DNA of 64,000 bases from Candidatus Gastranaerophilales bacterium. GTDB lineage: Bacteria > Cyanobacteriota > Vampirovibrionia > Gastranaerophilales > Gastranaerophilaceae. Under the pieces are notes generated by a model. It was given only the letters and a program-made list of their open reading frames with translations, had not been told where the DNA came from and searched no databases. The DNA lies in contig CALVAW010000001.1 in assembly GCA_944325655.1 (NCBI GenBank), forward strand, positions 1-64,000, in the 5' to 3' direction. The translations under genes and the position numbers were made by a program. This document shows, piece after piece, positions 1 through 64,000 of this stretch; positions within the stretch are counted from its first letter, which is position 1, and each line of letters starts with the position of its first letter.

Positions 1-2
1 AG

Positions 3-35
3 AAGCGGATATTTTATCCGCTTTATTTTTATTTA
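3..35 (+). terminator. Intrinsic terminator of an upstream gene outside the window
   Basis: A perfect 9-bp stem (AAGCGGATA/TATCCGCTT) with a 3-nt loop is followed by a T-rich run on the plus strand. It would end transcription entering from the left, so a plus-strand gene probably lies just before the window. Confidence 0.75.
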
Positions 36-61
36 TAAAAAAATGGGATATTACTATCCCA
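36..61 (-). terminator. Intrinsic terminator of the first Gly-rich pilin-like gene
   Basis: Read on the minus strand, a 7-bp stem TGGGATA/TATCCCA with a 4-nt loop is followed by seven T residues. It lies about 30 nt after the stop codon of the pilin-like gene, directly after the 29-nt conserved element. Confidence 0.8.
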
Positions 62-89
62 AACCAAAACACAAAAAAATAATATGAAA
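61..89 (-). other. Conserved 29-bp 3'UTR element, copy 1
   Basis: These 29 bases are identical to 50587-50615. In both places they lie on the minus strand between the stop codon of a large Gly-rich pilin-like gene and its terminator hairpin. The coding-strand RNA begins with TTTCATATTATT and ends in TGTTTTGGTTT. The hairpins that follow differ in sequence, so identity stops sharply at the hairpin. Function unknown. An RNA-binding or small-RNA target site, or a trace of recent duplication, are possibilities. Confidence 0.7.
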
Positions 90-92
90 AAT

Positions 93-1907
93 TTATATAT
101 TGCCCCATTCAATTTTTACATATCCGGGGGCACCTTTTCCGCCATTATATCCGCTTCCGCCGCCACCGCCGCCGCAGCCGCCGTAACTTGTTGCGCTTCC
201 GCCTGTTCCGCTTGAACCTGAACCTGCAGTGCAATAATTAGCACCATTTATTGTCGTAATACCACCTGTAGTTCCTCTTGTAGATGATGTTGCAGAGCTT
301 CCAGCCGTTGAAAAACCGCTCATAGATATTGCTGTATTATTTTTTCCATTTGTTACCCTTGCAGCTCCTACTGCAGATCCTGCTGCTATTCCTCCGCCAC
401 CGCCTGCTGTTGAAGTTTGAAGCAAAATCGCACCGGAACTATTTTTAATCATGCTTTGACCTCCCTTAGAACCATTGGTGGAGCTTGTAATGACGCCCGC
501 AGAATTATATCCTAATGTTGCAACGCCACCTGCGCCACCTGCGCCAACAACAACAGTTAAATTACCAGTTGCACTAATTTTTTGTTTTGGTACAACTGCT
601 CCTGCAGCGCCTCCAGACCCTCCATTTCCAAAAGAAGCATATTTTAATTTTATAATTCCTTGTTTTCCTCTTATTCCAGTAGTTCCACCTTGACAATATG
701 AAGCACCAAAGTAACTTTCAACAGTACTATTTGCGGCATATGGTTTACCATTACTTCCGCTTATACCGTGTTGATCGCAACAGTAACCACCACCAGAGCC
801 ATTGATTGCCTTACCGCCAGCACCCCCGTTGCTTGTTCCTCCTCGTGTTCCGGCACCTCCCGAAGACATACAACCCCATGCAGCAGAAGAACCGCCACCA
901 CCGCCACCACCAACATAGGACATATTATTTGCCCATGGAGAAAGATATGTTCCGCCTCCGCCTTTACCAGGAGTACCATTAGCATGGGCAGGAACACCCT
1001 TTGCTCCTCCTGCTCCAATTGTTGCGGTAATACTTGATGAATTTGGCATTTGTAATATAACATCTTTAACAAATCCTCCTTTTCCGCCGGTTCCACCTTG
1101 GAGGTGAGTTCTTCCTGTGGTGCTTGAACCTCCTCCACCACCACCGCCACATAAGGATAAATTAAAATATTTACCTTTAAGCTCAGTAGGAATAACAAAA
1201 GTTGACGTACCAACAGTTGTAAGTGTTGTGGTTTTTTCCTTAACACTCCCTGCTCCGCCGCCTGAACCTCCCGCAACAAGAGTAGCAGTTATAGAGGTAC
1301 ATCCTTTAGGAACAGTAAAAGTAAATGTTCCTGCTGTAATAAATTCTTTGCTTCCCGGAGTACAAGTTGCTATACATTGTCTGTTTGAATTAAATGCATA
1401 ACCTGTTTTACAAGCACTGCATTGAGTAGCATTACAAGTAGCACAGTTTGGATCATATTGAGTGGAACATGCTATTGAATAACCGTCACTACTTATATAA
1501 TATCCTGAATTAGCTAAGAGACATTTTTCAGAATTACACGTTGTACATCCTGCTCCATATTTATTAGCACATGGCATAGTAGTTGATGTACCGTCACAAA
1601 AATATCCGGATCTACATGATGAACATGTTTTTTCTGCTGTAAGGTAATGAGTTGAAACACATTTTGTACATTCTTTAGAACATCTTATACAATTATCGCC
1701 AAACATATTGGCGCACATCATCTCCATAACTTGATCAGAATTACCCGAACCCCCGCCTGTTATTGTTACATTAGATTTTGTTAATCTTTTTGTTACAACG
1801 GGAGTGAAAGCTGCTGCTATACAACTTATTGTAATCAAACTAATCATAAGTTCGATTAGAGAGAAGGCGTTTAATTTTTTCATAAAAATATTATTTATTT
1901 GAAACAT
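93..1907 (-). CDS. Type IV pilin-like protein with Cys-rich and Gly-rich regions
   Basis: A 604-residue exported surface or pseudopilin protein. A class III (prepilin) signal is seen near residues 9-35: a short basic leader, then A-FSLIELMISL with the Glu at +5 and a long hydrophobic helix. Cleavage would fall after Ala rather than the usual Gly. Residues about 64-182 hold many CxxC units with GY(Y/F) spacing, resembling furin-type or protozoan surface-protein repeats. From about 190 the sequence has repeats of the form 'F.VP.G...I.ATL' followed by poly-Gly blocks, as in Gly-rich phage tail adhesins. The second Met (1883, MKKLNAF) is an equally likely start, since neither has a clear Shine-Dalgarno. 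The gene diverges from an XRE regulator and is homologous to 50619-52397, which lacks the Cys region. Assembly into a pilus is inferred. Confidence 0.8.
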   Translation of the reverse strand: MFQINNIFMKKLNAFSLIELMISLITISCIAAAFTPVVTKRLTKSNVTITGGGSGNSDQVMEMMCANMFGDNCIRCSKECTKCVSTHYLTAEKTCSSCRSGYFCDGTSTTMPCANKYGAGCTTCNSEKCLLANSGYYISSDGYSIACSTQYDPNCATCNATQCSACKTGYAFNSNRQCIATCTPGSKEFITAGTFTFTVPKGCTSITATLVAGGSGGGAGSVKEKTTTLTTVGTSTFVIPTELKGKYFNLSLCGGGGGGGSSTTGRTHLQGGTGGKGGFVKDVILQMPNSSSITATIGAGGAKGVPAHANGTPGKGGGGTYLSPWANNMSYVGGGGGGGSSAAWGCMSSGGAGTRGGTSNGGAGGKAINGSGGGYCCDQHGISGSNGKPYAANSTVESYFGASYCQGGTTGIRGKQGIIKLKYASFGNGGSGGAAGAVVPKQKISATGNLTVVVGAGGAGGVATLGYNSAGVITSSTNGSKGGQSMIKNSSGAILLQTSTAGGGGGIAAGSAVGAARVTNGKNNTAISMSGFSTAGSSATSSTRGTTGGITTINGANYCTAGSGSSGTGGSATSYGGCGGGGGGSGYNGGKGAPGYVKIEWGNI

Positions 1908-1989
1908 AATTATTTTAAATTTACCATATTAAATACAGAATATCAATATTTAAAATAGTAAATATATACTTTTTTATATCTTAATTACG

Positions 1990-2005
1990 GTTTATATAAT
2001 TAAAC
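1990..2005 (+). promoter_or_regulatory. -10 box inside a dyad, XRE promoter and possible operator
   Basis: A TATAAT hexamer at 1995-2000 is flanked exactly by the inverted pair GTTTA (1990-1994) and TAAAC (2001-2005). Transcription would start near 2007, giving a leader of about 28 nt carrying the AGAGG ribosome site. A repressor bound to this dyad would cover the -10. The short arms and AT-rich background make the operator reading tentative. Confidence 0.4.
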
Positions 2006-2035
2006 TATCTTATTATCCTCTTAAAAGAGGTGAAA

Positions 2036-2353
2036 ATGAACATAAAAAAAGACTTCGGTTCAAGAATAAAAGAACTCAGGAACAAAAAAGGAATAACTCA
2101 ATATCAACTGGCTGAAATGGTTGCAATAGACCCTAAACATATGAGCCACATAGAAACAGGAAGAAGCTTTCCTAAAGCGGACCTAATAGAAAAATTCGCA
2201 GCAGCTCTCAATGTTGAATATACGGAATTTTTTAAAACAGAACATCTTCAAAACAGAGAATATATAATTAATAAAATTAACTCAATACTTCGCAAAGCCT
2301 CTGATGAAGATTTAAGCATAATTTTAAAATTAATAATGTGTTTTATAAATTAA
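2036..2353 (+). CDS. XRE-family transcriptional regulator
   Basis: A 105-residue DNA-binding protein. An HTH_3/Cro-type domain covers about residues 5-62, with 'GITQYQLAEMV' as helices 1-2 and 'HMSHIETGRSFPKAD' around the recognition helix and following turn. A short helical tail may dimerise. The ATG at 2036 is preferred over the GTG at 2030 because AGAGG (2026-2030) sits 5 nt before it and would overlap the GTG. It is divergent from the Cys/Gly-rich pilin-like gene across about 130 bp and is inferred to repress itself and that gene. The broken regulator at 36557-36805 is a close relative with the same C-terminal layout. Confidence 0.85.
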   Translation: MNIKKDFGSRIKELRNKKGITQYQLAEMVAIDPKHMSHIETGRSFPKADLIEKFAAALNVEYTEFFKTEHLQNREYIINKINSILRKASDEDLSIILKLIMCFIN

Positions 2354-2375
2354 AAAGAGTCAAATGACTCTTTTT
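2352..2375. terminator. Bidirectional terminator between XRE gene and thrS
   Basis: AAAAAGAGTCA and TGACTCTTTTT form an 11-bp inverted repeat. It has a T run on the plus strand and an A run (T run on minus) on the other side. It can serve both converging genes and overlaps the last bases of each. Confidence 0.75.
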
Positions 2376-4152
2376 AATTTATTTCTTCTTTTCCTTTTGA
2401 ATTTATTTCATTTAACAATTTTTCGATGAAACCATCAATTGTCATTTCGCCAATTTGTCCGACACCGCGTTTTCTTATTGCAACTTTATTTGATTCAATT
2501 TCTTTATCACCGGCGACAAGAACATAAGGAACTTTTTTATTCTGTAAATAATCCCTTATTTTATAATTCATGGATTCTGATTTTTCTTCAAAAATTACAC
2601 GTATTCCATGACTGCGAAGCATATTATAAATTTTTTCCATATAATCATTATGCCTGTCTGCAATAGGGACCAAAGCAACCTGATGAGGAGCAAGCCAAGC
2701 AGGAAAAGCGCCGGCGTAATGCTCAATTAATATGCCGTGAAATCTTTCCATAGAACCAAAAATAACACGATGCAACATAACAGGAGTTTTTAAAACCCCA
2801 TCTTTATCCTGATATTTTATTTCGAATCTTTCAGGTAAATTGAAATCCAGCTGTATAGTAGCGCACTGCCACATTCTTCCTATAGCATCTTTAACTTTAA
2901 AATCAATTTTTGGACCGTAAAAAGCACCGTCACCTTCATTGATTTCATATTTCATGCCTCTTTTATCCATAGCTTCTTTTAATCCGGCTTCAGCTAAATC
3001 CCAATTTTTTAAATCACCTACAAAACTTTCGGGTCTTGTAGATAATTCAACTTCAAACTCCATATTAAAAATTTTCATGGTGTCTGAAACAAAATCAATG
3101 ATTGAATTAATTTCGTCAACCAGTTGTTCCGGCGTACAAAAAATATGAGCATCATCTTGAGTAAACCCCTGTACTCTTGTCAATCCTGATAAAGCTCCTG
3201 ATTTTTCTCTTCTATATACCGTACCCAACTCTGCCATTCTCAATGGTAAATCACGATATGAATGTCTTTGTGATTGATATATCAATATATGAAAAGGACA
3301 ATTCATGGGTTTAACAATATATTGTTCTTCAGAATCTTCTTCCTTTTGTATAAAGAACATATTTTCTTTGTAATGATCAATATGCCCTGAAAGCTCCCAC
3401 AATTTGGTTTTAGCTAATTGAGGGGTTTGAACGATTACATAGCCTCTTTTTCTGTGTTCACTTCTCCAATAATTTTCTATTTCTTCTCGGACAGTATATA
3501 AATTGGGATGCCACAACACAAGTCCGCCGCCAATTTCATCTCTGACAGAGAATAAATCCAACTGTGCACCAAGTTTTCTGTGGTCACGTCTTTTTGCTTC
3601 TTCAATTTGTTTTATGTAATTATCCAATTCTTCTTTTGTTAAAAAAGCAGTCGCATAAATTCTTTGAAGCATTTTGTTTTTTTCATTGCCTCTCCAATAC
3701 GCACCTGCGACAGACATAAGTTTAAAAGCTTTAATTTCTTTTGTTGATTCAATGTGAGGACCTGAACATAAATCATTAAATAATACTTTTCCGTCTTTAT
3801 CTTTTGTTAAATACAAAGTCGGATTATCATTTTTATGTTCTTCCAATAACTCTGCTTTATATATTTCACCTTGTTGTTTAAATTCTGCAATTTGTTTTTC
3901 GACGTCCGGAATAACATATTTTTCAAAAGTCAAATTTTGAGCAATCAATTTCTTCATTACTTTTTCAATTTCTTTCAAATCCTCATCAGATAATGTCACT
4001 CCTTCAATATCAAAATCGTAATAAAAACCATTTTCAATTGCTGGACCGATTGCAAGCTTTGCCTTAGGATATAATTGCTGAACAGCTTGTGCCATTATGT
4101 GAGAACATGAATGTCTTAAAGTATGTAATTTTTCATCAATATGCTTTTCCAT
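2374..4152 (-). CDS. thrS: Threonyl-tRNA synthetase without TGS domain
   Basis: Charges tRNA-Thr in the cytoplasm. The 592 residues begin directly with the second editing-type domain ('LRHSCSHIMAQAV', HxxxH). Then come the class II core with 'MNCPFH' (zinc-binding Cys), motif 2 'TVYRREKSGALSGL' and motif 3 'FGSMERFHGILIEHY', and the C-terminal anticodon-binding domain. Most bacterial ThrRS are about 640 residues with an N-terminal TGS domain of about 60 residues; that domain is absent, and no upstream in-frame extension is visible. The start is supported by AAGGAAG 6 nt upstream. It seems to be transcribed alone. Confidence 0.97.
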   Translation of the reverse strand: MEKHIDEKLHTLRHSCSHIMAQAVQQLYPKAKLAIGPAIENGFYYDFDIEGVTLSDEDLKEIEKVMKKLIAQNLTFEKYVIPDVEKQIAEFKQQGEIYKAELLEEHKNDNPTLYLTKDKDGKVLFNDLCSGPHIESTKEIKAFKLMSVAGAYWRGNEKNKMLQRIYATAFLTKEELDNYIKQIEEAKRRDHRKLGAQLDLFSVRDEIGGGLVLWHPNLYTVREEIENYWRSEHRKRGYVIVQTPQLAKTKLWELSGHIDHYKENMFFIQKEEDSEEQYIVKPMNCPFHILIYQSQRHSYRDLPLRMAELGTVYRREKSGALSGLTRVQGFTQDDAHIFCTPEQLVDEINSIIDFVSDTMKIFNMEFEVELSTRPESFVGDLKNWDLAEAGLKEAMDKRGMKYEINEGDGAFYGPKIDFKVKDAIGRMWQCATIQLDFNLPERFEIKYQDKDGVLKTPVMLHRVIFGSMERFHGILIEHYAGAFPAWLAPHQVALVPIADRHNDYMEKIYNMLRSHGIRVIFEEKSESMNYKIRDYLQNKKVPYVLVAGDKEIESNKVAIRKRGVGQIGEMTIDGFIEKLLNEINSKGKEEIN

Positions 4153-4225
4153 TGAAACTTCCTTTATAAATGTATTTTAATTTAATTCTAGCACGAAACA
4201 ATATCAAGTAAATTTATATATTTTA

Positions 4226-5314
4226 TTATTTTATCTTTTCTGTAATTAAATCCGTTATTTCATAAGTAGTACAAAGCGTGCTGTCTTTTTCCATAATATC
4301 CTTTGTTCTGTACCCTTCTTTTAAAACATCACGAACAGCATGATATATACAATCCGAAGCTAAAGCATTATCAAAAGAATAATCTAACATCATAGCAACA
4401 GAAAGAATTGTAGCAATGGGATTAACAATATTTCTTCCGGCTAAATCCGGAGCGGAACCATGAATCGGTTCATACATATAAGGCGTATTTCCATCTGATA
4501 ATGAAGCTGAAGGAAGCATTCCCAAAGAACCGCATATTGTTGAAGCTTCATCAGACAAAATATCTCCAAATATATTGCCGGTTAAAATTACATCAAATTG
4601 ATTAGGATTTTGAATTAGCTGCATGGCAGCATTATCAACATACATGTAAGATAATTCGACATCATTATATTCTTTTGAAACCTCTGATGTAATTTCACGA
4701 AACAATCTTGAAACATCCAATACGTTTGCTTTATCAACACAACATACTCTTTTATTCCGCTTTTGAGCTGATTTAAAAGCAACATGTGCAATTCTTCTTA
4801 TTTCATCTTCATCGTAAATCATATTATTAAAACCAACTTTTATATTTCTGTTATCAAGAGTTTTTTTTGTAATTATTCCCCTCGGTTCTCCGAAATATAC
4901 ATCACCCGTAAGCTCCCTTACTATCATTATATCTGTGTTTTTAGCAATTTCAGATTTTAATGGAGATGAAAATAATAACTCATCAAACACTTTCACAGGT
5001 CTTAAATTAGCAAAAAGATTTAATTTTTTTCTTATACCCAATAAAGCTTTCTCAGGTCTTAATTCCGGAGCAAGTGCATCATATCTCCAATCACCGACAG
5101 CACCAAGCAAAACCGCATCCGATTTTAAACAAGCTTCTATTGTTTTTTCGGGCAAAGGAACGCCAAATTCGTCATAAGCTCTGCCGCCAATCGAAACATA
5201 ATCATAGTTAAAAGTAATATTGTAAACTTTTGATATTTTATCCAATACTTTTATTGCACAAGTCAAAATTTCTTGTGAAACACCGTCACCCATTAAAACA
5301 GCAATATTTTTCAT
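4226..5314 (-). CDS. leuB: 3-isopropylmalate dehydrogenase
   Basis: NAD-dependent oxidative decarboxylation of 3-isopropylmalate to 2-oxoisocaproate in leucine synthesis. The 362-residue length is normal. Visible signatures are the substrate region '[14 protein letters not shown]', '[12 protein letters not shown]' (Mg-binding Asp residues) and '[18 protein letters not shown]' for nucleotide binding. It starts 3 nt after leuD ends, so the two form an operon. No leuA or leuC is in the window; they must lie elsewhere if the pathway is complete. Confidence 0.97.
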
Positions 5315-5317
5315 CTT

Positions 5318-5797
5318 CTATAATCCCAATTTTCTTTTTGTATATTCAACTAACCCGCCCGCATTAACCAAATTTCTTATTTCCGAAGGATAAGGAACAA
5401 ATGAATATTCATCTCCTTTTGTTCTGTTATAAAGTATTCCTTTATTCAAATCGAATTCAATAACATCATCCTTATTAACATTATTTTGAATTTCACTATT
5501 TTCAATTATAACAAGGCCGATGTTTATTGCATTTCTGTAAAATATTCTTGCGAAGGACTTAGCTATGACTGCTTTTATCCCGCATGTTTTAATTGCAAGA
5601 GGAGCATGTTCTCTTGAAGAACCGCAGCCAAAATTTTCACCGGAAACAATAATATCTCCCGACTTAACATTTTTTGAGAAACTGCTGTCAATATCTTCCA
5701 TACAATGTTTTGAAAGCTCAACAGCATCTTTCGTATTGAGATATCTGGCCGGAATAATTACGTCAGTATCTACATTATCGCCATAAATCCAAATCAT
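5318..5797 (-). CDS. leuD: 3-isopropylmalate dehydratase small subunit
   Basis: Small (swivel-domain) subunit of isopropylmalate isomerase, which needs the Fe-S large subunit LeuC. The 159-residue length matches the short archaeal/clostridial LeuD type rather than the ~200-residue enterobacterial form. Motifs are 'DNVDTDVIIPARYL' at the N-terminus and 'GENFGCGSSREHAP' in the active-site loop. AAAGGTG precedes the start. It is the first gene of leuD-leuB. The usual neighbour leuC is missing upstream, where a divergent DUF2582 gene sits instead. Confidence 0.95.
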   Translation of the reverse strand: MIWIYGDNVDTDVIIPARYLNTKDAVELSKHCMEDIDSSFSKNVKSGDIIVSGENFGCGSSREHAPLAIKTCGIKAVIAKSFARIFYRNAINIGLVIIENSEIQNNVNKDDVIEFDLNKGILYNRTKGDEYSFVPYPSEIRNLVNAGGLVEYTKRKLGL

Positions 5798-5868
5798 TTT
5801 TCACCTTTTTTCATCCATTTAAACTATATACAATCAATATATTATAAATTAATATAAATATGCAAACA

Positions 5869-5909
5869 GGAATTTGAAAACAAATTCAAACAGTAGTAAC
5901 TTGTATACA
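5869..5909 (+). promoter_or_regulatory. Two short palindromes upstream of the DUF2582 gene
   Basis: GAATTTG-AAAA-CAAATTC (5869-5886) and the 10-bp palindrome TTGTATACAA (5900-5909) lie in the leuD/DUF2582 divergent gap, 24-64 nt before the winged-helix gene. They could be operator sites or leader structure. No consensus is known to me for them. Confidence 0.3.
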
Positions 5910-5932
5910 AAGCATTAAAAAGGAGTACAACA

Positions 5933-6130
5933 ATGCAAGAAACAATTATCGAAACAGCTGGAAAAATCTGGGAATACCTAAATGAAAACGGCGAAGTAAC
6001 AACTAAAAAAATGAACAAAGATCTTGGTTTAAATGAAAACTTCGCAAGCCTTGGTTTAGGTTGGTTAGCTCGTGAAGACAAAGTTAACTTCGCTAAAAAA
6101 GGTTCTTACACAAAAATTAGCTTAAGATAG
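5933..6130 (+). CDS. Small winged-helix protein (DUF2582 type)
   Basis: A 65-residue protein matching the DUF2582 winged helix-turn-helix family as I recall it. It has an N-terminal helix 'IIETAGKIWEYLNENGE', a helix pair 'TKKMNKDLGLNENFASLGLGWLARE' and a C-terminal beta wing 'KVNFAKKGSYTKISL'. The fold is DNA-binding-like, but family members are uncharacterised. AAGGAG 7 nt before the ATG gives a firm start. It is monocistronic, with a strong terminator directly after it. Confidence 0.85.
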   Translation: MQETIIETAGKIWEYLNENGEVTTKKMNKDLGLNENFASLGLGWLAREDKVNFAKKGSYTKISLR

Positions 6131-6150
6131 TTAAAAGTTTAATTTTTAAA

Positions 6151-6192
6151 AAGAAGTCCTCGTCAAAATGTTGACAAGGGCTTCTTTTTTTT
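6151..6192 (+). terminator. Intrinsic terminator after the DUF2582 gene
   Basis: A long, slightly interrupted stem (AAGAAG...GTCAA / TTGAC...CTTCTT) is followed by a T run on the plus strand. It isolates the small winged-helix gene from the rpmF-fab operon. Confidence 0.85.
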
Positions 6193-6222
6193 AGACAATA
6201 AAAAAGTATCGACAAACATAGT

Positions 6223-6228
6223 TATAAT
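6223..6228 (+). promoter_or_regulatory. -10 box of the rpmF-plsX-fabD-fabG operon
   Basis: A perfect TATAAT 29 nt before the rpmF start gives a leader of about 23 nt that includes the AAAGGAAA ribosome site. No good -35 is visible at 16-18 nt upstream. Confidence 0.45.
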
Positions 6229-6257
6229 ATTTAATAAAATAAGAAAAGGAAATAAAA

Positions 6258-6599
6258 ATGGCTACACCAAAGAAAAGAACAGGAAAAGCAAGTCAGGCAA
6301 CAAGAAGAGCAAACTGGAAAGGAAGAGTTCCTGCTACCACAACTTGTCCTAATTGCAAAGCAACAGTTTTAACTCATACTGTTTGCCCCGAGTGCGGATA
6401 TTATAAAAACGGTTTTGCTTCAAAAAAAGCGAAAGCAACATCTGAAGTTAAAGCAGAACCTGTAGCAGAAAAAGTTGAAACTCCGGTTGAAGAAAAGAAA
6501 GAAGAAGTTAAAAAAACAAGAAAACCGAGAGCAAAAAAAACTGAAACTACAACTGAAAAAAAAGTTGAAGAAACAAGCGAAGAAAAAAAAGCTGAATAA
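6258..6599 (+). CDS. rpmF: 50S ribosomal protein L32 with long charged tail
   Basis: Residues 1-57 are a standard bL32: basic start 'MATPKKRTGKASQATRRANW', then a zinc-binding pair CPNCK and CPECG with 'GYYKNG'. Residues about 58-113 are an added low-complexity tail rich in Glu, Lys, Val and Thr. That nearly doubles the usual ~60-residue length. The tail is probably disordered and solvent exposed. rpmF-plsX adjacency is a classic arrangement linking ribosome and lipid synthesis. plsX starts 23 nt downstream. Confidence 0.95.
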   Translation: MATPKKRTGKASQATRRANWKGRVPATTTCPNCKATVLTHTVCPECGYYKNGFASKKAKATSEVKAEPVAEKVETPVEEKKEEVKKTRKPRAKKTETTTEKKVEETSEEKKAE

Positions 6600-6622
6600 A
6601 TAATGGTATTAAGGAATTCAAT

Positions 6623-7672
6623 ATGACGAGAATTGCTGTTGATGCAATGGGGGGAGATTACGCTCCTGATGAAATAGTTAAGGGTGCTGTTTGGGCTGCT
6701 CAAGATTACAATGTTCCCATTGAACTTATAGGAAAAATAGATGAAATCCAAAGAATACTTGATGAAATATCAAAAAAAGGTATTCGTTCAACCCGAGGCG
6801 GATATTTTATAAAAAAAATTAAAGTTGATTTATCAAAACTTGATATCAAATTAACTCAAGCGGATGAAGTAATTGAAATGGGCGAAGCCCCCGGGACTGC
6901 TATTAGAAAAAAGAAGAATGCTTCAATAGTTTTAGCGGTTGATGCAGTCGCAAAAGGAAGCTCGGATGCAGTTGTTGCCGCAGGCTCAACCGGAGCTGCG
7001 ATGGCTGCTTCACTTTTCGGATTAGGAAGATTAAGAGGAATTGAAAGACCTGCAATTGCAGCCACTCTGCCCACAATGAAAGAGCCTGTTATCTTAATAG
7101 ATGCGGGCGCAAACAGCTCTTGCACTCCCGAAATGTTATTCCAATTCGCTACAATGGGAGCAACGTTTGTTAAAAACGTATACAACAGAAAAAACCCAAG
7201 AATTGGAGTTTTAAATATCGGCGAAGAAGAAGAAAAAGGAAATCAACTGGTTAAAGATACATATAAACTTCTGAAAGAAAACACCATAGGACTAAATTTC
7301 ATTGGCAATGTGGAAGGAAAAGAACTTTTTCAAGGTAACGTTGATATAATTGTGTGCGAAGGTTTTGTCGGAAATGTAGCCTTAAAAACAATCGAAGGTT
7401 CGGCTATGATGTTATTCAAGCTAATTCAACAAGAATTCACTAGTGATATAATTTCAATGATTGTAGGACTTCTCGCAAAACCTTTCATGAGAAGAATATA
7501 CAAACGCATAAACTACGAAGAATTCGGCGGAGCTCTTCTTTTGGGCGTTAAAGGAATAACCGTAATATCACATGGCAGAAGTTCATCATACGCCATTAAA
7601 AATGCGGTTCGCGTTGCAAAAGAAGCAGTAGAAGCTGACGTAAACAAAAAAATTGCAGAATTAATAAGTTAA
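6623..7672 (+). CDS. plsX: Phosphate acyltransferase PlsX
   Basis: Makes acyl-phosphate from acyl-ACP, the first step of phosphatidic acid synthesis with PlsY/PlsC. The 349 residues show 'IAVDAMGGDYAPDEIVKGAV' at the start, 'GAPGTAIRKKKNASI'-like active-site segment, 'AAGSTGAAMA', 'LIDAGANSSC' and 'EGFVGNVALKTIEG'. It is slightly longer than the usual ~330, with a small charged insertion near residues 50-70. It is followed by fabD 12 nt downstream; fabH, often between plsX and fabD, is absent here. Confidence 0.96.
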   Translation: MTRIAVDAMGGDYAPDEIVKGAVWAAQDYNVPIELIGKIDEIQRILDEISKKGIRSTRGGYFIKKIKVDLSKLDIKLTQADEVIEMGEAPGTAIRKKKNASIVLAVDAVAKGSSDAVVAAGSTGAAMAASLFGLGRLRGIERPAIAATLPTMKEPVILIDAGANSSCTPEMLFQFATMGATFVKNVYNRKNPRIGVLNIGEEEEKGNQLVKDTYKLLKENTIGLNFIGNVEGKELFQGNVDIIVCEGFVGNVALKTIEGSAMMLFKLIQQEFTSDIISMIVGLLAKPFMRRIYKRINYEEFGGALLLGVKGITVISHGRSSSYAIKNAVRVAKEAVEADVNKKIAELIS

Positions 7673-7684
7673 AAAGGGGAGAAA

Positions 7685-8629
7685 ATGAAAAAATTTGCCT
7701 TTATATTTCCCGGTCAAGGTTCACAAACAACTGGCATGGGCTTAGATTTGTATAATAATTTTGAATGCGCAAAAACAATTTATGATACTGCAGACAAAGT
7801 TCTTAACAAAAAAATATCTGAAATTTGTTTTAATGGTCCCGACGAAACATTAAAGCAAACAATAAACGCTCAAAGCGCTATTGTAACAACATCAATAGCA
7901 GCTCTTGAAGCTTTCAGAAGCAAATGCGATATTCAACCGTCATTTGTCCTTGGACATTCATTGGGCGAATATTGCGCAATGTATGCAGCTGAAGTAATGG
8001 ATTTAGAAACAACACTTAAAGCAATTCAAAAACGTTCCGAATTAATGGATAATGCTACAAAAACAACAAAAGGCACAATGGCAGCAATCTTAGGAGCAAA
8101 AACAGAAGATATTAATAAATCCATAGAAGAAGCTTCTAATATCGGTCTTGTACAAATTGCAAATTATAATGACCCGACTCAAATTGTAATCACAGGTGAA
8201 ATAGAGGCAGTAAACAAAGCTTGTGAACTGATAAAAGAAAAAGGCGCAAGAAAAGTTGTTCCTCTGGCAGTTTCGGGCGGATTTCACTCCAAGCTTATGG
8301 ACAGTGCAAAAGAAGGGTTTATCAGTTTTGTTGAGACGTTGTGTTTAAATGATGCAAAAATTCCGGTAATAACAAACGTTGATGCAAGCTTAACAACAAA
8401 AAACAATGATTTTAAAATAAAAATGCCTTCGCAAATTAATTCATCGGTTATGTGGAATCAATCAATTGAAAAAGCTGTACAAGAAGGCGTAGACTGTTTT
8501 ATTGAATTTGGTAACGGAAAAATTTTATCAGGTTTAAACAGAAAAATATGTCCTGAAATAAAAACTTTTAATGTTTCGAATTCAGAAACATTAAAAACAG
8601 TAATTGAAGACTTAACAGTAGGAGTTTAA
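7685..8629 (+). CDS. fabD: Malonyl-CoA:ACP transacylase
   Basis: Transfers malonyl from CoA to acyl carrier protein for fatty-acid elongation. 'FIFPGQGSQTTGMG' at the N-terminus, the nucleophile elbow 'GHSLGEYCAM' (catalytic Ser) and 'SGGFHSKLM' (catalytic His) are present in 314 residues, the usual length. A strong AGGGGAG site precedes the ATG. fabG begins 2 nt after its stop, so translation is probably coupled. Confidence 0.97.
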   Translation: MKKFAFIFPGQGSQTTGMGLDLYNNFECAKTIYDTADKVLNKKISEICFNGPDETLKQTINAQSAIVTTSIAALEAFRSKCDIQPSFVLGHSLGEYCAMYAAEVMDLETTLKAIQKRSELMDNATKTTKGTMAAILGAKTEDINKSIEEASNIGLVQIANYNDPTQIVITGEIEAVNKACELIKEKGARKVVPLAVSGGFHSKLMDSAKEGFISFVETLCLNDAKIPVITNVDASLTTKNNDFKIKMPSQINSSVMWNQSIEKAVQEGVDCFIEFGNGKILSGLNRKICPEIKTFNVSNSETLKTVIEDLTVGV

Positions 8630-8631
8630 TA

Positions 8632-9363
8632 ATGAGCGACAAAAAATTAGCACTAATAACAGGCGGATCTCGAGGAATAGGAAAAGCAATTGCACTTGAG
8701 CTTGCAAAAGCAGGATATGACATTGTTATAAATTATGCAGGAAACATCGAAGCTGCACAAAAAACAGTGGAAGAAATTAAAAACTTAAACGTGTCTGCTG
8801 AAGCATATAAATTTGATGTATCAAATCAATCTGAAGTTGACGAAAATATAGCAAAGATAATAGAAAAATACGGAAGAATAGATGTTTTAATTAACAATGC
8901 CGGCATAACAAGAGACGACCTATTTATCAGAATGACGGAAGAAAAATGGAATGCTGTTATTAATACAAACTTAAACAGTGCTTTTTATGTCACAAAGCCG
9001 GTTGTAAAATTAATGATGAAACAACGTTTCGGTTCAATAGTCAACACAACAAGCGTGGTCGGCGTATATGGCAATGTTGGACAAGCAAATTATTCTGCAG
9101 CAAAAGCAGGCTTAATCGGCTTCACTAAATCTCTTGCAAAAGAATTAGGAGCAAGAAATATAAGAGTTAACGCCGTTGCTCCGGGCTTTATAGCAACTGA
9201 TATGACAAAAGACCTTGCAAATATAGATGAATATTTAAAATTAATATCTCTAAGACGTTTAGGTGAAGCGGAAGATGTGGCACGCGCAGTTAAATTTTTA
9301 GCTGTTGATGCAGACTATATAACTGGTCAGGTTCTTGAAGTTGACGGCGGAATGATTATATAA
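8632..9363 (+). CDS. fabG: 3-oxoacyl-ACP reductase
   Basis: NADPH-dependent reduction of 3-oxoacyl-ACP. A classical short-chain dehydrogenase of 243 residues: 'GGSRGIGKAIA' cofactor loop, 'NNAGITRDDLF', catalytic Ser in 'NTTSVVGVYGN', and 'YSAAKAGL' with the YxxxK pair. The final 'VDGGMII' is typical of FabG. It is co-transcribed with plsX and fabD. acpP and fabF, common next neighbours, are replaced by an ankyrin gene. Confidence 0.97.
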   Translation: MSDKKLALITGGSRGIGKAIALELAKAGYDIVINYAGNIEAAQKTVEEIKNLNVSAEAYKFDVSNQSEVDENIAKIIEKYGRIDVLINNAGITRDDLFIRMTEEKWNAVINTNLNSAFYVTKPVVKLMMKQRFGSIVNTTSVVGVYGNVGQANYSAAKAGLIGFTKSLAKELGARNIRVNAVAPGFIATDMTKDLANIDEYLKLISLRRLGEAEDVARAVKFLAVDADYITGQVLEVDGGMII

Positions 9364-9370
9364 TAATTAT

Positions 9371-10003
9371 ATGAAAACAAATAAAAAAATAATGCTTTTA
9401 TTAATAATACCGACATTTTTTCAAATGTCGGTATTAGCATCAGAATATAGCAGTTTTGATGGCACTATGCAAGATTTTTCGGAGCGCTCGTTAATTATGA
9501 AATCATTACAAAAACAAGACCCGATAAGTCAAGAACAAAAAGATATACTGACATCAAAAAAATTATATCTCGGAACAAGTTGTCTTTTTGAACAAATTAA
9601 AAAAAATAATATCGACAACGTTAAATTATTGCTTGATTTCAAACTAAATCCAAATACAAGTTATTTAAGCGACTATCCTTTATATTACGCATGCAAATTA
9701 AATCGAAGCGAAATTGCAAAACTTTTACTTGAATACGGAGCAAAACCGGATAAAGGATTTTACAGCGAATTATATGAGGCGGTAAAACATAAAGATACAG
9801 AGCTTGCGCAACTGCTTCTTAACAAGGGTGCAAAAGCTAATTACAGAGATTCAATCACAAACAATTCCATTTTATATTACGCACTCAAAAATAATATGCA
9901 AGATATCGCTCAACAACTGATTCTAAAGGGTGCATATCCGGACAAAAAATCAGTTCAAATCATTAAAAAAAGAAAACTATATAATTTAATTCAAGAACAA
10001 TAA
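9371..10003 (+). CDS. Exported ankyrin-repeat protein
   Basis: 210 residues with an N-terminal signal peptide (basic 'MKTNKK', hydrophobic core, cleavage probably after 'SVLA'). At least three ankyrin-type repeats follow, such as 'IDNVKLLLDFKLNPN', 'SEIAKLLLEYGAKPDKG', 'TELAQLLLNKGAKANYRD' and 'QDIAQQLILKGAYPDK'. It probably mediates protein binding in the periplasm or outside the cell. It follows fabG by 7 nt without a clear ribosome site, so expression may depend on fabG translation. A perfect 13-bp hairpin lies inside its signal-peptide codons. The stop abuts the stop of the converging pheS. Confidence 0.85.
   Translation: MKTNKKIMLLLIIPTFFQMSVLASEYSSFDGTMQDFSERSLIMKSLQKQDPISQEQKDILTSKKLYLGTSCLFEQIKKNNIDNVKLLLDFKLNPNTSYLSDYPLYYACKLNRSEIAKLLLEYGAKPDKGFYSELYEAVKHKDTELAQLLLNKGAKANYRDSITNNSILYYALKNNMQDIAQQLILKGAYPDKKSVQIIKKRKLYNLIQEQ
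9406..9435 (+). repeat. Perfect 13-bp inverted repeat in the ankyrin gene's 5' end
   Basis: AATACCGACATTT (9406-9418) and AAATGTCGGTATT (9423-9435) are perfect complements with a TTTC loop, starting 35 nt after the start codon. There is no T run after it, so it is not a standard terminator. It could slow translation, stabilise upstream fab mRNA or be a processing site. Confidence 0.7.
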
Positions 10004-11038
10004 TTAAAATTGCTTCAAAAATCTTACATCATTGTTAAAAAACAATCTGATATCATCAATTGCATATTTTAACATCGCAAGTCGCTCAATGCCCATACCA
10101 AAAGCGAAACCTGAATATACTTTTGAATCAATGCCGACAGCATCCAAAACGTTCGGATCTACCATGCCTGCGCCTAATATTTCAAGCCAGCCTGTTCCTG
10201 AACATACAGAACATCCTTCACCTTTACACATTATGCATTGGACATCTATTTCAACAGAAGGTTCCGTAAAAGGAAAGAAACTGCTTCTAAAACGAGTTGG
10301 TCTTGAAGAACCAAAATACAATCTTATAAATTCATTCAAAACACCTTTTAATTGAGCCATTGTAACATCTTTATCAACATAAAGGCCTTCAATTTGATGA
10401 AATAAATTATTTTTTCTGGCCGATACATTTTCATTTCTATACACTCGACCGGGAGATACAATTTTTATCGGAGGTTTTGAATTCATCATTTGACGTGCCT
10501 GAGCATTCGAAGTTTGACTTCTTAAAACAACATTCAACATATTTTCGCAATAAAAAGTATCCTGAACATCTCTTGCGGGGTGCTCTTTTGGCACATTAAG
10601 AAGATCAAAATTATATTTTTCAAGTTCTACTTCAGGAGAAAGTTCCGGTTTAATCAAAGAAAAACCAAGATAATTAAAAATTTCCACAATTTCATTAACT
10701 GTCTGAGTTATAGGATGTACATGCCCCATCGGAACATAATCGCCGTCCAGAGAAATATCAATTTTTTCACTTAATAATTTTTCATTCAATTCTTTTTTAT
10801 AGAAAAATTCATTTTTTTCTTCAATTAATAAATTTAACTCATTTGAAACTTTATTCAATAAAGCTCCTATAACGGGTTTTTGTTCGGGCGGCAAATCTTT
10901 CATGCCTTTTTTCAAATTATTAAATTCGGAATTTCTTGATAAAAACTCATTTTTAACTGCTTCCAATGATTTTAAATCAGTCGCTTGTTCTATTTTTAAA
11001 AGCGCATTTTCTCTTATTTCATTAATTTTATTTTCCAT
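10004..11038 (-). CDS. pheS: Phenylalanyl-tRNA synthetase alpha subunit
   Basis: Catalytic subunit of the alpha2-beta2 PheRS. About 344 residues: N-terminal coiled coil (about 1-90), then the class II core with 'HPITQTVNEIVEIF', motif 2 'PGRVYRNENVSARKNNLFHQ' and motif 3 'GFAFGMGIERLAMLKY'. An internal 'CIMCKGEGCSVCSGTGW' cluster is the Cys-rich insertion seen in some bacterial PheS. The ATG at 11038 is preferred to 11044 because GGGAG lies 8 nt before it. pheT is not adjacent; it must be elsewhere. Confidence 0.96.
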   Translation of the reverse strand: MENKINEIRENALLKIEQATDLKSLEAVKNEFLSRNSEFNNLKKGMKDLPPEQKPVIGALLNKVSNELNLLIEEKNEFFYKKELNEKLLSEKIDISLDGDYVPMGHVHPITQTVNEIVEIFNYLGFSLIKPELSPEVELEKYNFDLLNVPKEHPARDVQDTFYCENMLNVVLRSQTSNAQARQMMNSKPPIKIVSPGRVYRNENVSARKNNLFHQIEGLYVDKDVTMAQLKGVLNEFIRLYFGSSRPTRFRSSFFPFTEPSVEIDVQCIMCKGEGCSVCSGTGWLEILGAGMVDPNVLDAVGIDSKVYSGFAFGMGIERLAMLKYAIDDIRLFFNNDVRFLKQF

Positions 11039-11086
11039 TGACATTTCTCCCTATATTTAATAATAGCTTAAACAAAAATTTTATAC

Positions 11087-11092
11087 TATAAT
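11087..11092 (+). promoter_or_regulatory. -10 box of the GT-C-like gene, leaderless start
   Basis: TATAAT ends 7 nt before the ATG at 11100, so the transcript would begin at or next to the start codon. No Shine-Dalgarno is present. No clear -35 is seen. Confidence 0.4.
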
Positions 11093-11099
11093 GTTTGCC

Positions 11100-12614
11100 A
11101 TGGATTTAATATTTTATTTGACCCTGGGGCTTTTTATCCTGCTTTTCGGAACAATCGACAATAATATCGATTTTGATTTTTGGGCAAGATTAACAGTCGG
11201 AAAAAGTTTTATGCAAACGGGAGACCTGTTTAACTTCGACTTCCAATCCTGGGGCGCAACCCATGAATTTATAGACCATGAATGGGGTTCAAGTATAATT
11301 TTTTATTTAATACAAAATTATACTCACGACATAGGCTTATTCTTATTCAAATCAATAATAATTTTTCTGACTTTTTACACAATTACAAAAATTATACGCC
11401 TTGAAAATAAAAAAATACCACTACATTTTCTATTTTTCTTTTTCGCTATACATGCAATTTCATACAATATTTTTTCAACAATAAGATGTCAAACATTTTC
11501 TTTTTTGTTTTTTACAATTTATCTTTATATTTTAAGAAAAACATCAATAAATAAAAATTACAGAATACTTTGGTGTTTACCTGTATTAAATATTATTTGG
11601 ACAAATTTGCACGGTGGATTTGTAATCGGACTCATTTTAATTTTCATTTTTACAATAGGCGAATACCTTAATAAAAAAAATTTCAAACCATACCTTATAG
11701 CCTTTTTAGCATGTTGTGCCACATGTCTTATAAACCCGTACGGAATTAAATATATTACTTTTATTGTATCAGCTCTGGCTCTCAACAGAGAACATATTTC
11801 AGAATGGCAAAGCATGTTTTTCTCAAAAATATATAAACACTCTCTTTTAAAATTTGAATTATATTTTTACTGTGCAATTACGCTTTTTATTTATTCTGTC
11901 TTTAAAAATATTAAATTAGACGGAATTAAAAACTTTTATAACAAAATTGATAAAACAAAATATTTAATAATCCTTTTTACGATATTAATTTCTCTAAAAT
12001 CCATGCGCTTCCATGTTTTCTTTATATATACACTAATTTCTTATTGTTATTGTGATTTTTATAATATTTTTAATAAAAAATTACCCGCTAAAATAGACAA
12101 ATTAAAGGAAATAATACTTCTTGTACTTATCTTAATTTCAACAACATCACACATTATGGAATATAAATTTATAAATACGGTTAAACCCTCTCAATATCCT
12201 ATATATTGTATTGAGTTCATAAAAATAAACAACTTAAAAGGTAATATTTTTACCAATTTTCATACCGGAAGCTATGTTTCATACAAACTTTATCCTGATA
12301 ACAAAATTTTTATGGACGGAAGATACGAAGAAGTATATGATACAAATTTAATAAATGAAATGTCGGATGTATTTTTAGCTAAAAATTATAAAAAATTTTT
12401 TGAAAAATATCACACCGATATTATAATTGCAGATAAATATTACCCCTTGCATAAAAACCTGAAAAATGATTTAGATTGGTTTTTAGCTTATGAAGATAAA
12501 TATTTCGCACTTTTTTTAAAAAAAGATCAACAAAAAAAGTTTTTTAAATATCCGTTAAAAAGTCTGAAAGAATATAATAAAGAAAAATTCAAAACAAATA
12601 TAAATTGGCTATAA
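11100..12614 (+). CDS. Polytopic membrane protein, GT-C glycosyltransferase-like
   Basis: About 504 residues with roughly ten hydrophobic segments and a soluble C-terminal tail. The first loop 'DFDFWARLTVGKSFMQTGDL' followed by 'HEFIDHEWGSSIIFYL' matches the pattern of GT-C-fold transferases. In those enzymes an Asp-containing first loop precedes an 'H-x-W-G/L' stretch, and they use lipid-linked sugars. The substrate cannot be told. Start 11100 (MDLIF) is chosen over 11091 from the position of the -10 box. It is transcribed alone, and the last 6 bases overlap the converging nifS-like gene. Confidence 0.7.
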   Translation: MDLIFYLTLGLFILLFGTIDNNIDFDFWARLTVGKSFMQTGDLFNFDFQSWGATHEFIDHEWGSSIIFYLIQNYTHDIGLFLFKSIIIFLTFYTITKIIRLENKKIPLHFLFFFFAIHAISYNIFSTIRCQTFSFLFFTIYLYILRKTSINKNYRILWCLPVLNIIWTNLHGGFVIGLILIFIFTIGEYLNKKNFKPYLIAFLACCATCLINPYGIKYITFIVSALALNREHISEWQSMFFSKIYKHSLLKFELYFYCAITLFIYSVFKNIKLDGIKNFYNKIDKTKYLIILFTILISLKSMRFHVFFIYTLISYCYCDFYNIFNKKLPAKIDKLKEIILLVLILISTTSHIMEYKFINTVKPSQYPIYCIEFIKINNLKGNIFTNFHTGSYVSYKLYPDNKIFMDGRYEEVYDTNLINEMSDVFLAKNYKKFFEKYHTDIIIADKYYPLHKNLKNDLDWFLAYEDKYFALFLKKDQQKKFFKYPLKSLKEYNKEKFKTNINWL

Positions 12615-13805
12615 ACCAAGCGCATTGAGTTCACTTTGAAAAGGTGAAATTTTAGCAAGCTTTTTAATAACTTCTGGCACTTTTTCTATAGCATAATCAA
12701 TTTCTTCTTCTGTTGTAAATCTCGATAAAGAAAATCTTATAGCCCCATGTAAAGATGTAAAAGGTACTTTTTGTGCTCTTAAAACATGTGAAGGATCAAG
12801 GCTTCCCGAAGTGCAAGCACTTCCTGAAGAAGCACAAATTCCCAAATCGTTCAAATACAGCAAAATCAACTCACCTTCAATATATTCAAAACCTATATTA
12901 GTAGTATTTGGAACACGATTTGAGCTTTTTGAATTTAATTTTGCATTTCTTAATTGTGATAAAATCCCTTTTTCAAGTTTATCACGCAAGCGTTTAACTT
13001 CTTTTAATTCATATTCAAGACTTTCTTTTGCAAGCTGCGCAGCCTTCCCCATTCCTACAATATAAGGCGTGTTTTGAGTTCCGGCACGCAAAGAATATTC
13101 CTGATGACCTCCAAGCATAAAAGGCTCAAACAAAACACCTTTCTTAACATATAAAGCTCCAACACCCTTTGGAGCATGAAATTTATGACCCGAAATAGAA
13201 TAAAAATCAATTTCCGAGTTTTCAAGCTCAATAGGTATTTTTCCTGCCGCTTGAACGCCGTCAACAAAAACCTTAATATTTTTATTTATTTCTTTTGCTC
13301 TTTTAGCAATCTCATATACAGGATAAACAGCACCTGTTTCATTATTTGCATGCATAACAGACAAAAGAATTGTATTTGGAGTAATTTTTGAGAGCAAATT
13401 ATCAATATTTATCTCGCCATTTTCATCTACCGAAACATAAGTTGATTTATAACCTTTTTTTTCCAGATTTTCATAAACCGACAAAACACAAGGATGTTCA
13501 ACTTGAGTTGTTATGATATGATTTTTATTTTCTTTATCTCCATATTGAAACACAACACCTTTAATTGCAGTATTTGCAGATTCCGTTCCACAGGACGTAA
13601 AAATAACAGATTTCTCGTTTTCAACTCCTAAAAAATCAGCTACCTGTTTTCTTGCTTCTTCAATAGCATTTGCACAAACATGCGCACTATCGTACATACT
13701 CGAAGGATTTGCATAATTTTCCTTCAAATATGGAAGCATTTTTTCAAACACTTTTTCATCAATTTTCGTTGTTGCGTTATTATCCAAATATACTGTTTTT
13801 TTCAT
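12609..13805 (-). CDS. nifS: Cysteine desulfurase, NifS/IscS type
   Basis: PLP enzyme that takes sulfur from cysteine for Fe-S clusters. 398 residues: 'YLDNNATTKIDEKVF' start, 'HANNETGAVYPV', PLP-lysine segment 'YSISGHKFHAPKGVGALYV', and the catalytic Cys in 'CASSGSACTSGSLDPSHVL'. The short gap in that loop fits group I desulfurases. It follows the NifU gene by 4 nt with no ribosome site of its own, so translation is probably coupled. Nitrogenase genes are not seen; a housekeeping Fe-S role is inferred. Confidence 0.95.
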   Translation of the reverse strand: MKKTVYLDNNATTKIDEKVFEKMLPYLKENYANPSSMYDSAHVCANAIEEARKQVADFLGVENEKSVIFTSCGTESANTAIKGVVFQYGDKENKNHIITTQVEHPCVLSVYENLEKKGYKSTYVSVDENGEINIDNLLSKITPNTILLSVMHANNETGAVYPVYEIAKRAKEINKNIKVFVDGVQAAGKIPIELENSEIDFYSISGHKFHAPKGVGALYVKKGVLFEPFMLGGHQEYSLRAGTQNTPYIVGMGKAAQLAKESLEYELKEVKRLRDKLEKGILSQLRNAKLNSKSSNRVPNTTNIGFEYIEGELILLYLNDLGICASSGSACTSGSLDPSHVLRAQKVPFTSLHGAIRFSLSRFTTEEEIDYAIEKVPEVIKKLAKISPFQSELNALGL

Positions 13806-13809
13806 ATCA

Positions 13810-14634
13810 CTACTCGTTAAAAACTACTAATTCATCGTCTACAAGCTCTTTTAGCTTTGTTTCAACAAAATTTTTTAAAGTCATCTTTGCATTTGCACAA
13901 GTTGAACAATGTCCTTTCAGTTGAACATAAACATTGTTTCCTTCTACATTAACAAGCTCAATATCACCAAAGTCTTTTTGTAACTCCGGTGAAATAACAT
14001 TTTCTATAACATTATTTATTTTAATTATTTTCTGAACCGGATTTAACTTTGCAGACTTATCATTTTTTACATATTTCTTCAAAATTTTTTCTATATTTTC
14101 CTTGCATCTTCCGCATGCAAGACCTGCAGATGTAATTTTAGAAACATCATCCAATGTTTTAGCGCCATTTTTTACAATTGCATCTATTATATTCTTTTCA
14201 CTGACTCCAAAACAATGACATACAACCATCGAAGATTCATCATCTTCAACTACAAGCTCTTCCCAATCTTCACCTGTATAATTTTTAAGAGCATCTTCCA
14301 GGGCTTCTCTTCCCATAACAGAACAATGCATTTTTTCCGGCGGCAGCCCGTCTAAAGCTTCTGCAATTTGTTTATTTGTAATTTTTCTTGCTTCATCTAT
14401 AGATTTACCTATAATTAATTCCGTAAGAACACTTGAAGCAGCAACTGCCGAGCCGCAACCGAAAGTTTGAAATTTAGCATCCGTTATAATATTATTATCA
14501 ATTTTTAAATATAATTTTAATTTATCCCCGCATGAAAGTGCGCCTGCTTCTCCTATTGCATCGGCATTTTCGATTGAACCTACATTTTTAGGATTTTTAA
14601 AATGTTCTTTAACTTTATCCGAATATTCCCACAT
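13810..14634 (-). CDS. nifU: Three-domain NifU Fe-S scaffold
   Basis: 274 residues with the full NifU layout. The IscU-like scaffold (1-125) has 'GEAGALSCGD', 'TFGCGSAVAASS' and 'KMHCSVMG' for the three cluster Cys. The central BFD-like [2Fe-2S] domain (about 135-190) has 'VCHCFGVSE' and 'GLACGRCKENIEK'. The C-terminal Nfu domain has 'LKGHCSTCANAKMTLKNFV'. The ATG at 14634 has GAAGG 5 nt upstream; a TTG at 14646 would overlap that site. It is first in a nifU-nifS operon. This long form is known from nitrogen fixers, epsilonproteobacteria and relatives of cyanobacteria. Confidence 0.95.
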   Translation of the reverse strand: MWEYSDKVKEHFKNPKNVGSIENADAIGEAGALSCGDKLKLYLKIDNNIITDAKFQTFGCGSAVAASSVLTELIIGKSIDEARKITNKQIAEALDGLPPEKMHCSVMGREALEDALKNYTGEDWEELVVEDDESSMVVCHCFGVSEKNIIDAIVKNGAKTLDDVSKITSAGLACGRCKENIEKILKKYVKNDKSAKLNPVQKIIKINNVIENVISPELQKDFGDIELVNVEGNNVYVQLKGHCSTCANAKMTLKNFVETKLKELVDDELVVFNE

Positions 14635-14730
14635 AATTACCTTCAAATTTTCTGTATAAAAAAATTATAGCACCTAAAAATCCTACGCCTATATGGCAAA
14701 AAAAATCAAATTTAAGTGCATAATTATATT

Positions 14731-15252
14731 ATGAACAATCCTTTATACAACTCACTTAAAGAAAAATTAATGCAAGATGGTATATTGCCATCGGCTGATT
14801 CAAAAATTGAGCAAGATAATAATAATGAAAACTTTTTTGAATCAGAATACAAAAAAACTCAAGAAGACAAAAAAGAACCTTTAATAAAAAGTAAAAAAAG
14901 GTTAAATCAATACGATTTGGATTTAATAGAAAATGTGCAAAATACAACTGCTCCGGAAAATAAAAAAAATCCCTGTGAATCCATCAAAAGATTTTTAAAT
15001 TTTAAACAAATTAAACTTGATAACGGCAACGCAGGTTTTTTTGAAATTCTTTTTTATAAATTTTTTCCAAAAATATACAAAGCAAAACTTGTTAAACAAG
15101 CTATGACAAAATTTCTTGAATTAAATATAGATGCACAAAATTTGCTTAACAAAACCATTCCATACGGAGAAAACGAAACTCGCTATGAAGATTTAATTAA
15201 ATATTTAAACTATGCTAACGAATTACAAACTAGACTCAAAAAGAAAATTTAA
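14731..15252 (+). CDS. Uncharacterised hydrophilic protein
   Basis: 173 residues, not recognised. Lys- and Asn-rich, with no signal peptide or membrane segment. The first ~80 residues look disordered ('DSKIEQDNNNENFFESEYKK'). The second half is helical, with 'GFFEILFYKFFPKIYKAKLV' as an amphipathic stretch. The ATG at 14731 is preferred to a GTG at 14716: CATAAT (14719-14724) ends 6 nt before it and no Shine-Dalgarno is present. Its stop directly abuts that of the converging 69-residue gene. Confidence 0.65.
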   Translation: MNNPLYNSLKEKLMQDGILPSADSKIEQDNNNENFFESEYKKTQEDKKEPLIKSKKRLNQYDLDLIENVQNTTAPENKKNPCESIKRFLNFKQIKLDNGNAGFFEILFYKFFPKIYKAKLVKQAMTKFLELNIDAQNLLNKTIPYGENETRYEDLIKYLNYANELQTRLKKKI

Positions 15253-15462
15253 CTAAACTATCTCATCAAGATGATTGCCTTCAACCATTTTTCTTAAATT
15301 TCTTCTGCTGCTATACAAGTTCTTTTTAGATAATGTCTGTTCATAAAGCATATTTAATTTTGACGTTATGAACAATTCCGAATTATCCGAACAAGTACGC
15401 TTTGTGTACAAGTTCATGCCGTTATTCACTATGTTGAAATTTAATCCGTTTATTTTTGACAT
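15253..15462 (-). CDS. Small orphan protein
   Basis: 69 residues, no recognised domain. Basic, with a short N-terminal 'INGLNFNIVNNGMNLYTK' segment that loosely resembles the N-termini of other orphan proteins here. A weak AGAGAA precedes the ATG. It fills the gap between the 14731 gene and the argS promoter region, with its stop exactly touching its neighbour's stop. That back-to-back packing and the absence of any alternative gene support it, but it may be lineage specific. Confidence 0.5.
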   Translation of the reverse strand: MSKINGLNFNIVNNGMNLYTKRTCSDNSELFITSKLNMLYEQTLSKKNLYSSRRNLRKMVEGNHLDEIV

Positions 15463-15602
15463 AATGTTGTTCTCTATTTCGGCGCATTATCCATTATATC
15501 CAAAACCGCTCAAATGTCAAGATTGACAATAGATTTGAAAATTATAAATATTTTTTTACATTTCTTCACTTTTTACAATTTTTGTATTAGAATTAATTCG
15601 CT

Positions 15603-17294
15603 ATGTTAAAAAATTATTTTATTGAAACTACTAAAAATGCTATTTATAAAGCAATTAAAGAATCCAAATTAAATGAAGCAAAAGAGCTTGATTTTGAATT
15701 AACTTGCGAAGCACCCAAAAACAAAGATTTCGGAGATTTTGCAATTAATGTTTCTGCTCTTGCAAAACAAGCAAAAATGCCTCCGCCAATAATTGCAAAA
15801 ACAATAGCAAAATACATTACTCCTGAAAATTTTTCAATCAATACGGTTGCAGGATTTATAAATTTTAAAATAGAAAAAGAATTTTTAAACAAAATTATTA
15901 TTGAAATACTTGAAAAAAAAGAAAATTATTTAAAGAGCGATATTGGAAAAGGACAAAAAGTAAATATAGAATACGTCAGTGCTAATCCCACAGGTCCTTT
16001 TCATATCGGACACGGGCGTTGGGCTGCTTTAGGTTCAGCATTAGCCAATATAATGAAATACTGTAACTACGAAGTATTTCAAGAATTTTATATAAATGAT
16101 GCAGGAAATCAGATTAACAAACTCGGTAAATCTCTGGAGATAAGAGTCCGTCAACTAAAAGGCGAAAATATAGAACTTGAAGAAGGACTTTATCCGGGAG
16201 AATATTTAATTGATTGCGCAAAAAGATATATTGCAGATAACAAAGGTCTTTCTTATTCTGATTTTGCAAAACAAGACATGCTGAGTTTACAAAAAGAACT
16301 TTTAAAAAAATTTAGAACAAATTTTGATCTTTTCTTTTCGGAATTAACATTATATAAAGATAAAGAAGTGGAAAAAGCTTTAAATGCACTTAAAAAAGCG
16401 GGAAAAATATATGAAAAAGATGGTGCTGTGTGGTTCAAAAGCTCTGACTACGGAGATGATCAAGACAGAGTTCTCATTAAAACAGACGGCAAAAATACAT
16501 ATCTTACCGCAGATATTGCATATCATAAAAACAAACTCGACAGAGGTTTTGACCTGTTAATTAACATTTGGGGCGCAGACCACCATGGTTATATTCCAAG
16601 AATGAAAGCGGCAATAGAAGCTTTAGGATATGATAGCAATAAACTTGAAGTTATATTAGGTCAACTCGTAAATCTAATTCAAGACGGCGAACAACAAAGA
16701 ATGGGTAAACGAAAAAAAATGGTAACGCTTGAAGATTTAGTTGATGAAGTCGGAGTTGATGCTACAAGATTTTGGATGATTATGCGCTCGTCTGATACAA
16801 CAATTGACTTTGATATAGATTTAGCAAAATCACAAAGTGACAAAAACCCTGTATTCTACGTACAATATGCACATGCAAGAGCTTGTTCAATTTTAAGAAA
16901 AGCTGTTGAAAAAAGATTAGATGTCGATAATAAAACTGAATTGGAAGCATTTTTAACTGAAAATGAAATAAAAGAATTCTATAACAATCCAAACATTGAC
17001 GACTTATTTAAAAACATATCCGATGAATCTTATCAAGCTGTAAAATCGTTAATTTTAAAATTAGAAGAAGGCAAAGCATTACTTTTTAATGCAGTTAAAT
17101 ACAGGGCACCATATATGTTATGCAAGTATTTAACGGAACTTGCAAATTCTTTTCATCACTTCTACAACTACACAAGAGTGCTTTCGGAAGATAAAAAAGA
17201 CAGTTTGATGAAACTTTCTTTGGTGAACTGTTTCAGAATAATTATGGCAACAATGCTTGATTTAATAGGCGTTGAGGCTGTTGAAAAAATGTAG
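15603..17294 (+). CDS. argS: Arginyl-tRNA synthetase
   Basis: Class I synthetase charging tRNA-Arg, 563 residues. The Add-1 N-terminal domain (1-105) is followed by 'VSANPTGPFHIGHGRWAALG' with the HIGH motif, 'EFYINDAGNQINKLGKS', and the Arg-type KMSK-region variant 'DGEQQRMGKRKKMVTLEDLV'. The DALR anticodon-binding domain ends in 'EDKKDSLMKLSLVNCFRI'. No Shine-Dalgarno; a TAGAAT hexamer ends 9 nt before the ATG. tRNA-Ile lies 71 nt downstream. Confidence 0.97.
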   Translation: MLKNYFIETTKNAIYKAIKESKLNEAKELDFELTCEAPKNKDFGDFAINVSALAKQAKMPPPIIAKTIAKYITPENFSINTVAGFINFKIEKEFLNKIIIEILEKKENYLKSDIGKGQKVNIEYVSANPTGPFHIGHGRWAALGSALANIMKYCNYEVFQEFYINDAGNQINKLGKSLEIRVRQLKGENIELEEGLYPGEYLIDCAKRYIADNKGLSYSDFAKQDMLSLQKELLKKFRTNFDLFFSELTLYKDKEVEKALNALKKAGKIYEKDGAVWFKSSDYGDDQDRVLIKTDGKNTYLTADIAYHKNKLDRGFDLLINIWGADHHGYIPRMKAAIEALGYDSNKLEVILGQLVNLIQDGEQQRMGKRKKMVTLEDLVDEVGVDATRFWMIMRSSDTTIDFDIDLAKSQSDKNPVFYVQYAHARACSILRKAVEKRLDVDNKTELEAFLTENEIKEFYNNPNIDDLFKNISDESYQAVKSLILKLEEGKALLFNAVKYRAPYMLCKYLTELANSFHHFYNYTRVLSEDKKDSLMKLSLVNCFRIIMATMLDLIGVEAVEKM

Positions 17295-17323
17295 TTGATT
17301 TTAAATTTTATTTATGATAACTT
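17295..17323 (+). promoter_or_regulatory. Possible tRNA-Ile promoter
   Basis: TTGATT (17295-17300), a 17-nt spacer and TAACTT (17318-17323) with an upstream TG as in extended -10 boxes. Transcription would start about 36 nt before the mature tRNA. The -10 is imperfect, and readthrough from argS is also possible. Confidence 0.35.
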
Positions 17324-17365
17324 AGAAACTGCAAAAGGTTGAAATCAGCCTATTGTGCAAGATGA

Positions 17366-17442
17366 GGGCTATTAGCTCAGGTGGCTAGAGCGCACCCCTG
17401 ATAAGGGTGAGGTCCCTGGTTCGAGTCCAGGATGGCCCACCA
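17366..17442 (+). tRNA. tRNA-Ile (GAT)
   Basis: Cloverleaf with acceptor GGGCTAT/ATGGCCC (one G-U), D-arm 'AGCTCAGGTGGCTAGAGC', anticodon loop CTGATAA (anticodon GAT), and T-arm 'CCTGGTTCGAGTCCAGG'. The CCA end is encoded (17440-17442). It decodes AUC/AUU. It is not next to rRNA genes, where this tRNA often sits. Confidence 0.95.
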
Positions 17443-17453
17443 TTTAAAAATTT

Positions 17454-17487
17454 AAAAAAGCAAGGTTTTTAGACCTTGCTTTTTTAT
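17454..17487. terminator. Bidirectional terminator after tRNA-Ile
   Basis: AAGCAAGGT/ACCTTGCTT with a 6-nt loop, an A run before it and a T run after it. It serves tRNA-Ile on plus and the 17504 gene on minus. Confidence 0.85.
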
Positions 17488-17503
17488 TATAATTTTCTTT
17501 AAA

Positions 17504-17926
17504 TTATTTATCACTACTGTCATCTCTCAAAGATCTTATATACACATCAGAAGATTTACCTTTTAATTGCGCAACAATACAATTTCTCTCATGAGCTCTA
17601 AGCGAATTTGTTACCGATGCACACAATTCAATTAAAGAATCTCTCATAATATTTTTATAAAGATCAGTAAACCTGCTTTCCGATAAAAATCCGTCGACTT
17701 CTTGTTCTATAATTTTAATATCTTCTTTTGTAACACCTGCCGGTATATTAAAATCATAAGTTCTATCTTCTTCATCAGCATCCACGGTTTCTACATTTGT
17801 GCGGGTAAATAAATCAAGTAACTCTTCTCTTTTTTTTAAGCTATCGTCAACTCCATTAATATTTTTATTTCTAAAAACCACATTTTTGCTAACGGTACCA
17901 AGCATGCTAATTGGAAAAATTTTCAT
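17504..17926 (-). CDS. Uncharacterised acidic protein with F-R-N N-terminal motif
   Basis: 140 residues, not recognised. No classical signal peptide. The first ~25 residues are basic and hydrophobic and include 'VSKNVVFRNKN', similar to the F-[KR]-[GSN] element in other orphan proteins of the window. The rest is acidic and helical, with 'AGVTKEDIKIIEQEVDGF' as a probable helix. AAGGAG 6 nt before the ATG gives a secure start. It shares a terminator with tRNA-Ile. Confidence 0.75.
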   Translation of the reverse strand: MKIFPISMLGTVSKNVVFRNKNINGVDDSLKKREELLDLFTRTNVETVDADEEDRTYDFNIPAGVTKEDIKIIEQEVDGFLSESRFTDLYKNIMRDSLIELCASVTNSLRAHERNCIVAQLKGKSSDVYIRSLRDDSSDK

Positions 17927-18151
17927 CTTACGCTCCTTCTTAATTTCAGTCTAGTATTATTACAAATCGGCAAGAACGGTCTTTAAATAAATATAAACAA
18001 AAACAATGCTTATAAACACCTAAAAAATTTATCAACACCTCTTTGTATACTAACAATAACACAAAAATATAAAAAAGCACCACTTTTATACAATTAATTC
18101 ATTTACTTGCAATAATATTTTTTTTCATATATCATCTAATTAACCATAAAT
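17927..18151. other. Intergenic stretch with tRNA-Val promoter
   Basis: A 225-bp AT-rich gap between the minus-strand 17504 gene and tRNA-Val. It holds the promoter of the 17504 gene (not clearly placed) and the tRNA-Val promoter: TTGCAA at 18107-18112, 17-nt spacer, TATCAT at 18130-18135. No ORF with a ribosome site was seen. Confidence 0.5.
18107..18135 (+). promoter_or_regulatory. tRNA-Val promoter
   Basis: -35 TTGCAA and -10 TATCAT with a 17-nt spacer, about 16 nt before the mature tRNA 5' end. The -35 matches the one proposed for infA. Confidence 0.6.
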
Positions 18152-18224
18152 GGGCGGTTAGCGCAGCTGGTAGCGCATCACATTGACATTGTGGGGGTCG
18201 CTGGTTCGAGTCCAGTACTGCCCA
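18152..18224 (+). tRNA. tRNA-Val (GAC)
   Basis: Acceptor GGGCGGT/ACTGCCC, anticodon stem TCACA/TGTGG with loop TTGACAT (anticodon GAC), T-arm 'CTGGTTCGAGTCCAG', discriminator A. The CCA end is not encoded here, unlike in the Ile and Gly tRNAs of the window, so a CCA-adding enzyme is needed. Confidence 0.93.
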
Positions 18225-18227
18225 TTT

Positions 18228-20267
18228 TTATTTTTTATTAATCTTAATTTCTTTCTTTAATTCATTAATAAATTCATCTCTGTATAAAAAGCCCAAATGG
18301 GCACCGTTGCTAAAAAGAGTCAATTTATTATCGCAATAGTTCTTTAATAATGAAAGCTGCTTTTTATTTATCAAATAATCATCCAAACTATGAAAAATTC
18401 TATAATTATCGGAATTTATCAAATAACTCGAAATTGAATTTAAACTGCTTAATATTTTTAATTCATCATAAGAACAATCGACCAAAAGATATTTTTTTAT
18501 ATAATCACTAAAATCTGAATTATAAATTAAATTATAGAATTCTTTGCTGCTAAAATTCGGATTACTTTCTTTTTCGGTTTCATAAGTTAAATCAGACAAT
18601 TTTTGATGAAAAACAAAAGCACTGATTAATTTTCCTTCATAAGTGCTAAATGGAAGAGTCTCAATTTTCCTTCCGCTTTCTTTTGCTTCGCTATATGCCC
18701 TCATAACTTTTGCCGTTGTTATTGCAACTTTCTCCTTAAGATTATCCGGACAATTTTTCCAAGAAGCTATAATTTTATCTATTTGTTCTATAGCATAAGT
18801 GAGTTCAAACGGCGGACAAACCGCAATAAACTTATCTATATTATTAGCGCCGTTTTGATACTGTTCATTTGCTAAAAATAAAACCGCATACGCCCCGAGC
18901 GAAGTTCCAAGAGCCGTTCTTTCAAGAAAAACCCTATCATATTTTTTCGACAAATAAGCAATTGCATTATTTATTAAAATTTCTATATATTTTACGTCAT
19001 TTTTTATAATTCCTATTTTATAGCCTTTATCTATACTTTTTAAAAATTCCCACTGAAAATGACTTCCCAAAATTAAAACGCTATAACCTTCATCATAAAA
19101 AATTTTAGCTAAAATTGTACTGTGATTATTATTTACACCCTCGCCAACCGAAGGAAAAAGTATAACAAGGGGAGAAGTCTTGTCTTTTTGCAAAATATAT
19201 CTAAAAGAATATTTTGGCCTGTCTTTAGATATTTCAACAGCATCTGTTTTAATTTTTTTATCAAAACTTCTGTTCCACAAAGAAACTTCCTGCCAAGCAG
19301 ATTTATTTATATTCCTTACATCTAAAAAAGCTGTTCGCATTGAATCTAATATTGGATTTTGAGGATTATAATCCGATAAAAAAATGTCCGCAGTAAGTTC
19401 TTTAGCATAATAATCACCAATTATTAAATTAGGACTTTCTTTTAAAGAACCTTTAACCTGCAACACTTCTTCATTTTTTTGATTATCCACCAAATCCAAT
19501 TCATCCGAATCATTATTTTCTAAATTTTCAAGCACATTCTTTCTGTCATAATTTGAAAGCTTAATATATTTTTCCACACCAAAAAATTTTCTTGCAATAT
19601 CATAAGGATCCGCGAAGTTTGATTCAACCATCTTTACCATAGGCTGAATATGTGCAGTTCTGTTAATTAATAATCCCATCTTAATTGCAGCAGCTATTGG
19701 AGTTGCAATATATGTTGTAGGATTAAGAGCAAAATCAAGCAGTCTTCCCGTAACATCCCTTGTTGTTGTTGAAGAAATAAAAGGCAAAACAATAAAATTA
19801 CCGCACTTCATCTTACATTTTGCAAGCGCTTGCTCCATATCTTCGTTATACATCTCAAGATGAAAAATTTTATAAGCTACGTCAATAAGCCCTGCAGCAC
19901 CAATGGTAGTATTGATTAAAAATCTCTTGGTTTCATTTTTAACCGCATCAAAATCTCTCTGCAAAAGAGAACTGACAAGCCTCTTCGGGTATTCAATATT
20001 AGAATACATATTATTTAAAGAATCAATCACAAAATTAGGAAAAATTGATGCCCACACAACATGAACTTTTCTTAAAAATATCTTATTCATTTTTAAATTA
20101 AAATTAAAAACTTTTCTGTTAAAATTTTCATATTTATCTTCATTTAAATAAATATCGCCATAACTTGGATATTTTTGTATATTTTTTGTTAATTCTTCTC
20201 CAAAAACCGTTCCGCTGCCACAAAAAACAAAATTAATCATTAAAATAAAAGCAATTATTTTTTTCAA
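18228..20267 (-). CDS. MlaA (VacJ) domain fused to alpha/beta hydrolase
   Basis: About 679 residues in two parts. After a signal peptide, residues ~45-225 match MlaA/VacJ, the outer-membrane component of phospholipid trafficking: 'YENFNRKVFNFNLKMNKIFL', 'NFVIDSLNNMYSNIEYPKRL', 'RFLINTTIGAAGLIDVAYKI'. An Asn/Asp/Glu-rich linker follows. Residues ~350-675 look like an alpha/beta hydrolase: 'LVILFPSVGEGVNNNHS', nucleophile elbow 'GTSLGAYAV' (Ser near 456) and a late 'NGAHLGFLY' His. No good lipobox is seen ('FVFC'), so it may be soluble or differently anchored. The TTG at 20267 is chosen: it gives a normal MKK signal peptide with GAGG 9 nt upstream. A phospholipase or acyltransferase role is inferred. 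No mlaBCDEF genes are nearby. Confidence 0.8.
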   Translation of the reverse strand: MKKIIAFILMINFVFCGSGTVFGEELTKNIQKYPSYGDIYLNEDKYENFNRKVFNFNLKMNKIFLRKVHVVWASIFPNFVIDSLNNMYSNIEYPKRLVSSLLQRDFDAVKNETKRFLINTTIGAAGLIDVAYKIFHLEMYNEDMEQALAKCKMKCGNFIVLPFISSTTTRDVTGRLLDFALNPTTYIATPIAAAIKMGLLINRTAHIQPMVKMVESNFADPYDIARKFFGVEKYIKLSNYDRKNVLENLENNDSDELDLVDNQKNEEVLQVKGSLKESPNLIIGDYYAKELTADIFLSDYNPQNPILDSMRTAFLDVRNINKSAWQEVSLWNRSFDKKIKTDAVEISKDRPKYSFRYILQKDKTSPLVILFPSVGEGVNNNHSTILAKIFYDEGYSVLILGSHFQWEFLKSIDKGYKIGIIKNDVKYIEILINNAIAYLSKKYDRVFLERTALGTSLGAYAVLFLANEQYQNGANNIDKFIAVCPPFELTYAIEQIDKIIASWKNCPDNLKEKVAITTAKVMRAYSEAKESGRKIETLPFSTYEGKLISAFVFHQKLSDLTYETEKESNPNFSSKEFYNLIYNSDFSDYIKKYLLVDCSYDELKILSSLNSISSYLINSDNYRIFHSLDDYLINKKQLSLLKNYCDNKLTLFSNGAHLGFLYRDEFINELKKEIKINKK

Positions 20268-20364
20268 TTTATAGATCCTCAAAAAATTTAATTCATTTAA
20301 ATTTATATGCTCTATTTAAAAAAAATAAAATTAGCTTATCTTCTATCCGTCTGATTAATTGCAC

Positions 20365-20391
20365 TAAAAAACCGCCTGATAAACAGGCGGT
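20365..20391 (-). terminator. Terminator for the small membrane protein genes
   Basis: Read on minus: ACCGCCTG/CAGGCGGT with a 5-nt loop, followed by T residues. It lies downstream of the 20411 gene and upstream of the MlaA-hydrolase gene, so these are separate units. Confidence 0.85.
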
Positions 20392-20410
20392 AAAATTATT
20401 TTATATTTAA

Positions 20411-20671
20411 CTATTTTTTAACTTCAGAAACTTTGCTTACTACGCCTTTTATACATTTTATAGCAAGCACTATTGCTGCAACCACAGCAGCCAAACCAAT
20501 ATACGTTTCTTTATTTGTCTTCTTTTTTACTTCCTGAACTACAGAACTTTTTACAAACGAATCAGTTTTTTCTACTACAAAGCTACGAGCTTTTGAAGCA
20601 CCTTTCGAAATTCTTGTGCCTATTTCATTCAAGCCGTCAACTACTCGTGATGAAAAATTTGTAACTTGCAT
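20411..20671 (-). CDS. Small single-span membrane protein
   Basis: 86 residues, not recognised. A basic helix-rich N-terminal half ('VVDGLNEIGTRISKGASKA') is followed by one membrane segment near residues 55-78 ('YIGLAAVVAAIVLAIKCI') and a short basic tail. AAGGTG precedes the ATG. It lies 22 nt after the 20694 gene, which also has hydrophobic stretches and starts with 'MQV', so the two are probably an operon. Its layout resembles the truncated reading frame at 36292-36561 (soluble helix, then one span, then basic tail). Confidence 0.75.
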   Translation of the reverse strand: MQVTNFSSRVVDGLNEIGTRISKGASKARSFVVEKTDSFVKSSVVQEVKKKTNKETYIGLAAVVAAIVLAIKCIKGVVSKVSEVKK

Positions 20672-20693
20672 ATTATCACCTTATATAAATAAA

Positions 20694-21413
20694 CTACAGA
20701 ACGCTACCGACCAATTCAACAGCAGTATTTATTCCGTCATTGATAAGCTTGTCTTTTGCTCTTTTAATTTCCTTTTCGTCCAAAACACCTTCAACTTTAT
20801 CAGCAGCTTTATCAGCAACGCCTACAGCAATTCCGCCGACTGCTATATTTCTTACAAGATCAGTGAAATTTTGAATTCCAAGTTTTTTCATTATACCAAC
20901 AACCTTAGCACCGTTTGAAATATCGCCGCTGCCTTTTGTAAATACACCATCTACAAAATTAGAAATACCGCTAAGCATTTTTTCATTAGGAGCTCCATTA
21001 ATCAAATTTTCAACTTTTGCAGCAATTTTTCCTTTTACGCTTTCAACATTAATTTTTTTGATTAATTTACCTGCAGCACCTACAACACCATTTGCAACAG
21101 TTCGTCCTGCAATCAAAACTGTATTCATTATAGGTTTTGCAATCTTATTTCCCTTAGTTATTGCACCTATAAAAAGCAATGCACTGGTTGCAACCGTAGC
21201 AAATCTTACATTATTGTCAGCTCTTCTGACTGTATCAATATATTCTCTTAATTTATCTTCTTTGTGCATTTTACTCAATGCTTCTTCTTCCGAATGAAAC
21301 TCAGAAGGTCTTCTATTTAATCCTGCTGACCTTTCTTCATCTGACGATGGAGCCGGAAGATATATTATTTCATTACTTCTGAAATTAATAGGTTTAACTG
21401 CGTTTACTTGCAT
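20694..21413 (-). CDS. Uncharacterised protein with INFRS motif and Gly/Ala-rich hydrophobic region
   Basis: 239 residues, not recognised. Starts 'MQVNAVKPINFRSNE', the F-[KR]-[GSN] type N-terminus, then an acidic segment 'PSSDEERSAGLNRRPSEF'. One hydrophobic helix lies near residues 70-90 ('FATVATSALLFIGAI'). A long Gly/Ala/Val/Lys-rich amphipathic body follows, with 'RNIAVGGIAVGVADKAADKV' near the end. This recalls membrane-associating or pore-forming-like helices but no family is claimed. AGGAGC lies upstream of the ATG. It is first gene of a pair with 20411. Confidence 0.7.
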   Translation of the reverse strand: MQVNAVKPINFRSNEIIYLPAPSSDEERSAGLNRRPSEFHSEEEALSKMHKEDKLREYIDTVRRADNNVRFATVATSALLFIGAITKGNKIAKPIMNTVLIAGRTVANGVVGAAGKLIKKINVESVKGKIAAKVENLINGAPNEKMLSGISNFVDGVFTKGSGDISNGAKVVGIMKKLGIQNFTDLVRNIAVGGIAVGVADKAADKVEGVLDEKEIKRAKDKLINDGINTAVELVGSVL

Positions 21414-21575
21414 GGCATTTGCTCCTGACTTAAGTTATCACACCTGTATAAAGTTAAAACAAGATTTTTTTTGCTAAAATATCCCCAACTTTATTTACAA
21501 ATGTTTACATAAACAACACATTTATTACCAGACCATTCTATATAAAAAAAATACTTTTTGCAATAGCGCAAATGT

Positions 21576-22793
21576 TTAATTATCAAAATATTTCTTATCT
21601 TTTATTTCATCCGGCATAAATTGTTGCTGAAATTCCGGATTATCGTGAGTATATACATAATCATTTCCAAAGCCATATTTTTTTGCATCTTTATAATGAG
21701 CGTCTCTTAAATGCTTTGGAGGTAAAAAATCTAATCCGGCTTTTATATCTGCAATAGCGCTATCTATAGCGACAATTGCCCTATTCGATTTTTTAGCTTT
21801 TGCAACAAATTCAACGGCTTGAGCTAATGTTATTCTGGCCTCAGGCATGCCAAGATGCTCTACCGCTCTTAAAGCGGCTTCAGCGATTAAAAGAGCTCTA
21901 AAATCAGCATTACCGACATCTTCTGAAGCAACAACGATTAACCTTCGTGCTATAAATCTGGGGTCTTCTCCTGCAAGCAGCATTTTTGCAAGATAATATA
22001 TCGCAGCATTAGCGTCCGAACCCCTCAAACTCTTTTGAAATGCACTTGCATAATCATAATGAGAATCAATTGAATATCTTACACTTGATTTTTGAAGTAA
22101 TTCTTCAACTATAGATTTTTCAACCGTATCGTCAGAAGCAAAATAAGAATTTTCAATTGCATTTAGAGAATACCTCGCATCCCCGTTTGACAATTCTACT
22201 ATACAATTTAGCGCATCGTCCGATAAAACTTTATTTCCGTAATTTTCACATAAATAGCTAAAACCTTTTAAAATAATTTTTTTAATAGAATCGTTATCAA
22301 TTTTATTAAGCATTATAACTTGAGCTCTTGAAATTAAAGCAGGAACAGTATGAAAAGAAGGATTCTCGGTTGTAGAGCCTATAAAATAAAACAATCCCGT
22401 TTCGACATAAGGCAAAAGAGCATCCTGTTGAGTTTTTGAAAAACGATGAATTTCATCAATAAAAACAATTGTCTTATATCCTTCTCTTAAATTTAATTTC
22501 GCATTCTGTGCAGTTTCCTTTATATCCTTAACACCGGAATTAACAGCAGAAAGCTCGATAAATTTTGCATTATGATACTTGGCGCAAAGTCTTGCTAATG
22601 TAGTTTTTCCGCAACCGGGCGGACCCCATAATATAAAAGAAAACAATCTTTTTGCCTTTAAAAGTTTACAAAAAGGCGAATCGGAACTTATTACATTGCT
22701 CTGTCCCAAAAAATCATCCAAAGTATTCGGACGCATTAATTCCGCTAAAGGAATTTGCTTATTATTATTTTCTAGCGAATCAAACAAATTCAT
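21576..22793 (-). CDS. rarA: Replication-associated recombination ATPase RarA (MgsA)
   Basis: AAA+ clamp-loader-like ATPase acting at stalled forks. 405 residues: 'LAELMRPNTLDDFLGQSNVI', Walker A 'GPPGCGKTTLARLC', Walker B 'FIDEIHRFSKTQQD', sensor 'GSTTENPSF', 'NGDARYSLNAIE', and the C-terminal 'LAGEDPRFIARRLIV' and 'GMPEARITLAQ' typical of RarA. No Shine-Dalgarno; TAAAAT (minus, 22805-22800) ends 6 nt before the ATG. It is divergent from the solute-binding gene with only 19 nt between start codons. Confidence 0.96.
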   Translation of the reverse strand: MNLFDSLENNNKQIPLAELMRPNTLDDFLGQSNVISSDSPFCKLLKAKRLFSFILWGPPGCGKTTLARLCAKYHNAKFIELSAVNSGVKDIKETAQNAKLNLREGYKTIVFIDEIHRFSKTQQDALLPYVETGLFYFIGSTTENPSFHTVPALISRAQVIMLNKIDNDSIKKIILKGFSYLCENYGNKVLSDDALNCIVELSNGDARYSLNAIENSYFASDDTVEKSIVEELLQKSSVRYSIDSHYDYASAFQKSLRGSDANAAIYYLAKMLLAGEDPRFIARRLIVVASEDVGNADFRALLIAEAALRAVEHLGMPEARITLAQAVEFVAKAKKSNRAIVAIDSAIADIKAGLDFLPPKHLRDAHYKDAKKYGFGNDYVYTHDNPEFQQQFMPDEIKDKKYFDN

Positions 22794-22795
22794 TG

Positions 22796-22805
22796 TATAA
22801 TTTTA
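22796..22805. promoter_or_regulatory. Overlapping divergent -10 boxes
   Basis: TATAAT on plus (22796-22801, 11 nt before the 22813 ATG) and TAAAAT on minus (22805-22800, 6 nt before rarA) overlap. With 19 nt between start codons, the two promoters run through each other's coding starts and probably compete. Confidence 0.45.
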
Positions 22806-22812
22806 ACACAAC

Positions 22813-24060
22813 ATGAAAAAAATATTTTTTTGCATAATATTAATAATTTTATCAGCGGGAATAATTCTATACAAAATACATTCCGATAAATTTGACAACC
22901 AAAAAAAACTTTCCTTTTGGTCAATTCAACTTAAACCAATTTACGAAAAAGAAATAAATAAAATTATAAAAGAATTTGAAAATACACATCCGGATTATAA
23001 GGTTATTTGGGTCGACATACCCATTCAAGAAGCTCAAAAAAGAACCTTGGCTTCAATATTATCATCTACACCTCCGGACCTTATTAATCTAAACCCTGAT
23101 TTTTCAATAATTTTGGCTCAAAGAAACGCTCTATATACATTTAAAGAAAAAGATGTTGAACAATTTTATCCGAGTCTAACAAGCAAACTTAAATACAACG
23201 GCAATATTTATGCCCTGCCTTTTTATGCAACAAGTCCTGTCACAATATATAACAAAAAAATATTTGAAAAATGCTCCAAAAAAGAATTTATAACTTCCTA
23301 TAATGAATTATTTGAAATTTCAGACAAACTTAAAACATGTTCTAATGTTGCCCCTTTTGCTGCCTCTTTGAATGAAGGAGACACATTAGCCAAGATTTTA
23401 AACAAATACAACATTGATACTCTAAAAACCGAAAATGAAATCGACTCTGCAATTAATATATATTCCGAATTTAATAATATGTACAAAAATAATCTTTTAC
23501 CAAAAGATATACTCACAATTAACCACAGAGAAGTTATAGAAAAATACATGTCTAATCAGGCACTTATAATAGTTGCAGGTTCAAACTTTATAGATATGAT
23601 TAAACAAAATGCATACGATGTATACTCTCAATCAGATATAAGCAAACAATTAGTCGGCGAAAATAAAAAATATGACATATCTTTAATGAACTTAATCATA
23701 CCTAAAAAATCAAAAAATATAGAAGCAGCCGTTGATTTTGCACTTCTGTTAACCAATGAGAAAAACCAGCTACAACTGGCAAAATTAACAAACGTTTTGC
23801 CTGCAAACAAATATGCTCTTGAAAACGAATATTTTAAAAATTGCTCTGATGATTTGGTTGATAAATCAAGATGCATAAGCGCAATACAACTCAACAACTT
23901 AAATGACCGAGAATTTCCGAATAAAAACAAAAAAACAATTAATGAAGCTATAAATAAAACATTGGAAGAAATTCTATTAAAAGAAACAATAAGTAAAAAC
24001 GAAATTAAAACAAAGGTTAAAAACTTATCAAAAACATTAAAAAACATAGAAAACAATTAA
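22813..24060 (+). CDS. ABC-type sugar solute-binding protein (family 1)
   Basis: 415 residues, exported or tethered by the N-terminal hydrophobic segment 'IFFCIILIILSAGIILY'. The body follows the family 1 extracellular solute-binding pattern: 'LSFWSIQLKPIYEKEINKII' (binding-protein start), 'EFENTHPDYKVIWVDIP', 'STPPDLINLNPDF' and 'IYALPFYATSPVTIYNKKIF'. Sugar or glycerol-phosphate type ligands are usual for the family. The transport permeases and ATPase are not nearby, so it is an orphan here. No lipobox Cys is clear. It shares a terminator with the minus-strand gene beyond. Confidence 0.85.
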   Translation: MKKIFFCIILIILSAGIILYKIHSDKFDNQKKLSFWSIQLKPIYEKEINKIIKEFENTHPDYKVIWVDIPIQEAQKRTLASILSSTPPDLINLNPDFSIILAQRNALYTFKEKDVEQFYPSLTSKLKYNGNIYALPFYATSPVTIYNKKIFEKCSKKEFITSYNELFEISDKLKTCSNVAPFAASLNEGDTLAKILNKYNIDTLKTENEIDSAINIYSEFNNMYKNNLLPKDILTINHREVIEKYMSNQALIIVAGSNFIDMIKQNAYDVYSQSDISKQLVGENKKYDISLMNLIIPKKSKNIEAAVDFALLLTNEKNQLQLAKLTNVLPANKYALENEYFKNCSDDLVDKSRCISAIQLNNLNDREFPNKNKKTINEAINKTLEEILLKETISKNEIKTKVKNLSKTLKNIENN

Positions 24061-24085
24061 AAGGGATATAAAAAATATCCCTTTT
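24059..24085. terminator. Bidirectional terminator
   Basis: AAAAGGGATAT/ATATCCCTTTT, an 11-bp perfect stem with a 5-nt loop that overlaps the stop codon of the solute-binding gene. It also faces the end of the 24104 gene. Confidence 0.75.
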
Positions 24086-24103
24086 AATTTCCCCCATACA
24101 ATT

Positions 24104-24784
24104 TTATATATTAACTGTTTGTTTTTGTTTTATTTTCTCCAAATTCTTTTTTGCCATTGAATTTTTAATTGCAAGTTTTTTCACAAAATCAATCGCTTCA
24201 ATATCACGTTTTATTGCGCTTTTTAACTCCAATATTTCTTCAAAAGTCAAATCATCAATTTTATTTGTTTCGCAAATCTCAAAAACATTCTTGAATTTCT
24301 TTTGTGTCTTATGTTCAAAACCTTCAAGTTTCATTTTATAACTATACCAATTATAAAATTGATAAGCTATAGCATACGGATTTACGTCAAAACTTCTTAA
24401 AACAAACATTTCAGAAGTTTCAAAAGATATATTTTTATTTAAAATAATATTCAAATAAAGAGCTTTGATGCCTTTTTGAGGAAGTATAAAACCTTCCTGT
24501 TCTTTAATTAAAAACAAAATTTTATCCGCATATTTAATTTTATAGACCGGAGTCTTTGCTCCTTTAATATACTCAAAAAATAATTTTGGATTCTTTAAAC
24601 ATTTTTCAACTATATTTTGAATTTTTTCTTCATTTAAAGTTTTTTTATCGGTCATTTTATTATCAATAGTTAAAGTTGCACCGTTCACGGCAACAAATTT
24701 TCTCCCTGCGCATTTTCCCGATAAAATTGTTTTTTTAATTATAAGTTTATTTTTTTTAAACAAAAATTTAAAAAATTTTTCCAT
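24104..24784 (-). CDS. Uncharacterised Lys-rich protein
   Basis: 226 residues, not recognised. It starts with a basic amphipathic stretch 'FFKFLFKKNKLIIKKTIL', then 'GKCAGRKFVAVNGATLTID', a central beta-rich part and a helical, Lys-rich C-terminus. There is no clear signal peptide or membrane span. AGAGGAT lies 8 nt before the ATG. It follows the long repeat protein gene by 54 nt on the same strand and may be co-transcribed with it. Confidence 0.65.
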   Translation of the reverse strand: MEKFFKFLFKKNKLIIKKTILSGKCAGRKFVAVNGATLTIDNKMTDKKTLNEEKIQNIVEKCLKNPKLFFEYIKGAKTPVYKIKYADKILFLIKEQEGFILPQKGIKALYLNIILNKNISFETSEMFVLRSFDVNPYAIAYQFYNWYSYKMKLEGFEHKTQKKFKNVFEICETNKIDDLTFEEILELKSAIKRDIEAIDFVKKLAIKNSMAKKNLEKIKQKQTVNI

Positions 24785-24838
24785 TACAAAATCCTCTTAG
24801 TTTAATAAAAACATTTTGCACTAAAAAATTGCCTTGAT

Positions 24839-26800
24839 TTATTCAATAATTGTTTTATCTTCAAGTCCGAGTTGATATAATGTTTCGTCTAACATTGGGA
24901 ATAAATATGGATCTATATACAATTTTCCACCTAAATTTTCACCTGTAAGATAATTTATTTTTTTAACATTGGTATTTTTTAAATTTAAATTTCCACCGAC
25001 TTTTTTAAGGTATCTTGTGCTTGTTATATTGGTATTTGAAAAATCGGCATCTCCTCCTACAATTATTAAATTTCCAAGACTTTTTAACTTTGAATCATGG
25101 GCATAAATATTGCCTCTTACCCCTTTAATACTTCCTAATGATTTTAGATTAGAATTTCCTAAAATGACATCTCCGCCAACTTTTTTAACTGTTTTTACGG
25201 TTGTGATATTTGTATCTTGAAGATTTAAATCGCCAACTATTATGCTTACTCCGTCAAGTAAATCTTCTTCATCTATTCCCATTGCACTAAAAGGATCTTC
25301 TGTATAGCTTCTTAAAAGTATAAAATTTTCTAGTTCACTTGGATTATATGATGCAATTTTTAAAGTACCGTCCTCAAGTTCTTTTGCTTTAATTCCTAAT
25401 GCTTCTAAAATCTTCTTTTTACTTTTTGCATTTGATATTTTATTTAATAATACTATTGCATTTAGATAGTTATTTGTTCCGTAAGGTTCACTTGTATCAT
25501 AAATGCCTTTTTCAACGTCAACTAAATTATCACCTATTTCTGTTTTTGTAGAATCCAATTTTAATTCGCCTCTTACTCTTTCAAGAGAACCTGTGGTTTC
25601 CATTAAGGAATTAGATAAGTCCAAGTTGCCGTTGACAACTTTTAAATTTTTAAATCTTGTAATATTTGTTGCATCTAAATCAAAGTCGCCGTCAACAATT
25701 TCAACCGCATCCATAAGCTCATTTGGATTTATTCCGAAATATTCTAAATCATGTGAAATAAATCTTTTAATTTTTAAATAGCCGCTATCGAGCATTTGAG
25801 CTTCGCAATTAAATTCGGGATGATTAAAGATAGCAAGATAATCTTTTCTTTCTTTTAATTGCTTTAATTCTTCTTTAAGTGGGGCATATTTTTTAGCTTT
25901 TTCTACTGCCGTTTGAATATTTTCTTCTAAGCCTTCTATATTGTTTTTTTGGGTGTATTTTCTTATTTCTTCGCTATATAAAAGCGGGATTTGAGAATTA
26001 TTTCTCTGTCCTTGTATTTCCGCTATTTTATCGCCTACCATACGAATTCCGACTTTTGGTTTTCCGTCTGCTATATATATGTGAAAATCACCTTTCTCTA
26101 AATATGGTTCTGCTTGAGTTGATGCAGTGCACCAGTTTGGATGGCTCAGTGCTTTTAATTTTTCAACATTTGAACCGAAGTTTTCTTTGTCGTGTTCACA
26201 AGAAGGAATTGCAACCCAAACTCCTTTTGATGTGCGGCTTTCATAATCAATTGAAGCATATATTTCTTGTAGTTTAGAGTTATAAATCTTTAAGAAACTC
26301 AACTTTTCTTTTGGATTTTCAGATAATTTTTCTTCCATACATTTAATAGTGTTTGCCAAAGCGCCGCCGTTTAAAACAGGTGGTGTTTTATCGTTATTTT
26401 CTTTTAGTCCGCTTGTTATGCTTGATAAAATTAAAAATTGTAACGGCTTATTTTCAAAATACGCACCGTTTTTATCCGATAAATAAGAATACCAGTCTTG
26501 AACGGTTGCTTTTCTTTGAGCTGTTGCTTCAGGCGTTCTTGCTTTAAATTGCTGATTTAGAATTTCTTGAATTTTATTTTCTGCCCAAAGGTTAAAATCG
26601 TTTTTATTTATAAACTTTTCAATCGGCGCTTTAAATAATTCAACAATCATTAAATCAAGCCCGCTAAAGTCATTTTTGTGCAATCCTTTAAATTTTATAT
26701 CGCAAATATCTTTTTGTATGGGACTATATAACTTTTTTTGTACAGTATTTGCACCATATCCGTTATTTAAAATTAGGTTATTAAAATAAGAAATTTTCAT
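24839..26800 (-). CDS. Large repeat protein with WCT-type domain and beta-strand repeats
   Basis: 653 residues. The N-terminus 'MKISYFNNLILNNGYG' leads to 'CDIKFKGLHKNDFSGLD', an F-K-G motif near residue 40. Residues ~190-290 contain 'LSHPNWCTASTQAEPYL', 'FHIYIADGKPKVGIR' and 'KIAEIQGQRNNSQIP'. I recognise this W-C-T module from other gut-bacterial repeat proteins but know no function. Then two headers ('YFGINPNELMDAVEIVDGDF', 'GIDEEDLLDGVSIIVGDL') each precede ~20-residue repeats such as 'KKVGGDVILGNSNLKSLGSI'. The repeats resemble leucine-rich or receptor-L solenoids. The ATG at 26800 is preferred to a TTG 21 nt upstream. The 40153 gene has the same header. Confidence 0.8.
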   Translation of the reverse strand: MKISYFNNLILNNGYGANTVQKKLYSPIQKDICDIKFKGLHKNDFSGLDLMIVELFKAPIEKFINKNDFNLWAENKIQEILNQQFKARTPEATAQRKATVQDWYSYLSDKNGAYFENKPLQFLILSSITSGLKENNDKTPPVLNGGALANTIKCMEEKLSENPKEKLSFLKIYNSKLQEIYASIDYESRTSKGVWVAIPSCEHDKENFGSNVEKLKALSHPNWCTASTQAEPYLEKGDFHIYIADGKPKVGIRMVGDKIAEIQGQRNNSQIPLLYSEEIRKYTQKNNIEGLEENIQTAVEKAKKYAPLKEELKQLKERKDYLAIFNHPEFNCEAQMLDSGYLKIKRFISHDLEYFGINPNELMDAVEIVDGDFDLDATNITRFKNLKVVNGNLDLSNSLMETTGSLERVRGELKLDSTKTEIGDNLVDVEKGIYDTSEPYGTNNYLNAIVLLNKISNAKSKKKILEALGIKAKELEDGTLKIASYNPSELENFILLRSYTEDPFSAMGIDEEDLLDGVSIIVGDLNLQDTNITTVKTVKKVGGDVILGNSNLKSLGSIKGVRGNIYAHDSKLKSLGNLIIVGGDADFSNTNITSTRYLKKVGGNLNLKNTNVKKINYLTGENLGGKLYIDPYLFPMLDETLYQLGLEDKTIIE

Positions 26801-26856
26801 AAATAAATAAAAAAAAATCAACTTAAATTAATTGCTAATAAATGCCCGATTTATGT

Positions 26857-26862
26857 TACAAT
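26857..26862 (+). promoter_or_regulatory. -10 box of the pseudouridine synthase gene, leaderless start
   Basis: TACAAT ends 6 nt before the ATG at 26869 and there is no ribosome site. This supports transcription beginning at the start codon. Confidence 0.4.
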
Positions 26863-26868
26863 TTCTTT

Positions 26869-27600
26869 ATGAGAATTAATAAATATATTGCTCAAAGCGG
26901 TTTATGCTCAAGAAGAAAAGCAGACGAATATATCCAACAAGGACGAGTCAAAGTTAACGGCAAAATCGTAACTATGCTGGGATTTGAAATAAGAACAAAA
27001 GACAAAGTCACTCTGGATGATAAAATTATTCGCTCGGATAAACTCGAATATTATAAATTCTATAAACCTGCAGGATATATAACAACAAAATCAGACGAAA
27101 AAGGCAGAAAAACAATATACGACCTTTTAGATAAAGAATTTCAACACCTCAACCCGGTGGGCAGACTGGATAAAGATTCTTCAGGGCTAATTATTCTTAC
27201 AAATGACGGAAATTTAGCTTATGAACTTACCCATCCTTCCATTAAAGTTGCAAAAACATATATTGTAAGGGTAAAAGGAAAATTAACCGAAGAACAATTA
27301 AAAAAATTAACGGAAGGAATTGAAATAGAAAAAGGCAAAATAGCATACTGCGACTGGACAATTATTGAAGAAAATAAAGAAAACACTCTTTTTGAAATAA
27401 TTTTATATCAGGGTCTAAACCGACAAATAAGAAAAATGTTTGAATTTTTAGGTCATAATGTGATAAATTTAAAACGTATAAGACATGCAAATATTGAATT
27501 AACCGGTTTAAAAAAAGGACAAATAAAACCGATTAAACCAAGACAAATAAAAGAATTAAAATCATACTTGGAAAAAATAAGGAATAAAGAAAATGCTTGA
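26869..27600 (+). CDS. 23S/16S rRNA pseudouridine synthase, RluB/RsuA family
   Basis: 243 residues. An S4 RNA-binding domain is at the N-terminus ('[20 protein letters not shown]', '[10 protein letters not shown]'). The RsuA-type catalytic core carries '[20 protein letters not shown]' (catalytic Asp) and '[20 protein letters not shown]'. The position modified (RluB-, RluE- or RsuA-like) cannot be decided. The ATG at 26869 begins the S4 domain exactly; an earlier ATG at 26842 would add nine residues across the promoter. It overlaps serS by 8 nt, so the two are translationally coupled. Confidence 0.93.
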
Positions 27601-28855
27601 CATCAAATTAATCAGAGAAAATCCGGAAAAAATTAATGAATTGCTAAAAAGAAGAAATCCGAATTTATCTGTTGATGAAGTTATAAAAATAGACGAAGAA
27701 AGAAGAAAAGTCCAATTCGAACTGGATAATTTAAGAGCAAAAAGAAAAGCTGAATCAAATAAAATCGGCTTAATGAAAAAAGACGGTATAGATACAACTC
27801 AAATTCAAGCGGAAATAAGAACTTTAGGAGAAGAAGCCAAAAAGCTCGAAGAAAAATTAAACGAACTCGACCTAAAACAAAAAGAAGCTCTTCTCTATAT
27901 TCCAAACACACCGGACCCAACAATACCAATCGGAGAAGATGATAGCGCAAATATTGAAATAAAAAAATGGGGCGAGCCTACAAAATTTGACTTCGAAGCA
28001 AAAGCTCACTGGGATTTATGCCCCGAGCTTGGAATGTTAGATTTTGAAAGAGGAGTAAAACTTGCTCACACAAGATTTACTCTATACAGAAATTTAGGTG
28101 CTAAATTAGAAAGAGCTATAATAAATTTCTTTTTGGATACTCATACTCTTACAAGAGGTTATGAAGAAATCTTACCTCCCGTTATGGCAAATACAAAAAC
28201 CATGACCGGAACAGGACAACTTCCAAAATTCAAAGAAGACATGTTTAAATGTGTTGACGAAGATTTATATTTAATTCCGACAGCAGAAGTCCCCGTTACA
28301 AATATCTACCAAGATGAAATATTAAATGAAGATGATTTACCGAAATATATGACAGCCTACACACCTTGCTTCAGAAGAGAAGCAGGCTCCGCAGGAAAGG
28401 ACACAAGAGGATTAATTCGACAACATCAATTCAACAAAGTTGAACTTGTGAAACTGACAAAACCTGAAAATTCTGAGGAAGAGCACGAAAAATTAACAAA
28501 AGATGCAGAAAACGTTCTTGAATTATTAAAGCTTCCTTATCGAAGAGTGTGTTTATCTACGGGTGATATTGGATTTAGCGCAAAAAAATGTTATGATTTA
28601 GAAGTATGGATGCCATCATATAATTCATACAAAGAAATATCGTCTTGTTCAAACTTTGGTGATTATCAAGCAAGACGAGCAAATATTCGCTTCAGGAGAA
28701 AAAACGGAACTGTTGAATTTGTTCATACTTTAAACGGTTCAGGGCTTGCTGTGGGAAGAACATTGGCTGCAATTTGCGAAAATTTTCAAACAAAAGACGG
28801 TCACATTATAATACCTGAAGTTTTAAGAAAATATACAGGTTTTGATAAAATTTAG
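27593..28855 (+). CDS. serS: Seryl-tRNA synthetase
   Basis: Charges tRNA-Ser (and tRNA-Sec where present). 420 residues: long N-terminal coiled-coil arm (~25-105), motif 2 '[20 protein letters not shown]', and '[20 protein letters not shown]' with '[17 protein letters not shown]' as motif 3. The start codon overlaps the stop of the rRNA pseudouridine synthase gene. A small secreted protein gene follows 9 nt downstream in the same operon. Confidence 0.98.
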
Positions 28856-28864
28856 GAGAAAAAA

Positions 28865-29167
28865 ATGAAAAAGATTTTAGCGTTATTTATGTTATTCTCT
28901 CTTGTTACAACTGTCGCAGTAAGTGCAAAGTCGCAAACAAAAAAAGATGTTTTAAAAGACGACGAATATAAACAATTAAAAGAACAATTTTTTAATGCCG
29001 ACGGCTATGGCGACACATATAACTGTAAAGTTGAAAAACAAAGATTTTGCAAAGTAAAAGTTCTGGATTCGGGAACTTACGTTTTATGCGACAGAGATGT
29101 CTCAAGAACACAATGGGAATCTGCTAAAATATTTTATAAATACGGAAGATGTACAAAATTAAACTAA
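28865..29167 (+). CDS. Small secreted Cys-containing protein
   Basis: 100 residues with a clear signal peptide cleaved probably after 'VAVSA'. The mature part is basic, with four Cys ('TYNCKVEKQRFCKV', 'TYVLCDRDVS', 'GRCTKLN') that could form two disulfides. Not recognised. AGGAGAAAAA precedes the ATG. It sits 9 nt after serS and before a strong terminator, so it shares the serS transcript. Confidence 0.8.
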   Translation: MKKILALFMLFSLVTTVAVSAKSQTKKDVLKDDEYKQLKEQFFNADGYGDTYNCKVEKQRFCKVKVLDSGTYVLCDRDVSRTQWESAKIFYKYGRCTKLN

Positions 29168-29168
29168 A

Positions 29169-29199
29169 TTTAAGCCTCCAAAAGGAGGCTTAAATTTTT
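29169..29199 (+). terminator. Intrinsic terminator of the rluB-serS operon
   Basis: TTTAAGCCTCC/GGAGGCTTAAA with an AAAA loop and a following T run. Confidence 0.9.
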
Positions 29200-29273
29200 A
29201 CATTTCTAAATATATTGCCAACTATTTATATTTTCATGTAACATTCTAATAGGAATTAAGGGAATAGTTGCGC

Positions 29274-29954
29274 ATGAAGAAAATTATTTTTGCATTTTTA
29301 TTAATGATTTTTTCTCTTCCTGCCTTTGCAATAACGGTTGAAGTCAAAAAAGCGGGATATAATGAAAAAATTATCAGCGAAATTGGATATAATCTTTTAA
29401 ACTCAAACAGAATACCTTGCAAAGTAACCTTTTTTGTAATCGACAATACAAAACTTCCAAACGCAAGCACATACTACAGTGATGGCGTAATAGCAGTTTA
29501 TGATTCTGTTGTTAAATATGCAAAAGATGAAAATGAAATAGCCGGAATTTTAGCTCATGAAATTTCACATGCAGTAGATTTCAGGCAAGGTATTTTCAAA
29601 GGAACTTTTTCATTTTTTAATTTTTTAAACTCCAAAAATTATGAATATAAAGCAGATAAAAGAGCTGTGGATTATATGGTAAAAGCTAATTATAATCCGA
29701 TAGCTCTCATAACTGCATTAAACAGAATTGCTCCCGAATACAGATATGATATATTTCTATCCCACCCTTTAACATCAAGAAGACTCGCCACAATATATGA
29801 ATATATTTATACAAAATATCCCGAATACTTAGTTCAAAACGAATATCAAAATGATCCGGTCTATCAAAATTTCTTAATAACCTCACAAGAAAACCGAAAA
29901 AGACTCGAAGAAAAAATTAAAAATAATTCAAATAAAAAAGTAAAGTATCTGTAA
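29274..29954 (+). CDS. Exported M48-like metalloprotease
   Basis: 226 residues with a signal peptide ending 'SLPAFA'. The zinc site 'GILAHEISHAVDFRQG' (HExxH) and a downstream 'NYEYKADKRAVDYMVKANYN' (third ligand Glu) fit M48-type peptidases of the periplasmic BepA/Loi-like kind. 'FLSHPLTSRRLATIYEYI' matches the usual 'HP...R' motif of that family. It would act on envelope proteins. The ATG at 29274 is chosen because AAGGGAA lies upstream; the TTG at 29268 is too close. The next gene starts directly after its stop. Confidence 0.88.
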   Translation: MKKIIFAFLLMIFSLPAFAITVEVKKAGYNEKIISEIGYNLLNSNRIPCKVTFFVIDNTKLPNASTYYSDGVIAVYDSVVKYAKDENEIAGILAHEISHAVDFRQGIFKGTFSFFNFLNSKNYEYKADKRAVDYMVKANYNPIALITALNRIAPEYRYDIFLSHPLTSRRLATIYEYIYTKYPEYLVQNEYQNDPVYQNFLITSQENRKRLEEKIKNNSNKKVKYL

Positions 29955-30641
29955 ATGAAAAAATTTATTACATTATTTATACTTTTCAATTTTTTGGGAT
30001 TAAGCGCAACTTATGGAGTTGAAGATTTTTTATTAAAATATTTAGATAAAAATTTAACAATTTCAAAACAACAATATGAACCAATAAAAGATAATTTTGC
30101 GCAAAACTCATTAAATAAAAATCTTAAAATCAAATTACAAAAACAAAACACAATAAAAGATGAATTTGTTGAGCAAACTTTACCAAAAAATTTAAAAATT
30201 CAAAAACAAAATCAAAAGAATAATAAAGAAAATGCAGGCTATATAGAACCTTCAATTTTAAAATTTTCTCCCGTAAAATACTACTCAACAAGATTTAACT
30301 TGCAAGAAGGCAAATATATTAACTTAATTCTTGTTCAAGATTTTACATATAAAAATAAAATATTTAAAAAAGGAACTCGGCTAAAAGCAAGAGTTGAAAA
30401 TATAAATCCCAACGGAATATATGGACTTCCTTCCGATTTAGTAATAGGCAATTTTACATTAGAAGACAATACGAAACTTGAAGGCGAATTTACAACAAGA
30501 GGTGCAAATCGCTCTCTTTGGGTATATCCAACAATCCACACCTTATCAATGTTTTTTGGAATGGGTTATGTATTTATCCCCATAAGAGGCGGACATGCCA
30601 AATTAAAGCCGCAAAACATATACGAAGTTGAAGTTTACTAA
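29955..30641 (+). CDS. Exported protein of unknown function
   Basis: 228 residues with a signal peptide (cleavage near 'SATYG'). Residues ~30-90 hold imperfect repeats rich in Asn, Lys and Gln ('NKNLKIKLQKQNTIKDEF', 'PKNLKIQKQNQKNNKEN'). The C-terminal half is beta-rich: 'TYKNKIFKKGTRLKARVENI' and 'GLPSDLVIGNFTLEDNTKL' recall small beta-barrel domains of envelope proteins. The ATG follows the protease stop with no gap, so they are co-translated and may work together. The last 4 bases overlap the converging 30638 gene. Confidence 0.75.
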   Translation: MKKFITLFILFNFLGLSATYGVEDFLLKYLDKNLTISKQQYEPIKDNFAQNSLNKNLKIKLQKQNTIKDEFVEQTLPKNLKIQKQNQKNNKENAGYIEPSILKFSPVKYYSTRFNLQEGKYINLILVQDFTYKNKIFKKGTRLKARVENINPNGIYGLPSDLVIGNFTLEDNTKLEGEFTTRGANRSLWVYPTIHTLSMFFGMGYVFIPIRGGHAKLKPQNIYEVEVY

Positions 30642-31222
30642 CCGACAACATTAAGACTTAATTTACAAACAAGTTCATCAGGGCTGTCAGCTTTAACCAA
30701 TAATTTTCTTCTACCCTTTAAATCTTCAAAAAAACTTTCATCTTCTTCATCTAACAATCTCGCAAATTGTTGTAACACATCAAGTTCTTTATCCGTTTCT
30801 TGATAGATATTTGCAGCATTTACAATTTTACTAAAATTTCTTACCGCTTTAATTAAGGATTTTTTCTCATAAAAAACACTAAATTCATCAGCATCTTTAT
30901 CTGTTGCCACAAAAAATGAATAGTAACCATCTTTTAAGCCTTCAAATATTCTTGTTTTAGCATTTTTATTCAACCAAGGTACCAAACAATTAGAAAAAGT
31001 TGTTTTTTTCAATGCTCTCAATGCCATCTCATGCCCCGGACTTTCAAGATAAACAGTAAATTCTTTTGGTTTTGAACCGTACATATTGCTCGCAAAATCA
31101 ATCATATCGCGAAATTCACTTTCACATTCAAGAGGTTGATTTGGTTTTTTAAACATGTCCTTTCGAGCTTGAACATAGTATAGACCTTTAAAATTTAAAA
31201 AATTAATGTTGCTTATCTTCAT
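30638..31222 (-). CDS. Uncharacterised protein with NFKG N-terminal motif
   Basis: 194 residues, not recognised. Starts 'MKISNINFLNFKGLYYVQ', the clearest example of the F-K-G N-terminal element in this window. The rest is a soluble alpha/beta protein with acidic helices ('DELDVLQQFARLLDEEDE'-type region) and no signal peptide or membrane span. The ATG at 31222 has AAGGAT 7 nt upstream; a start at 31246 would place the initiator inside the tRNA-Gly terminator. Confidence 0.75.
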   Translation of the reverse strand: MKISNINFLNFKGLYYVQARKDMFKKPNQPLECESEFRDMIDFASNMYGSKPKEFTVYLESPGHEMALRALKKTTFSNCLVPWLNKNAKTRIFEGLKDGYYSFFVATDKDADEFSVFYEKKSLIKAVRNFSKIVNAANIYQETDKELDVLQQFARLLDEEDESFFEDLKGRRKLLVKADSPDELVCKLSLNVVG

Positions 31223-31243
31223 AACAAAATCCTTATAAATATG

Positions 31244-31268
31244 CAAAAAGAGGGCTTAAACCCTCTTC
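31244..31268 (-). terminator. Terminator after tRNA-Gly
   Basis: On minus: AAGAGGG/CCCTCTT with a 6-nt loop and five T residues, 4 nt beyond the tRNA 3' end. Confidence 0.85.
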
Positions 31269-31271
31269 TAA

Positions 31272-31346
31272 TGGAGCGGAAGACGGGACTCGAACCCGCG
31301 ACATCTTCCTTGGCAAGGAAGCATTCTACCACTGAATTACTTCCGC
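31272..31346 (-). tRNA. tRNA-Gly (GCC)
   Basis: Read on minus: acceptor GCGGAAG/CTTCCGC, anticodon stem CTTCC/GGAAG with loop TTGCCAA (anticodon GCC), T-arm 'GCGGGTTCGAGTCCCGT', and an encoded CCA. It decodes GGC/GGU. Confidence 0.95.
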
Positions 31347-31363
31347 AAATTCATTGCCATTTA

Positions 31364-31391
31364 ATAATACAATATCAAAAAAAATAATCAA
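31364..31391 (-). promoter_or_regulatory. tRNA-Gly promoter
   Basis: On minus: -35 TTGATT (31391-31386), 16-nt spacer, -10 TATTAT (31369-31364). The -10 ends 17 nt before the mature tRNA. Confidence 0.55.
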
Positions 31392-31396
31392 GCAAT

Positions 31397-31426
31397 TTGA
31401 CATTGCATTATGTAAAGAAATATTAA
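31397..31426 (+). promoter_or_regulatory. Promoter of the small secreted-protein cluster
   Basis: A perfect -35 TTGACA (31397-31402) is followed after 18 nt by TATTAA (31421-31426). Transcription would begin near 31433, leaving a leader of about 59 nt before the 31492 gene. It is back to back with the tRNA-Gly promoter. Confidence 0.45.
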
Positions 31427-31491
31427 TTTTAACAAAAAAAATGAACATTTTTATTTTCATACTCGTTTTATAAATCGGAAGGTGGAACAAA

Positions 31492-31782
31492 ATGAAAAAA
31501 CTAACATTATTAAGCATATTAACAATAGGACTTATAATCGCAGGCAGCAAATGTTTTGCAAATACAACAAATGTATATGTAATTAATAATGTTACACAAG
31601 CTCCTTCTAACCAAGGCTCAAATATAATGTGTACTAGAAATGCGTCTTTATGCACAAACGGATATTTTATGATGTCAACAAGAGGCGCAAGATATCTTCC
31701 TCCGCAATGGAAAAGACAAACCTTACGAGAAAAAAGAATAAGTGAAGAAAACGCAAGAGCGGCTGCAAAAATAAATTACTAG
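31492..31782 (+). CDS. Small secreted protein
   Basis: 96 residues with a signal peptide (cleavage probably after 'SKCFA'). The mature ~73 residues are Asn/Thr-rich at the start ('NTTNVYVINNVTQAPSNQG'), have two Cys, and end in a basic, Arg-rich tail ('PPQWKRQTLREKRISEENAR'). Not recognised. AAGGTGG precedes the ATG. It is first of three consecutive genes for small exported proteins; the second begins 9 nt downstream. Confidence 0.75.
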   Translation: MKKLTLLSILTIGLIIAGSKCFANTTNVYVINNVTQAPSNQGSNIMCTRNASLCTNGYFMMSTRGARYLPPQWKRQTLREKRISEENARAAAKINY

Positions 31783-31791
31783 GAGGGTAAA

Positions 31792-31905
31792 ATGAAAAAG
31801 AATTTATTAATATTATTTTTTAGCTTATTCTCAGTTAAACAATTTGCTTTTGCTGTTATTGATACGGCAAATTACGCTCCACGTAATAGATATTTAAATA
31901 TCTAA
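31792..31905 (+). CDS. 37-residue exported peptide
   Basis: A small ORF with a strong ribosome site (AGGAGGG, 5 nt before the ATG). The N-terminal 21 residues form a textbook signal peptide ending 'FAFA'. The predicted mature peptide is only VIDTANYAPRNRYLNI. It follows the 31492 gene by 9 nt, so they are co-transcribed. Function unknown: a signalling or antimicrobial peptide, a small envelope factor, or a truncated remnant are all possible. It ends with a clean stop and the downstream gene has its own ribosome site. Confidence 0.65.
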   Translation: MKKNLLILFFSLFSVKQFAFAVIDTANYAPRNRYLNI

Positions 31906-31972
31906 TACTAAAAATTTAAAATTATTCGATAGAATTTAAACATTATTCAAAGTTATCAAAGAGGGTCGGGAT

Positions 31973-32251
31973 ATGAAAAAAAACATAGTTATAGCAACAT
32001 TATGTCTTTTAATAACAGGAAATTACACGCTTGCAAAGCCGCATCATTATGCTCCGAAAGACATGCATAAAGCACCACCCATGCACAGACCGGCTCCGCC
32101 AATGCATCATCCTGCTCCGCCGCCTGCTTATCATCCGGTATTGCCAATGCATCATCACATTTGGTGGGCAAGACATCCCGGATGCAATCATCTGTTTCCG
32201 TTCTGGTGTAATTGTATCGGAGGGAGATTTAACTTGAATATCTCAATTTAA
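31973..32251 (+). CDS. Secreted His/Pro/Met-rich protein
   Basis: 92 residues with a signal peptide (cleavage after 'NYTLA'). The mature protein is very rich in His, Pro and Met ('PPMHRPAPPMHHPAPPPAY'), with three Cys and aromatic residues near the end ('ARHPGCNHLFPFWCNCIGG'). The composition suggests binding of copper, nickel or zinc in the periplasm, but no family is recognised. GAGGGTCGGG lies upstream of the ATG. It is the last gene of the small secreted-protein cluster, before a terminator. Confidence 0.75.
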   Translation: MKKNIVIATLCLLITGNYTLAKPHHYAPKDMHKAPPMHRPAPPMHHPAPPPAYHPVLPMHHHIWWARHPGCNHLFPFWCNCIGGRFNLNISI

Positions 32252-32273
32252 CTTTTTAACATTGCAATTCTTT

Positions 32274-32300
32274 AAAGAGCATTTTGATGCTCTTTTTATT
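32274..32300 (+). terminator. Terminator of the small secreted-protein cluster
   Basis: AAAGAGCAT/ATGCTCTTT with a 4-nt loop and a T-rich tail. Confidence 0.85.
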
Positions 32301-32331
32301 TTTTCTTTTTTTATGCTAACATCAAATTATT

Positions 32332-34992
32332 ATGATGAGAACAGTTGATGAAATAAGAGAAGGTTTTTTAAGTTTTTTTGAAAAAAAACATAATTCTACA
32401 CGTGTTAAAAGCTCGAGTTTAATTCCGGATAACCCCACATTGCTTTTAACCAGTGCAGGCATGGTACAGTTTGTTCCGTATTATTTAGGTATAGAAAAAT
32501 GTCCCTACAATCCGCCAAGAGCAACAACATGTCAAAAATGCGCAAGGGCGGGCGGCAAAGATTCCGATATAGAAAATGTCGGAAGAACTCCCCGACATCA
32601 CACATTTTTTGAAATGCTCGGAAATTTTGCTTGGGGTGACTATTACAAAAAAGAAGTAATACCTTGGGCTTGGGAATTTGTTACAAGCAAAGAATATTTA
32701 GGGCTTGATAAAGACCGCTTATGGGTTACGATATTCGAAACCGACGATGAAGCTTATGAAATATGGAAAAATTCAACAGATATAGACCCTAAGAGAATAA
32801 TAAGAAAAGGAAAAAAAGATAACTTCTGGGGGCCGCCCGGACCTACCGGCTCTTGCGGTCCTTGCAGCGAAATACATTATGATTTAGGTGAACATCTAAA
32901 ATGTTCTGACGATTGTTCAATTTCAACTTGCGAATGCGACAGATGGGTTGAAATTTGGAATATGGTGTTTACCGAACTTTTTCAAGATGAAGAAGGCAAT
33001 CAAACTCCTTTAGATAAAAAAAATGTAGATACCGGCATGGGACTTGAGCGCATTGCAATGGTGGCACAAGGAGTTGAATCAACTTTTGAAACAGATATAT
33101 TAAAACATATTTTAAATAAAGTATGCGAAATTTCAGGCAAAAAATATAAAGAAAATGAAAAAACCGATATTTCATTAAGAATAGTAGTTGACCACGCTCG
33201 ATGTGTTTCATTTATGATAGCAGACGGAATAATGCCCTCTAATGAAGGCAGAGGCTATGTTTTAAGAATGATATTAAGACGAGCTCTTCGCCATGGGTAT
33301 CTTTTAGGACTTGATTTGCCGTTCTTAAAACCGATAATTGAAACAGTAATTGAGAAATATTCTGCTCAATACCCCGAATTAAAACAAAACGAAGACAAAA
33401 TCAAAAACACTGTTTTAAAAGAAGAAGAAAGATTTAAGTTAACTCTCGATAAAGGATATCAACTAATAGAACAAAGTATTCAAAAAGCAACAGAAGATAA
33501 TTCAAGACTTATAACGGGTGAAGTGGCTTTTAAATTATACGATACTTACGGCTTTCCTTTTGAATTGACAAAAGAAATAGCTGAGGAAAAAGGTCTAAAA
33601 GTTGATGAATCCGGTTTTAAAATCGCAATGGACGAACAAAAACAAAGAGCAAGAAATGCTATGCAAAAAGTTGTTATCACTGACGATTTAAATTACATAA
33701 ACAACCCTGCAACAAATTTCATAGGATACGACAATTTTGAAAGCGAAGCAAATATAATTGCAATAGTTGATAAAAACGGAAAAAATGTTGAAATCGCTCA
33801 AAATGACGTATTTGACATAATTCTTGATGTAACTCCTTTTTACGCTGAATGCGGAGGTCAAGTAGGAGATAGCGGTACTATAAGTATTTCAAATGAAAAT
33901 TATGAAGTAATTAAAACGTTTAAAGTTCAAGATATATTCGTGCACAGGACGATAGTAAACGAAAATGCGCTAAAAAAAGGTGATAAAGTTAAAACAAAAA
34001 TCGACAAACAAAGAAGGCTAGAAATAACAAAACATCACTCTCTGGCTCATCTCTTACAGGCTGCCTTGCAAAAAGTTTTAGGACACGATGTTCACCAAGC
34101 GGGTTCTTATGTTGAAGAAAACAGAACACGCTATGACTTTACATTTGAAAGAGCATTAACAAAAGAAGAGCTCAAAAAAGTTCAAAATATAATTAATAAT
34201 TGGATAAATGAAGGCTTAAAAAGAACAACAAAAATAATGTCATTGGAAGAAGCTAATGCATCAGGAGCTATGGCACTATTTGGAGAAAAATATGGCGAAA
34301 CTGTAAGAGTGGTAAGCTTTGACGATTATGAAGGAAAGTGTCAGTCCAAAGAATTGTGCGCAGGATGCCATGTAGATAATTCAAAAGATTTAAGATTAGC
34401 AAAAATTATATCCGAATCTGCAAGTTCTGCGGGGGTCAGAAGAATAGAAATAGCTTGTTCAAACGCTGCTTTTGAACTTTTGGAACTAAAAGCGGACGAA
34501 TTGGATAAATTGTCTTATGATAACAAAATTCCATCCGACAAAATACAAGAAAAAATAGATAAATTATCTCAAGAAGTTAAAGATTTATCATCAAAAATCG
34601 GTGATATGGAAGCAGTAAAAGCTAAAGACAGTTTTAATACATTTATGTCCAAAGCAAAAGAAAAATCCGGCACAAAAATTTTAATTACAAAAATAGAAGA
34701 TTTTGCGCCGAATGCAATTAAACTTGGAATTGAATTGTTGTCAAATAAACTTGGCGAGAGTGTAATAGTATTGTGTTCAATGAAAAAAGACGGAACCGTA
34801 TTTATAACCTCAAAAGTCAGCGACAACTTAATTAATAAAATTTCTGCCGGTAATATTGTCTCAAAAATTGCCAAAACTCTCAAAGGAAACGGCGGTGGCA
34901 GGCCGCAAATGGCACAAGGCATGGGTAAAACTCAGGAAGGAATTGAGGATATTTTACTAAAAACAGAACAAGATATTTTCAATTTATTATAA
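32332..34992 (+). CDS. alaS: Alanyl-tRNA synthetase
   Basis: Charges tRNA-Ala and edits mischarged Ser/Gly. 886 residues with the full four-part layout. The class II core has 'RATTCQKCARAGGKDSDIEN', 'TFFEMLGNFAWGDYYK' and 'MGLERIAMV'. The editing domain has 'HHSLAHLLQAAL' and 'CAGCHVDNSKD' for zinc. The C-terminal DHHA1 domain has 'GGGRPQMAQGMGK'. No ribosome site; an extended -10 (TGC-TAACAT, to 32322) ends 9 nt before the first of two adjacent ATGs. Transcribed alone with its own terminator. Confidence 0.98.
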   Translation: MMRTVDEIREGFLSFFEKKHNSTRVKSSSLIPDNPTLLLTSAGMVQFVPYYLGIEKCPYNPPRATTCQKCARAGGKDSDIENVGRTPRHHTFFEMLGNFAWGDYYKKEVIPWAWEFVTSKEYLGLDKDRLWVTIFETDDEAYEIWKNSTDIDPKRIIRKGKKDNFWGPPGPTGSCGPCSEIHYDLGEHLKCSDDCSISTCECDRWVEIWNMVFTELFQDEEGNQTPLDKKNVDTGMGLERIAMVAQGVESTFETDILKHILNKVCEISGKKYKENEKTDISLRIVVDHARCVSFMIADGIMPSNEGRGYVLRMILRRALRHGYLLGLDLPFLKPIIETVIEKYSAQYPELKQNEDKIKNTVLKEEERFKLTLDKGYQLIEQSIQKATEDNSRLITGEVAFKLYDTYGFPFELTKEIAEEKGLKVDESGFKIAMDEQKQRARNAMQKVVITDDLNYINNPATNFIGYDNFESEANIIAIVDKNGKNVEIAQNDVFDIILDVTPFYAECGGQVGDSGTISISNENYEVIKTFKVQDIFVHRTIVNENALKKGDKVKTKIDKQRRLEITKHHSLAHLLQAALQKVLGHDVHQAGSYVEENRTRYDFTFERALTKEELKKVQNIINNWINEGLKRTTKIMSLEEANASGAMALFGEKYGETVRVVSFDDYEGKCQSKELCAGCHVDNSKDLRLAKIISESASSAGVRRIEIACSNAAFELLELKADELDKLSYDNKIPSDKIQEKIDKLSQEVKDLSSKIGDMEAVKAKDSFNTFMSKAKEKSGTKILITKIEDFAPNAIKLGIELLSNKLGESVIVLCSMKKDGTVFITSKVSDNLINKISAGNIVSKIAKTLKGNGGGRPQMAQGMGKTQEGIEDILLKTEQDIFNLL

Positions 34993-35000
34993 GTATTATA

Positions 35001-35034
35001 AATTAGACCCTGTGATGACAGGGTCTAATTTTAT
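35001..35034. terminator. Bidirectional terminator between alaS and the XRE gene
   Basis: AATTAGACCCTGT/ACAGGGTCTAATT, a 13-bp perfect stem with a GATG loop and T-rich flank on each strand. Confidence 0.9.
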
Positions 35035-35249
35035 TCAAAAGTTACCAATGTAACTATATTTACATTTAAATAACCTGCTAATTCATATATTTTCACAAGA
35101 GACATATTTGCCTTGCCTCGTTCAATATTTGCTATGTAATTTTGCGACACATTCATAATTTCCGCTAACTGCTCTTGAGTTAAATCTTTTTTAATTCTTT
35201 CGATTTTAACATTTTTTCCAAATTTTTTTAATAAGGCTGTTTTATCCAT
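35031..35249 (-). CDS. Minimal XRE-family repressor
   Basis: 72 residues, essentially a lone HTH_3 domain: 'KIERIKKDLTQEQLAEIMNV' then 'SQNYIANIERGKANMSLVKI'. This kind of one-domain XRE protein usually acts as a dimeric repressor. There is no ribosome site; TATACT (minus, 35262-35257) ends 7 nt before the ATG, suggesting a leaderless mRNA. The operator array lies between it and the divergent pilin-like gene, with the first site covering its own -10 and start. Autoregulation plus control of the pilin gene is inferred. Confidence 0.88.
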   Translation of the reverse strand: MDKTALLKKFGKNVKIERIKKDLTQEQLAEIMNVSQNYIANIERGKANMSLVKIYELAGYLNVNIVTLVTFE

Positions 35250-35319
35250 ACTTATAAGTATATAAATATTGACTTATAAATATAATAATGTTATAAGTTA
35301 TATATTATAACTTATAGAT
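35250..35319. promoter_or_regulatory. Operator array between XRE gene and pilin-like gene
   Basis: Four 10-mers related to the palindrome ACTTATAAGT start at 35250 (perfect), 35272, 35289 and 35310, about 17-22 bp apart. The last two lie in a perfect 11-bp inverted repeat TATAAGTTATA/TATAACTTATA with a 3-nt spacer (35292-35316). The plus-strand promoter TTGACT (35269-35274) and TATAAG (35292-35297) overlaps sites 2 and 3. The minus -10 overlaps site 1. Spacing near two helix turns suits cooperative repressor binding. Confidence 0.7.
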
Positions 35320-35328
35320 TATATCGAG

Positions 35329-36114
35329 ATGACTACTAAAAGATTGGCTTTTACCTTAGCTGAAATAATGATTGTTTTAACTATAATCGGAATTTTGACT
35401 GCAATTCTACTACCTATTGCGATTAATTCCGCACCTGATGAAAATGTTATGAAATTTAAAAAAGGTAATAATACGTTAGGGACTGTTATAAGAGAACTTG
35501 TTAATTCGGATCAGTATTATTTAAACGGGGATTTAGGAACCAAAGCAAACGGAGCACTGTTAGACGGCACCCATGACGGAGATTATACATATTTTTGCGA
35601 AACATTTGCAGATATTATTTCAACTAAAAAAGTAGAGTGTTCAGAGTATAAAAATTATACATATTCATTTATCAATATTAATTGGGATAATGTTGATAAG
35701 GATGAATATGGGATATTTGATGCTAAAAAAACTCCCGATGAAATGTGTAAAAAAACGGCTTCACTTATAGGCGAGGGGATTGTTACAACCGATGACATTG
35801 TATATTACGAAACTTCCCCCGGCATTTCCTTTGGCATTACATATTATAAAAATAGCATATCTGACGATGCAATTATTGAAAACGGCGAAAGTAGTTGCGG
35901 GGCAAAAGGACTTTTTAGATTAAGAACAAACGCTAAAAATTGCGAAGAATACACTATGACACCTCTTACAATATATAAAATTTTCTGCATGGATATAGAC
36001 GGAATTAATAAAGGTGAAGACCCCTTCGGATACGGTATCAGAATAGACGGAAAAATTTTATATGGTGCAAGAGCAGAAGAATGGCTTAAAAAATCAATTC
36101 AAAAAGGTGAGTAA
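35329..36114 (+). CDS. Type IV pilin-like (pseudopilin) protein
   Basis: 261 residues. The class III signal is short: 'TTKRLA-FTLAEIMIVLTIIG', cleaved before Phe with Glu at +5 and Ala at -1, followed by the hydrophobic assembly helix. The globular part holds six or more Cys ('YFCETFADIISTKKVECSEY', 'SSCGAKGLF', 'NCEEY') and 'INKGEDPFGYGIRIDGKIL', typical of the pseudopilins common in this lineage. It probably joins a type IV pilus or type II-like machine. It is divergent from the XRE repressor, and a small membrane gene follows 2 nt downstream. Confidence 0.88.
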   Translation: MTTKRLAFTLAEIMIVLTIIGILTAILLPIAINSAPDENVMKFKKGNNTLGTVIRELVNSDQYYLNGDLGTKANGALLDGTHDGDYTYFCETFADIISTKKVECSEYKNYTYSFININWDNVDKDEYGIFDAKKTPDEMCKKTASLIGEGIVTTDDIVYYETSPGISFGITYYKNSISDDAIIENGESSCGAKGLFRLRTNAKNCEEYTMTPLTIYKIFCMDIDGINKGEDPFGYGIRIDGKILYGARAEEWLKKSIQKGE

Positions 36115-36116
36115 AT

Positions 36117-36278
36117 ATGAGCAAAAAAGAAAAAATTATTGCAATATGCGCTGTCTTATCAATGTTATTACTTATTTATTCCGCAATTTATACAATATAT
36201 AAAAATAAACCAAAAGACAGTATTTTTACCATTGAAAAAATATATAATAATATATACAAATCAAAAGCCCTTATATAA
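36117..36278 (+). CDS. 53-residue single-span membrane protein
   Basis: Starts 2 nt after the pilin-like gene and so is translated with it. The N-terminus 'MSKKEKIIAICAVLSMLLLI' begins a single membrane helix of about 22 residues, with a Lys-rich, Ile/Tyr-rich tail outside. A helper or anchor for the pilin is one guess; no family is recognised. The last 16 bases form part of the terminator hairpin. Confidence 0.6.
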   Translation: MSKKEKIIAICAVLSMLLLIYSAIYTIYKNKPKDSIFTIEKIYNNIYKSKALI

Positions 36279-36287
36279 GGGCTTTTA
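36263..36287. terminator. Bidirectional terminator after the pilin-like operon
   Basis: AAAAGCCCTTATATAAGGGCTTTT is folded as AAAAGCCCTT/AAGGGCTTTT with a short AT loop. It overlaps the stop of the 53-residue gene and faces the end of the truncated minus-strand frame. Confidence 0.75.
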
Positions 36288-36291
36288 TAAT

Positions 36292-36561
36292 TTATTCCAA
36301 ATTTTGAATTTTTTGTTTGTATTCATATTTTTGCTCAAGTAATTTATCTTTTTCAAAAAACTTTCTTGCAGATGCTATAACAGATAAAAGAACTCCAAAG
36401 CCAACGCCGATAAGGGTAATTGCACCTCCTTTTTTTGCTTTAGGTAAAGACTTAAAATCTGTTACAGCCTTCATCGCATTTTTTCCGAATGATGATTCTT
36501 TTATATATTTAAAACATTTAGAAGCAGCATCACTGACACCTGAAAAGAAGCCATACTGTTG
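36292..36561 (-). pseudogene. 5'-truncated small membrane protein
   Basis: The minus frame is open from the stop at 36292 back to 36561, where an in-frame stop (36564-36562) cuts it off. It reads as helix 'GVSDAASKCFKYIKESSFGK', then 'KAKKGGAITLIGVGFGVLLS' as one membrane span and a basic tail, like the 20411 protein. The only internal Met (36474) lies too far in and has no ribosome site. The N-terminal part and promoter are missing. It is inferred to have lost its 5' end in the same event that truncated the neighbouring regulator. Confidence 0.65.
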
Positions 36562-36805
36562 TCAGAAAATTGATATCTCAGCAAGAAATTTATCAGGGAT
36601 TGAATTGGGTCATTACTTTCCAAAAGCCGAAACATTAGAAAAAATATCAAAAGCTCTCAATGTAACCATTGAGAAAATATTTGCAAACGACCATATAAAA
36701 AATAAAAAAGAACTTATCAAAGAAATAAATATTTATCTTGGCAAATTGGAACAAAACAAAATTGAATATGTTTACAAAATCGTCAAATTCTTAAATTTTG
36801 AATAA
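36557..36805 (+). pseudogene. 5'-truncated XRE-family regulator
   Basis: The frame enters an XRE domain in mid-motif: 'KIDISARNLSGIELGHYFPK' corresponds to the recognition helix and following turn of the intact regulator at 2036 ('AIDPKHMSHIETGRSFPK'). The same helical tail follows, down to 'YVYKIVKFLNFE'. Helices 1-2 and the start are missing. The upstream open frame is only the antisense of the truncated membrane gene. The two remnants meet near 36557-36563, so one deletion between two head-to-head genes explains both. Confidence 0.75.
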
Positions 36806-36926
36806 AATATTTTTCATCTTTTTTATAAAATCGAAGGTAATTTTTTGTACAAAACCGATATATTGACAACTTGACCGCTGTTAATATCGCTTTTGTTATT
36901 AATATATAATTACTCAAATGCCAATT

Positions 36927-38300
36927 TTAAAGTATAGCATCGATGATTGCTTTTGCCGCACGTTTTCCGGCACCCATCGCATTAATTGCCGTAGATGGAC
37001 CCAACGGAGCAACATCGCCACCTGCATATATGCTTTTAACCGAAGTTTCACCTGATTGATTAATAACAATATAACCTTTATTATCGGTTTCTAAATTTAA
37101 TTTTTCATTTTCTGCCGAACGTTGAATAATCGGATTTGGACCTGTTCCGAGCGAAACAACTACGCTATCCAAAGGCACCGTAACAAATTCACCTGTTCCG
37201 ACAGGTCTTTGACGACCTGATGCATCAGGTTCACCCAATTCCATTATTTCAAACTTCATTGATTTTACCCAGCCGTCTTCGCCAAATATTTCAACCGGAG
37301 CATGAAGAAACCTAAATTCAATTCCTTCTTCTTTAGCATGACGAATTTCTTCCAATCTTGCAGGCAATTCTTTTTCGGTTCTTCTGTAAAATATATAGAC
37401 CTTTTCATATCCGACGCGAACAGCCGTTCTTGCCGCATCCATAGCCACATTTCCCCCGCCAATTATTGCCGTTGTTTTACCTACCTTTAAAGGAGTCGGA
37501 GTATCAGGACTTTGTGCATGCATCAAATTGACTCTTGTTAAAAATTCATTTGCACTATATACACCATTTAAATTTTCTCCGGGAATATTCATCATTTTCG
37601 GAAGTCCTGCGCCTGAGCATATAAATATAGCACTATATCCTTCATCTTGGAGCTGTTTCAATGTAATAGACTTGCCTACAATAACATTTTTATAAAATTT
37701 AACTCCCATGGCCTTCAGAGATTCTATTTCTCTATCCAAGACATTTCTCGGAAGTCTAAAAGGCGGAATGCCATATCTTAATACACCGCCAAACTCATGC
37801 AAAGCTTCAAAAATTGAAACATCAAAACCCGCTGTTCTAAGATCGGCAGCTGCGGTCATGCCGGCACATCCGGAACCAACAATTGCAACCTTTTTGCCGT
37901 TAGGTACAATTTCAGTCGGACTTGCTGATGTATTATCTCCAACATAACGTTCAAGAGCACCAATTGCAACAGGATCCCCTTTGATACCCAATACACAATT
38001 ACCTTCACATTGTTTTTCCTGCGGACAAACTCTGCCGCAAACGGAAGGAAGCATGGAAGATTGTCTTATGATATCACCGGCAGCTTTTAAATCACCTGTT
38101 TTAACTTCTTGTATAAATGAAGGAATATCAATATTAACCGGACATCCGGATTTACACCTTGCATTTTTACAATGCAAGCATCTGGAAGCTTCCTTTAAAG
38201 CCTGTTCCGGTGTCAGATTTTCTTCAACAGCATTAAAATTATGTCTTCTTTCAAATTTATCCTGTTCTTTAGGTCTTTGTCTTTCAATTTTTTCAGCCAT
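36927..38300 (-). CDS. gltA: Glutamate synthase small-subunit-like NADPH oxidoreductase
   Basis: 457 residues of the GltD/NfnB/homotetrameric GltA family. N-terminal Fe-S domain with 'EASRCLHCKNARCKSGCPVN' and 'CGRVCPQEKQCEGNC', FAD site 'VAIVGSGCAGMTAAADL', NADPH site 'AIIGGGNVAMDAARTAVR', and 'VKSIYAGGDVAPLGPSTAIN' at the end. Without a large GltB subunit or NfnA beside it, it may be the stand-alone NADPH-dependent glutamate synthase (as named in gltA annotations) or half of an electron-bifurcating transhydrogenase encoded apart. Transcribed alone. Confidence 0.85.
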   Translation of the reverse strand: MAEKIERQRPKEQDKFERRHNFNAVEENLTPEQALKEASRCLHCKNARCKSGCPVNIDIPSFIQEVKTGDLKAAGDIIRQSSMLPSVCGRVCPQEKQCEGNCVLGIKGDPVAIGALERYVGDNTSASPTEIVPNGKKVAIVGSGCAGMTAAADLRTAGFDVSIFEALHEFGGVLRYGIPPFRLPRNVLDREIESLKAMGVKFYKNVIVGKSITLKQLQDEGYSAIFICSGAGLPKMMNIPGENLNGVYSANEFLTRVNLMHAQSPDTPTPLKVGKTTAIIGGGNVAMDAARTAVRVGYEKVYIFYRRTEKELPARLEEIRHAKEEGIEFRFLHAPVEIFGEDGWVKSMKFEIMELGEPDASGRQRPVGTGEFVTVPLDSVVVSLGTGPNPIIQRSAENEKLNLETDNKGYIVINQSGETSVKSIYAGGDVAPLGPSTAINAMGAGKRAAKAIIDAIL

Positions 38301-38373
38301 TACTTTTGTAAGCTCCTATATTAATTACATCTTATATTTATTGTATAATAAAAAACATAATTGAGGTAAAGTT

Positions 38374-39177
38374 GTGACAAAAATTAAACTTTGGATAAGC
38401 GATATTGACGGAACTCTTATGAACTATGACGGAAGCTGCACCAATGAAATGATCTCCGTAATAGAAAAAGTTAAAAACAAAAATGTTAAACTTGTTATAG
38501 CAACAGGAAGAATGTTTATGGGTGCCGAATTTGCCGCAAAGAAATTTAACCTCAACACGCCAATTGTATGTTATCAAGGTGCTGTCGTAAGAACAAAAGA
38601 CGAAATCTTATGGCAATCACCCATTAAAGATTCCATTGTATTTGAAATAATAGAATATTTAAGAAAAAACAAAATTCACACACATATCTACAATAATGAC
38701 ACGTTATATGTAGAAGACGACAATAAAAGAATAATGGATGAATATTGCAACGGAAGAGGAACAACATATACCCGAGTTGAAAGCTTCAATTCCTTAAAAC
38801 TTAAAGATGTGCCAAAAATTCTTGGTGTTATTGAAGACAATAACATAATGTCTAAAATCAAGAATGAACTGAAAGAAAAATATAAAAACATCTTAACAAT
38901 TGTACAAAGCTCAAATTGTTACCTTGAAATAACAGACAAAGGCGCTTCAAAGGGAAATGCTCTAAATTTTCTTAAAAAATATTGGAATTTAAATGACGAC
39001 GAAGTTTTAGCCTCGGGAGATCAAGATAATGACGTTGATTTGCTAAAAAATGCAGGCATAAAAATTTCAGTAGGAAACAACAGCAAAGAGCTCTTAAAAA
39101 TTGCTCAATACCATTGCAAAAGCGTAAATAGCAATGAATTGGTAAAATATATAGAGGAATTTATATTATGCGAATAG
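38374..39177 (+). CDS. HAD-superfamily Cof-type phosphatase
   Basis: 267 residues. Nucleophile motif 'WISDIDGTLMNYDG' (DxDGT), motif II 'VIATGRMFMGAEFA', type IIB cap, Lys in 'TDKGASKGNALNFL' and motif IV 'LASGDQDNDVDLLKNAG'. Cof-type enzymes dephosphorylate sugar phosphates, nucleotides or flavin precursors; the substrate is not predictable here. Start is GTG with GAGGT upstream. It overlaps ispF by 10 nt, implying coupled translation. Confidence 0.92.
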   Translation: MTKIKLWISDIDGTLMNYDGSCTNEMISVIEKVKNKNVKLVIATGRMFMGAEFAAKKFNLNTPIVCYQGAVVRTKDEILWQSPIKDSIVFEIIEYLRKNKIHTHIYNNDTLYVEDDNKRIMDEYCNGRGTTYTRVESFNSLKLKDVPKILGVIEDNNIMSKIKNELKEKYKNILTIVQSSNCYLEITDKGASKGNALNFLKKYWNLNDDEVLASGDQDNDVDLLKNAGIKISVGNNSKELLKIAQYHCKSVNSNELVKYIEEFILCE

Positions 39178-39644
39178 GCTTAGGATATGACATTCACCAG
39201 CTTTCACAAAATAGAGATTTAATCATAGGCGGAGTTAAAATTCCTCATGAACTCGGATTATTGGGACACTCAGATGCCGATGTATTGACTCATGCAATTA
39301 TAGATGCCATTTTAGGTTCTATCGCTTTGAGAGATATAGGGTATCATTTTCCGGACACAAGCAGTGAATATAAAAATGCAAACAGTTTAACTTTACTGAA
39401 AAAAACATGTGAAATGCTAAAAAAAGAAGGTTATAAAATAATTAATATAGATACCAATATAATTTGTCAAAAACCAAAGCTGTCACCTTATATTGATGAA
39501 ATGAGAAAAAAAATCGCAAAAACAACAAATCTTGAATTAAACCAAATTTCGATAAAAGCAAAAACAAACGAAAAACAAGACTCGGCAGGATGTGAAAAAT
39601 CAATTATTGCTCAGGCTGTTGTGCTTGTAGAAAACAATTGTTAA
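39168..39644 (+). CDS. ispF: 2-C-methyl-D-erythritol 2,4-cyclodiphosphate synthase
   Basis: Non-mevalonate isoprenoid pathway enzyme releasing CMP to form MEcPP. 158 residues: 'RIGLGYDIHQLSQ' (metal Asp and His), 'LGLLGHSDADVLTHAIIDA', 'DIGYHFPDT' and the C-terminal 'IKAKTNEKQDSAG' substrate loop. The start lies inside the HAD gene end, preceded by GAGGAAT. ispD is not adjacent. Confidence 0.97.
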   Translation: MRIGLGYDIHQLSQNRDLIIGGVKIPHELGLLGHSDADVLTHAIIDAILGSIALRDIGYHFPDTSSEYKNANSLTLLKKTCEMLKKEGYKIINIDTNIICQKPKLSPYIDEMRKKIAKTTNLELNQISIKAKTNEKQDSAGCEKSIIAQAVVLVENNC

Positions 39645-39647
39645 ATT

Positions 39648-40034
39648 TTATTTACTTAACCCGAACATTAATTTATTATAACTTCCGAGAGAAGATAAGC
39701 TATCCATACCATCCTTTTTAGGATTTGAACATTTATATTCGCTCGGATAAAAATATCCCGATTGAGCGTATAATTGCTCGCAAGCATCATCTTTTTTTTC
39801 TGTATTACTTGCTTCAAGCTGTCTGATTGCAAGTTTCAAACAAGTTCTTGCTTCTTTTGTATTTATACCGTACGCTTTAGAAATTCTATTTATGTAATTT
39901 ACAGGTGAAAAAGTTCCGGGCAAACCCTGAGCTACGAGAAGCTCAACTATTTCTTCACAAGTTGAAAATTTATTTGTTTCGTTTGACTGAATATTAGATT
40001 CGTCATATTTTGATATGTTCTGAACTTGACTCAT
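39648..40034 (-). CDS. Uncharacterised protein
   Basis: 128 residues, not recognised. A disordered Ser/Asn-rich start is followed by a helical core ('CEEIVELLVAQGLPGTFSP', 'EARTCLKLAIRQLEASNTE') and a Tyr/Ser-rich tail with 'SGYFYPSEYKCSNPKKDG'. Four Cys. No signal peptide or membrane span. A weak CAGGT precedes the ATG. Its stop lies 3 nt from that of the converging ispF. Confidence 0.65.
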   Translation of the reverse strand: MSQVQNISKYDESNIQSNETNKFSTCEEIVELLVAQGLPGTFSPVNYINRISKAYGINTKEARTCLKLAIRQLEASNTEKKDDACEQLYAQSGYFYPSEYKCSNPKKDGMDSLSSLGSYNKLMFGLSK

Positions 40035-40152
40035 TATAAACCTGTTTTAAAACTACTTACATATTTATAAAAACATTTTTAAAATGAGTATTTCAAAAGT
40101 ATATACTTTTTTAATATTTCTTAACATATATATTTTTTATGAATACTTTCGA

Positions 40153-40989
40153 CTATCCTTTAATTTGATTAACAATATTTCCTAACAAATCCATTGAATT
40201 CTGCAATATATCGGAGTTGTACCAGTCTGTAAAAGTATCAAATTTTTCACTTAACTGCTCATCTGTAATATGATTTTTTATTTCAACTTCAGCATTTAAA
40301 GAAGATTTTACGCTTTTAATTTCACAATTATATAATGCAATTTTATTTGCTTTTTTTAACTTTGGAAGCGCCTTTAAAGTTGAATTCGCTACAAAAAGAT
40401 TTTCAACCTCTTCCAATTTATTCAATTGAGAAATATCTATTTTATTATTTTCATCCGTAGAACATATAAAAAGCTCTTGTGCGTATTCTAAATTTTTTAA
40501 ATCTTCAAAAGGACAATCAACTATACAAAGCTTCCCCGCTCTTTCAAGCGCCGGCAATTCTTTAAGTGATGAATTTTGAGCTATAAATATTGCTGCTTCC
40601 TTAAGCTTTGACAAAGTTTTAATCGGAGAATCTTCAAGAGAAACAGAACCTGCAGACTTTAATTTAGGCAATTTTCTTAAATGTTTGTTTGCAAGCAATA
40701 TACCAACCGCCTTTAAATTTGGCATCTCTACAATTTTCGTCTCGCTATCCAACCTTATTTCACGACAAGCAATCAACGGAAACTTTGTCAATGCGGATTT
40801 TCTAGTATCAAACCTGCCTTCGCAAGCGATTACTTTTTCAATTAAATCATCTTCATTAATTCCAAGCTCACTGAAAGTTGCTTCTTTCGGTTGTGAATAA
40901 TGAGATATAATAATATTTTCGTTATTATCAACCTGAGTTTTTATACCGTATTTTTCAAAAATTTTAACTGCTTCATTAGTTTCTAGCAT
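40153..40989 (-). CDS. Leucine-rich-like repeat protein
   Basis: 278 residues. The N-terminal header 'IFEKYGIKTQVDNNENIIIS' with 'ELGINEDDLIEKVIACEGRF' matches the headers inside the 24839 protein. After it, ~20-residue repeats of the type 'L.A.GI.LA...L..LPKLKS' run to about residue 230, for example 'LKSAGSVSLEDSPIKTLSKL' and 'NSSLKELPALERAGKLCIVD'. A helical tail ends the protein. No signal peptide. GGAG precedes the ATG. A protein-binding solenoid is inferred; whether it is exported is unknown. Confidence 0.8.
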   Translation of the reverse strand: MLETNEAVKIFEKYGIKTQVDNNENIIISHYSQPKEATFSELGINEDDLIEKVIACEGRFDTRKSALTKFPLIACREIRLDSETKIVEMPNLKAVGILLANKHLRKLPKLKSAGSVSLEDSPIKTLSKLKEAAIFIAQNSSLKELPALERAGKLCIVDCPFEDLKNLEYAQELFICSTDENNKIDISQLNKLEEVENLFVANSTLKALPKLKKANKIALYNCEIKSVKSSLNAEVEIKNHITDEQLSEKFDTFTDWYNSDILQNSMDLLGNIVNQIKG

Positions 40990-41057
40990 ATATTACTCCA
41001 CTTCTTTACCTTCAAATAATTTCTTTTATTCATATTCCCGAAATAAAGTTTTTTATA

Positions 41058-43274
41058 TCACTTATTTTTCATAAAATCATAGAGGATTTTTTCTCCTTTA
41101 TTTATTCCGTACAAAAAAGTATTATTTGGTATTTCATCAAATTTAATATTTATTTCTTTTGCATATTGCCCTTCCAGTGCAATATAATTTTCATAAAATT
41201 CATCCAATAAATTATATGCTTTTTTATAATTTCCAAAGGCTACTGCAAAATCCGCCTCTACATCTCTTATACATTGAGCTTCAAGACATTCTAAATCAGG
41301 ACCTGCGGGAATTGCGCGAACTTTATTTTTAGGATTTGAAATCGTTCCTATTGCTCTCAAAAGACAAACTCTAAGCTCGTTTTTGTATATTTCATATTCA
41401 TTCAACCCCTTTGTCATTATTATTGCATCATTTGCACAAACAAAATTTTGCATTGGATATATATTTGTTTTTAACTCATAGGGCCTCTTAACGGGCATAA
41501 AATTTTGAACATTATAATTATAATCAATTTTTCTTTCTATTATTCCCCAAGCATCATCCGATATGGTTTTAGAAATATTATTATTCAAAAGAAGAACTGC
41601 TTGAAGTTTATGATTTTTCTTTCTGTTTTTTATTTCAACTGTAAATTTCAAAAACTCACAATGATTATCCAAAATAACCCTAAGTACAAAACCGCTAAAA
41701 TATATTTTCAAACAACTTTGAATTTGCCCGTTATATTCGATTTCGGTTTTTAATATATCTATTTTCTTATATTTGCCTTTTGGAGAAAAATTATAACTAT
41801 CTCCTTCGTCAGCAATATCCGTAAATTTTAATTCAAAAGTTTGTTTAAAATTTGTTATGTATATCTTTTTATTTTTAATTTCAAGCTTAATTTCATTATT
41901 TTCAATTGATTTCAAAGTAATTTTCACGTTTTTTTCAGGCTTTTTAATTTTTACCGTATTAAAAGACATTCTTTGATTTGAAGAAATTTCAACAGCTTGC
42001 AAATATAATGTTTTTATATCTTCCGTTACCGGAATAGAATATATATCGTATAAAAGACTGTCTTCAAATGCTCTTTTTTTATCCAATATTTGAGCATTTT
42101 CTATCTTATAGGGAGTAATTATTTTGATAACTTTTATATTATTTTTATTTGATAAGTTAAAAAGACCTGCTTTATTTTTAATGGCACCGTTGATACCATG
42201 TTCTTTTTTAAAATCGCCTTTAATATTATTTATAATTGAAGATAATAAATTATCACATTTTTCAAATCTGGCATCCAAAGCTCTGTGTACGGAATCTGTG
42301 GAACAACCGTAAATACCGTCGTGAGCATGATTTTTAATAAGTGTTTTATATGCAAATTCAATATTTTTTTGATACTTTTGTCCCAAATAAAAATCCAAAG
42401 GTTCTGTAATTCGTGATAATTTATTTTGAATTTTTGCGTTTTTTATTTTTTGATATACTCTTGCACTGTAAACACCGTTTAAAATATATGTGTTTGAATT
42501 ATCCAAAAATTCTTCCGGCGCTTTCTTATTTTCATAATCGACTTTTGAAAAATATTCAAACGGGCTGGATAAAATAATTTCATAATTTTCAAGCTTTTTA
42601 TTTATATCATTAATCTTATCATTTGCATTTTGAAGCATACCTAAATGATCGGCACCTATAGGCAAAAGCAAACAAGAAGGAGAATATTTGCTTATTTTAT
42701 CAAGATATTTGCTTAATCCTTCTACATTGTTGTTATGTATAAAATCATTAAAATAACCCTGCACAAGCCAAGTTGTTTTAATATTATCTTTTATAAAATT
42801 ACAGTTATTTTTAATTAAAACAGGATTAACACCCCGCCATATTAAAGCCTTGTCAATATTTTTAAGATTCAAAGCCCTGAATGCTGATTTTGAAACACCA
42901 AAAATATCAGACATATACCCTATAAATTCTTTTTGATAAAAATCAGAAGAAATTTTCATTCCGATATCAAGATTTTTTAACATGGAACAGAAATTTACCA
43001 AATAACTGTCGGCGCTTGCAAAATAAGGTCCTATTGCAAGATTTTTATTTTTTATAAAATATAAAATCTCTTGCAATCTTTCTTTTCGATACTTTAAATA
43101 ATCCAAAAGAGCCACGACTTGCCCATCAAGATAAAAAAACGGAGCATTACCCGATTTAAGCTCGTCTAAAACAATATCAAAAACCTTCAAAAATCTTACA
43201 TTAAAATCTTCTTTATCTCGATACCATTCGCGATCCCAGTGGGTATGTAAATATGCATAAACCTGCTTTTTCAT
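41058..43274 (-). CDS. GH38 alpha-mannosidase
   Basis: 738 residues of glycoside hydrolase family 38. 'AYLHTHWDREWYRD' is the family's N-terminal metal-site motif. 'YMSDIFGVSKSAFRAL' carries the nucleophile Asp region, and 'NHAHDGIYGCSTDSVHRALD' matches the NxxHD motif that supplies metal His/Asp. A middle helical and C-terminal beta-sandwich region follows. No signal peptide, so it probably acts in the cytoplasm on imported mannosides or mannosyl-glycerate-like compounds. No ribosome site; TAAAAT (minus) ends 6 nt before the ATG. The neighbours give no sugar operon. Confidence 0.88.
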   Translation of the reverse strand: MKKQVYAYLHTHWDREWYRDKEDFNVRFLKVFDIVLDELKSGNAPFFYLDGQVVALLDYLKYRKERLQEILYFIKNKNLAIGPYFASADSYLVNFCSMLKNLDIGMKISSDFYQKEFIGYMSDIFGVSKSAFRALNLKNIDKALIWRGVNPVLIKNNCNFIKDNIKTTWLVQGYFNDFIHNNNVEGLSKYLDKISKYSPSCLLLPIGADHLGMLQNANDKINDINKKLENYEIILSSPFEYFSKVDYENKKAPEEFLDNSNTYILNGVYSARVYQKIKNAKIQNKLSRITEPLDFYLGQKYQKNIEFAYKTLIKNHAHDGIYGCSTDSVHRALDARFEKCDNLLSSIINNIKGDFKKEHGINGAIKNKAGLFNLSNKNNIKVIKIITPYKIENAQILDKKRAFEDSLLYDIYSIPVTEDIKTLYLQAVEISSNQRMSFNTVKIKKPEKNVKITLKSIENNEIKLEIKNKKIYITNFKQTFELKFTDIADEGDSYNFSPKGKYKKIDILKTEIEYNGQIQSCLKIYFSGFVLRVILDNHCEFLKFTVEIKNRKKNHKLQAVLLLNNNISKTISDDAWGIIERKIDYNYNVQNFMPVKRPYELKTNIYPMQNFVCANDAIIMTKGLNEYEIYKNELRVCLLRAIGTISNPKNKVRAIPAGPDLECLEAQCIRDVEADFAVAFGNYKKAYNLLDEFYENYIALEGQYAKEINIKFDEIPNNTFLYGINKGEKILYDFMKNK

Positions 43275-43448
43275 ATATTTATTTTAATTCTTTTTTTAGC
43301 AGTAAAAATACTATATTTGAGTGAATAAATATCAAAAAATTTTATTTTCCATTTTATGGATGAGTTTTAATTTTTTAAATGTTGTATTATAAAAAAGCAA
43401 AAGGAATTTCCCTTTTTATTGTGTCCCCATAGTTTGTAGAGTAAAAAT

Positions 43449-43709
43449 ATGAGCAAAAGTAACCAAAAATCTTTAGAAGCAGAAATATTAAAATGTAAAA
43501 AAAGGCTTAAAGAATTAGCCCCCGAGATTGAGTTCAACAGCGAAAAATCCAAAGAATACAATAAAATTATTGTACAAAAAGCAATACTTGTAGACAGATA
43601 CAAGAAACTATGCTACAAACCATCGCTCTCTCAAAGAATCAAAGAGGCAATTTGTGCTAATCCGTTTAAGAAAAAAGAAAAATTAATCTGCGACTACTTT
43701 CTTTCATAG
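43449..43709 (+). CDS. Small coiled-coil basic protein
   Basis: 86 residues, not recognised. The first ~55 residues form a likely coiled coil ('EAEILKCKKRLKELAPEIEF', 'YNKIIVQKAILVDRYKKL'), followed by a basic tail 'RIKEAICANPFKKKEK'. A weak GTAGAG lies before the ATG. Its end overlaps the converging PEBP gene by 16 nt. The overlap and weak ribosome site lower confidence, but the composition looks protein-like and no other frame explains the gap. Confidence 0.5.
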   Translation: MSKSNQKSLEAEILKCKKRLKELAPEIEFNSEKSKEYNKIIVQKAILVDRYKKLCYKPSLSQRIKEAICANPFKKKEKLICDYFLS

Positions 43710-44239
43710 AGCGCAGTTATTGTTGACTTGGCTATTGAATGTGCTAATACTTTCTTTTCTACTTCTTTAGGTTTTGTGTTTTTGTCAACATCAATTTTTT
43801 CAACATCCAAAGCATATACGGTAAAGTTATAATGATGCATTCCATGCCCCACGGGAGGACAAGCACCGCCATAACCTTGTGAATTAAAATCGGTCAATGT
43901 TTCAATCGCACCACTTGGCAATTTATTCTTATATGAATTTACATCTGAAGGAATATTAACTACAAGCCAATGATACCAACCATTTTCTCTTGGCGCATCT
44001 GGGTCATGACAAATTATAGCAAAACTTTTAGTATTTGCGGGCGCATTTGCCCACGATAAATCCGGAGCCACATTTCCGCCGTTACAGCCAAAACCTTTAT
44101 AAACCTGTTCGTTTGGTAATATATCATTATTTTTAAATTTAGTGCTTACTACGGTGAAAACATCAACCTTGTCTAATGCGCTGGACATTATTATACCTCC
44201 TAAATATAAGCAAAATATTAATAATATAATCTTTTTCAT
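43694..44239 (-). CDS. Exported PEBP-like protein (YbhB/YbcL family)
   Basis: 181 residues with a signal peptide (near 'LGGIIMSSA'). Phosphatidylethanolamine-binding/Raf-kinase-inhibitor-like fold: 'GGNVAPDLSWANAPANTKSF', 'CHDPDAPRENGWYHWLVVNI' (the DPDxP...HW signature), and 'ACPPVGHGMHHYNFTVYALD'. Bacterial members bind small anionic ligands; a role is not established. It starts 15 nt after the UbiA-type gene ends and may be co-transcribed. Confidence 0.92.
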   Translation of the reverse strand: MKKIILLIFCLYLGGIIMSSALDKVDVFTVVSTKFKNNDILPNEQVYKGFGCNGGNVAPDLSWANAPANTKSFAIICHDPDAPRENGWYHWLVVNIPSDVNSYKNKLPSGAIETLTDFNSQGYGGACPPVGHGMHHYNFTVYALDVEKIDVDKNTKPKEVEKKVLAHSIAKSTITALYERK

Positions 44240-44254
44240 AATCGATTTTCCATA

Positions 44255-45235
44255 TTAAACTATCGTACCGATTGCTGCAAAAAGAGCAAAGAAAAACGAA
44301 AAATTTCTCGCAAGATAGAATCTGTACATAAAAAAGGCAATATTTTTTTGCTCAATCTCCTTCCAATTTTCAAAAAAACCATAATACCACCTCGGAGTAA
44401 ATTTAACGTTATTTATATTTATATAATCATTCATTGATTCTTGCAACTTTGTTGCAATTGGTAAAGTTAAAAACACATATAGAGTATGCGGATTTAAATT
44501 CAATGTTAAAACACCAAATATAATAATAAAATAAGATGCAAAAATCATTCCTTTTAATGTTCTCATTGCATTTCGTTTTGTTTTCAAATATAAACAAAGA
44601 GTCTTCTTGCCGTCAGATTCATCAAATTCCCAATCCATAAGACTATGAGTATGAAGCAAAATAAGAGTTGCAAAAAATATAGCCCATGAAAGCAAAAACA
44701 GACCGGAATTAAACTCACCGGTAAGCGCAAAATAACCGCCCATAATAATTAACGGTCCATATATCAAGCCGATTATTATTTCAGCAAGGTAATATCTTGA
44801 TGAAATCGGATAAATAAGAGTTAAAATACCGCCAAAAAAAGCAAATAATAAAACTTGCCAACCCGAAATAAAAGCAAAATATATTCCTATAAATAGCGGA
44901 ATTATAAAAAGAAAAAACAAAATTAAATTTAAATCAAAAAAGGAATAAGTTCCATCCAAAATAAGTTTTGCTTTTGGAACAAAAGAATTAAATTTTATAT
45001 CCTTCAAATTTTGATTATTTTTCAATTTTTGTTTTACATCAATGTAATCATCAAAAAGATTTGCACCCAAATGCACTAAACAAAGCGCAATTAACAACAA
45101 TGCAAAATTAAAAATGCTAAATCTTTCACTATAATGCGCAAAAGCTAAAACCGGAAGACAGGAAGCAAAAGTAACCCCTAAAGAATAAGCTCTTGTTAAT
45201 TGCAAAAAACTCTTAATCTTATTTAGAAAATACAT
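44255..45235 (-). CDS. UbiA-family prenyltransferase (MenA-like)
   Basis: 326 residues with about eight membrane helices. The two Asp-rich prenyl-diphosphate motifs are 'GANLFDDYIDVKQK' and 'LMDWEFDESDGKKTLCLYLK'. Best fit is 1,4-dihydroxy-2-naphthoate polyprenyltransferase (menaquinone synthesis), but other UbiA enzymes share these motifs. No other men genes are near. If the organism is a strict fermenter, a quinone role would be surprising. GAGGAGT precedes the ATG. Confidence 0.82.
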   Translation of the reverse strand: MYFLNKIKSFLQLTRAYSLGVTFASCLPVLAFAHYSERFSIFNFALLLIALCLVHLGANLFDDYIDVKQKLKNNQNLKDIKFNSFVPKAKLILDGTYSFFDLNLILFFLFIIPLFIGIYFAFISGWQVLLFAFFGGILTLIYPISSRYYLAEIIIGLIYGPLIIMGGYFALTGEFNSGLFLLSWAIFFATLILLHTHSLMDWEFDESDGKKTLCLYLKTKRNAMRTLKGMIFASYFIIIFGVLTLNLNPHTLYVFLTLPIATKLQESMNDYININNVKFTPRWYYGFFENWKEIEQKNIAFFMYRFYLARNFSFFFALFAAIGTIV

Positions 45236-45565
45236 TTCATAAACTCCTCATTTATCTTGAATTTATTATAAATAAAATATTATTTTTATACATTCGAGTT
45301 AAGTATAAGATAAATTATGTAAATTTATTTTTTTAAACATTAGTTTTTTAAAAAAATTTACAAATATTAACACAAAAGGGAAAAACTGCCTAAAATATAA
45401 ACTTTATAGAATATTGTAAAATCTTAATGTGTTGTATATTTAAAAAAATTATTTTATAAATATGTGTAAAATTCACTAATTTTAAGGATTTTTCGCATAT
45501 TTAAACTTGCAAAGAAAAATTCAACATGTATTATTGAATATACTGAATAAAAAATAAGGAAAAAT
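45236..45565. other. 330-bp non-coding gap before the ribosomal operon
   Basis: Very AT-rich. It holds the 5' end of the UbiA-type transcript (minus) and the infA promoter (plus, 45507-45534). No ORF with a ribosome site, RNA fold or long repeat was found. Confidence 0.5.
45507..45534 (+). promoter_or_regulatory. Promoter of the infA-rpmJ-rps operon
   Basis: TTGCAA (45507-45512), 16-nt spacer, TATTAT (45529-45534). Transcription would start near 45541, giving a leader of about 25 nt with AAGGAAA before infA. Confidence 0.55.
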
Positions 45566-45781
45566 ATGTCAAAAGACGTAATAGAACTTGAAGGAACAAT
45601 ACTCGAATCACTGCCTAACGCAATGTTTAGAGTAGAACTCGAAAACGGACATGAAATTTTAGCCCATATCTCAGGGAAAATCAGAAAAAATTTCATCCGT
45701 ATACTGCCGGGGGATAAAGTAAAAGTCGAAATGACACCATACGACCTGAGCAGAGGAAGAATTACATACAGACTAAAATAA
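45566..45781 (+). CDS. infA: Translation initiation factor IF-1
   Basis: 71-residue single OB-fold protein binding the 30S A site during initiation. '[20 protein letters not shown]' and '[20 protein letters not shown]' are typical. First gene of a run of ribosomal genes; rpmJ begins 12 nt downstream. Confidence 0.98.
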
Positions 45782-45793
45782 AAGGATAAAAAA

Positions 45794-45907
45794 ATGAAAG
45801 TAAGAGCATCTGTAAAAAAAATATGCAAAGACTGCCAAATTATCAAAAGACGCGGCAGAGTAACCGTTGTTTGTAAACACCCTAAACACAAACAAAGACA
45901 AGGATAA
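45794..45907 (+). CDS. rpmJ: 50S ribosomal protein L36
   Basis: 37 residues: '[19 protein letters not shown]' then '[13 protein letters not shown]'. Zinc ligands Cys11, Cys14, Cys27 and His32 are all present, so it is the zinc-binding (C+) form. AAAGGA precedes the ATG. The position between infA and rpsM is the standard bacterial order. Confidence 0.98.
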
Positions 45908-45948
45908 CCCATAAAAATTAAGTAAAATGTCAAAATAGGAGAAAATAA

Positions 45949-46317
45949 ATGGCAAGATTAGCAGGGGTGGATTTACCCCGTAATAAGAGAATGGTTATAG
46001 CACTAACCTACATCTACGGAATCGGACCTACAAGAAGCGCTAAAATTTTAGCTGCTTGTAACATATCTCAAGATTTGAGAACAGATGATTTAACGGATGA
46101 TGATATTAAAAAATTAAGAAATGAAATCGCTCACTACACAATTGAAGGTGATTTAAAAAGAGAAGAATCGCTCCATATCAAACGTTTAAGCGAAATTAAT
46201 TCATATCGAGGAATCCGTCATAGAAGAAAATTGCCCGTTAGAGGTCAAAGAACAAAAACAAATGCAAGAACAAGACGCGGCAGAAAAACCGGACCAATTG
46301 CAAATAAAAAGAAATAA
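45949..46317 (+). CDS. rpsM: 30S ribosomal protein S13
   Basis: 122 residues at the head of the 30S subunit: '[20 protein letters not shown]' and the basic tail '[19 protein letters not shown]', normal length. AGGAGA precedes the ATG. Followed by rpsK. Confidence 0.98.
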
Positions 46318-46383
46318 TTTCTTTTAAATTAATTTAATTCACACCGTATTAAATGAACATAATAAACTAAAAGGAAATAAATA

Positions 46384-46770
46384 ATGGCTAAACCTACAAA
46401 AACTAAAAAGAAAGAAAGAAAGAATATATTGCAAGGTGTTGTACATATACAATCAACCTTCAATAACACTATCGTAACTTCAACAGATACTCAAGGTAAT
46501 GCTGTTGCATGGGCTTCTGCGGGCGGTTGCGGTTTTAAAGGTGCTAGAAAAGGAACTCCTTTTGCGGCGCAAAGTGCAGCTGAAATTGTTGCAAAAAAAT
46601 CTATCGATCAAGGCATGAAAAAGGTCGAAGTTTACGTTAAGGGACCGGGCTCAGGCAGAGAAACAGCAATAAGAGCAATTCAAAGTGCCGGACTTGAAAT
46701 TACATTGATTAAAGATGTAACTCCAATTCCTCACAACGGATGTCGTCCTCCAAAAAAACGCAGAGTGTAG
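46384..46770 (+). CDS. rpsK: 30S ribosomal protein S11
   Basis: 128 residues of the platform protein uS11: '[20 protein letters not shown]', '[20 protein letters not shown]', '[20 protein letters not shown]' and '[13 protein letters not shown]'. Normal length, followed by rpsD 24 nt on. Confidence 0.98.
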
Positions 46771-46794
46771 TAATAAAACCAAATAGGAGCTAAA

Positions 46795-47397
46795 ATGGCT
46801 AAATATACAGGACCTACAAATAAATTATTCAGAAATTATGGTGTTAAAGATTTGTCTAATCGCAAATTAACAACATCTATGAGACAAACCGCGTCCGGTC
46901 AACACGGAGCTCTCAGAAAGAAAAATTCTGATTATGCACTGCAATTAAAAGCAAAACAAACAATCAGAATGACATATCTTGTTAGCGAAAAACAATTTGT
47001 AAAATACTATGAAAATGCTTCAAGAAAAACAGGCGTCACAGGTACAATTATGTTACAAACTCTTGAATCAAGATTAGATAACGTAATTTACAGAGCAGGT
47101 TTTGCAATCACAAGAAGACAAGCAAGACAAATAGTTAATCACGCACACGTTCTTGTTAACGGTAAAAAAGTAGACATTCCTTCTTATTTATTGAAAGCAG
47201 GCGACGTTGTTACAGTTAGAGAAAATTCAAAAGAATTTATTAAAACCGTCATTGAATCAATCGATCTTGCACTAAATTATGCTTGGTTAACGGTTGACAG
47301 AAATGAACTGAAAATCACTTTTGACAGAATTCCTCAAAGGGAAGAACTTGACCCTGAATTTAAAGAACAACTCGTTATTGAATATTACTCTAAATAA
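46795..47397 (+). CDS. rpsD: 30S ribosomal protein S4
   Basis: 200 residues, an early 16S-binding protein. Conserved 'LFRNYGVKDLSNRKL'-type start and the S4 domain 'LESRLDNVIYRAGFAITRRQ' with 'HVLVNGKKVDIPSYLL'. No zinc Cys near the N-terminus, so it is the zinc-free form. In other bacteria S4 represses this operon; a binding site is not visible here. Confidence 0.97.
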   Translation: MAKYTGPTNKLFRNYGVKDLSNRKLTTSMRQTASGQHGALRKKNSDYALQLKAKQTIRMTYLVSEKQFVKYYENASRKTGVTGTIMLQTLESRLDNVIYRAGFAITRRQARQIVNHAHVLVNGKKVDIPSYLLKAGDVVTVRENSKEFIKTVIESIDLALNYAWLTVDRNELKITFDRIPQREELDPEFKEQLVIEYYSK

Positions 47398-47415
47398 TTA
47401 GGAGAGAATAAAATT

Positions 47416-48393
47416 ATGGAACTTAAAATTAAAAATATTAACACTACTACTTCATCAGACGGTTCTCAATACGGTAAATTTGTTATTGAGCCGTTGGAAA
47501 GAGGTTATGGCGCAACAATAGGAAACGCTTTAAGACGAGTATTGTTGTCCAGCCTTGAAGGCGCAGCAGTTACTTCCGTAAGAATAGAAGGAATAACTCA
47601 TGAATACACTTCAATTCCCGGAGTAGTCGAAGATGTTATTGATATAATGTTAAACTTAAAATCGGTTGTTGTTAAAACAGATTCTTATGAACCTCAACAC
47701 CTAAGATTAGATGCAACAAAACCGGGGCCTGTTCTTGCAGGTGATATAGAACTTCCTGCGGGAGTTAAAATCGTAAACCCCGATTGTGTTATATGCACAT
47801 TATCAGAAGGCGGATCAATCCATGCCGATATTACTGTTGAAGTCGGAAAAGGATATGTAACAACAGACGTTTTAAAAGAACAAAAGAACGGACTTCCCAT
47901 AGATTTACTGCCTATAGACGCAGTATTTATGCCAATTAAAAGAGTCAGCTACAATGTAGAACCCGCACGTGTGGGAGAATCATTAGATTTCGATAAACTA
48001 ACGCTTGAAATTTGGTCAAACGGTTCAATTGAAGTTACAGCAGCATTATCAAAAGCTTCTAATCTTCTTATTGAACACTTCAGTCAAATTGCCGGCATTT
48101 CCGGAACTCCGGTACAAATTAAACCGGAAATAATCGAATCTCAAGAAGAAGCAGCAGAAGCTGCTCCGACTTTAACAATAGAAGACTTGGAACTTTCCGT
48201 AAGAGCTTATAATTGCTTAAAAAGAGCGAGCATAAACTCTATGTCAGAATTGTTGAAAAAATCAGAACATGATTTATTGAACATTAAAAATTTCGGCAAA
48301 AAATCATCAGACGAAGTCATTGAAAAACTTCATCAAATGGGTTTAGATTTGCAACCAAACCCTGAAGATGCCGATGATCTTGAATTAATATAA
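47416..48393 (+). CDS. rpoA: RNA polymerase alpha subunit
   Basis: 325 residues. The N-terminal assembly domain has 'FVIEPLERGYGATIGNALRR' and 'SLEGAAVTSVRIEGITHEY'; an acidic linker leads to the C-terminal DNA- and activator-binding domain 'LELSVRAYNCLKRASINSM' and 'LLNIKNFGKKSSDEVIEKL'. Complete and normal. Lies between rpsD and rplQ as usual. Confidence 0.98.
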   Translation: MELKIKNINTTTSSDGSQYGKFVIEPLERGYGATIGNALRRVLLSSLEGAAVTSVRIEGITHEYTSIPGVVEDVIDIMLNLKSVVVKTDSYEPQHLRLDATKPGPVLAGDIELPAGVKIVNPDCVICTLSEGGSIHADITVEVGKGYVTTDVLKEQKNGLPIDLLPIDAVFMPIKRVSYNVEPARVGESLDFDKLTLEIWSNGSIEVTAALSKASNLLIEHFSQIAGISGTPVQIKPEIIESQEEAAEAAPTLTIEDLELSVRAYNCLKRASINSMSELLKKSEHDLLNIKNFGKKSSDEVIEKLHQMGLDLQPNPEDADDLELI

Positions 48394-48418
48394 CAGTCAA
48401 AAGTAAGGAATAAACAAA

Positions 48419-48847
48419 ATGAGACACGGTCGTAAAATTCATAAACTATCTAAGGCAGCAGACCAAAGAAAAGCATTAATGCGCACTTTGGCATCTCAGT
48501 TGTTCTTAAATGGTGAAATTACAACTACAATGGCAAGAGCTAAGGCTCTAAAACCATACGCTGAATCAATTATCACTTTTGCTAAAAAAGGCGATTTGGC
48601 TGCTCGTCGTGAAGCAAAAAAAGATATATACGATATAGAAACAGAAAAATATATTGACACCGAAACAGGTGAATTGTTTGATACTCTTCCTGAAGGCAAG
48701 AAGTTACCGAAGCAATCTGTTTTAAGACAATTGTTTTCTGTTATCGGCAAAAAATATGCAACTCGCAACGGCGGATATACAAGAATCTTAAGATTAACTC
48801 CCCGTCGTGGTGATAATGCAGAAATGGCATTAATTCAATTAGTTTAA
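48419..48847 (+). CDS. rplQ: 50S ribosomal protein L17
   Basis: 142 residues. 'MRHGRKIHKLSKAADQRKAL' start and 'GGYTRILRLTPRRGDNAEMA' end are typical. An insertion around residues 65-95 ('IYDIETEKYIDTETGELF') makes it longer than the ~117-residue short form. The stop overlaps the truA start (TAATG). Confidence 0.97.
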   Translation: MRHGRKIHKLSKAADQRKALMRTLASQLFLNGEITTTMARAKALKPYAESIITFAKKGDLAARREAKKDIYDIETEKYIDTETGELFDTLPEGKKLPKQSVLRQLFSVIGKKYATRNGGYTRILRLTPRRGDNAEMALIQLV

Positions 48848-49635
48848 TGACATTTCAAGCTCGATACGTCATAAGCTTTGAATTTCGAGGGGACGATTTT
48901 TTCGGAAGTCAAAAGCAGCCCGATAAAAGAACCGTTCAAGGAGAAATTGAAAAAGCACTCCGCACATTGACAAAAGATAAAATCAATATATTTATTTCGG
49001 GAAGAACCGATGCTAAAGTGTCCGCAAGATACCAAACAGCTCATTTCGATGCAAAAAGAATAGAAAATATTCAAAAATTTCAGTATTCTTTAAATTGCAT
49101 ACTTCCCGATGATGTAAAAATACTTGAGCTGAAAGAAACAAACCCGAACTTTCATGCTCAAAAATCCGCTCTATATAAACATTACAGATATACAATCTTA
49201 AATGACCATGTTGCTTCGGTCTTTTCAGATAAATATTTGTTTTATCCTTATGGAGAAATTAATATAGAAAGGTTAAATAAAGCTCTTTCGTATATTATAG
49301 GACATCATGACTTTTCAGCTTTCAAATCAGCTTCGGATAATCCGTATAATGATTGCAAAATATATTATGCGAAAGCAAAAAAAGTCAATAAAGAAAGACA
49401 TGATTTTATCTTTATAGATATTATAGGAAACAGATTTCTCTATAATATGGTAAGGACTATCGTAGGCGAACTTCTTTATATTGAAAGAAATAATCTTAAA
49501 CCCGAGATTATGAAAGAAGTTTTAGACTCTAAAGACAGATCAACCGCTGCCAGTGTAATTGAAGCCAAAGCGCTGTGTTTGGAGTATGTCGGCTATGATG
49601 ACGTAAAAAGCTATATTAAACAAATAAATTCTTAA
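48847..49635 (+). CDS. truA: tRNA pseudouridine(38-40) synthase TruA
   Basis: 262 residues. 'EFRGDDFFGSQKQPDKRTVQ' start, catalytic Asp in 'ISGRTDAKVSARYQTAHF', 'LNCILPDDVKILELKETN', 'GHHDFSAFKSA' and 'IIGNRFLYNMVRTIVGELL'. The common 'GRTDAGVHA' loop reads 'GRTDAKVSA', a mild departure that keeps the catalytic Asp. The start shares an A with the rplQ stop, so it is coupled. Confidence 0.95.
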   Translation: MTFQARYVISFEFRGDDFFGSQKQPDKRTVQGEIEKALRTLTKDKINIFISGRTDAKVSARYQTAHFDAKRIENIQKFQYSLNCILPDDVKILELKETNPNFHAQKSALYKHYRYTILNDHVASVFSDKYLFYPYGEINIERLNKALSYIIGHHDFSAFKSASDNPYNDCKIYYAKAKKVNKERHDFIFIDIIGNRFLYNMVRTIVGELLYIERNNLKPEIMKEVLDSKDRSTAASVIEAKALCLEYVGYDDVKSYIKQINS

Positions 49636-49650
49636 AAAGGAAGGTAAATA

Positions 49651-50091
49651 ATGAAAACTTTTAGTGCAAAACCACTGGAAATAACACGCAAATGGTATGT
49701 TATTGATGCGGAAGGTGCAACTCTCGGAAGGGTAGCAGTTGCTGCAGCTAACATATTAAGAGGTAAAAACAAACCTCAATATACACCAAATGTTGATACC
49801 GGAGATTTTGTCATCATAATAAATGCAGATAAAATTACGGTTTCAGGTAAAAAAGAAACAGATAAATTATATAGAAGCCATTCAGGGTATCCCGGAGGTT
49901 TCAAAGAAATTAGTTTTAAAGCCATGATGGAAAAAACTCCAACACGTGCTATAGAAAAAGCTGTAAAAGGAATGCTTCCTCACAACACGCTGGGCGATGA
50001 ACAGTTTCAAAAATTAAAAGTATATGCAGGCGCTGAACATCCTCATGCTGCTCAAAAACCTGAAGTATACGAACTAAAAGGAGATAAATAA
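49651..50091 (+). CDS. rplM: 50S ribosomal protein L13
   Basis: 146 residues: '[20 protein letters not shown]', '[20 protein letters not shown]', '[16 protein letters not shown]' and '[20 protein letters not shown]'. Normal length. AAGGAAGG precedes the ATG. Followed directly by rpsI. Confidence 0.98.
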
Positions 50092-50504
50092 TGGCTGCTA
50101 AAAATACAGATAACAAAAAAGAAATAATTAAAACAGGCAGAAGAAAATGCTCAATTGCAGTTGCTAAAATAGTATCAGGTAAAGGCAGAATCTTTATTAA
50201 CGGAAAAACATTAAAAGGATACTTTGGTAACAGACCATCTCTTGAAATGACAATATATAGTCCGCTTGTTTTAACAGAAAACCAAGATAAATACGATATT
50301 AGAGTCAAAGCAATAGGTGGCGGGGTAAGTGCTCAAGCAGATGCTATTAAACTTGCAATAGCAAGAGCACTGGTTGAAATTAATGAAGAATATAAATCCA
50401 CTCTTAAACAAGAAGGCATGTTGACTCGCGATTCTCGCATCAAAGAACGTAAAAAATACGGTCGTAAACGTGCCAGAAAAAGATTTCAATTCTCTAAAAG
50501 GTAG
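50091..50504 (+). CDS. rpsI: 30S ribosomal protein S9
   Basis: 137 residues: 'TGRRKCSIAVAKIVSGKGRI', 'GGGVSAQADAIKLAIARALV' and the tail 'RKKYGRKRARKRFQFSKR' reaching the decoding site. The start codon overlaps the rplM stop, so the pair is coupled. Last gene of the operon before a terminator. Confidence 0.98.
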   Translation: MAAKNTDNKKEIIKTGRRKCSIAVAKIVSGKGRIFINGKTLKGYFGNRPSLEMTIYSPLVLTENQDKYDIRVKAIGGGVSAQADAIKLAIARALVEINEEYKSTLKQEGMLTRDSRIKERKKYGRKRARKRFQFSKR

Positions 50505-50524
50505 AAATATTCAAATAATAAATA

Positions 50525-50554
50525 AAAAACCGCTCTTAAGAGCGGTTTTTTTTG
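50525..50554 (+). terminator. Terminator of the ribosomal operon
   Basis: CCGCTC/GAGCGG with a TTAA loop, flanked by A residues and a run of eight T. Confidence 0.9.
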
Positions 50555-50560
50555 TGTATA

Positions 50561-50586
50561 AAAAAATCGGATGAATATATCATCCG
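50561..50586 (-). terminator. Terminator of the second Gly-rich pilin-like gene
   Basis: On minus: CGGATGA/TCATCCG with a 5-nt loop, followed by six T. It begins right after the 29-bp conserved element. Confidence 0.85.
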
Positions 50587-50615
50587 AAACCAAAACACAA
50601 AAAAATAATATGAAA
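50587..50615 (-). other. Conserved 29-bp 3'UTR element, copy 2
   Basis: Identical over 29 bases to 61-89, and in the same place: 3 nt after the stop codon of a Gly-rich pilin-like gene and directly before its terminator hairpin. The flanking hairpins and the coding 3' ends have diverged, so the element is better conserved than its surroundings. Confidence 0.7.
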
Positions 50616-50618
50616 TCT

Positions 50619-52397
50619 CTACTCTTGCAACTCTTCCCACTCTAAAAGAACATATCCGCAAGCACCTTTTCCGCCGTTTGCAAGTCCATATCCTCCGCCG
50701 CCGCCACAGCCTCCATATCCTAAAGCAGCCGTACCGTCTTGAGATTCTAAAGTGCCGCCATCGCCCACATAACAAGTACTCACACCGGAAAGAGCGGCTC
50801 CTTTTGAACCCAACAAAGAAGTTGATGATATGGAATCTTGAAATGTTGCATTTGTATCATCCGTACCTAAAATTTTTATGCCATCTTTATATATATAGCT
50901 ATGTTTTATAGTTTCAGCAGGAACAGACTGAACAACGGTACCCGAAGAATTAATATATTTAGACTTAGCTCCATTTGAACCATCCCCCACAATTATTTTA
51001 TATGTTTCATTCGGATTTACAGAAATTGTTTTTGTAACTTTTTTACCCGAATTTCCGCCTTTGCCGCCTGATTTAGCTTTTAAATATTTAATTACAATAA
51101 TTCCATCTAAACCATATTGTTTTATGCTGGATGAAAGCCAATATTCGGCAGTTCCGTATGTCCTATCATTATAAGAATTATTATATCCTGCCCCATTTCC
51201 GCCGCCGCAATATCCGTTATACAAACTTTCAAGCGGCGATGCACCACCTTTGCCCGAATTTGCAACAAAATATCCTTTATAATTGACTCCTGCATTACAT
51301 TCTGAATTTCCGCCGGAATTCCCACCCGGTTTTCCGCCGCCGCCACCGGTTGCTATACATCCATAATTCAATTCATTGCTATCTCCGCCATTACCGCCCA
51401 AACCTGTTCCGCCACCGCCGCCACCTCCGCCGCCGCTTCTTGAAATATCTGAATTGTAATTAAAAAAGACAGGCTCTCCGCCGCCGCCACCTCCGCCTCC
51501 TACATAAAGATAATGTGACTCACCCGGAGTACCCAATCTGCTCGCACCTCCGCCGCCACCGCCGCCCCCTGACAGACCGCAATGTCCAAAAAAAGAACTA
51601 CCTGAGCCTCCATTTAATTTTCCGCCGTACCCGCCTCTGCGCATACCTTCAAAAATACTCATGCTACTATGAACTGAGCCACCTTGGCCTCCGGTCCCAT
51701 CTTCAGCCGGTGCCCCCGTAATCATTGACTGCGTAGAAACACTTATCTCCAAAGTCGTATCAACAAAATATGGATCCCAAACCGTCGTTTGTCTAATACC
51801 CAAAGGAAGAGAACCGCCAGAACAATTATCAACCTTCCCTCCGCCACCTCCTACAAATACATACGTGGAAGCCGTATTAGCAAATTTAACTATTTTATTC
51901 AAATAATATCCGCCTGAACCACCGCCACCTGCACCCTGATACCTGTATACGCTATTCCAACAAACGTTAGAAGAGGCACCTCCCCCCGCTCCCCCTGCGC
52001 CGCACATATCAACCAAAGCATACTTATTTCTCAATTCAGGCGGTATTTCAATATAACTCTCACCAATATTTGTTATTTTTAAAGAATACATATCGCCTTC
52101 GCCGGCCCCTCCGCCTTCTGCTCCTGATATTAAAGTAGCTTTTATTTCATTAACACCCTCAGGAACAAGAAAATCATACTCACCGGCCGCGATAAACTCT
52201 TTGCGGCGAACTTCAGATTTTTTTTCTTGTTGAATATATTTTATAATAGTCGTAGAAGAATTTAATTTTTTAGTTATAATCGGCATAAAAGCGGCAAGTA
52301 AAGCGCTAATTATAATCATTCCGATTAAAAGCTCAATTAAACTAAAGGCATAATAAAAATTCATATTATAAAAACGCTTTTTTTCATATTTTTTCAC
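50619..52397 (-). CDS. Type IV pilin-like protein with Gly-rich adhesin-like body
   Basis: 592 residues. The class III signal 'NMNFYYA-FSLIELLIGMII' again has Ala at -1 and Glu at +5. The body repeats the plan of the first Gly-rich pilin without its Cys region: 'GEYDFLVPEGVNEIKATLIS', 'ESYIEIPPELRNKYALV', then poly-Gly blocks, and near the C-terminus 'SVNPNETYKIIVGDGSNGA' and 'GGKGACGYVLLEW'. Such Gly-rich blocks resemble phage tail adhesins with polyglycine-II packing. The GTG at 52397 is preferred because AGGGAG sits 5 nt upstream; the upstream ATG (52436) has none. It is divergent from an S24-type repressor. Confidence 0.82.
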   Translation of the reverse strand: MKKYEKKRFYNMNFYYAFSLIELLIGMIIISALLAAFMPIITKKLNSSTTIIKYIQQEKKSEVRRKEFIAAGEYDFLVPEGVNEIKATLISGAEGGGAGEGDMYSLKITNIGESYIEIPPELRNKYALVDMCGAGGAGGGASSNVCWNSVYRYQGAGGGGSGGYYLNKIVKFANTASTYVFVGGGGGKVDNCSGGSLPLGIRQTTVWDPYFVDTTLEISVSTQSMITGAPAEDGTGGQGGSVHSSMSIFEGMRRGGYGGKLNGGSGSSFFGHCGLSGGGGGGGGASRLGTPGESHYLYVGGGGGGGGEPVFFNYNSDISRSGGGGGGGGGTGLGGNGGDSNELNYGCIATGGGGGKPGGNSGGNSECNAGVNYKGYFVANSGKGGASPLESLYNGYCGGGNGAGYNNSYNDRTYGTAEYWLSSSIKQYGLDGIIVIKYLKAKSGGKGGNSGKKVTKTISVNPNETYKIIVGDGSNGAKSKYINSSGTVVQSVPAETIKHSYIYKDGIKILGTDDTNATFQDSISSTSLLGSKGAALSGVSTCYVGDGGTLESQDGTAALGYGGCGGGGGYGLANGGKGACGYVLLEWEELQE

Positions 52398-52410
52398 GAC
52401 ATCTCCCTTT

Positions 52411-52431
52411 AATGCATATTTAGTATGCATT
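52411..52431 (-). promoter_or_regulatory. Inverted repeat before the pilin-like ribosome site
   Basis: AATGCATA/TATGCATT with a 5-nt spacer lies just upstream of the Shine-Dalgarno (52410-52403) of the Gly-rich pilin gene. It can be a repressor site or an RNA hairpin in the leader. Confidence 0.45.
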
Positions 52432-52567
52432 ATCAATAATTTTTGTTATAATTATTAACAAAACAGGCAAAATCAGACAAACAACAAACACTTTTTAACG
52501 TTTCTTGTTGCAAATTCCTAATTACTTATAAAAATTTATTCAAATTTAAATCACACAACTAATATAC

Positions 52568-52627
52568 ACATTATTTAACATAATGTCAATAGATTTTTCT
52601 ATTTAATTATAGAAAATTTATAGAAAA
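52568..52627 (+). promoter_or_regulatory. Dyads and ATAGAAAA repeats before the S24 repressor gene
   Basis: ACATTAT/ATAATGT with a 5-nt spacer (52568-52586) is followed by TTTTCTAT (52595-52602), its inverse ATAGAAAA (52609-52616) and a direct third copy ATAGAAAA (52620-52627). The last copy touches the repressor's ribosome site. These are candidate autoregulatory operators. Confidence 0.5.
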
Positions 52628-52636
52628 GGTAAATAA

Positions 52637-53227
52637 ATGAAATTAAAATACAAACAATGTTTAGAGATTATCGAAAAAAAATTAAATTTTAAAATAAATC
52701 ACAATAACATTTCAAAAATTATCAATGTTAGTGCCAATGCCTTATCAAACAGATTTTCTAATGATGGATATCTGAAAGATGAAGAAATTAAAAAAATAGA
52801 AGATTTCTACAAAATAAATATAACAGATATGCATACGAGTGCTAATATAGATTTTTTTTCGGATATATTTAATTTCAAAAATCAAATAACAAATGAAAAA
52901 ATACAAATTCCTCTGAATTTTATTAAAAACTTTTCAAATGCTGATGATTACTTTATCCTTGAAACAGCCGGTGACACAATGAGCCCGATTATTAAAGATA
53001 AAGACAAGCTTTTAATTAAACGACACAAAGGAGAACAAATTCTGGATAATCATATTTATATATTTGAATATAACAACGAAATCTTTATAAAAAGATTAAC
53101 AAAAAATATTGATCAGATTGTTATAAAATCAGACAATGAATTATATCCCACAAGAATTCTCCAAAAAGATGAATTTAAAGAATTTTCTATAATAGGACAA
53201 ATAATAGGTTTAATAAGAGATATCTAA
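52637..53227 (+). CDS. S24/LexA-like repressor with Thr at the catalytic Ser
   Basis: 196 residues. The N-terminal ~60 residues look like a phage CI-type HTH ('NISKIINVSANALSNRFSND'). The C-terminal S24 fold has 'FILETAGDTMSPIIKDKDKL' and 'YIFEYNNEIFIKRLTKNID', where the catalytic Lys is in 'FIKRL'. The nucleophile position normally reads G-D-S-M but is G-D-T-M here, so self-cleavage may be lost or slow. It is divergent from the Gly-rich pilin gene across about 240 bp, with dyads near both starts. AAAGGT precedes the ATG. Confidence 0.82.
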   Translation: MKLKYKQCLEIIEKKLNFKINHNNISKIINVSANALSNRFSNDGYLKDEEIKKIEDFYKINITDMHTSANIDFFSDIFNFKNQITNEKIQIPLNFIKNFSNADDYFILETAGDTMSPIIKDKDKLLIKRHKGEQILDNHIYIFEYNNEIFIKRLTKNIDQIVIKSDNELYPTRILQKDEFKEFSIIGQIIGLIRDI

Positions 53228-53313
53228 ACCTTGCAACTCAAACCATACTTTTGCATGATTTAAGCAAAACAAAATAATGTGATAATAACCGTAATTTGAA
53301 AGGTCATCACAAA

Positions 53314-53850
53314 ATGTTTAATGCTGAAAACACAACAATTATTTGCATAGATTTACAAGAAAAACTCATAAATATGCTTAAAAATGGCGCTATTATAAAA
53401 GAAAATAGTGTCAAATTAATGAAAGCAGCCAATATTTTAAATATAAATACAATAATTACGGAACAATATCCAAAAGGCCTTGGAGATACAACGGAAGACA
53501 TAAAATCGATTAAAAATTTTTTAACTATTGAAAAAAACACCTTCAGTGCATATCAAACCAAAGAATTTCAAGAAAATTTCAAAAAAATTGAAAATAAAAA
53601 CATAATAATTTTTGGGATTGAAACGCATATATGCGTACTGCAAACCGTGATTGACCTTATAGATGAAGGGTACAATGTTTTTATTCTAAAAGATTGCAGT
53701 GCTTCAAGAAATGAAGAAAACCACAATGTCGCCTTAGAATTGGCAAAACAAAAAGGAGCAAGCATCATAACATTGGAAATTGCTCTTTTTAACTTTTTAA
53801 AAAGCTCAAAACATCAACATTTCAAAGAAATTCAAATGTTAATTAAATAA
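53314..53850 (+). CDS. Isochorismatase-family cysteine hydrolase
   Basis: 178 residues. The Asp-Lys-Cys triad is visible: Asp in 'IICIDLQEKLINML', Lys in 'TEQYPKGLGDTTEDI' and Cys in 'IFGIETHICVLQTVIDLI'. The last is the usual 'G.ETH.CV..T' signature of the isochorismatase/nicotinamidase superfamily. Substrate unknown; YcaC-like amidases are the nearest in size. The ATG at 53314 has AAAGGT 9 nt upstream and is preferred over a TTG at 53296 that overlaps that site. It lies 86 nt after the S24 repressor. Confidence 0.9.
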   Translation: MFNAENTTIICIDLQEKLINMLKNGAIIKENSVKLMKAANILNINTIITEQYPKGLGDTTEDIKSIKNFLTIEKNTFSAYQTKEFQENFKKIENKNIIIFGIETHICVLQTVIDLIDEGYNVFILKDCSASRNEENHNVALELAKQKGASIITLEIALFNFLKSSKHQHFKEIQMLIK

Positions 53851-53863
53851 TTCAGGGGAGAAA

Positions 53864-54178
53864 ATGATAACATCGGTTAGTTTTAATAGCGCTCAAATGT
53901 TGGCTCTTGACAGCAACGTGTCCATAAATTCAATATCTACATTCAATGCTCAAGAAGCTTATGAAAATACTTTTGAAGATGTAGTGCAAGAAAATATATC
54001 TCAAAACGAAGCAGCAAAAAACGATAATCAAAGCTCGTTTTCAAATTACGATTTTAAAAAAATTGAAACCGAAAAAACAAATTTTGACCAAAGACAAAAT
54101 TATTTCATAACAAAAGAATTTGACACAATTAATTTTAAAAATGCCATGAATAAGTATATTCTGGAGAGTATAAAATAA
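53864..54178 (+). CDS. Uncharacterised Asn/Gln/Glu-rich protein
   Basis: 104 residues, not recognised. The N-terminus 'MITSVSFNSAQMLALDSN' lacks a signal peptide and is mildly like the other short orphan N-termini of the window. The remainder is low in Gly and Pro, acidic and probably disordered or helical ('NISQNEAAKNDNQSSFSNYD'). A strong GGGGAG lies before the ATG. It follows the hydrolase by 13 nt, so they are co-transcribed, and its stop is 4 nt from that of ridA. Confidence 0.7.
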   Translation: MITSVSFNSAQMLALDSNVSINSISTFNAQEAYENTFEDVVQENISQNEAAKNDNQSSFSNYDFKKIETEKTNFDQRQNYFITKEFDTINFKNAMNKYILESIK

Positions 54179-54182
54179 ATTA

Positions 54183-54554
54183 TTACTTTTTAGAAGCAAT
54201 TATCTCAATTTCAACCTTTGCTCCCTTGGGCAATTGCGCTTGAACACAAGAACGAGCAGGTTTTGAAACAAAATATTGAGCATAAATTTTATTAAATTCT
54301 TGAAAATCATTCATATCTGATAAAAAGCAAGTTGTCTTTACGACATCTTCAAAATCACTGCCTGCTGCGTCTAAAACCGCCTTTATATTGCGAATAACAA
54401 GCAAAGTCTGCTCTTGAACCGTACCGGCTAAAAATTCATTTGTTTCGGGATTTATAGCAATTTGTCCCGAACAAAAAAGAAAATCGCCGCTTTGTATAGC
54501 TTGCGAATAAGGACCAACCGGCAAAGGTGCATGTTGTGTATTTATTATTTTCAT
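54183..54554 (-). CDS. ridA: 2-iminobutanoate/2-iminopropanoate deaminase RidA
   Basis: Hydrolyses reactive enamine/imine products of PLP dehydratases. 123 residues: 'NTQHAPLPVGPYSQAIQSGD', 'FCSGQIAINPETNEF' and 'SCVQAQLPKGAKVEIEIIA', including the conserved Arg before 'SCVQ'. It lies 15 nt downstream of the threonine dehydratase gene, the very enzyme whose product RidA detoxifies, so the pairing is functionally sensible. Confidence 0.97.
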   Translation of the reverse strand: MKIINTQHAPLPVGPYSQAIQSGDFLFCSGQIAINPETNEFLAGTVQEQTLLVIRNIKAVLDAAGSDFEDVVKTTCFLSDMNDFQEFNKIYAQYFVSKPARSCVQAQLPKGAKVEIEIIASKK

Positions 54555-54569
54555 TTCAATTCTCCTTTT

Positions 54570-55781
54570 TTATTGTACTGTTGACAAAATATTATATCCT
54601 GAAGCTATAAGAGCATTTTTTATTTTTTCAAAATGTTCAAAATTTCTCGTCTCCATAGATATTTTTAAATAACAATCATTAATATCCGTACCTTCTCCGC
54701 CTTGATTATGACGAACCCTTATAACATTTGCGCCATATTGAGCAATGATTGAGCTTACCTCTTTCAATTGCCCCGGCTTATCCAAAAGCTCAACTGTAAG
54801 ATTTGAAATTCTTCCTGTTTTTAGAAGCGCTCGATTTATCACACGAGAAAGTATATTTACATCAATATTCCCACCTGAAACTATACAAACTACATTTTTA
54901 TCTTTTATTGGAATTTTATCAAACATAACAGCTGCAACGGGCAACGCACCCGAACCTTCCGAGACCAATTTCTCTTTTTCCATTAATGACAAAACAGCGC
55001 TTGCTATCTCATCCTCGGATACGGTAATAATTTCATCCACGTAATTTTCACAAAACTCAAATGTAATATCTCCGGGCAATTTAACAGCAGTTCCGTCTGC
55101 AAATGTATTTACACATTTTAACTCTACTCTTTTGTGTTCCTTAATAGAGACGAACATAGAATCAGCTCTTTCAGCTTGCACTCCATATACCAAACAATCC
55201 GGTTTAATTTGTTTTATTGTAGCAGCAACGCCTGAAATTAACCCGCCACCGCCAATAGGTACAACAATTGCATCCACATCCTTTAATTGTTCATATATTT
55301 CAAGCGCAATCGTAGCTTGACCTGCGATTACATCCATATCATTAAAGGGATGAATAAAAATTCCATCCGTTTCTTTTTGAAAATCCACAGCAGCCTGATA
55401 TGCATCATCATATACCCCATCAATCAACCTGATTTCAGCACCGTGTGCTCTTGTTGCTTCAACCTTAGACAAAGGAGCGGTTGCCGGAATAAAAATTGTT
55501 GCTTTTATATTATTTTTTTTCGCAGCCAGCGCTACACCTTGAGCATGGTTTCCGGCAGAACAAGCAATTATTCCCTTTTCTTTTTGCCAAGGAGCCAGCT
55601 GTGATATCTTATAATATGCACCGCGCAACTTAAAAGAACCCGTTAATTGTAAATTTTCCGATTTGAGAAAAATATTATTTTTAATACTTAAAAAATCCGA
55701 ATGAATTAGTTCAGTCTTTCTGGCGATGGATGATAAAACTTCTTTAGCATCATATACTTTTTCAAGTGATAATGTATTCAA
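54570..55781 (-). CDS. ilvA: Threonine ammonia-lyase (dehydratase)
   Basis: PLP enzyme converting threonine to 2-oxobutanoate for isoleucine synthesis or catabolism. 403 residues: 'LQLTGSFKLRGAYYKIS' with the PLP Lys, 'ACSAGNHAQGVALAA', 'VVPIGGGGLISGVAATI', and a C-terminal single ACT domain 'LTVELLDKPGQLKEVSS'. The single ACT domain fits the shorter ~400-residue form. The TTG at 55781 has GGGGG 5 nt upstream and gives a natural N-terminus; the TTG at 55811 would read through that site. Confidence 0.93.
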   Translation of the reverse strand: MNTLSLEKVYDAKEVLSSIARKTELIHSDFLSIKNNIFLKSENLQLTGSFKLRGAYYKISQLAPWQKEKGIIACSAGNHAQGVALAAKKNNIKATIFIPATAPLSKVEATRAHGAEIRLIDGVYDDAYQAAVDFQKETDGIFIHPFNDMDVIAGQATIALEIYEQLKDVDAIVVPIGGGGLISGVAATIKQIKPDCLVYGVQAERADSMFVSIKEHKRVELKCVNTFADGTAVKLPGDITFEFCENYVDEIITVSEDEIASAVLSLMEKEKLVSEGSGALPVAAVMFDKIPIKDKNVVCIVSGGNIDVNILSRVINRALLKTGRISNLTVELLDKPGQLKEVSSIIAQYGANVIRVRHNQGGEGTDINDCYLKISMETRNFEHFEKIKNALIASGYNILSTVQ

Positions 55782-55807
55782 TATTTCCCCCTTTTTATCG
55801 TACAATT

Positions 55808-57106
55808 TCAAAAAATTAACTGTGGTTTTTCTACCTTAATTTTTGAAATTTTAAATGAATTTCTTGCGATTGTTACCGCTTCATTTAATTTTTCTTTTTC
55901 TATATCATCATAATACAATTCCATAACAGTTTCACCTTTATTAACAGGGTTTGAAACTTTTTTCTTTAATATAATTCCGGCACCATAATTTATATCATCT
56001 GTTTTTATATCTCTGCCGGCACCAAGCAATTTTGCACTATGCGCAACATCTAAAGCACATATTTTTGATATATAACCTGTCTCAAGAGCCTTTATTTCCA
56101 CTTTATTATTCCCTATTTTAAACAGAGAATAATTATTAAGCACCTGAGGGTCTCCGCCTTGAGCAATAATTAACTCTCTAAATTTATTTAAAGCACTTCC
56201 ATTTTTTATAACTTCATCTACCATTTTTTTGACATCAGAAAAATCGTACGCCAAACCGCAATTCATAAGAGTCTTTCCTGCTAATGCAAGAGTTATTTCA
56301 TATAAATCTTCTCCGTAAAATCCTTTTAAAAACTCAATTGATTCAATAACTTCAAGACTATTACCTATATTAAATCCCAATGGCTGTTCCATTGAACTTA
56401 TTACAACATCAATACTTTTATTTAAAATTTTTCCGATTTTAACCATCAAATCCGCAAGCTCTTTTGCTTCTTCTTTTGTCTTTATAAAAGCACCTGAGCC
56501 AAACTTTACATCTAAAACTATCGAAGTTGCACCTGAAGCAATTTTTTTAGAAACAACCGAAGCACAAATTAATGATTTATTATCAACCGTAGCTGTAACA
56601 TCCCTGAGAGCATAAATCTTTCCGTCTGCGGGTGTTAAATTCGGACTTTGAGACGATATTGCAAAATTAATATTTTTAATTTGATTTAAAAATTCTTCAT
56701 TACTCAATTCGCATCTAAAATTCGGGATTGATTCAAGTTTATCGATAGTGCCGCCTGTAAAACCTAAACCTCTGCCTGACAATTTAGCCATCCTAACCCC
56801 AAGGCTGGCTAAAATAGGAGCCAGCACAAGCGTGACCTTGTCTCCAACGCCGCCTGTTGAATGTTTATCTGCAATATGTTTTGCAATATGTGAAAAATCC
56901 AATACTTCGCCTGAATCCACAAAGCTTTCGGTCAAATATGCTGTTTCATTGTCACTTAATCCCTGAAAACAAACCGCCATCAACCAAGCCGACATTTGAT
57001 AATCTTCAATAACACCTTTCATGTAATTTTCTACAAGAAAATATATTTCATCTCTTGAATGCTCAAGTCCTCTTTTTTTCTTTTCAATTAAATCTACAGC
57101 TCTCAT
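55808..57106 (-). CDS. pdp: Pyrimidine-nucleoside (thymidine) phosphorylase
   Basis: Phosphorolysis of thymidine, deoxyuridine and uridine for salvage. 432 residues: 'RAVDLIEKKKRGLEHSRDEI', 'IADKHSTGGVGDKVTLVLAP', 'GRGLGFTGGTIDKLESIPNF' and 'LDVKFGSGAFIKTKEEAKEL'. The length and motifs fit Pdp/DeoA; the exact base preference is not decidable. It lies in the run rlmH-pdp-ilvA-ridA with 11 nt to rlmH. Confidence 0.95.
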   Translation of the reverse strand: MRAVDLIEKKKRGLEHSRDEIYFLVENYMKGVIEDYQMSAWLMAVCFQGLSDNETAYLTESFVDSGEVLDFSHIAKHIADKHSTGGVGDKVTLVLAPILASLGVRMAKLSGRGLGFTGGTIDKLESIPNFRCELSNEEFLNQIKNINFAISSQSPNLTPADGKIYALRDVTATVDNKSLICASVVSKKIASGATSIVLDVKFGSGAFIKTKEEAKELADLMVKIGKILNKSIDVVISSMEQPLGFNIGNSLEVIESIEFLKGFYGEDLYEITLALAGKTLMNCGLAYDFSDVKKMVDEVIKNGSALNKFRELIIAQGGDPQVLNNYSLFKIGNNKVEIKALETGYISKICALDVAHSAKLLGAGRDIKTDDINYGAGIILKKKVSNPVNKGETVMELYYDDIEKEKLNEAVTIARNSFKISKIKVEKPQLIF

Positions 57107-57117
57107 TATTATTCCTT

Positions 57118-57534
57118 TTATTTGTGATATGGCTCATTATTTAAAATTTTATATGCCCTGTATATTTGTTCTATTAACACTAAAACTGCTTCCTGATGCA
57201 AAAAAGTCATTTTAGACAAAGATAATTTAAAGTGCGATTTATTTCTTACACTATTACTAAGACCCTCTGCACCTCCTATTAAAAACAGTAACTCGTTATA
57301 AAATCCTTCTTTTTCAATTTCTCTTAATTTTTCCGCGAATTTTACGCTTGAAAGTTCTTTTCCTTCTATTTCCAATGTTACTATATAAACATTTTGTTTG
57401 TTTTTAATATATTCTTCAATATTTTGAACTTCGACAACTTCAACTCGCCCCAAAAGACGTTTTTTATATTCCAGTACGCCTTCTCTATAAAATTTTTCTT
57501 TAAGTTTTGCTTCAAGTATAATTTTAATATTCAA
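57118..57534 (-). CDS. rlmH: 23S rRNA pseudouridine-1915 methyltransferase RlmH
   Basis: SPOUT methyltransferase acting on helix 69 of assembled 70S ribosomes. 138 residues, slightly short of ~155: 'LFLIGGAEGLSNSVRNKSHF' (SAM-binding knot) and 'LSLSKMTFLHQEAVLVLIEQ' then 'YKILNNEPYHK' at the end. It follows the symporter gene by 6 nt without a clear ribosome site. Confidence 0.95.
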   Translation of the reverse strand: MNIKIILEAKLKEKFYREGVLEYKKRLLGRVEVVEVQNIEEYIKNKQNVYIVTLEIEGKELSSVKFAEKLREIEKEGFYNELLFLIGGAEGLSNSVRNKSHFKLSLSKMTFLHQEAVLVLIEQIYRAYKILNNEPYHK

Positions 57535-57540
57535 TATCTG

Positions 57541-58860
57541 CTATGCCTTATTTTCAGCAGTCTCTCCGCACAATAACTCATAATTTAGCTCGTTTTCATT
57601 ATCTGCAATTATTGCCGCAACAACTGCATCAGATGTAACATTACAAATTGTTCTCAACATATCTACAAATCTTTCGATTGTAAACAATAACGAAAATCCA
57701 ACCACAAGTTGTTGAGGAGTAAGACCTATTCCGTTTAATATCAATGCAATAGTAATCAAACCTGCTCCGGGAATACCCGCAGACGTTGAAGACGCAACTA
57801 TTGCCAAAAATGCTATTTCAAATATTAACAATGGAGATAAATCAATCCCATACATTTGCGCAAGGAATATAACCGCAATAGTCTGCACAATAGCAGTTCC
57901 GTCCATATTTAAAGTTGCGCCCAGAGGAAGCACAAAAGAACACACTCTATTAGAAATACCTCTTTTTTCACAGCAAGTAATAGTTAAAGGCAAAGTAGCC
58001 GAAGAACTTGCAGTTCCAAAAGCAACCATAATAGCTTCAGATATTGCACCGTATAATTTTGTTACGGGGACTTTCGAAAATACCTTTAACATAAAAGGAT
58101 ATACTATAAAAAATTGTATTGCAAGCGCCAATGTTATAGCGGCTGCATACTTAGAAATATCATTAAATACGGAAACACCAAAGCTTGCAACCGAAGTAGC
58201 GGTAAGTGCAAAAATACCAGGAGCCGCAAGATACATAATCCAGTCCGTAACTTTCATGGTAGCGGCAAAAACACTCTCAAACAAAGAAACAATAGGTCTT
58301 GAAATTTCACCGGCACGCGTTAAAGCAATTGAAAATATCGTAACAAAAACGATAATAGGAATCATTTTGCCGCCGGAGAGAGCTTCAAACGGATTTTTAG
58401 GAATTAAATCCAAAAAGATTTGAGATAAATTTTCCCTTTGATATTGAATCGCCTCTGCAACACTGCCTTGAATATTTTGAATTACATCAGGATTAACAAG
58501 ACTTTGAGCATTAAGACCCGGATGCAGTGCAAGAGCAATAAAAGATGCAACACATACTGCAATTACCGTAATAATTCCGTAATACAATAGCATCTTAGTA
58601 CCAAACTTAGCAAGCTGTTTGGAATCACCTATATTTGAAATACCTATAATAATAGCACTTATTACCAATGGCAAAACAACCATCTGAATCACATAAATAA
58701 AAGCTGTCGCAATAAAATTTAATATACTATATACCCTGGGATATGCCTCTTGGGGAAAAAGAAAACCGACCAATACACCTAAAAGCAAACCAATAAATAT
58801 ATGACCGTTTCTTTTTATACCTAGTAAAAGCGCAATTATTACTTGCATATGTAAACCCAT
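57541..58860 (-). CDS. Dicarboxylate/amino acid:cation symporter (DAACS)
   Basis: 439 residues, GltP/GltT family, with about eight membrane helices and two re-entrant hairpins. Motifs: 'AFGTASSSATLPLTITCCEK' (the Ser-rich HP1 tip), 'LGATLNMDGTAIVQTIAVIF' and 'TSAGIPGAGLITIALILNG' in HP2. Usual substrates are glutamate, aspartate, or C4 dicarboxylates with Na+ or H+. GAGG lies about 10 nt before the ATG. It heads the minus-strand run gltP-like/rlmH/pdp/ilvA/ridA. Confidence 0.93.
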   Translation of the reverse strand: MGLHMQVIIALLLGIKRNGHIFIGLLLGVLVGFLFPQEAYPRVYSILNFIATAFIYVIQMVVLPLVISAIIIGISNIGDSKQLAKFGTKMLLYYGIITVIAVCVASFIALALHPGLNAQSLVNPDVIQNIQGSVAEAIQYQRENLSQIFLDLIPKNPFEALSGGKMIPIIVFVTIFSIALTRAGEISRPIVSLFESVFAATMKVTDWIMYLAAPGIFALTATSVASFGVSVFNDISKYAAAITLALAIQFFIVYPFMLKVFSKVPVTKLYGAISEAIMVAFGTASSSATLPLTITCCEKRGISNRVCSFVLPLGATLNMDGTAIVQTIAVIFLAQMYGIDLSPLLIFEIAFLAIVASSTSAGIPGAGLITIALILNGIGLTPQQLVVGFSLLFTIERFVDMLRTICNVTSDAVVAAIIADNENELNYELLCGETAENKA

Positions 58861-58977
58861 GGGTAAAATTCCTCATAATACTGTCGTGATTTATTTTACA
58901 ACTTTTTAAAGTAAATTGCAAAAAAATTCAAACGAAAAACCGATTTAATAAAAATAATAATATGTCATATTTTCGGT

Positions 58978-59163
58978 ATGAAAAAAAAGAATGATAATTT
59001 AAATTTTTTGGGAATAATGTTTGAATGTTGTAATGTGTACGGAAGAATATACAAAAACAAAGAAGGCACACATTACATAGGAAGATGCCCAAAATGCATG
59101 CGCTCAATTAAAATCAAAATAGGTGAAAATGGCACAAATCAAAGATTTTTTAAAGCATATTAA
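58978..59163 (+). CDS. Small conserved zinc-ribbon-like protein
   Basis: 61 residues: 'GIMFECCNVYGRIYKNKEGT' followed by 'YIGRCPKCMRSIKIKIGENG' and 'NQRFF'. The CC and CPxC pairs look like a zinc ribbon. I recognise this as a small conserved family of unknown function in several gut and environmental phyla, but give no name. No ribosome site is seen. It shares a terminator-like hairpin with the converging 59231 gene. Confidence 0.75.
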   Translation: MKKKNDNLNFLGIMFECCNVYGRIYKNKEGTHYIGRCPKCMRSIKIKIGENGTNQRFFKAY

Positions 59164-59170
59164 GTAAAAT

Positions 59171-59190
59171 TCACCCGCAAATGCGGGTGA
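59171..59190. terminator. Hairpin between converging genes
   Basis: TCACCCGC/GCGGGTGA with an AAAT loop. The minus strand has ATTTTACTT after it and would terminate the 59231 gene; the plus side has no T run. Confidence 0.65.
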
Positions 59191-59230
59191 TAATACAAAG
59201 GAATAATAGAAATAATAGGAGTGATGTGAA

Positions 59231-60256
59231 CTAAGAATTATACGTCTTAAATACAGAATTTATTGTATCTTCAATTACTTTCGATATAGATTCCATTTCG
59301 GTTGAAATTGCTTTTTGCTCTGTATCTAATTGATTTAATTGCAATTCAAGACTTCTATCTTCTTTTTGCAAGGTTTCTGTTTTTTGATTTATTCTCTCAA
59401 CTTCTTTTTCATATAATTGTTTTTGATAATAATATTCATTCATAGCATCTTCATAAGAAGCCTGATCATCTTGAGAAGCAGTTGTTATTGAATATGTATT
59501 TCCGACTAAATCTTCTGCATCATCACACTCCAAAATTTGTATTGAAGTAAGTCTTCCACTTGAATCCTGTGTTAAAGCTGCCTTTGCCTGAACATTTTTT
59601 GTAACTTTTTGAGAACCTTGGTAATCAAAAGTATATGAACCATAATACATATTCTTACCGTCTACATTCTCAAAAACAGTTGAATCAAGGTCATTTTCGG
59701 ATGTATAATAAGAAACGCCGTTTTTTGTATACATATAATACGTTCCGGATGTAGCGCCTTGAGCTGCCATTATTGTTGAAAGCCCCTGATATTTTTCATA
59801 ATCTTGAGTTATCTTCGTGATTGTTGAAGCCTCAGGATTATTTTCGTCATAAGTATAAGAATCAACTCCGAATTGAAAATTCAAATAAGAATATCCGTTC
59901 GTGCCTTTTTGAGCCGTTATGACACTATCTTTTGCTGTATATGAATATGCTTTTGCAATTTCATTAACACAAGATAAGGATACATCATAATAACCTGCAT
60001 ATTTACCATCAATTATTTTTGTAAAGCTGTCCAATTGATAGCCTTCATAAGTAGAATCTAATGTATAAACTGTTTTTTGATAATCATTAACGGCAGGAGG
60101 TACCGGAACATCTAAATTGTTGTATTCATTATACAACCCCATCACTTCATTAGATAATGCAACCCTCTGTTGATTTATTTGCTGCCCTTGATATTCCACA
60201 TTGCTTTTCCTTGCGGTTAAGCCGAGAAAGCGGGCCTGACTCGCTGCTAATCCCAT
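59231..60256 (-). CDS. MGLAASQAR-type protein with C-terminal coiled coil
   Basis: 341 residues. The N-terminus 'MGLAASQARFLGLTARKSNV' then 'YQGQQINQQRVALSNEVM' is a signature I recall from many uncharacterised proteins of gut Melainabacteria, Elusimicrobia and some proteobacteria. The central part is Tyr/Ser/Asp-rich ('AQGATSGTYYMYTKNGVSYY'). A long coiled coil lies near 265-335 ('LYEKEVERINQKTETLQKED'). No Sec signal is visible. The shape (conserved helical N-terminus, variable centre, coiled-coil end) resembles flagellar or secreted filament proteins, but this is only analogy. AAGGTG precedes the ATG. Confidence 0.8.
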   Translation of the reverse strand: MGLAASQARFLGLTARKSNVEYQGQQINQQRVALSNEVMGLYNEYNNLDVPVPPAVNDYQKTVYTLDSTYEGYQLDSFTKIIDGKYAGYYDVSLSCVNEIAKAYSYTAKDSVITAQKGTNGYSYLNFQFGVDSYTYDENNPEASTITKITQDYEKYQGLSTIMAAQGATSGTYYMYTKNGVSYYTSENDLDSTVFENVDGKNMYYGSYTFDYQGSQKVTKNVQAKAALTQDSSGRLTSIQILECDDAEDLVGNTYSITTASQDDQASYEDAMNEYYYQKQLYEKEVERINQKTETLQKEDRSLELQLNQLDTEQKAISTEMESISKVIEDTINSVFKTYNS

Positions 60257-60410
60257 CTTGTCACCTTTTCCTTCGCATTTACATTTTCATTTACGGCAAA
60301 TATAATATGTGACTTTAGATATATTATTTTTTTCTTTACATTTATTAACATTTTTTTATTTCCATATTATAATTTGTTTATAGATTAATGAATTACGGAA
60401 AAAAGTCAAT

Positions 60411-61307
60411 TTGAAAGATATTTTTTACATAGATAACCACATACACGGAAGCTTTGGAATAAATTTTAATTATGCAACTTATAATGAAATGAAATTTGTT
60501 CTAAAAGAATTGTATAAAAGAAATATCAAAGGAATCTGCCCGACTCTTGTCGGAGAAACTCCAAAAAATCTTCAAAAACAACTATCGCTATTTAAACAAA
60601 TACAAAAAGAACAAATTAAAAATAAACAAAAAGAAACATACCTTATAGGAGCTCACATCGAAGGAACATTTATAAGCAAACAAAAAGCCGGAATTCAAGA
60701 TAAGAATACTTTTCTTGTTCCGAGTATTGAAAATTTTAAAAAAATAGCGGGCGATTTCGAAGATATAATTAAAATAGTTACAATTGCTCCGGAAAATGAC
60801 ATTGATTTAATCGATTATTTAAATGATAAAAAAATAAAAACACAAGCAGGACACGCTATAGGAGAAAACATAAAAAATTGTGTCGCAACAACACACCACT
60901 TCAATGCAATGAACCCCATTCATCACAGAAATCCTTCAATTGCTCTGAGCGGACTTATTGATGATGATATATATTGTGAAATAATAGCGGATTTAATCCA
61001 CTTATCAAAAGATATTTTAAAACTTTGTTTTAAAATCAAACCTAAAAACAAAATACTTTTAATAAGCGACAGCTTACCCTCTTCAAATACAAATAAAGAT
61101 GTAATTTTTTGCAATAAAAAAATAAATTCCAAAGGCAAAGACGAAAAAGGAACCTTAGCAGGTTCTTGTAAAACGCTTGATAAAATATGCGAAAAATTAT
61201 ACAAAGAAAACATATTAACAAAAGATGAAATCATACAGACGGCTTTTAAAAATCAGATAAAATACCTAAATCTTAAAAATAGAGAGATTGATATTTTAAA
61301 TCAATAA
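60411..61307 (+). CDS. nagA: NagA-like N-acetylglucosamine-6-phosphate deacetylase
   Basis: 298 residues against ~380 for typical NagA. The catalytic barrel is present: 'FYIDNHIHGSFGINF' (HxH), 'GICPTLVGETP', 'LIGAHIEGTFISKQKAG' (metal Glu), 'TQAGHAIGENIKNC', 'TTHHFNAMNPIHHR' and 'ILLISDSLPSSN' (catalytic Asp). The N-terminal beta sandwich that normally precedes the barrel is missing, as the protein starts at the HxH strand. Start is TTG at 60411 with GGAAAA about 10 nt upstream. It may release acetate from GlcNAc-6-P in amino-sugar recycling. Confidence 0.85.
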   Translation: MKDIFYIDNHIHGSFGINFNYATYNEMKFVLKELYKRNIKGICPTLVGETPKNLQKQLSLFKQIQKEQIKNKQKETYLIGAHIEGTFISKQKAGIQDKNTFLVPSIENFKKIAGDFEDIIKIVTIAPENDIDLIDYLNDKKIKTQAGHAIGENIKNCVATTHHFNAMNPIHHRNPSIALSGLIDDDIYCEIIADLIHLSKDILKLCFKIKPKNKILLISDSLPSSNTNKDVIFCNKKINSKGKDEKGTLAGSCKTLDKICEKLYKENILTKDEIIQTAFKNQIKYLNLKNREIDILNQ

Positions 61308-61359
61308 AAAATATGTTACACTATTGCTTGAAATTATGTTAACGGACACAGGAGAAAAA

Positions 61360-61839
61360 ATGAATAAAAAAGTTATATCAATAACTGCTTTTATATTAGC
61401 TTTCGGATTATTTGCAGGAGTCTGTGATTTTGCATTCGGAGAAACTTCAAGACAAGCAAAGCAACAAAATGAAGCAGAAAAAATAATAAACACAACACCC
61501 CTTGAAATTGTTGCAAATCCTCAAAAATATATGAATAGAACAGTTAAAATGCAAGCTACTTTCGATAAATTTTCGACTTTAGGATTGGATTACAGTAAAG
61601 CAATGCGTCCAAGTGTTAAGTATATCGGGATTTTAATACAAAGAGACGATGTAGTTGACCATAATATACCCTTATCGGAAATGAAACTATTTTTAAAAAA
61701 AGATGTAGCTGAAAAGTATATTGATTTAGAAACGGGAGATAAAATTGAAATTACAGCAAAAGTATTTTCGATTTCATTAAACGATCCTTGGTTGGATATA
61801 AAAAATTTAACTGTGTTAAAAAAGGTGAAAAAGAATTAG
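61360..61839 (+). CDS. Exported OB-fold-like protein
   Basis: 159 residues with a signal peptide ending 'DFAFG'. The mature part 'TTPLEIVANPQKYMNRTVKM' followed by 'GLDYSKAMRPSVKYIGILIQ' and 'LETGDKIEITAKVFSIS' has the strand pattern of OB-fold (tRNA-anti-like) envelope proteins. Function unknown. AGGAG 7 nt before the ATG fixes the start; an earlier in-frame ATG (61324) has none. It is followed by the GH57 gene 15 nt downstream. Confidence 0.75.
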   Translation: MNKKVISITAFILAFGLFAGVCDFAFGETSRQAKQQNEAEKIINTTPLEIVANPQKYMNRTVKMQATFDKFSTLGLDYSKAMRPSVKYIGILIQRDDVVDHNIPLSEMKLFLKKDVAEKYIDLETGDKIEITAKVFSISLNDPWLDIKNLTVLKKVKKN

Positions 61840-61854
61840 CCTAGAACGGAAAAG

Positions 61855-64000
61855 ATGAACGAAAACAAAAAATATTTAACTATCCATGGACATTTTTATC
61901 AACCGCCCAGAGAAAATCCTTGGATAGAAGAAATAGAGATACAAGAAAGCGCAAACCCTAATCATGATTGGAATGAGAAAATTTCATGGCAGTGTTATGG
62001 TCCAAATGGCGCTTCAAGGATAGTTGACGGTAAAAATTCAATAATAGAAATTTCAAACAACTATCAATACATGAGCTATAATTTTGGTCCAACTTTATTA
62101 AGCTGGATGGAAAAATATGATAAGGCCGCTTACAAAAGAGTTTTAGATGCCGACAGAAATTCACTTGAGCTTTATGACGGACACGGATGCGCAATAGCGC
62201 AAGTGTACAATCATATTATTATGCCTCTTGCAAACCAAAACGATAAATATACTCAAGTAATCTGGGGTTTAAAAGATTTTCAAAAAAGATTTAAAAGAAA
62301 TTCAGAAGGAATTTGGCTCGCAGAAACCGCTGTTGATGCTCAAACCTTAGAAGTTTTAATAGACTGCGGGGTTAAATTTACCATACTATCCCCGCATCAA
62401 GCAAAATGCATAAATAAAATCGGAGAACACAACTGGCAAGACGTTTCTTGGGGAACAATTGATCCGTCACAACCGTACAGATATTTTGTCGAAGGGACAG
62501 ACAAACAGAAATACATAGATTTATTCTTCTATGATGGCTCTATATCAAAGTCCGTGGCTTTCGACAACTTATTGCAAGACGGCAAAAAATTTGCATATCG
62601 TCTAAACGACGGCTATGTTGAATCAAGAAACAGATCTCAAATAATAAACATAGCAACAGACGGAGAATCGTACGGACACCACACAAAATTCGGAGACATG
62701 GCCCTTGCTTATGTGTTAAGAGTCGGAGCTAAAAATTTAGGATTTGAAATAACAAATTACGGTCAATATCTTGAAATATATCCGCCGCAATACGAAGTAG
62801 ACATAAAACCCGTATCAGCCTGGAGCTGCTGTCATGGTGTCGGACGATGGATGGATGATTGCGGATGTTCAACAGGTGCTCAACCGCATTGGAATCAAAA
62901 ATGGAGAAAACCTCTGCGACAAGCAATGGACTATTTAAGAGACGAACTCATAAAATTATGTTCTATTCAAGGCACAAAATACTATAAAGATTTCTGGGAA
63001 GCAAGAAACAACTACATAGATGTCATTTTAGACCGCAGCGAAGAAAGCGTTAATGAATTTTTTAAACAAAATGCAAAGAAAAATCTGACATCGCAAGAGA
63101 AAGTAAAAGCACTAAAATTAATGGAAATACAACGCTTTACACAACTGATGTACACAAGCTGCGGTTGGTTTTTTGCGGATATTTCAGGAATTGAAACGGT
63201 TCAAATTCTTAAATATGCATATAGAGCAATTGAACTTTCAAGTGAGTTTGTAAAAGTAAATTATGAAAAAACATTCTTATCTATCCTGCAAAAAGCAAAA
63301 AGTAATATAGCAGAATTCGGAAACGGAAAAGATATATACAATCGCTGGGTCAAACCATCATCCATAGGATTTGACAAAATCACAGCTCAATACGCAATCG
63401 AATCATCATTTGAAGACGGACAAAAAGAACCTCTAAAGAAAGAAGAGGATTTATACTGTTTTAAAATTAAAAAGAACGGAAGCAAAAAATATATAAACCT
63501 AAACAATACTTTAAATTGCGGAAGAATTGAAATCACCTCAAAAATCACATACGAGAAAAAAGAAATGAGCTACATAATGCTCCAAACGCAAAATTATGAC
63601 TTTTATTGCGCAGTTAAAGAGTATAAATGTTTAGATGATTACAATCTTGAGAAAAAAGAAATAACAAAAGCATTTTTAAAAGGCACAACCGTAGAAACTT
63701 TACAAACAATAGAATTGTACTACGGCAGCAGATTCTATTCTCTTAAAGACATACCAATGGATAAGAGAAAAACAATACTTGAAAATCTTATTTATTCAAG
63801 ACTTGAAAAAGTCGGTCAAACCTACAAAGACCTGTACGACAGTTTATTAACTCCAATAAGCTACTTAAACGACTTAGGTATGGATATACCTGAAAGCTTC
63901 AGAGTAAGTGCAAAATTTACACTTTTAGCAAACCTCACAAGATTACTGACTCAAATCACAACTTATGCAGACAAACATAAAATACAAAAAATATTAGAAA
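61855..64000 (+). CDS. GH57/DUF3536 glycoside hydrolase-like protein (partial)
   Basis: At least 715 codons, cut by the window end. 'YLTIHGHFYQPPRENPW' is the GH57 N-terminal motif, 'GIWLAETAVDAQTLEVLID' carries the family's nucleophile Glu, and 'NIATDGESYGHHTKFGDMA' the Asp/Glu acid region. 'DVSWGTIDPSQPYRYF' and 'WSCCHGVGRWMDDCGCST' match the DUF3536 type seen in cyanobacteria and relatives. An alpha-glucan-acting enzyme (amylase or branching-like) in the cytoplasm is likely. GGAAAAG precedes the ATG. Confidence 0.9.
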   Translation, partial: MNENKKYLTIHGHFYQPPRENPWIEEIEIQESANPNHDWNEKISWQCYGPNGASRIVDGKNSIIEISNNYQYMSYNFGPTLLSWMEKYDKAAYKRVLDADRNSLELYDGHGCAIAQVYNHIIMPLANQNDKYTQVIWGLKDFQKRFKRNSEGIWLAETAVDAQTLEVLIDCGVKFTILSPHQAKCINKIGEHNWQDVSWGTIDPSQPYRYFVEGTDKQKYIDLFFYDGSISKSVAFDNLLQDGKKFAYRLNDGYVESRNRSQIINIATDGESYGHHTKFGDMALAYVLRVGAKNLGFEITNYGQYLEIYPPQYEVDIKPVSAWSCCHGVGRWMDDCGCSTGAQPHWNQKWRKPLRQAMDYLRDELIKLCSIQGTKYYKDFWEARNNYIDVILDRSEESVNEFFKQNAKKNLTSQEKVKALKLMEIQRFTQLMYTSCGWFFADISGIETVQILKYAYRAIELSSEFVKVNYEKTFLSILQKAKSNIAEFGNGKDIYNRWVKPSSIGFDKITAQYAIESSFEDGQKEPLKKEEDLYCFKIKKNGSKKYINLNNTLNCGRIEITSKITYEKKEMSYIMLQTQNYDFYCAVKEYKCLDDYNLEKKEITKAFLKGTTVETLQTIELYYGSRFYSLKDIPMDKRKTILENLIYSRLEKVGQTYKDLYDSLLTPISYLNDLGMDIPESFRVSAKFTLLANLTRLLTQITTYADKHKIQKILE

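Follow-up and report, generated by a model that had tools for sequence, protein, structure and literature searches.

A probable natural fusion joining an MlaZ-type MlaA protein to the phospholipase MlaY in Gastranaerophilales

Introduction

Gastranaerophilales are gut relatives of the cyanobacteria. In one member of this order, a single open reading frame appears to join an MlaA phospholipid-trafficking domain to an alpha/beta hydrolase, which raises the question of whether the two halves belong together and, if so, what the protein would do with the lipid. The frame lies in a stretch of 64,000 nucleotides (the window; contig CALVAW010000001.1, positions 1 to 64,000, forward strand), taken from a genome of 1.69 Mb that is 98.8% complete. 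A point of comparison is offered by the recently described MlaYZ pathway of Pseudomonas aeruginosa, where MlaZ (PA3239), an MlaA homologue, and MlaY (PA3238), a lipase, are described in a review as removing and degrading misplaced phospholipid (PMC11131202). An E. coli pldA mutant is also reported to be rescued by MlaYZ (PMC11131202, PMC11977310). A hand-off of lipid from MlaZ to MlaY has been proposed, direct proof of which was not found in the accessible literature.

Results

Gene and domain organization

The gene occupies positions 18228..20267 on the minus strand and encodes 679 aa from a TTG at 20267, which is the preferred start and also the gene end given in the original prediction. A Shine-Dalgarno-like GAGG (20277..20280, minus), read directly from the DNA, lies 9 nt 5′ of this codon. 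An alternative in-frame TTG at 20282 would yield a 684-aa form, and it is this form that is used here for residue numbering. An intrinsic-terminator-like stem-loop at the end of the upstream gene (20371..20391, minus; 8 pairs, 6 of them G-C, and a T tail) suggests that the fusion gene is transcribed alone. In a contig profile search, the best 80 of 174 relatives, mostly titled Gastranaerophilales, Melainabacteria or uncultured bacterium, shared no conserved neighbours of the gene past genus level, and given both the terminator and this limited conservation it is probably a single-gene unit. In 17 of these 80, rarA lies upstream, and the neighbour clusters listed for them include no obvious lipid gene. 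In the window itself, short, poorly characterised proteins are encoded upstream of the fusion gene (20694-21413, and a small gene at about 20418-20672 on the minus strand); similar ones precede it in just 13-14 of the best 80 relatives, the closest ones. Further away, at 12609-14646, a NifS-like cysteine desulfurase adjoins a NifU-like scaffold, apparently an iron-sulfur assembly locus as far as the ORF translations tell.

From its N terminus, the encoded protein has a signal peptide and then an MlaA domain, which a flexible linker connects to an alpha/beta hydrolase domain. The signal peptide (residues 6-28; 20199..20267, minus), delimited from the sequence and by comparison with relatives, has no lipobox, as originally predicted, and in 77 of 79 relatives the signal peptide is likewise of the A-x-A type and a canonical lipobox is missing. 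The MlaA (MlaZ) domain (residues 48-234; 19581..20141, minus) matches Pfam PF04333 with an E-value of 4e-43 and a score of 147.7 bits, against a curated cut-off of 25. In Foldseek, the N-terminal half matches the solved MlaA structures 5nur, 5nuo and 8i8r with TM-scores, normalised by target, of 0.70-0.85, and BLASTP aligns it with P. aeruginosa MlaZ at E 8e-20. The core MlaA residues are invariant throughout the alignment of the fusion family. In a tree of MlaA domains, those of the fusions form one clade apart from proteobacterial MlaA and group with MlaZ rather than with MlaA, weakly and on a long branch (support 73/51). The linker (residues 250-294; 19401..19535, minus) varies in length and sequence in the alignment and was modelled with pLDDT <50 at residues 259-293 by AlphaFold2, which was run with 29 natural sequences and gave a whole-protein pLDDT of 78.9.

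The hydrolase half and its relationship to MlaY

The C-terminal domain (residues 295-684; 18228..19400, minus) went unrecognised in Pfam and NCBIfam scans, the best Pfam match being Abhydrolase_1 at E 0.03, under the cut-off, and a profile of this half matched no PDB sequence. By structure prediction it is confidently an alpha/beta hydrolase (pLDDT 86.6, pTM 0.88), and a Foldseek search with the model retrieved many PDB esterases and lipases with E-values down to 5.6e-9. With about 380 aa, the domain is longer than the ~320 residues first assigned to it. The GTSLG serine and the late histidine that had been singled out in the original prediction are both invariant and occupy canonical places. 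The nucleophile Ser461 lies in a G-T-S-x-G motif (18900..18902, minus), the putative catalytic acid is Asp635 (18378..18380, minus), and His662 lies in an N-G-x-H-L-G motif (18297..18299, minus); counting the sequences that cover each site, serine is found in 110 of 110, aspartate in 108 of 108 and histidine in 108 of 108. The model runs from a strand through Ser461 into a helix, forming a nucleophile elbow, then through a helical cap or lid (residues 494-623; 18414..18803, minus, from predicted secondary structure) to a strand followed by Asp635, with His662 before the final helix, so that the predicted positions of all three residues along the hydrolase fold are the canonical ones.

HHalign aligned the C-terminal half with four MlaY proteins at E 2.6e-27 over 310 columns and with MlaY alone at E 3.6e-21, whereas prolyl aminopeptidase, an unrelated protein of the same fold that served as control, gave E 0.12. 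BLASTP against MlaY gave E 1e-17, at an identity of just about 21%. Ser461, Asp635 and His662 align exactly with MlaY Ser187, Asp388 and His415, the residues reported for the MlaY active site (PMC11977310), and the spacing between Asp and His is 27 in both proteins. Judged by sequence, the C-terminal half is a MlaY homologue along its length, and the most fitting interpretation of the whole protein is a natural fusion of MlaZ with MlaY. The site of the acid (18378-18383) differs in one respect between the two forms: in the separate MlaY proteins (n=4) the first Asp of a D-D/E pair is invariant, with either Asp or Glu at the position of Asp388; the fusions instead keep the second position of the pair invariant.

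It had also been considered that the hydrolase half might transfer, rather than release, acyl chains, moving them from the extracted phospholipid to lipid A, another phospholipid or a protein. Alpha/beta hydrolases are able to transfer acyl groups, the distant Foldseek matches include homoserine O-acetyltransferase, and PagP provides a precedent in moving an acyl chain from an outer-leaflet lipid to another acceptor. However, no acceptor site is evident, and MlaY, the sole close relative with genetic data, is described as a lipid-degrading lipase. An acyltransferase therefore appears unlikely. Homology to MlaY of the MlaYZ pathway makes cleavage much likelier than acyl transfer, and of the two outcomes of lipid removal originally proposed it is thus cleavage that gains support.

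Relatives of the hydrolase half were also found as separate proteins. A tblastn search of 72,556 plasmid records with the C-terminal half matched just four loci, at E 5e-7 to 4e-5; three of these are from P. aeruginosa and the fourth is from Fusobacterium vincentii, and all lie beside an mlaA-family gene. With MlaY as query, two further mlaY-mlaZ pairs, from Skermanella, came to light in the same records. The P. aeruginosa stretch encodes an acetate symporter, a DUF485 protein, a glycine-betaine binding protein, a DUF2061 protein, the hydrolase, VacJ, a pirin, a patatin and a lauroyl acyltransferase, which is the order of PA3234-PA3242 and identifies its hydrolase and VacJ as MlaY and MlaZ. 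In F. vincentii (L155:3288-5328) the mlaY-mlaZ pair is unannotated and overlapping, and MlaZ there has a lipobox-like sequence. On the Skermanella plasmids (L158:2393-6212, L159:2402-6266) tamB follows mlaY-mlaZ, an arrangement that connects a lipid transporter of the AsmA-like type with the MlaYZ pathway.

In Pseudomonas, Fusobacterium and Skermanella, the separate homologues are thus each paired with an MlaA-family gene, and this also bears on the idea that the MlaA domain is a mere membrane anchor for a general periplasmic esterase, whose substrate would be an external lipid or ester, dietary or from the host, encountered in the gut. The hosts of the fusion are indeed gut bacteria, and a membrane-embedded domain could serve as an anchor in a protein that has no lipid anchor. 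Yet such a role would leave the pairing unaccounted for and would not call for the invariance of the core MlaA residues, which goes beyond the needs of an anchor, and we consider it improbable.

Lipid-trafficking genes in the same genome

The absence of Mla transporter genes near the fusion, remarked on in the original prediction, holds for its surroundings, but not for the genome, in which mlaE-mlaF-mlaD lie directly upstream of lpxK on another contig (C5; L151:2948-6921). The MlaD protein is elongated (454 aa) and, by eye, has no obvious C-terminal barrel. Two more single-MCE proteins are encoded on contigs C7 and C12, with no adjoining permease gene. MlaC (PF05494) was found in none of 58 genomes, the positive controls E. 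coli and Caulobacter being matched; with positive controls likewise in place, PldA (PF02253) was found in none of 58 genomes and LolA in none of 21. Melainabacteria have been reported to possess a diderm envelope (PMC4040986), and the lipid A genes of the genome are consistent with this. A missing lipobox alongside a missing LolA has been remarked on for Terrabacteria (PMC10665443), and the missing lipobox of the fusion fits the missing LolA. In E. coli, overexpression of PldA replaces Mla function (PMC5874903), so that breaking lipid down can work in place of transporting it. Since mlaE-mlaF-mlaD are present but MlaC, PldA and LolA are not, the likely role of the fusion is to degrade lipid in place.

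The same gene complement could be taken to mean that the fusion feeds lipid to MlaEFD, its hydrolase domain being a non-cleaving lipid carrier that stands in for MlaC. A hydrolase fold could bind lipid, and the genome does have MlaEFD and no MlaC. But a carrier would have no need of the three catalytic residues, which are invariant wherever they are covered, and genomes without the fusion still have MCE proteins; this makes a carrier function very unlikely.

Distribution of the fusion

The search for the same fusion in other genomes, suggested originally, was successful. Of 386 sampled genomes spanning the phylum, 92 contain PF04333, and these all belong to two families of one order, Gastranaerophilales. 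Every complete PF04333 frame is the same fusion, of 650-827 aa; the one exception is a 380-aa fragment with the hydrolase on another contig. The hydrolase profile matched 93 genomes, namely the same 92 and one with a marginal partial match, so that neither half was found whole on its own in the phylum. These findings, together with the PF04333 match and the predicted hydrolase fold, confirm that an MlaA domain and an alpha/beta hydrolase share one reading frame. In the sample of closest relatives, 32 of 58 genomes have the fusion. Many Gastranaerophilales genomes are without it, including one that is 99% complete (G003), and the gene is therefore not essential to the order. Full fusions with about 50% identity also occur in one Muribaculaceae-titled and one Fusobacterium-titled record, for which mislabelled bins are a likelier explanation than transfer. 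As the contig search covers the best 80 of 174 relatives, rarer fusions may exist beyond this order.

Most of the genomes are metagenome-assembled, but an assembly or binning artefact, or proteobacterial contamination, is refuted by the conserved frame, which recurs in these 92 genomes, in many genera and on contigs of up to 1 Mb, and by the single clade that the fusions form apart from proteobacterial MlaA, leaving it a negligible probability.

Discussion

We consider it probable, with good confidence, that an MlaZ-type MlaA protein and the phospholipase MlaY have been naturally fused in this gene, and that its product extracts misplaced phospholipid from the outer membrane and cleaves it. 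The fusion would be exported by way of its cleavable signal peptide and would presumably reside in the outer membrane, where the MlaA domain would give outer-leaflet phospholipid access to the periplasmic side. The hydrolase, tethered by the flexible linker, would take up the lipid directly and cleave its acyl esters by means of Ser461-Asp635-His662, and fatty acids together with lysophospholipid or glycerophosphodiester would be released into the periplasm. With the lipase held by fusion where lipid would leave the pore, a carrier would no longer be needed; the protein may thus cover both the MlaA-to-MlaC hand-off and the job of PldA, MlaC and PldA being missing from the genome.

Comparison with known systems puts the fusion closest to MlaZ-MlaY (PA3239-PA3238) of P. 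aeruginosa, to which it is similar in the homology of both halves, in the alignment of the triad residues, in the lack of a lipobox in MlaZ and in the proposed job, the removal and degradation of misplaced phospholipid. There, two proteins are encoded by an operon in which mlaY precedes mlaZ, whereas here MlaZ precedes MlaY in one protein, and this reversal of order counts against the reading as a fusion of the two. P. aeruginosa MlaY has moreover been called a lipoprotein (PMC10474453), unlike the fusion, which shows no lipobox, and P. aeruginosa additionally possesses the full MlaA-MlaC-MlaBDEF route. With MlaA (VacJ) of E. coli the fusion shares the domain, at 26% identity, and the core motifs, but the E. 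coli protein is a 251-aa lipoprotein with a lipobox that hands lipid to MlaC, whereas the fusion has no lipobox, carries a hydrolase and occurs where MlaC is absent. The proposed outcome, degradation of outer-leaflet phospholipid, is that of PldA, a beta-barrel (PF02253) which differs from the fusion in fold and in its access to substrate. The genome finally resembles the MlaEFD-only systems of diderm Terrabacteria such as Veillonella parvula in having mlaE, mlaF and an elongated mlaD but no MlaC. Such Terrabacteria have been reported to be without any MlaA, MlaABC being stated to be totally absent from the diderm members (PMC10665443); the present genome, by contrast, encodes a protein of the MlaA family joined to a hydrolase, which corrects that statement at least for MlaA. 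What is new is thus the fusion itself, its missing lipid anchor and the occurrence of MlaA-family proteins in a Terrabacterium.

That a distant phylum has retained a natural fusion in many of its genera provides independent evidence for both halves working together, and if the reading proposed here is true, MlaZ would pass lipid straight into the active site of MlaY. As a single chain, the fusion also lends itself to structural and kinetic work. Lineages without MlaC can evidently still use an MlaA domain. For the Gastranaerophilales that have the gene, it seems somewhat more plausible than otherwise that a single self-contained protein keeps outer-membrane lipid asymmetry, replacing the MlaC shuttle and PldA, in cells where this would be done without lipid anchors and with no detectable LolA.
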